In this document: positions 1-11,187 of the stretch, piece by piece
Layout of the letters: each line of letters begins with the position of its first letter
Numbering within the stretch: the stretch's first letter is position 1
Source of the DNA: Planctomycetota bacterium
GTDB taxonomy: Bacteria; Planctomycetota; UBA1135; GCA-002686595
Reading direction: 5' to 3'
DNA: 11,187 nucleotides
NCBI GenBank assembly: GCA_027623615.1
Contig: JAQBVH010000039.1
Coordinates: 1-11,187, forward strand
The notes under the pieces: model-generated
The model's input: the letters and a program-made list of their open reading frames with translations, nothing else
Databases searched by the model: none
What the model was told of the DNA's origin: nothing
Made by a program: the position numbers and the translations under genes

Positions 1-1127
1 TCAAGGCACGCAACGAATCCCGACTTGCCGCCGCCATCGTGGCGGGTGGGCTGCTCGTCCTGTTCGAGAGTCGGATCGAGCGGATCAACCCCGAGAGCGT
101 GGACCTGCGCGTCGGAGACCAGGGCGAGCCGCTGCGCCTCGGCAACGACGACGTGTTCTTGATGCTGGGTGGAACGCCGCCCTTCGATCTCCTGCGCGCC
201 TCCGGAGTCGTCTTCGACCCGAAGCTGAGGCCAGCTGCGGCCGCGTCGGTCACGCGACGAGGCCTCCTCTGGTCCCTCGTCGCCGCGCTCCTCTTCGCCG
301 CCGCTGCCCTCGCCTGGGTCCTGACGAACGGCGACTACTACCGCAGCGACTGGGCCACGCGGGCAGCGAGTGAGCAGGGTCGCTTCCTGTGGCCGAGCCG
401 AGGCTCCGGACTCGCCGTGGGCGTGGTGGCCACCGGGCTGCTGCTAGCCAACCTCGCCTACATCCTGCGCCGCTCGAGCTGGTTCCCGCTGGCTTGGGGC
501 TCCCTGCAGCGCTGGATGACGGTGCACATGATCACGGGCGTCACCTGCCTGGTCGCGGCCCTCCTGCACGGCGGGATGACCCCACGGGACACGGTCGGTG
601 GTCACGCTCTGTGGGGCCTGGCCGTGCTGGTCCTGACCGGACTCGTTGGGCGGTTCCTCTACGCGTTCGTCCCGCGCGCCGCGAACGGACGGGAGCTGGC
701 CCTCGAGGAGGTGCAGGCACAGCTCGTCGAGATCACCCAGGGTTGGGATCGGCTCCATCGAGGTTTCGCGGACCAGGCTCGACAAGAGGTGCAACACCTC
801 GTCGAAGCCCAGCGCTGGAAGGGCGGAGTCGTGAGGCGCGTCCTCGGCATGCTCATCGGCCGCAGGCACCTGCAGGGCGGCCTCGCGCGTCTCGAACAGA
901 AGGCCCGCGCGGCGGAGCTCCCCGAGGACCAGGTCGCCGCCATCACGCGCCTCGCGCGCCAGGCGTACCGCGCCGCCAACGCCGCAGCGCACCACGAGGA
1001 GCTCCGGGCCGTCCTGGGCAGTTGGCGCTATCTGCACCGGTGGGTGGCCCTGGGCGTCGTGCTCCTGGTCGGTGTGCATGTCGTCGCGGCGCTGCGCTTC
1101 GCCAGCTTCGGAGGGTGGTCGGGATGA
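1..1127 (+). CDS. FAD-dependent NAD(P) oxidoreductase fused to dihaem-b-like membrane domain (5' partial)
   Basis: The reading frame is open to the left edge (first full codon at 3), so the N-terminal part, presumably with the FAD and NAD(P) folds, is missing; the GTG at 39 is not a real start. The first visible ~60 residues look like the end of a pyridine nucleotide-disulphide oxidoreductase/thioredoxin-reductase-like domain: the NDDVF...GGTPPFDLLRASGV pattern is typical of its last strand and helix. Numbering from nt 39, about five membrane helices follow (roughly 75-95, 123-143, 160-178, 189-211, 335-353), with a ~110-residue charged helical region between the last two. Helix 3 carries H163 and H177 and helix 5 carries H333 and H347. 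The 14-residue spacing on both helices is that of bis-histidine b-haem pairs in cytochrome b and ferric-reductase-type proteins. I infer electron transfer from NAD(P)H through FAD and two b haems across the inner membrane. The stop overlaps the next start (ATGA). The direction of electron flow and the true donor are not shown by the sequence. Confidence 0.8.
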   Translation, partial: KARNESRLAAAIVAGGLLVLFESRIERINPESVDLRVGDQGEPLRLGNDDVFLMLGGTPPFDLLRASGVVFDPKLRPAAAASVTRRGLLWSLVAALLFAAAALAWVLTNGDYYRSDWATRAASEQGRFLWPSRGSGLAVGVVATGLLLANLAYILRRSSWFPLAWGSLQRWMTVHMITGVTCLVAALLHGGMTPRDTVGGHALWGLAVLVLTGLVGRFLYAFVPRAANGRELALEEVQAQLVEITQGWDRLHRGFADQARQEVQHLVEAQRWKGGVVRRVLGMLIGRRHLQGGLARLEQKARAAELPEDQVAAITRLARQAYRAANAAAHHEELRAVLGSWRYLHRWVALGVVLLVGVHVVAALRFASFGGWSG

Positions 1128-3280
1128 AGGCCGCGCTGATCAAGGTCGCCGTTGCGGCGACCTCCCTCGCGATCGTGGCGTACCTCGTCGTGCTCGACCT
1201 GCCGAAGGCGACGCCGGGACCCCTGACCCCCGTGCATGCGCGCCTCCCCGAGCTCCAGGGCCTCGACGGGTGCGCGGTCTGTCACGGTGGCGACGGCCGC
1301 TCGCTCGCGGAGGCGTGCCTCGACTGTCACGCCCCCATCGCTCAGGACATCGAGCTGGGCACGGGGCTGCACGGCGCGCCGCTCGATCAGCCCGTGGCGC
1401 AGTGCGGGGCCTGCCACGTGGAGCACCACGGGGACGCTCTCCCCCTGACCGGGGAGCTGGCGTTCACGCGGGCCGGGGTCGCGGGTCCCGCCGGCTTCGA
1501 CCACGCCCTCGTCGGCTACCTGCTCGAGGGTGTCCACACCTCGCAGGCCTGCGACGCCTGCCACCGCAGCGTCGACCACGCCTGGATCCCCGACGGCCTG
1601 CAACGCTTCGGTGGTCTGGACCGGAACTGCGCGGGCTGCCACGAGGACCCCCACGAGGCGCCGATGCTGCGCGGCTGCGCGGACTGCCACGGTCAGTCCC
1701 TGCCGTTCGCCGAGCTGGACGGCTTCGTGCACGCGGCCGAGCACCCGCTGATCGGCGGGCACGCAGGCCTGCGCTGCGCCGATTGTCACACCGGTTCCTA
1801 CGCGGTCGAAGCCGTGGCGGGCGTGAGCCCTCCCGTGTCACGCACCTGCGCCGACTGCCACGAGGACCCACACAGCCAGGCCTTCCTCGAGCACGAGGAC
1901 GCGCCCGAGGGAGCCAGCTGCGCCAACTGCCACGGGCTGGACGCCTGGCTGCCGGCCGAGCTGACGGAAGTGCAGCACTCGCGGTCGGGATTTCCCCTCG
2001 AGGAGCCCCACGACACGGTCGCGTGCGCCGACTGTCACGCGCCCAGCGCCGCCTTCGCAGCTCGCTTCCCGGGCCGGCGCCAGGACGAATGCGCGTCGTG
2101 TCACAGCGACCCGCACGGCGGACAGTTCGCGGGCGGCCCACTCTCGAGCTGCATCGATTGCCACGGCCGGACCTCCTTCGCCGACTGCACCTTCGGGGTC
2201 GAGGAGCACGCGCTGACCCCCTTCCCCTTGACCGGTGCCCACGCGACGACCGACTGCCAGGCTTGCCACGGCGCGACGCTCACGGAGTTCCGCGGGCTCA
2301 CCTCGACCTGCGCGGACTGCCACGGCGACGCGCACCGCGGCGCGCTGGAGGGATCCTGCGACCAGTGCCACGGGACGACGGCCTTCCGGGACGTGCTCAG
2401 CTCGTTCGACCACCAGGGCGCTACGGGATTCGCCCTTGCAGGTGCCCACGGCGCGGCGTCCTGCGAGAGCTGCCACCCGCGCAGCGCGATGGCCGACAGG
2501 CACGGGCGCACCTTGGGGTTCGTCGCCGAGCACTACCCCGGGGACACGGGCCGCTGCGCGACCTGCCATGACGACGTCCACCAGGGCACCTTCGGCGCGC
2601 AGGACTGCGCGGACTGTCACGGCTTCGAGCACTTCGCACCGGCCCGCGAGTTCGACCACGCGGCCGCGGGCTTCCCCCTGGAAGGCGCCCACGCCCAGAC
2701 GGCCTGCGCCACCTGTCACCCTGCCGACGCTGACGCTCCCCGCGGGTTCGCCCACGCCAGCAGTCACTTCGGCGGCACCACCTGTGCAGCGTGCCACGAG
2801 GACGCGCACCGGCCGACCCTGGGCACCGATTGCGCCTCGTGCCACGACACGCTCACCTTCCGAGCGGTCACCCGTGGCTTCGACCATGAGCGCGACACCC
2901 GGTTCGCCCTGGTCGGGGTCCACTCCGCGATCTCCTGCGCGGAGTGTCATCCGCCCCAGCTGCAGGGAGCCCGCTCCTTCGGTCATGCCCAGGGGACCAG
3001 CTGCGCCGACTGCCACGCCGATCCCCACGCCGGACAGTTCCGCGAGGCGCGGGGTGCGACCGACTGCGCCGCTTGCCACGGGACCGGTGGTCCGTGGTCC
3101 AGCGTGACCTTCGATCACGCAGCGAGCGCGTTCCCACTGGATGAGACTCACGCGGCGCTCGCGTGCGCGGCGTGTCACCAGCCGAGTCGCCTGCGCTCGG
3201 GACGTGAGGTCGTGCGCTACAAGCCCATCGCGCACTCCTGCGCGGATTGCCACGGCAAGAACTTCGCAGGCCCGCGATGA
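1124..3280 (+). CDS. 26-haem membrane-anchored c-type cytochrome
   Basis: The protein has 718 residues, starting at the ATG that overlaps the previous stop; the frame is open further upstream but that part is out of phase with the gene 1 protein. Residues ~6-25 form one hydrophobic segment without a clear AxA cleavage site, so it is probably an uncleaved inner-membrane anchor with the rest in the periplasm. I count 26 CxxCH haem-attachment motifs between residues 50 and 710. After three N-terminal motifs there are eight repeats of about 77 residues beginning near residue 125. Each has the plan FDH-x-FPLxGxH-x-CxxCH, then CxxCHxDxHxG, then CxxCHG; the last unit carries only two haems. The extra histidines in FDH, GxH and DxH are natural distal ligands, suggesting mostly bis-His low-potential haems. 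It resembles the cytochrome c3/doubled-CXXCH class seen in metal-reducing bacteria. I infer a periplasm-spanning haem wire between the upstream oxidoreductase and the downstream barrel. The haem count is read directly from the sequence; the role is inferred. Confidence 0.93.
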   Translation: MKAALIKVAVAATSLAIVAYLVVLDLPKATPGPLTPVHARLPELQGLDGCAVCHGGDGRSLAEACLDCHAPIAQDIELGTGLHGAPLDQPVAQCGACHVEHHGDALPLTGELAFTRAGVAGPAGFDHALVGYLLEGVHTSQACDACHRSVDHAWIPDGLQRFGGLDRNCAGCHEDPHEAPMLRGCADCHGQSLPFAELDGFVHAAEHPLIGGHAGLRCADCHTGSYAVEAVAGVSPPVSRTCADCHEDPHSQAFLEHEDAPEGASCANCHGLDAWLPAELTEVQHSRSGFPLEEPHDTVACADCHAPSAAFAARFPGRRQDECASCHSDPHGGQFAGGPLSSCIDCHGRTSFADCTFGVEEHALTPFPLTGAHATTDCQACHGATLTEFRGLTSTCADCHGDAHRGALEGSCDQCHGTTAFRDVLSSFDHQGATGFALAGAHGAASCESCHPRSAMADRHGRTLGFVAEHYPGDTGRCATCHDDVHQGTFGAQDCADCHGFEHFAPAREFDHAAAGFPLEGAHAQTACATCHPADADAPRGFAHASSHFGGTTCAACHEDAHRPTLGTDCASCHDTLTFRAVTRGFDHERDTRFALVGVHSAISCAECHPPQLQGARSFGHAQGTSCADCHADPHAGQFREARGATDCAACHGTGGPWSSVTFDHAASAFPLDETHAALACAACHQPSRLRSGREVVRYKPIAHSCADCHGKNFAGPR
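1496..3250 (+). repeat. Eight in-gene tri-haem repeats
   Basis: This is protein-level repetition inside the 26-haem cytochrome. Eight units begin with an FDH-like motif (FDH, FVH, VQH, EEH, FDH, FDH, FDH, FDH), the first at nt 1496 and the last at nt 3110. The spacing averages about 77 codons. Each full unit contributes three CxxCH motifs and about three non-CxxCH histidines. The DNA is diverged between units, so this is an old expansion of the coding sequence and not a recent tandem duplication. Confidence 0.85.
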
Positions 3281-4878
3281 GAGCGCCGCTGATTGCCCTC
3301 CTCCTGATCGGGTCCGCCTGGGCCCAGGACGCGCAGCTCGAGGCCCGGGTCGTTCAGACCCTGGGCGAGCAGTTGACCCTCGACCGCGGCACCGACAGCG
3401 GCGTCGAGCCCGGGGATCGCGTGCAGATCGTTCCCGTGGTCGGCGCGACGCGCGAGGGCACGGTGGAGTCGGTCGCGGCCCGCGAGTGCTGGGTCAGCCT
3501 GGAGGGCTCGGCGGCGGTCCCGCCCGGAACGCGCGCCGTGATCTACGTTCCGGCCGCGCGCCTCGAGGCCGAGGGCGACGACTACGAGTGGGAAGGCGGC
3601 CCGGTGGAGTGGGACACCGACATGCCCCTGTTGGCCGAGGTCTCCTCGCCCGCGCCGAAGGATCGCGAGCGCGAGGTGCGCGGTCGTTGGTACGTCATGG
3701 CCGAGTGGGTCGACGACGCCCATTACGACCAGGAGTACGCGTTCGCGCGCGCCGGCCTCGACCTGGAGATCGAGAACCCCTTCGGGCGCGGCGGAGAGCT
3801 CGAGTTCGACGGCGAGTTCCTGCTGCGCTCGGCCGACGTGCAGGACGACGAGGACAGCGACGACAGCGCCCTGCGCATCGACCGGCTGAGCTACGTCTTC
3901 GGCGGCCGGGCGGGCTCGCAGCGCCGCTACGCCTACGGGCGCTTCTTGCAGGCGGAGGTGCCCGAGTTCGGCGTGCTCGACGGCGTGCAGGTCGTGCAAC
4001 AGCTCGCGAGCGGGGACCGCTTCGGCGTGAGCGCCGGCCTGATGCCCGAGACGCGCGAGGACCTGGCGACCGGGGACGACGTGCAGGCCGCGGTCTTCTA
4101 CCGCCACGTGCGCGGACCGCGCGAGGAGCTCAGCTTCGTCGGTGCGTACCAGAAGACCTGGCACGCGGGGCGCGCGGACCGGGACCTCGTCCTGGCGGGC
4201 GCGCGCTGGTACCCAGGGGACGGCTGGTCGGCCTGGGGCAGCGCGTGGATCGACCTGTACGGGTCGGAAGACACGCTCAAGGGCTCGGGCGCTGAGCTCA
4301 CGCGCCTCAGCGCGGGCTTCGGCAAGACCTTCGGCAGCACCGGGGGCCTCCACGCGACCCTGTCCGAGTACCGCTTCCCCGAGCTGCTGCGGAACGAGTC
4401 CAACCCTGCCAGCGACGGCGACCTCGCGCACGACCGAACGCAGCGCCTCTCCCTCTCGGGCTGGCGGCGCGTCACGGAGCGACTCCGCTTGAACGCGCGG
4501 CTCGACCGGTGGAGCGATGAGTCCGACTCCGGCTCGGGCGGAGAGCTAGGCCTCCAGGTCCGGGACTGGGGCCTCGGGAACAGCCGCTTCTCGATCGCGT
4601 TGACGCACCAACAGGGGCTGTTCGGCGACATCTCCGGACTGCGCGCGACCTACGGACGCTACGGTCCGGGCGGCGCTTGGGGTTTGACCTGGCAGTCGGG
4701 CACGCACGAGACCCCGGGCTTCTTCGGCCAGCAGGCCTCCCTCGACCAGGACCGGCTGCGCCTCTTCCTCGATCGGCACACCAGGTCGGGTTGGGACCTG
4801 TCGGTCTACCTCGAACAACGCAGCGGGGACGAGCAGGACTCGCTCCTGCTCGGCTTCTACCTCCAGCGAGGATTCTGA
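3277..4878 (+). CDS. Outer-membrane beta-barrel, candidate cytochrome-conduit porin
   Basis: The protein has 533 residues; its ATG at 3277 overlaps the cytochrome stop (ATGA). A signal peptide ends at SAWA|Q (residue 16). Residues ~20-92 form a small beta-rich domain with the pattern LDRGTDSGVEPGDRV, reminiscent of soluble beta domains that precede other envelope proteins. An acidic linker (~95-135) follows. From about residue 140 to the end the sequence alternates hydrophobic and polar residues with aromatic girdles and short D/G/S-rich turns, and it finishes in ...GFYLQRGF. A C-terminal Phe is the usual outer-membrane barrel signal. About 390 residues of barrel would allow some 16-20 strands. 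It sits between two many-haem cytochromes, which is the layout of MtrB/OmbB-type porins that sheath a cytochrome wire. I do not recognise it as a close MtrB relative, so the porin-conduit role rests on context. A generic porin or barrel is the main alternative. Confidence 0.85.
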   Translation: MRAPLIALLLIGSAWAQDAQLEARVVQTLGEQLTLDRGTDSGVEPGDRVQIVPVVGATREGTVESVAARECWVSLEGSAAVPPGTRAVIYVPAARLEAEGDDYEWEGGPVEWDTDMPLLAEVSSPAPKDREREVRGRWYVMAEWVDDAHYDQEYAFARAGLDLEIENPFGRGGELEFDGEFLLRSADVQDDEDSDDSALRIDRLSYVFGGRAGSQRRYAYGRFLQAEVPEFGVLDGVQVVQQLASGDRFGVSAGLMPETREDLATGDDVQAAVFYRHVRGPREELSFVGAYQKTWHAGRADRDLVLAGARWYPGDGWSAWGSAWIDLYGSEDTLKGSGAELTRLSAGFGKTFGSTGGLHATLSEYRFPELLRNESNPASDGDLAHDRTQRLSLSGWRRVTERLRLNARLDRWSDESDSGSGGELGLQVRDWGLGNSRFSIALTHQQGLFGDISGLRATYGRYGPGGAWGLTWQSGTHETPGFFGQQASLDQDRLRLFLDRHTRSGWDLSVYLEQRSGDEQDSLLLGFYLQRGF

Positions 4879-6227
4879 TGAGACCTCTCCCTTGGATCGT
4901 CACCCTGGTCCTAATGGGCTATGTCCTGCTCGCCGCCTGCTCGATGGGCTCGGGGCCCGTCGACCCCCAGGAGTGGAACACGCGGCGAGGACCGGTCGTG
5001 CCCCACGCGGACTTCCCCGCCGACTGCTCACTCTGTCACCTCCCAGGCTCGTGGACCCGGATCCGAGACGAGTTCAGCTTCGACCACGGCGCGCAGACAG
5101 GGGTCGTCCTCGAGGGCGCGCACGCCGCGGCGGAGTGCCTGCGTTGCCACAACGACCGTGGTCCGGTCGCCGTCTTCGCCCAGCGCGGCTGCGCGGGCTG
5201 CCACGAGGACGTGCACCGCGCCCAGCTCGGGAAGAACTGCGCGGACTGCCACGGCGAGCAGACCTGGCAGCCCCACGATCGCATCCTGGCCCACGGCACG
5301 ACGCGCATGCCCCTCGTGGGCGCCCACGCCGCGGTCGCCTGCTGGCGCTGCCACCAGGGAGCCGAGACCGGAGAGTTCACGGGTCTGGACCCCGACTGCG
5401 CGAGCTGCCACGCGGCGGACCTCGCCCGCGCGAGCGACCCCGATCACCTCACGCTGGGCTGGACCGCCAACTGCGACCGCTGCCACATCCCGACGACCTG
5501 GGCGGGCGAGGGCTTCAACCACGCGACCTTCCCGTTGACCGGCACGCACGCGACCACCGACTGCGCGGAGTGTCATGGGGACGGGCTCTTCGCCGGCACC
5601 CCGCACGATTGCTACGCCTGCCATGCAGCCGAGTACCAGTCGGCCCTCGACCCTGACCACGTCGAGCTGGGTCTGCCCACCGACTGTCGCCTCTGCCACG
5701 GCACGTGGCACTGGACCCCGGCCTCCTTCAACCACGGCTGGGTCACCCAGGCCTGCGTGGAGTGCCACCTGACGGAGTACCAGAACACGACCGAGCCCGA
5801 CCACGAGGTCCTCCAACTCCCCACCTCCTGCCAGGACTGTCACGGGACGAACTTCTGGGTGCCGGCCACCTTCGACCACGAGGGGCTGACCCAGGACTGC
5901 GCGGCCTGCCACCTGTCCGACTACGAGGCCACGACCGACCCCGACCACGAAGCGGCTGGCTTCCCCACCGACTGCGCAGCCTGCCACAACACGCGCACCT
6001 GGTACGGGGGCAGCTTCGACCACGACTTCCCGATCAACAGCGGAGACCACGCCGGCTTCGACTGCGCGGACTGCCACATCCAGCCGCGCAACTTCGCGGT
6101 GTTCACGTGCACCCAGTGCCACGCCCACCAGAAGCGCGACATGGACGACGAGCACGAGGACGAGCGCGGCTACATGTACGAGACCATGGCCTGCTACGCC
6201 TGCCACCCGGACGGGAAGGAGGACTAG
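4878..6227 (+). CDS. 17-haem c-type cytochrome lipoprotein
   Basis: The protein has 449 residues. The ATG at 4878 shares one base with the upstream stop (TGATG), showing tight coupling. Residues 1-21 are a lipoprotein signal peptide ending in the lipobox LAAC, with Cys21 the lipidated residue and Ser at +2, consistent with outer-membrane sorting. There are 17 CxxCH motifs in about 430 mature residues, roughly one haem per 25 residues. The first half uses the same FDH/GAH/CxxCH tri-haem repeat as the 26-haem cytochrome. The second half uses a shorter di-haem repeat with the pattern PDHxxLGLPTxCxxCHGTxxW...FxHxxxTQxCxxCH. The C-terminus is rich in His, Asp and Glu and ends shortly after the last CYACH. 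I infer that it plugs or caps the neighbouring barrel as the outer-membrane terminal of the conduit. Whether it faces the periplasm (MtrA-like) or the cell surface (MtrC-like) cannot be told from sequence. Confidence 0.93.
   Translation: MRPLPWIVTLVLMGYVLLAACSMGSGPVDPQEWNTRRGPVVPHADFPADCSLCHLPGSWTRIRDEFSFDHGAQTGVVLEGAHAAAECLRCHNDRGPVAVFAQRGCAGCHEDVHRAQLGKNCADCHGEQTWQPHDRILAHGTTRMPLVGAHAAVACWRCHQGAETGEFTGLDPDCASCHAADLARASDPDHLTLGWTANCDRCHIPTTWAGEGFNHATFPLTGTHATTDCAECHGDGLFAGTPHDCYACHAAEYQSALDPDHVELGLPTDCRLCHGTWHWTPASFNHGWVTQACVECHLTEYQNTTEPDHEVLQLPTSCQDCHGTNFWVPATFDHEGLTQDCAACHLSDYEATTDPDHEAAGFPTDCAACHNTRTWYGGSFDHDFPINSGDHAGFDCADCHIQPRNFAVFTCTQCHAHQKRDMDDEHEDERGYMYETMACYACHPDGKED
5649..6002 (+). 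repeat. 48-residue di-haem tandem repeats
   Basis: Within the 17-haem lipoprotein, three repeats begin at nt 5649, 5793 and 5937, exactly 144 nt (48 codons) apart; the third runs only to its TW motif at 6002. Each starts DPDH or EPDH, then LPT/FPT-x-CxxCH, then a W-containing turn. A looser relative starts at nt 5436. The exact spacing suggests a more recent expansion than the tri-haem units. Confidence 0.85.
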
Positions 6228-6234
6228 CCCGTCT

Positions 6235-6258
6235 CTGAGACCCGGCGTCGGGGCTCAG
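6235..6258. terminator. Possible bidirectional hairpin terminator between convergent operons
   Basis: CTGAG (6235-6239) pairs with CTCAG (6254-6258). After an A.G mismatch, CCCG (6241-6244) pairs with CGGG (6249-6252), leaving a 4-base loop. It lies 7 bases after the cytochrome stop and overlaps the stop codon of the convergent apbE gene. No T-run follows on either strand, so factor-independent termination is uncertain; position is the main support. Confidence 0.4.
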
Positions 6259-7256
6259 CGCTCGAGGCCCGCGGTGACGTGCACCTTGCCGTCCATGTCG
6301 ACCACGAGCGCCTCGAGGCGTGGCAGGGCTTCGATCCAGCGCAGACCGCTCGGGCCCTCGACGCAGAGCGCCGTCGCGAGGGCGTCGGCGAGGGCCGCGT
6401 CCGGTGCGACCACCGTGGCGGTCATGCAGCCGCGCGCCGGTGCGCCCGTGCGGGGATCGAGGATGTGGTGGTAGCGCACCCCGTCGAGCTCGAAGAAGCG
6501 CTCGTAGTCGCCGGAGGTGACCAGCGCCGTGTTCGAGACCGGGATCGCCGCGAGCAACGCCTCACGGTCCCGGGGATGCTGGATCGCGATGCGCCACGGG
6601 CGCCCCTCGCGCTGGCCGAGGGCCTTGAGGTCGCCGCCGGCGTTGACGATGCCGTGCTCGACGCCGTGCTCGCGCAGGACGTCCATCGCGCGGTCGACGC
6701 CGTAACCCTTGGCGATCCCGCCCAGGCCGATGGCCATCCCTGCGGGGAGGTCGACGGTCGACGCGGGGAGGTCGACGTGGACGCGCGCCCAGCCGACGCG
6801 GGTGAGCGCGGCCTCGAGTTCTTCGGCGCTCGGCACGCGGGGGTGCTCGGCCTTGAAGTCCCACAGGTCGCCGGCGCCCTTGTACGTGGGATCGAAGGCG
6901 CCGCCGGTCAGCTCGGCCACGTCCAGGGCGCGCTGGATCATGCGCGCCAGCTCCTCGGACACGGGGACCGGCCCCCGGCCGCTCGACGCGTTGAGCCGCA
7001 TGAGGGGCGAGTCGCGCCAGGTCGTCATCACGTCCTCGACGCGCCGCAGCTCCACCTCGGCCGCGAGCAACGCGCGCTCGAGGCGCTCGGGGACGGGGCC
7101 CTCGGCCTCGAGGACGACCTCCGTACCCATCGCTCCGAACTTGCGGATGCGGTGGTAGCTCGCGGAGCGCTCGGCGGGTGCGGCCTCCGCGGGCCTTGAG
7201 GGGGAGCTCGCGCATGCTGCGATCGCGAGCGCGGCCAGCAGGCCGAGCGACCTCAC
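6255..7256 (-). CDS. apbE: ApbE-family FAD:protein FMN transferase, lipoprotein
   Basis: The protein has 333 residues. The start is a GTG at 7256 that overlaps the upstream thioredoxin stop (GTGA). A short lipoprotein signal ends at AIAAC with Cys15 lipidated, placing the enzyme on the periplasmic side of a membrane. Family motifs in order: GAMGTE (41-46), GGAFDPT (118-124), LGGIAKGYGVD (178-188), NAGGDL (205-210), SGDYER (248-253) and HHILDPRTG (263-271), then the late DALATAL helix. Length and motif order match full ApbE, which uses FAD and Mg2+ to attach FMN covalently to a Thr or Ser of extracytoplasmic redox proteins. The usual Asp before LGGIAKG is Gly177 here. It is the last gene of the - strand operon after DUF4266, DUF3570 and thioredoxin genes. 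No classical flavinylation motif of the S/DGATxS/T kind was found in the proteins of this window, so the acceptor is unknown. Confidence 0.96.
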   Translation of the reverse strand: MRSLGLLAALAIAACASSPSRPAEAAPAERSASYHRIRKFGAMGTEVVLEAEGPVPERLERALLAAEVELRRVEDVMTTWRDSPLMRLNASSGRGPVPVSEELARMIQRALDVAELTGGAFDPTYKGAGDLWDFKAEHPRVPSAEELEAALTRVGWARVHVDLPASTVDLPAGMAIGLGGIAKGYGVDRAMDVLREHGVEHGIVNAGGDLKALGQREGRPWRIAIQHPRDREALLAAIPVSNTALVTSGDYERFFELDGVRYHHILDPRTGAPARGCMTATVVAPDAALADALATALCVEGPSGLRWIEALPRLEALVVDMDGKVHVTAGLER

Positions 7257-7723
7257 AGCTCGGCCAGGACCGCGTCGAAGTCCGGCAGCTCGTGACCGCG
7301 CTCGATCAGGCGCCCGCTGGCATCGAGCACGACGATCGTCGGCGTGGCGTCGACGTCGAAGGCGTGCGTCAGGGTCAGCTCACGATCGCGAACCTGGGGA
7401 TAGGTCAGCCCGAGCTTCCCGATCAGGCTGACGAGCTTGGCCTCGTCCACGCTGCTGTCCGGTCCAGAGACCACGCCGACGATCGCGATGCGGTCCCCAT
7501 GACGTTCATGCGCCGCCTGCACGAGGGGCGCCTCCTGAACGCAAGCGCGTCACCAGCTCTGCCAGTAGACGAGGGCCACCGGTCGGCCGCGCAGGTCGAG
7601 GGCGTCGCCGTTCAGCGTTTCGACGAGCAGGTGCTCCGCGGCGATGGGCTCACGCGGCTGCGGGTTCGAGGCCGGACCGGCGCAGGAGGCCACGAGCAGG
7701 GTCAAGGCGAGGAGTATGCGCAT
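7253..7723 (-). CDS. TlpA/thioredoxin-like lipoprotein, predicted selenoprotein (UxxC)
   Basis: Read through the in-frame TGA at 7552-7550, the gene encodes 156 residues. ATG 7723 overlaps the upstream stop (TGATG) and the TGA stop at 7253 overlaps apbE. The signal MRILLALTLLVASC has a VASC lipobox (Cys14). The fold reads as TlpA/thioredoxin: a LNGDALDLRGRPVALVYWQSW strand, the active-site loop, then EAPLVQAAHERHGDRIAIVGVV, and the cis-Pro motif ATPTIVVLDASGRL (Pro128). The active-site loop is W57-TGA58-R-A-C61, so the stop replaces precisely the N-terminal, nucleophilic Cys of CxxC. Both halves are in the same frame with no indel and good family sequence continues after the TGA. I therefore call it a selenocysteine UxxC oxidoreductase working on envelope thiols, probably proteins of its own operon. 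The alternatives are a nonsense mutation or sequencing error (TGC to TGA); the exact placement and the hairpin below argue against them. Confidence 0.82.
7513..7544 (-). promoter_or_regulatory. Candidate bacterial SECIS hairpin
   Basis: On the - strand, counting from the base after the TGA, GAGG (+16 to +19; 7534-7531) pairs with CCTC (+24 to +27; 7526-7523) around a CGCC loop (7530-7527). The stem continues outward through CA/TG and, after mismatches, TTGC (+6 to +9) with GCGG (+34 to +37), including G.U pairs. The apical loop starts about 20 bases after the UGA and has G as its second base, as bacterial SECIS models expect. The hairpin was found by hand; folding energy was not computed. Confidence 0.5.
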
Positions 7724-8880
7724 CAGAAGGAGTAGCGCCACCCGATGGTGGCCGTGAGGTGGTTGAGGCCGTCGCTGCGGTCCGTGTAGTCCACGCCGAA
7801 GTCCCAGGTCGTCGACTCGCTGCGAAACCAGGTGAAGTGCGAGCCCAGGGTATGCGCGTCGAAGTCGCCCAGGTCCGAATCCTGGGTGCGCTCCTTCTCG
7901 ATCACCACGAAGGAGTGCGCGAACGCGTCCGCTTCGGTCTGGCTGTAGATCCGATAGCGCAGGGCGACCGCCCACCGGTCACCCAGACGCTGGTGCCAGC
8001 TCGGCTCGAGGCTGAAGGCGGTGATGCCCCAATCGTCCTGATAGATGCGCGCGCCGAGGCCGATCGAGCGGCCCTCGGAGAGGCGATGGCGCACCTTGGC
8101 GTGCACCGCCGTGCGCAGGCGGCTGTCGGGGAGCTCCTCGGTCACCTCGAAGCCACGCGCGAAGTTGTCCAGGTTTCCGTTCGGGGGCGCGAACGGATCC
8201 TCGATGACCACCGCGTTGTAGGGGGTCTCGAGATATCCCGACTGCGCGCCAAGGGTGAGGCCGACCTCCCCGTGGGTGCGCGGCGAGAGCACCTGGTACC
8301 AGTTGAGGTTGGCCGAGAGCGTGGTCCGGTCGTCGTCGCCCGTCTCGACCCCGTCGAAGCGGATCAGATCGACCGTGTCGAGGTAGGCGCTCAGCGACGC
8401 CTTGAGGCGCGCGTTCCCGCCGTCGAACTCCTTGCCCCAACTCCCTCCCAGACCGATCGAGGTGTAGTCGTACTCCTTGCTGAAGTGCAAGTTGCCGCCC
8501 ACGTCCGTCGCCTGGTCCCAAAGATAGCTGAGGCCCAGGTCCAGCCCGAAGTAGAAGTCCCCCGAGGCCCCGGACTGACCGTCGAACTTGGAGAGTCGGT
8601 CGATCGACGCGCTCGAGACGTTGTCGTAGGAGAACATCGACGATCCGCGCAGGCGCGGGTTGAGGTCGGTCTCGAACAGGACCACCGGCTCGATCACGGT
8701 CAGCTCCTCGTCGAGGAACGGGTTGCCGTCACCCGAGTCTGGCTGCTGGAACAGGCCGAGCCGGAACGCCCAGGTGGTCGTCCCGGTGTCGTCGTGGCCT
8801 GGTCGGCCGAGAGGGTCCTCCTCGTCCTGGGCAGCCGCGGCGCCGACCAGCACGAGCCCGAGCCCTAGTAGCAGCCGCAT
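7723..8880 (-). CDS. DUF3570 outer-membrane beta-barrel protein
   Basis: The protein has 385 residues from ATG 8880, with a signal peptide ending GAAAA|Q (~residue 17). The mature protein is built of amphipathic strands alternating with Asp/Gly/Ser turns, such as SSMFSYDNVSSASIDRLS, GLDLGLSYLWDQATDVGG and RLKASLSAYLDTVDLI. It closes with DYTDRSDGLNHLTATIGWRYSF; the TDRSDGL segment and terminal Phe fit the DUF3570 family of predicted outer-membrane proteins. The start overlaps the end of the DUF4266 gene by 16 bases and the stop overlaps the thioredoxin start. The family has no settled biochemical function that I know of, but it is repeatedly found beside DUF4266, TlpA-like thioredoxin and ApbE genes. 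I infer an outer-membrane part of a flavin/thiol redox system. Confidence 0.88.
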   Translation of the reverse strand: MRLLLGLGLVLVGAAAAQDEEDPLGRPGHDDTGTTTWAFRLGLFQQPDSGDGNPFLDEELTVIEPVVLFETDLNPRLRGSSMFSYDNVSSASIDRLSKFDGQSGASGDFYFGLDLGLSYLWDQATDVGGNLHFSKEYDYTSIGLGGSWGKEFDGGNARLKASLSAYLDTVDLIRFDGVETGDDDRTTLSANLNWYQVLSPRTHGEVGLTLGAQSGYLETPYNAVVIEDPFAPPNGNLDNFARGFEVTEELPDSRLRTAVHAKVRHRLSEGRSIGLGARIYQDDWGITAFSLEPSWHQRLGDRWAVALRYRIYSQTEADAFAHSFVVIEKERTQDSDLGDFDAHTLGSHFTWFRSESTTWDFGVDYTDRSDGLNHLTATIGWRYSF

Positions 8881-9092
8881 CCGCCGCCCGCCAAAGAACC
8901 GACGCCGCCGATCGCGCCCTCACAGGAGTAGAGGACCTTCTGCTGGAAGTGGATCAGGGTCGGATCCTCGTCGAACTGCATGGTGACGTCGGTCAAGGCC
9001 TCGCGTTCGTAGAACTCGACCGAGGTGCAGGACGGCGCGAGACCGAGGAGCGGGAGGAGCACGAACCAGCGCGCCGAGCGGGAGAAGCGCAT
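8865..9092 (-). CDS. DUF4266 small lipoprotein
   Basis: The protein has 75 residues. I chose ATG 9092 over a start at 9167 because it places a standard signal directly at the N-terminus: RFSRSAR, a hydrophobic core, then LAPSC with Cys22 lipidated. The mature part reads SVEFYEREALTD, MQFDEDP, then a glycine-rich tail ending GGGCGCY. The YERE-LA-M-DP order and the GGGCGC tail are the DUF4266 signature. Besides the lipid Cys there are Cys57, Cys72 and Cys74, so a CxC pair at the very end could be a disulphide, metal or modification site. It is the first gene of the - strand operon and overlaps the DUF3570 gene by 16 bases. Function is unknown. The thioredoxin two genes downstream is a plausible partner for its cysteines. 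No strong ribosome binding site is visible ahead of the ATG. Confidence 0.85.
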   Translation of the reverse strand: MRFSRSARWFVLLPLLGLAPSCTSVEFYEREALTDVTMQFDEDPTLIHFQQKVLYSCEGAIGGVGSLAGGGCGCY

Positions 9093-9302
9093 GTCGCCAT
9101 CATCGGACAATCGAGCGGGTTCGCGCATTCGGACTTGTGCGGATTCTCGAGCTCGCGGGGCGTGCACACCGGTCGGACGTTCGTCGAGCGGCCGGGTCCC
9201 GGACTACTCCAGAGGCGCGTCCGCGAACTGACGGTCGTCTGAAAATCTTGACGACCGCCTCCACTTGGACTCGCTCGGTCGACCGTGCGAGGATGCTCCT
9301 GC
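9093..9302. promoter_or_regulatory. Divergent intergenic region (promoters expected)
   Basis: These 210 bases separate the DUF4266 gene (-) from the TrkA-C gene (+), so both operons should have promoters here. On the + strand TTGACG (9248-9253) resembles a -35 box, but no convincing -10 box follows at 16-18 bases. No clear operator palindrome or RNA gene was seen. Short open frames across it (for example + from 9137) look like GC-rich noise. Confidence 0.35.
9289..9293 (+). promoter_or_regulatory. Ribosome binding site for the TrkA-C gene
   Basis: GAGGA lies 9 bases before ATG 9303. It supports that start over the in-frame GTG at 9285, which would sit upstream of the binding site. Confidence 0.5.
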
Positions 9303-10109
9303 ATGGTCGAGCTCACCGCCCTCTTCTCCCTGATCGTCCTGTCCCTGCTCGCCGTGCGGGTCGGGACGGTCGCGCTCGTGAAGACCGGACTCACGCGCGA
9401 CGTGGCCGCCTTCCAGGCCCAGTCGGCCTTCATGGGCGTCGGCTTCACGACCGCGGAATCCGAGTCCGTCGTCGGGAACCCCGTGCGGCGGCGCATCGTG
9501 CGCACGCTGATGCTGCTCGGCTTCGGCGCGATCACCTCCACCCTCGGCACCCTCGTGGTCACCTTCGCCCAGTCGGGGAGCGATCTGCCGCAGGGCGCAA
9601 AGATCCTGATCCTGCTCTCGTTCGTGCTCGTCCTGGCGCTGATCGTGCACGTGGGGCCCTTCGACCGACTCCTCGATCGGATCATCTCCGGCGCCCTCGA
9701 GCGCATGACCTCGCTGTCGACGATCGATCTGCACGAGGTGCTCAACCTCGACAAGGGCTATCGTGTCGCCAGCGCGACAGTCGTCGAGGCCTCCTGGCTC
9801 GCCGACCGGAGCCTGCGCCAGCTCGGCCTCGCGGACGAGGGCGTGCTCGTCCTCAACGTCCAGCGCGGCGGGACCCAGGTGGTCATCGGCACGCCCTCGG
9901 CGCGCACCCGCCTGCACCCCGGAGACCAGGTCCTGCTCTACGGGCTCGAGGCGGACCTCGCCGACCTGCACCACCGTCCGTCCGGAGACGCCGGCGACCA
10001 GCTCCACGCCGCCGCCGTCGCGCGTCAGCGCCTGCGCCTCGTGGGCGAGCGCTCGGAGGACGAGGCCGCCGAGGCCCAGGCCAACAGCGGCCAGGCCGAG
10101 GACGCGTGA
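9303..10109 (+). CDS. Membrane protein with TrkA-C (RCK_C) domain
   Basis: The protein has 268 residues. Three hydrophobic helices lie at about 4-27, 67-89 and 100-119. Between the first two is the block FQAQSAFMGVGFTTAESE...NPVRRRI, which I recognise from a widespread family of short membrane proteins ending in a TrkA-C domain. Its GVGFTT loosely recalls Trk/Ktr pore loops but does not prove a pore. Residues ~155-222 form the TrkA-C domain (GYRVASATVVEASWLADRSLRQLGL ... LHPGDQVLLYG), which in other proteins binds small ligands such as nucleotides and controls ion transporters. There is no RCK-N nucleotide-binding fold. The tail after 225 is charged and low in complexity. A role in potassium or other ion homeostasis is likely but unproven; nothing ties it to the redox operons except shared upstream space. 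Confidence 0.82.
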   Translation: MVELTALFSLIVLSLLAVRVGTVALVKTGLTRDVAAFQAQSAFMGVGFTTAESESVVGNPVRRRIVRTLMLLGFGAITSTLGTLVVTFAQSGSDLPQGAKILILLSFVLVLALIVHVGPFDRLLDRIISGALERMTSLSTIDLHEVLNLDKGYRVASATVVEASWLADRSLRQLGLADEGVLVLNVQRGGTQVVIGTPSARTRLHPGDQVLLYGLEADLADLHHRPSGDAGDQLHAAAVARQRLRLVGERSEDEAAEAQANSGQAEDA

Positions 10110-10116
10110 GAGTTTG

Positions 10117-10142
10117 CCGGGGGGGCGCTGACTCCCCGCCGG
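10117..10142 (+). terminator. Possible GC-rich terminator hairpin
   Basis: CCGG then a G-run (10117-10125) can pair with CCCC then CCGG (10134-10142), with one bulged G and a short loop, starting 8 bases after the TrkA-C stop. There is no T-run after it, so termination is only suggested; it could also be leader structure for the next gene. Confidence 0.35.
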
Positions 10143-10177
10143 GAACCGGTACCCTCTGCGGACCCGACCCCACTGCC

Positions 10178-10417
10178 ATGACCGAGTACCAAGTCACCAA
10201 GTTCACCGTCGAGCCCGTCGAGGGCGACACTCAGATCGCTGTCACCATCCACGCCTCGGACGGCAACAAGTGGGAGTACGGAATCCCCTACAGCGCCTCG
10301 AGCGGTCGCTACACCTTCGAGGAGATCGATGTCCTCGCCATGGACTTCGGCGACGAGTTCGCCGAGGAGCTGACCGAGAAGATCGACGAGGTCATGGCGA
10401 AGCTCACCGGGGGGTGA
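10178..10417 (+). CDS. Small acidic hypothetical protein
   Basis: The protein has 79 residues from ATG 10178. There is no signal peptide or membrane segment, so it is cytoplasmic. The first half alternates like beta strands (VTKFTVEPVEG, QIAVTIHASDGNKWEYGIPY). The second half is one acidic amphipathic helix (FGDEFAEELTEKIDEVMAKL). Codon use matches the neighbours and it has no overlap with the gene before it, which supports a real gene. No strong ribosome binding site is seen. Its last 14 bases overlap the convergent TPR gene tail to tail. I do not recognise the family. Confidence 0.65.
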   Translation: MTEYQVTKFTVEPVEGDTQIAVTIHASDGNKWEYGIPYSASSGRYTFEEIDVLAMDFGDEFAEELTEKIDEVMAKLTGG

Positions 10418-11187
10418 GCCCGTCGCCGTCGGCCGCTGCCTGCGCCGACGCATCGTCTGCTTCCTCGACTTCGACCTCCACCGGCTTCGCCGCCAGCAGG
10501 ACGTCGATGCGCGCGACCAGCTCGACGCGCCCCAGCAGACCCGCGTGACGACGTAGCACCTCGAGCCCGTCCCAGTCCGCGCGGGCGCCGCGCAGCTCGA
10601 CCAGTTCGTGGAGCAGCACGAGGTTACCGGGGTCCGCCTCGAGCCCCGCCTGCAGGGCGCTGAGCTGAGCGTCCCCGTTCCCCATGCGCGCCTGGAGTTC
10701 GCCCATCAGCGCCCAGGCCTCGCCCCGCGAGGGATCGGTCTGGTTGACCCGCGACAGCCAGCCGGCGACCTGCGACAGCGGCGCGCTGGCGGGCAGGGTC
10801 AAGGCCAGCTGCGCCGCCTCGATGGCCTGGTCGTGGTCCAGGGGCCGCAGCGCCTCCAGGGCGCGGTAGGCGTCCAGCGCCTCGCGGCCCTGGTCGAGGG
10901 CCACGTGGGCCGTGATGCGTCCCTCCCACAGGTCCGCGGCCTCCGGGTCGAGGGTCGTCGCCTCGACCAGCACGCTCCGCGCCGCGGCCCACCGGCCTCG
11001 GCGCACGAACAGGCGCGCGAGCTCGCGGCGCACGGCCACCGAGTCCGGGTCCTGCCGGCGGGCCTCCTCCAGGGTCGCGATCGCCAGGTCGGGACTGCGC
11101 AGGCGCTCGTGGATCGCGGCGATCGCGAGGCGCACCTCGGTCGTCGGCGGCTGGGCGTTGCCGAGGATCCGCAAGGCGCCGCCATCG
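10404..11187 (-). CDS. TPR-repeat protein (5' partial)
   Basis: The frame is open to the right edge of the window, so the N-terminus is missing; the TTG at 11174 is probably internal. The ~260 visible residues are helical tetratricopeptide repeats: AIAAIHERLRSPDLAIATLEEA, ELARLFVRRGRWAAARSVLVEA with the following TTLDPEAADLW, ALDAYRALEALRP, and ALMGELQARMGNGDAQLSAL with GLEADPGNLVLL. The recurring A-x-(L/D)P-(E/G) turns are the family hallmark. The C-terminus is acidic and then alanine-rich (EVEVEEADDASAQAAADGDG), probably disordered. TPR proteins are protein-binding scaffolds; no catalytic domain is visible in this part, so the specific role is unknown. Confidence 0.82.
   Translation of the reverse strand, partial: DGGALRILGNAQPPTTEVRLAIAAIHERLRSPDLAIATLEEARRQDPDSVAVRRELARLFVRRGRWAAARSVLVEATTLDPEAADLWEGRITAHVALDQGREALDAYRALEALRPLDHDQAIEAAQLALTLPASAPLSQVAGWLSRVNQTDPSRGEAWALMGELQARMGNGDAQLSALQAGLEADPGNLVLLHELVELRGARADWDGLEVLRRHAGLLGRVELVARIDVLLAAKPVEVEVEEADDASAQAAADGDGLTPR

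Follow-up and report, generated by a model that had tools for sequence, protein, structure and literature searches.

A stretch of 11,187 nucleotides from a Planctomycetota bacterium (contig JAQBVH010000039.1, hereafter the window) carries a thioredoxin gene with an in-frame TGA at its active site, between a gene for the flavin transferase ApbE and two genes for proteins of the families DUF3570 and DUF4266, and next to a cluster of multihaem cytochromes. The locus raises the question of whether this TGA is a stop codon or encodes selenocysteine (Sec), and of what a thioredoxin with a selenium nucleophile would do in such surroundings.

Results

The minus-strand frame from 7723 to 7253 reads M..LLVASC ... 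VYWQSW-TGA-RAC ... TPTIVVL ... AEL-TGA and comprises the lipobox LLVASC, a thioredoxin core and the TPT motif (Table 1). The initial annotation had proposed that a TGA replaces the nucleophilic Cys of a CxxC motif, and codon 58 (7552-7550, minus strand) does coincide with the first Cys of WCxxC. Its further claim, that TlpA-like sequence with a cis-Pro continues in the same frame, also held: Pfam matches run across the TGA when it is read as Cys (Redoxin, 6.8e-11; AhpC-TSA, 3.2e-09), the TPT motif lies behind it, and the invariant Pro128 is what we take to be the cis-proline of the thioredoxin family. Upstream, L-V-A-S-C at codon 14 presumably fits the lipobox consensus. An AlphaFold2 model of the protein with Cys substituted for Sec had a mean pLDDT of 90, and ResA was among its nearest solved folds. 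Under translation table 11 the gene falls, as anticipated for standard gene callers, into two pieces, an upstream ORF ending at 7550 and an ORF at 7253-7522 that starts from an internal GTG. A protein-database search returned the 89-residue piece of the window thioredoxin itself (P0002) and five relatives, each of which carries Cys. Ordinary gene calling thus loses the active-site half of this thioredoxin wherever Sec is used.

Table 1. Features of the window, with predicted products and supporting matches.
Feature	Position	Strand	Remarks
Pyridine-nucleotide oxidoreductase joined to cytochrome-b-like membrane domain, C-terminal part	3..1127	plus	weak matches only; cut by window edge
Multihaem cytochrome c	1124..3280	plus	PF14522 1.3e-28, PF14537 8.7e-24 in frame 389-3280
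Probable outer-membrane beta-barrel protein	3277..4878	plus	conserved beside cytochromes in G001 and G009
Second multihaem cytochrome c	4878..6227	plus	PF14522 8.3e-20 in frame 4677-6227
ApbE, FAD:protein FMN transferase	6255..7256	minus	Pfam PF02424 1.1e-85; GTG start overlaps thioredoxin stop
ResA/TlpA-like thioredoxin lipoprotein gene, predicted to contain Sec	7253..7723	minus	156 residues with TGA read through
Codon 128, Pro at cis-Pro position of thioredoxin active site	7340..7342	minus	P128 invariant in 16-sequence alignment
Candidate SECIS region, 45 nt behind TGA	7505..7549	minus	hairpin in the window's genome (G000), apical loop from 27 nt after TGA
Codon 61, resolving Cys of UxxC	7541..7543	minus	invariant in 16-sequence alignment
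Codon 58, TGA, predicted to encode selenocysteine (U in W-U-R-A-C)	7550..7552	minus	
Codon 14, lipobox Cys (L-V-A-S-C)	7682..7684	minus	C14 nearly invariant in 16-sequence alignment
DUF3570 protein, predicted FMN-bearing partner	7723..8880	minus	PF12094 1.9e-35
DUF4266 small protein	8865..9167	minus	PF14086 3.3e-12; ends GGGCGCY (CxC motif, Cys not Sec)

When 101 genomes, that of the window among them, were searched at the protein level, 30 loci were fetched, and codon 58 is TGA in 7 (G000, G001, G009, G014, G037, G045 and G058), TGC or TGT in 22 and uncovered in 1; two of the 22 Cys loci (L033, L034) are distant paralogues, leaving 20 Cys orthologues. The codon-exact motif TWY-TGG-CAR-NNN-TGG-xxx-NNN-NNN-TGY was then scanned in 154 genomes of the order, where xxx was TGA in 9 genomes and TGC or TGT in 25, not all of them confirmed orthologues, and TAA, TAG or TGG in none; the backward pattern, scanned as a control, gave no match in the TGA, TAA, TAG, TGG, TGC or TGT rows. 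One of the nine TGA genomes (G076) carries the motif in a different protein, so that eight TGA orthologues lie within the order, the eighth (G113) inside the same gene module. Among 392 genomes drawn from the phylum the TGA form occurs in three, namely G000, G009 and G194, the last of which shares only the phylum with the window's genome and has the whole module. The total comes to nine genomes, eight of the order and one elsewhere in the phylum, mostly incomplete metagenome-assembled genomes (64 to 92% complete); the window's genome thus shares its TGA with eight others, which belong to its own genus and five further genera and include the one outside the order. Aligning the homologues, as had been suggested, showed codon 58 to be either Cys or TGA.

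No other in-frame stop occurs in the aligned part of the nine TGA orthologues. Differences at third codon positions among TGA orthologues exceed those at second positions 1.5-fold over the 30 codons preceding the TGA and 2.1- to 2.3-fold after it; the reading frame stays under selection downstream of the TGA. The gene therefore shows the sequence pattern by which a bacterial selenoprotein is predicted, an in-frame UGA at the position of the homologues' Cys in a frame conserved beyond it.

A phylogeny of 32 proteins, 9 with Sec and 23 with Cys, built with C in place of TGA and with that column retained, requires five changes between the two forms, at least three of them forced by supported branches, and a single origin of the Sec form is rejected on these counts. 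The two forms are mixed even within one genus (g10), with three TGA genes and one Cys gene.

The assembly that contains the window (4.45 Mb in 847 contigs, 72% complete) was searched for the selenocysteine genes, as the initial annotation had advised, and the expectation was borne out in part. SelB scores 328.9 bits (cut-off 242), matching model positions 1-355 within a frame of 664 residues; SelA, truncated at the contig end, scores 318 bits (cut-off 268) and SelD 323 bits (cut-off 125). All three pass, and no tRNA-Sec above the cut-off was found in this incomplete assembly, its four sub-cut-off model matches being Ser and Leu tRNAs. G001, of the same genus, has tRNA-Sec after selA-selD on a single contig, with which the first 3000 of the 3911 bases of the window genome's sel contig are collinear; by this collinearity tRNA-Sec is expected about 0.8 kb past the contig's end. 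The SelD of the window's genome is itself a TGA selenoprotein, reading CAGUAAK (L135:990-1853, contig C484), in which U presumably occupies the usual Sec place of SelD. The match of this selD frame ends near residue 284, perhaps through an assembly frameshift. Across the 101 genomes, tRNA-Sec passes the cut-off in 95, SelA in 96, SelB in 93 and SelD in 94. Both G113 and G194 have tRNA-Sec, with SelA whole in G194 and in sub-cut-off pieces in G113; none of the four genes passes in G058 (64% complete), and SelA is without a match in G045 (76% complete).

Folding of single sequences placed hairpins behind the TGA, that of the window's gene with its apical loop as given in Table 1. In a test of fold stability in which 7 TGA genes and 20 Cys genes were each scored against synonymous recodings, the TGA genes were more stable in the intervals 3-48 (p=0.0008), 0-45 (p=0.001) and 6-51 (p=0.011), with no signal in the interval 3-39 (p=0.28) or in two distal ones. 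The near intervals were picked after a first look at the single-sequence folds and the seven TGA genes are mutually related (G113 and G194 stood outside the test), so that the folding signal is support rather than proof. RNAalifold on the seven sequences gave 3 pairs, no covariation and no conserved hairpin. At gathering scores no Rfam SECIS family matched the window, and locus L005 gave only unrelated weak matches with E up to 10. We infer from the folds that the structured region behind the TGA is a candidate SECIS element.

The four gene families DUF4266, DUF3570, thioredoxin-like and ApbE are adjacent in the window on one strand, each frame overlapping the next by 1 to 16 bases. A contig scan with the Cys motif, partly on the same contigs as the 101-genome search, recovered 28 loci; TGA forms are beyond the reach of a scan built on Cys. 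Two of these loci (L127, L128) lack the module, and in the 26 Cys-form loci (L101-L126), which come from named records, many titled Planctomycetota (Pla163, Pla86 and Poly30 among them), DUF3570 adjoins the thioredoxin gene 25 times, and so does ApbE. The CxC tail of DUF4266 was present in 14 of the 16 sequences scanned and no tail was found in the other two, one locus (L130) having no DUF4266 beside the gene and the other (L132) having a DUF4266 match in a locus that holds 64 N. All 14 tails read CxC, so that a DUF4266 variant carrying selenium (UxC or CxU) is rejected for these sequences. The window's DUF3570 has one exact [S/T]GA[S/T] motif, SGAS (residue 103), and the variant SSAS (residue 89); two such motifs are conserved in DUF3570 according to PMC8238504.

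The TGA thioredoxin of G001 has no DUF3570, DUF4266 or ApbE alongside. Its neighbourhood is as in the window, with a TrkA-C gene on one side and cytochromes on the other, and a response-regulator gene stands in place of DUF3570 and DUF4266 (L130:4444-7865).

The cytochrome cluster of the window lies on the plus strand, convergent with the module genes. The same cluster accompanies the TGA gene in G009 and G001 and, in part, in G194, where genes for an Fe-S/pyridine-nucleotide oxidoreductase, a cytochrome-b-like protein and a multihaem protein follow ApbE on the same strand; a homologue of the oxidoreductase/cytochrome-b-like protein is near the module in both G194 and G009. The protein at 3277..4878, which matched no Pfam or NCBIfam family, is probably an outer-membrane beta-barrel. 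Positions 3-6227 as a whole could be an uncharacterised electron conduit, which recurs in G009 and, as far as the locus was fetched, in G001. In G009 the oxidoreductase/cytochrome-b-like part and a multihaem cytochrome are joined in one 1467-residue frame (L134:2388-6791), which corresponds to two frames in the window.

Beyond this gene, Sec thioredoxins seem abundant in the order. Ten weaker thioredoxin matches picked for one counted TGA (L138-L144 and L146-L148, from G014, G045, G013, G024, G042, G044, G039, G057, G011 and G091) all have it at the first active-site Cys, as WUGPC, WUPPC or WUAPC. The G076 protein met in the motif scan (L186:4893-5327) is a different TlpA-like Sec thioredoxin with the sequence WQTWUGPC, outside the ApbE module.

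Discussion

Our results suggest that the thioredoxin encoded at 7253..7723 is very probably a selenoprotein with Sec at codon 58. The active-site selenocysteine put forward in the initial annotation draws support from the TGA and Cys orthologues, the selection on the frame and the presence of SelA, SelB and SelD, and the Sec variant of the module's thioredoxin is well supported by sequence and unproven by chemistry. Against it weigh the tRNA-Sec not found in this assembly, the RNAalifold result and the 3-39 interval without a folding signal, the G001 gene that lacks the module beside it, and the gaps in the Sec gene sets of G058, G045 and G113. That the TGA is a nonsense mutation, a mark of a pseudogene or an assembly error in one metagenome-assembled genome is highly improbable: errors are possible in an assembly as fragmented as this one (847 contigs, 72% complete), in which the selD frame match also ends near residue 284, but the same TGA recurs in eight other genomes with no further stop and with a frame under selection behind it, and the codon-58 counts across genomes lead us to reject this reading. 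Equally improbable is a pair of short proteins, one ending at the TGA and the second starting from the GTG at 7522. Both ORFs do exist and the 89-residue piece stands in the protein database, but the active site would be divided between the two halves, the Cys forms are single open frames and none of the nine orthologues changes frame at the TGA, and a split gene is rejected on these grounds. A change of the genetic code by which TGA would be read as Cys or Trp could account for a TGA at a Cys position, yet of nine frames examined in the window seven end in TGA, the thioredoxin frame itself among them, and the Sec genes are present; we reject this reading as well and give it a negligible chance.

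The function of the selenoprotein is a separate matter, on which an alternative of some weight exists. As ResA or CcmG do, it might keep the CXXCH cysteines of the adjacent multihaem cytochromes reduced for haem attachment and have no part in the flavin module, a reading that we regard as possible but on the whole unlikely. The cytochrome/barrel cluster that it appeals to is found in none of the 26 Cys-form loci (L101-L126; flanks of up to 7 kb, several contigs being short), where DUF3570 and ApbE each adjoin the gene in 25, and at the TGA loci of G014, G037, G045, G058 and G113 the module is present but no cytochrome cluster within the 6-15 kb examined. That the thioredoxin instead serves a redox role in the DUF4266-DUF3570-ApbE module is a proposition to which we give roughly even chances.

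Most probably the gene product is a ResA/TlpA-type thioredoxin, anchored as a lipoprotein outside the cytoplasm, with a Sec nucleophile that SelB and tRNA-Sec would insert at UGA, aided by a putative RNA structure just behind the codon. The UxxC pair would act as a fast selenolate/thiol reductase of a module that is thought to move electrons outside the cytoplasm. Electrons may pass between it and the CxC of DUF4266, and through this, we propose, the FMN attached by ApbE to DUF3570; both these partners and the direction of electron flow are inferred. In the window's genome the thioredoxin may also work with the adjacent multihaem cytochrome cluster.

Clusters of DUF4266, DUF3570, a thioredoxin-like gene and ApbE have been described as flavinylation clusters by Meheust et al. 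2021, and DUF3570 was shown there to be flavinylated (PMC8238504). The window shares with them the same four gene families and the DUF4266 CxC tail, whereas their thioredoxin-like protein is PF13899 in DsbD clusters and that of the window is of the Redoxin/AhpC-TSA type with a Sec nucleophile; selenium is not mentioned in the accessible part of that paper. The combination had been proposed as undescribed, which goes too far in one respect: thioredoxin-like genes regularly belong to the module, so only the selenium form is new. For that form the proposal stands, no paper linking a selenoprotein to ApbE or flavinylation having been found in the open-licence PMC literature as judged by titles and the beginnings of abstracts.

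Redoxins with UxxC are a known class of selenoproteins (GOS study, PMC2398784; 2026 review, PMC13188914). The Redoxin-family (PF08534) UxxC selenoproteins, Trx-like 1 and Prx-like 3 of marine metagenomes share with the window protein a UxxC in a Redoxin-type thioredoxin fold; compared by description, they are listed without this gene module in the accessible parts of both sources, and the word ApbE does not occur in the review. The NCBIfam family NF041054 (ResA-like WAxxUGC-motif protein) is likewise ResA-like, and its name places Sec in the active site, but the window protein scores 27.4 bits against a cut-off of 300. With the cytochrome c maturation thiol reductases ResA and CcmG the window protein shares the fold and the WCxxC position, but identity is about 20%, Sec stands in place of Cys, the operon is another one and the score against the ResA model NF002854 is 47.8 bits for a cut-off of 170. 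The selenoproteins of Planctomycetes P1 and P2 show that Sec genes and selenoproteins occur in the same phylum; the examples named in the accessible part of PMC4807772, by which alone they were compared, are formate and formylmethanofuran dehydrogenases.

What is new here is Sec within the DUF4266-DUF3570-thioredoxin-ApbE module, with repeated exchange of Sec and Cys. This alternation among relatives provides natural pairs for testing the benefit of selenium in an extracytoplasmic redox relay, and labelling with 75Se offers a handle on a module of still uncertain function. Tentatively, the Sec thioredoxin might pass electrons between the thiol pair of DUF4266, the ApbE-attached flavin of DUF3570 and the adjacent multihaem conduit in a hybrid extracytoplasmic wire whose lineages switch between Sec and Cys. 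Were this true, such a wire would unite thiol, selenol, flavin and haem chemistry in one system, tuned by selenium.
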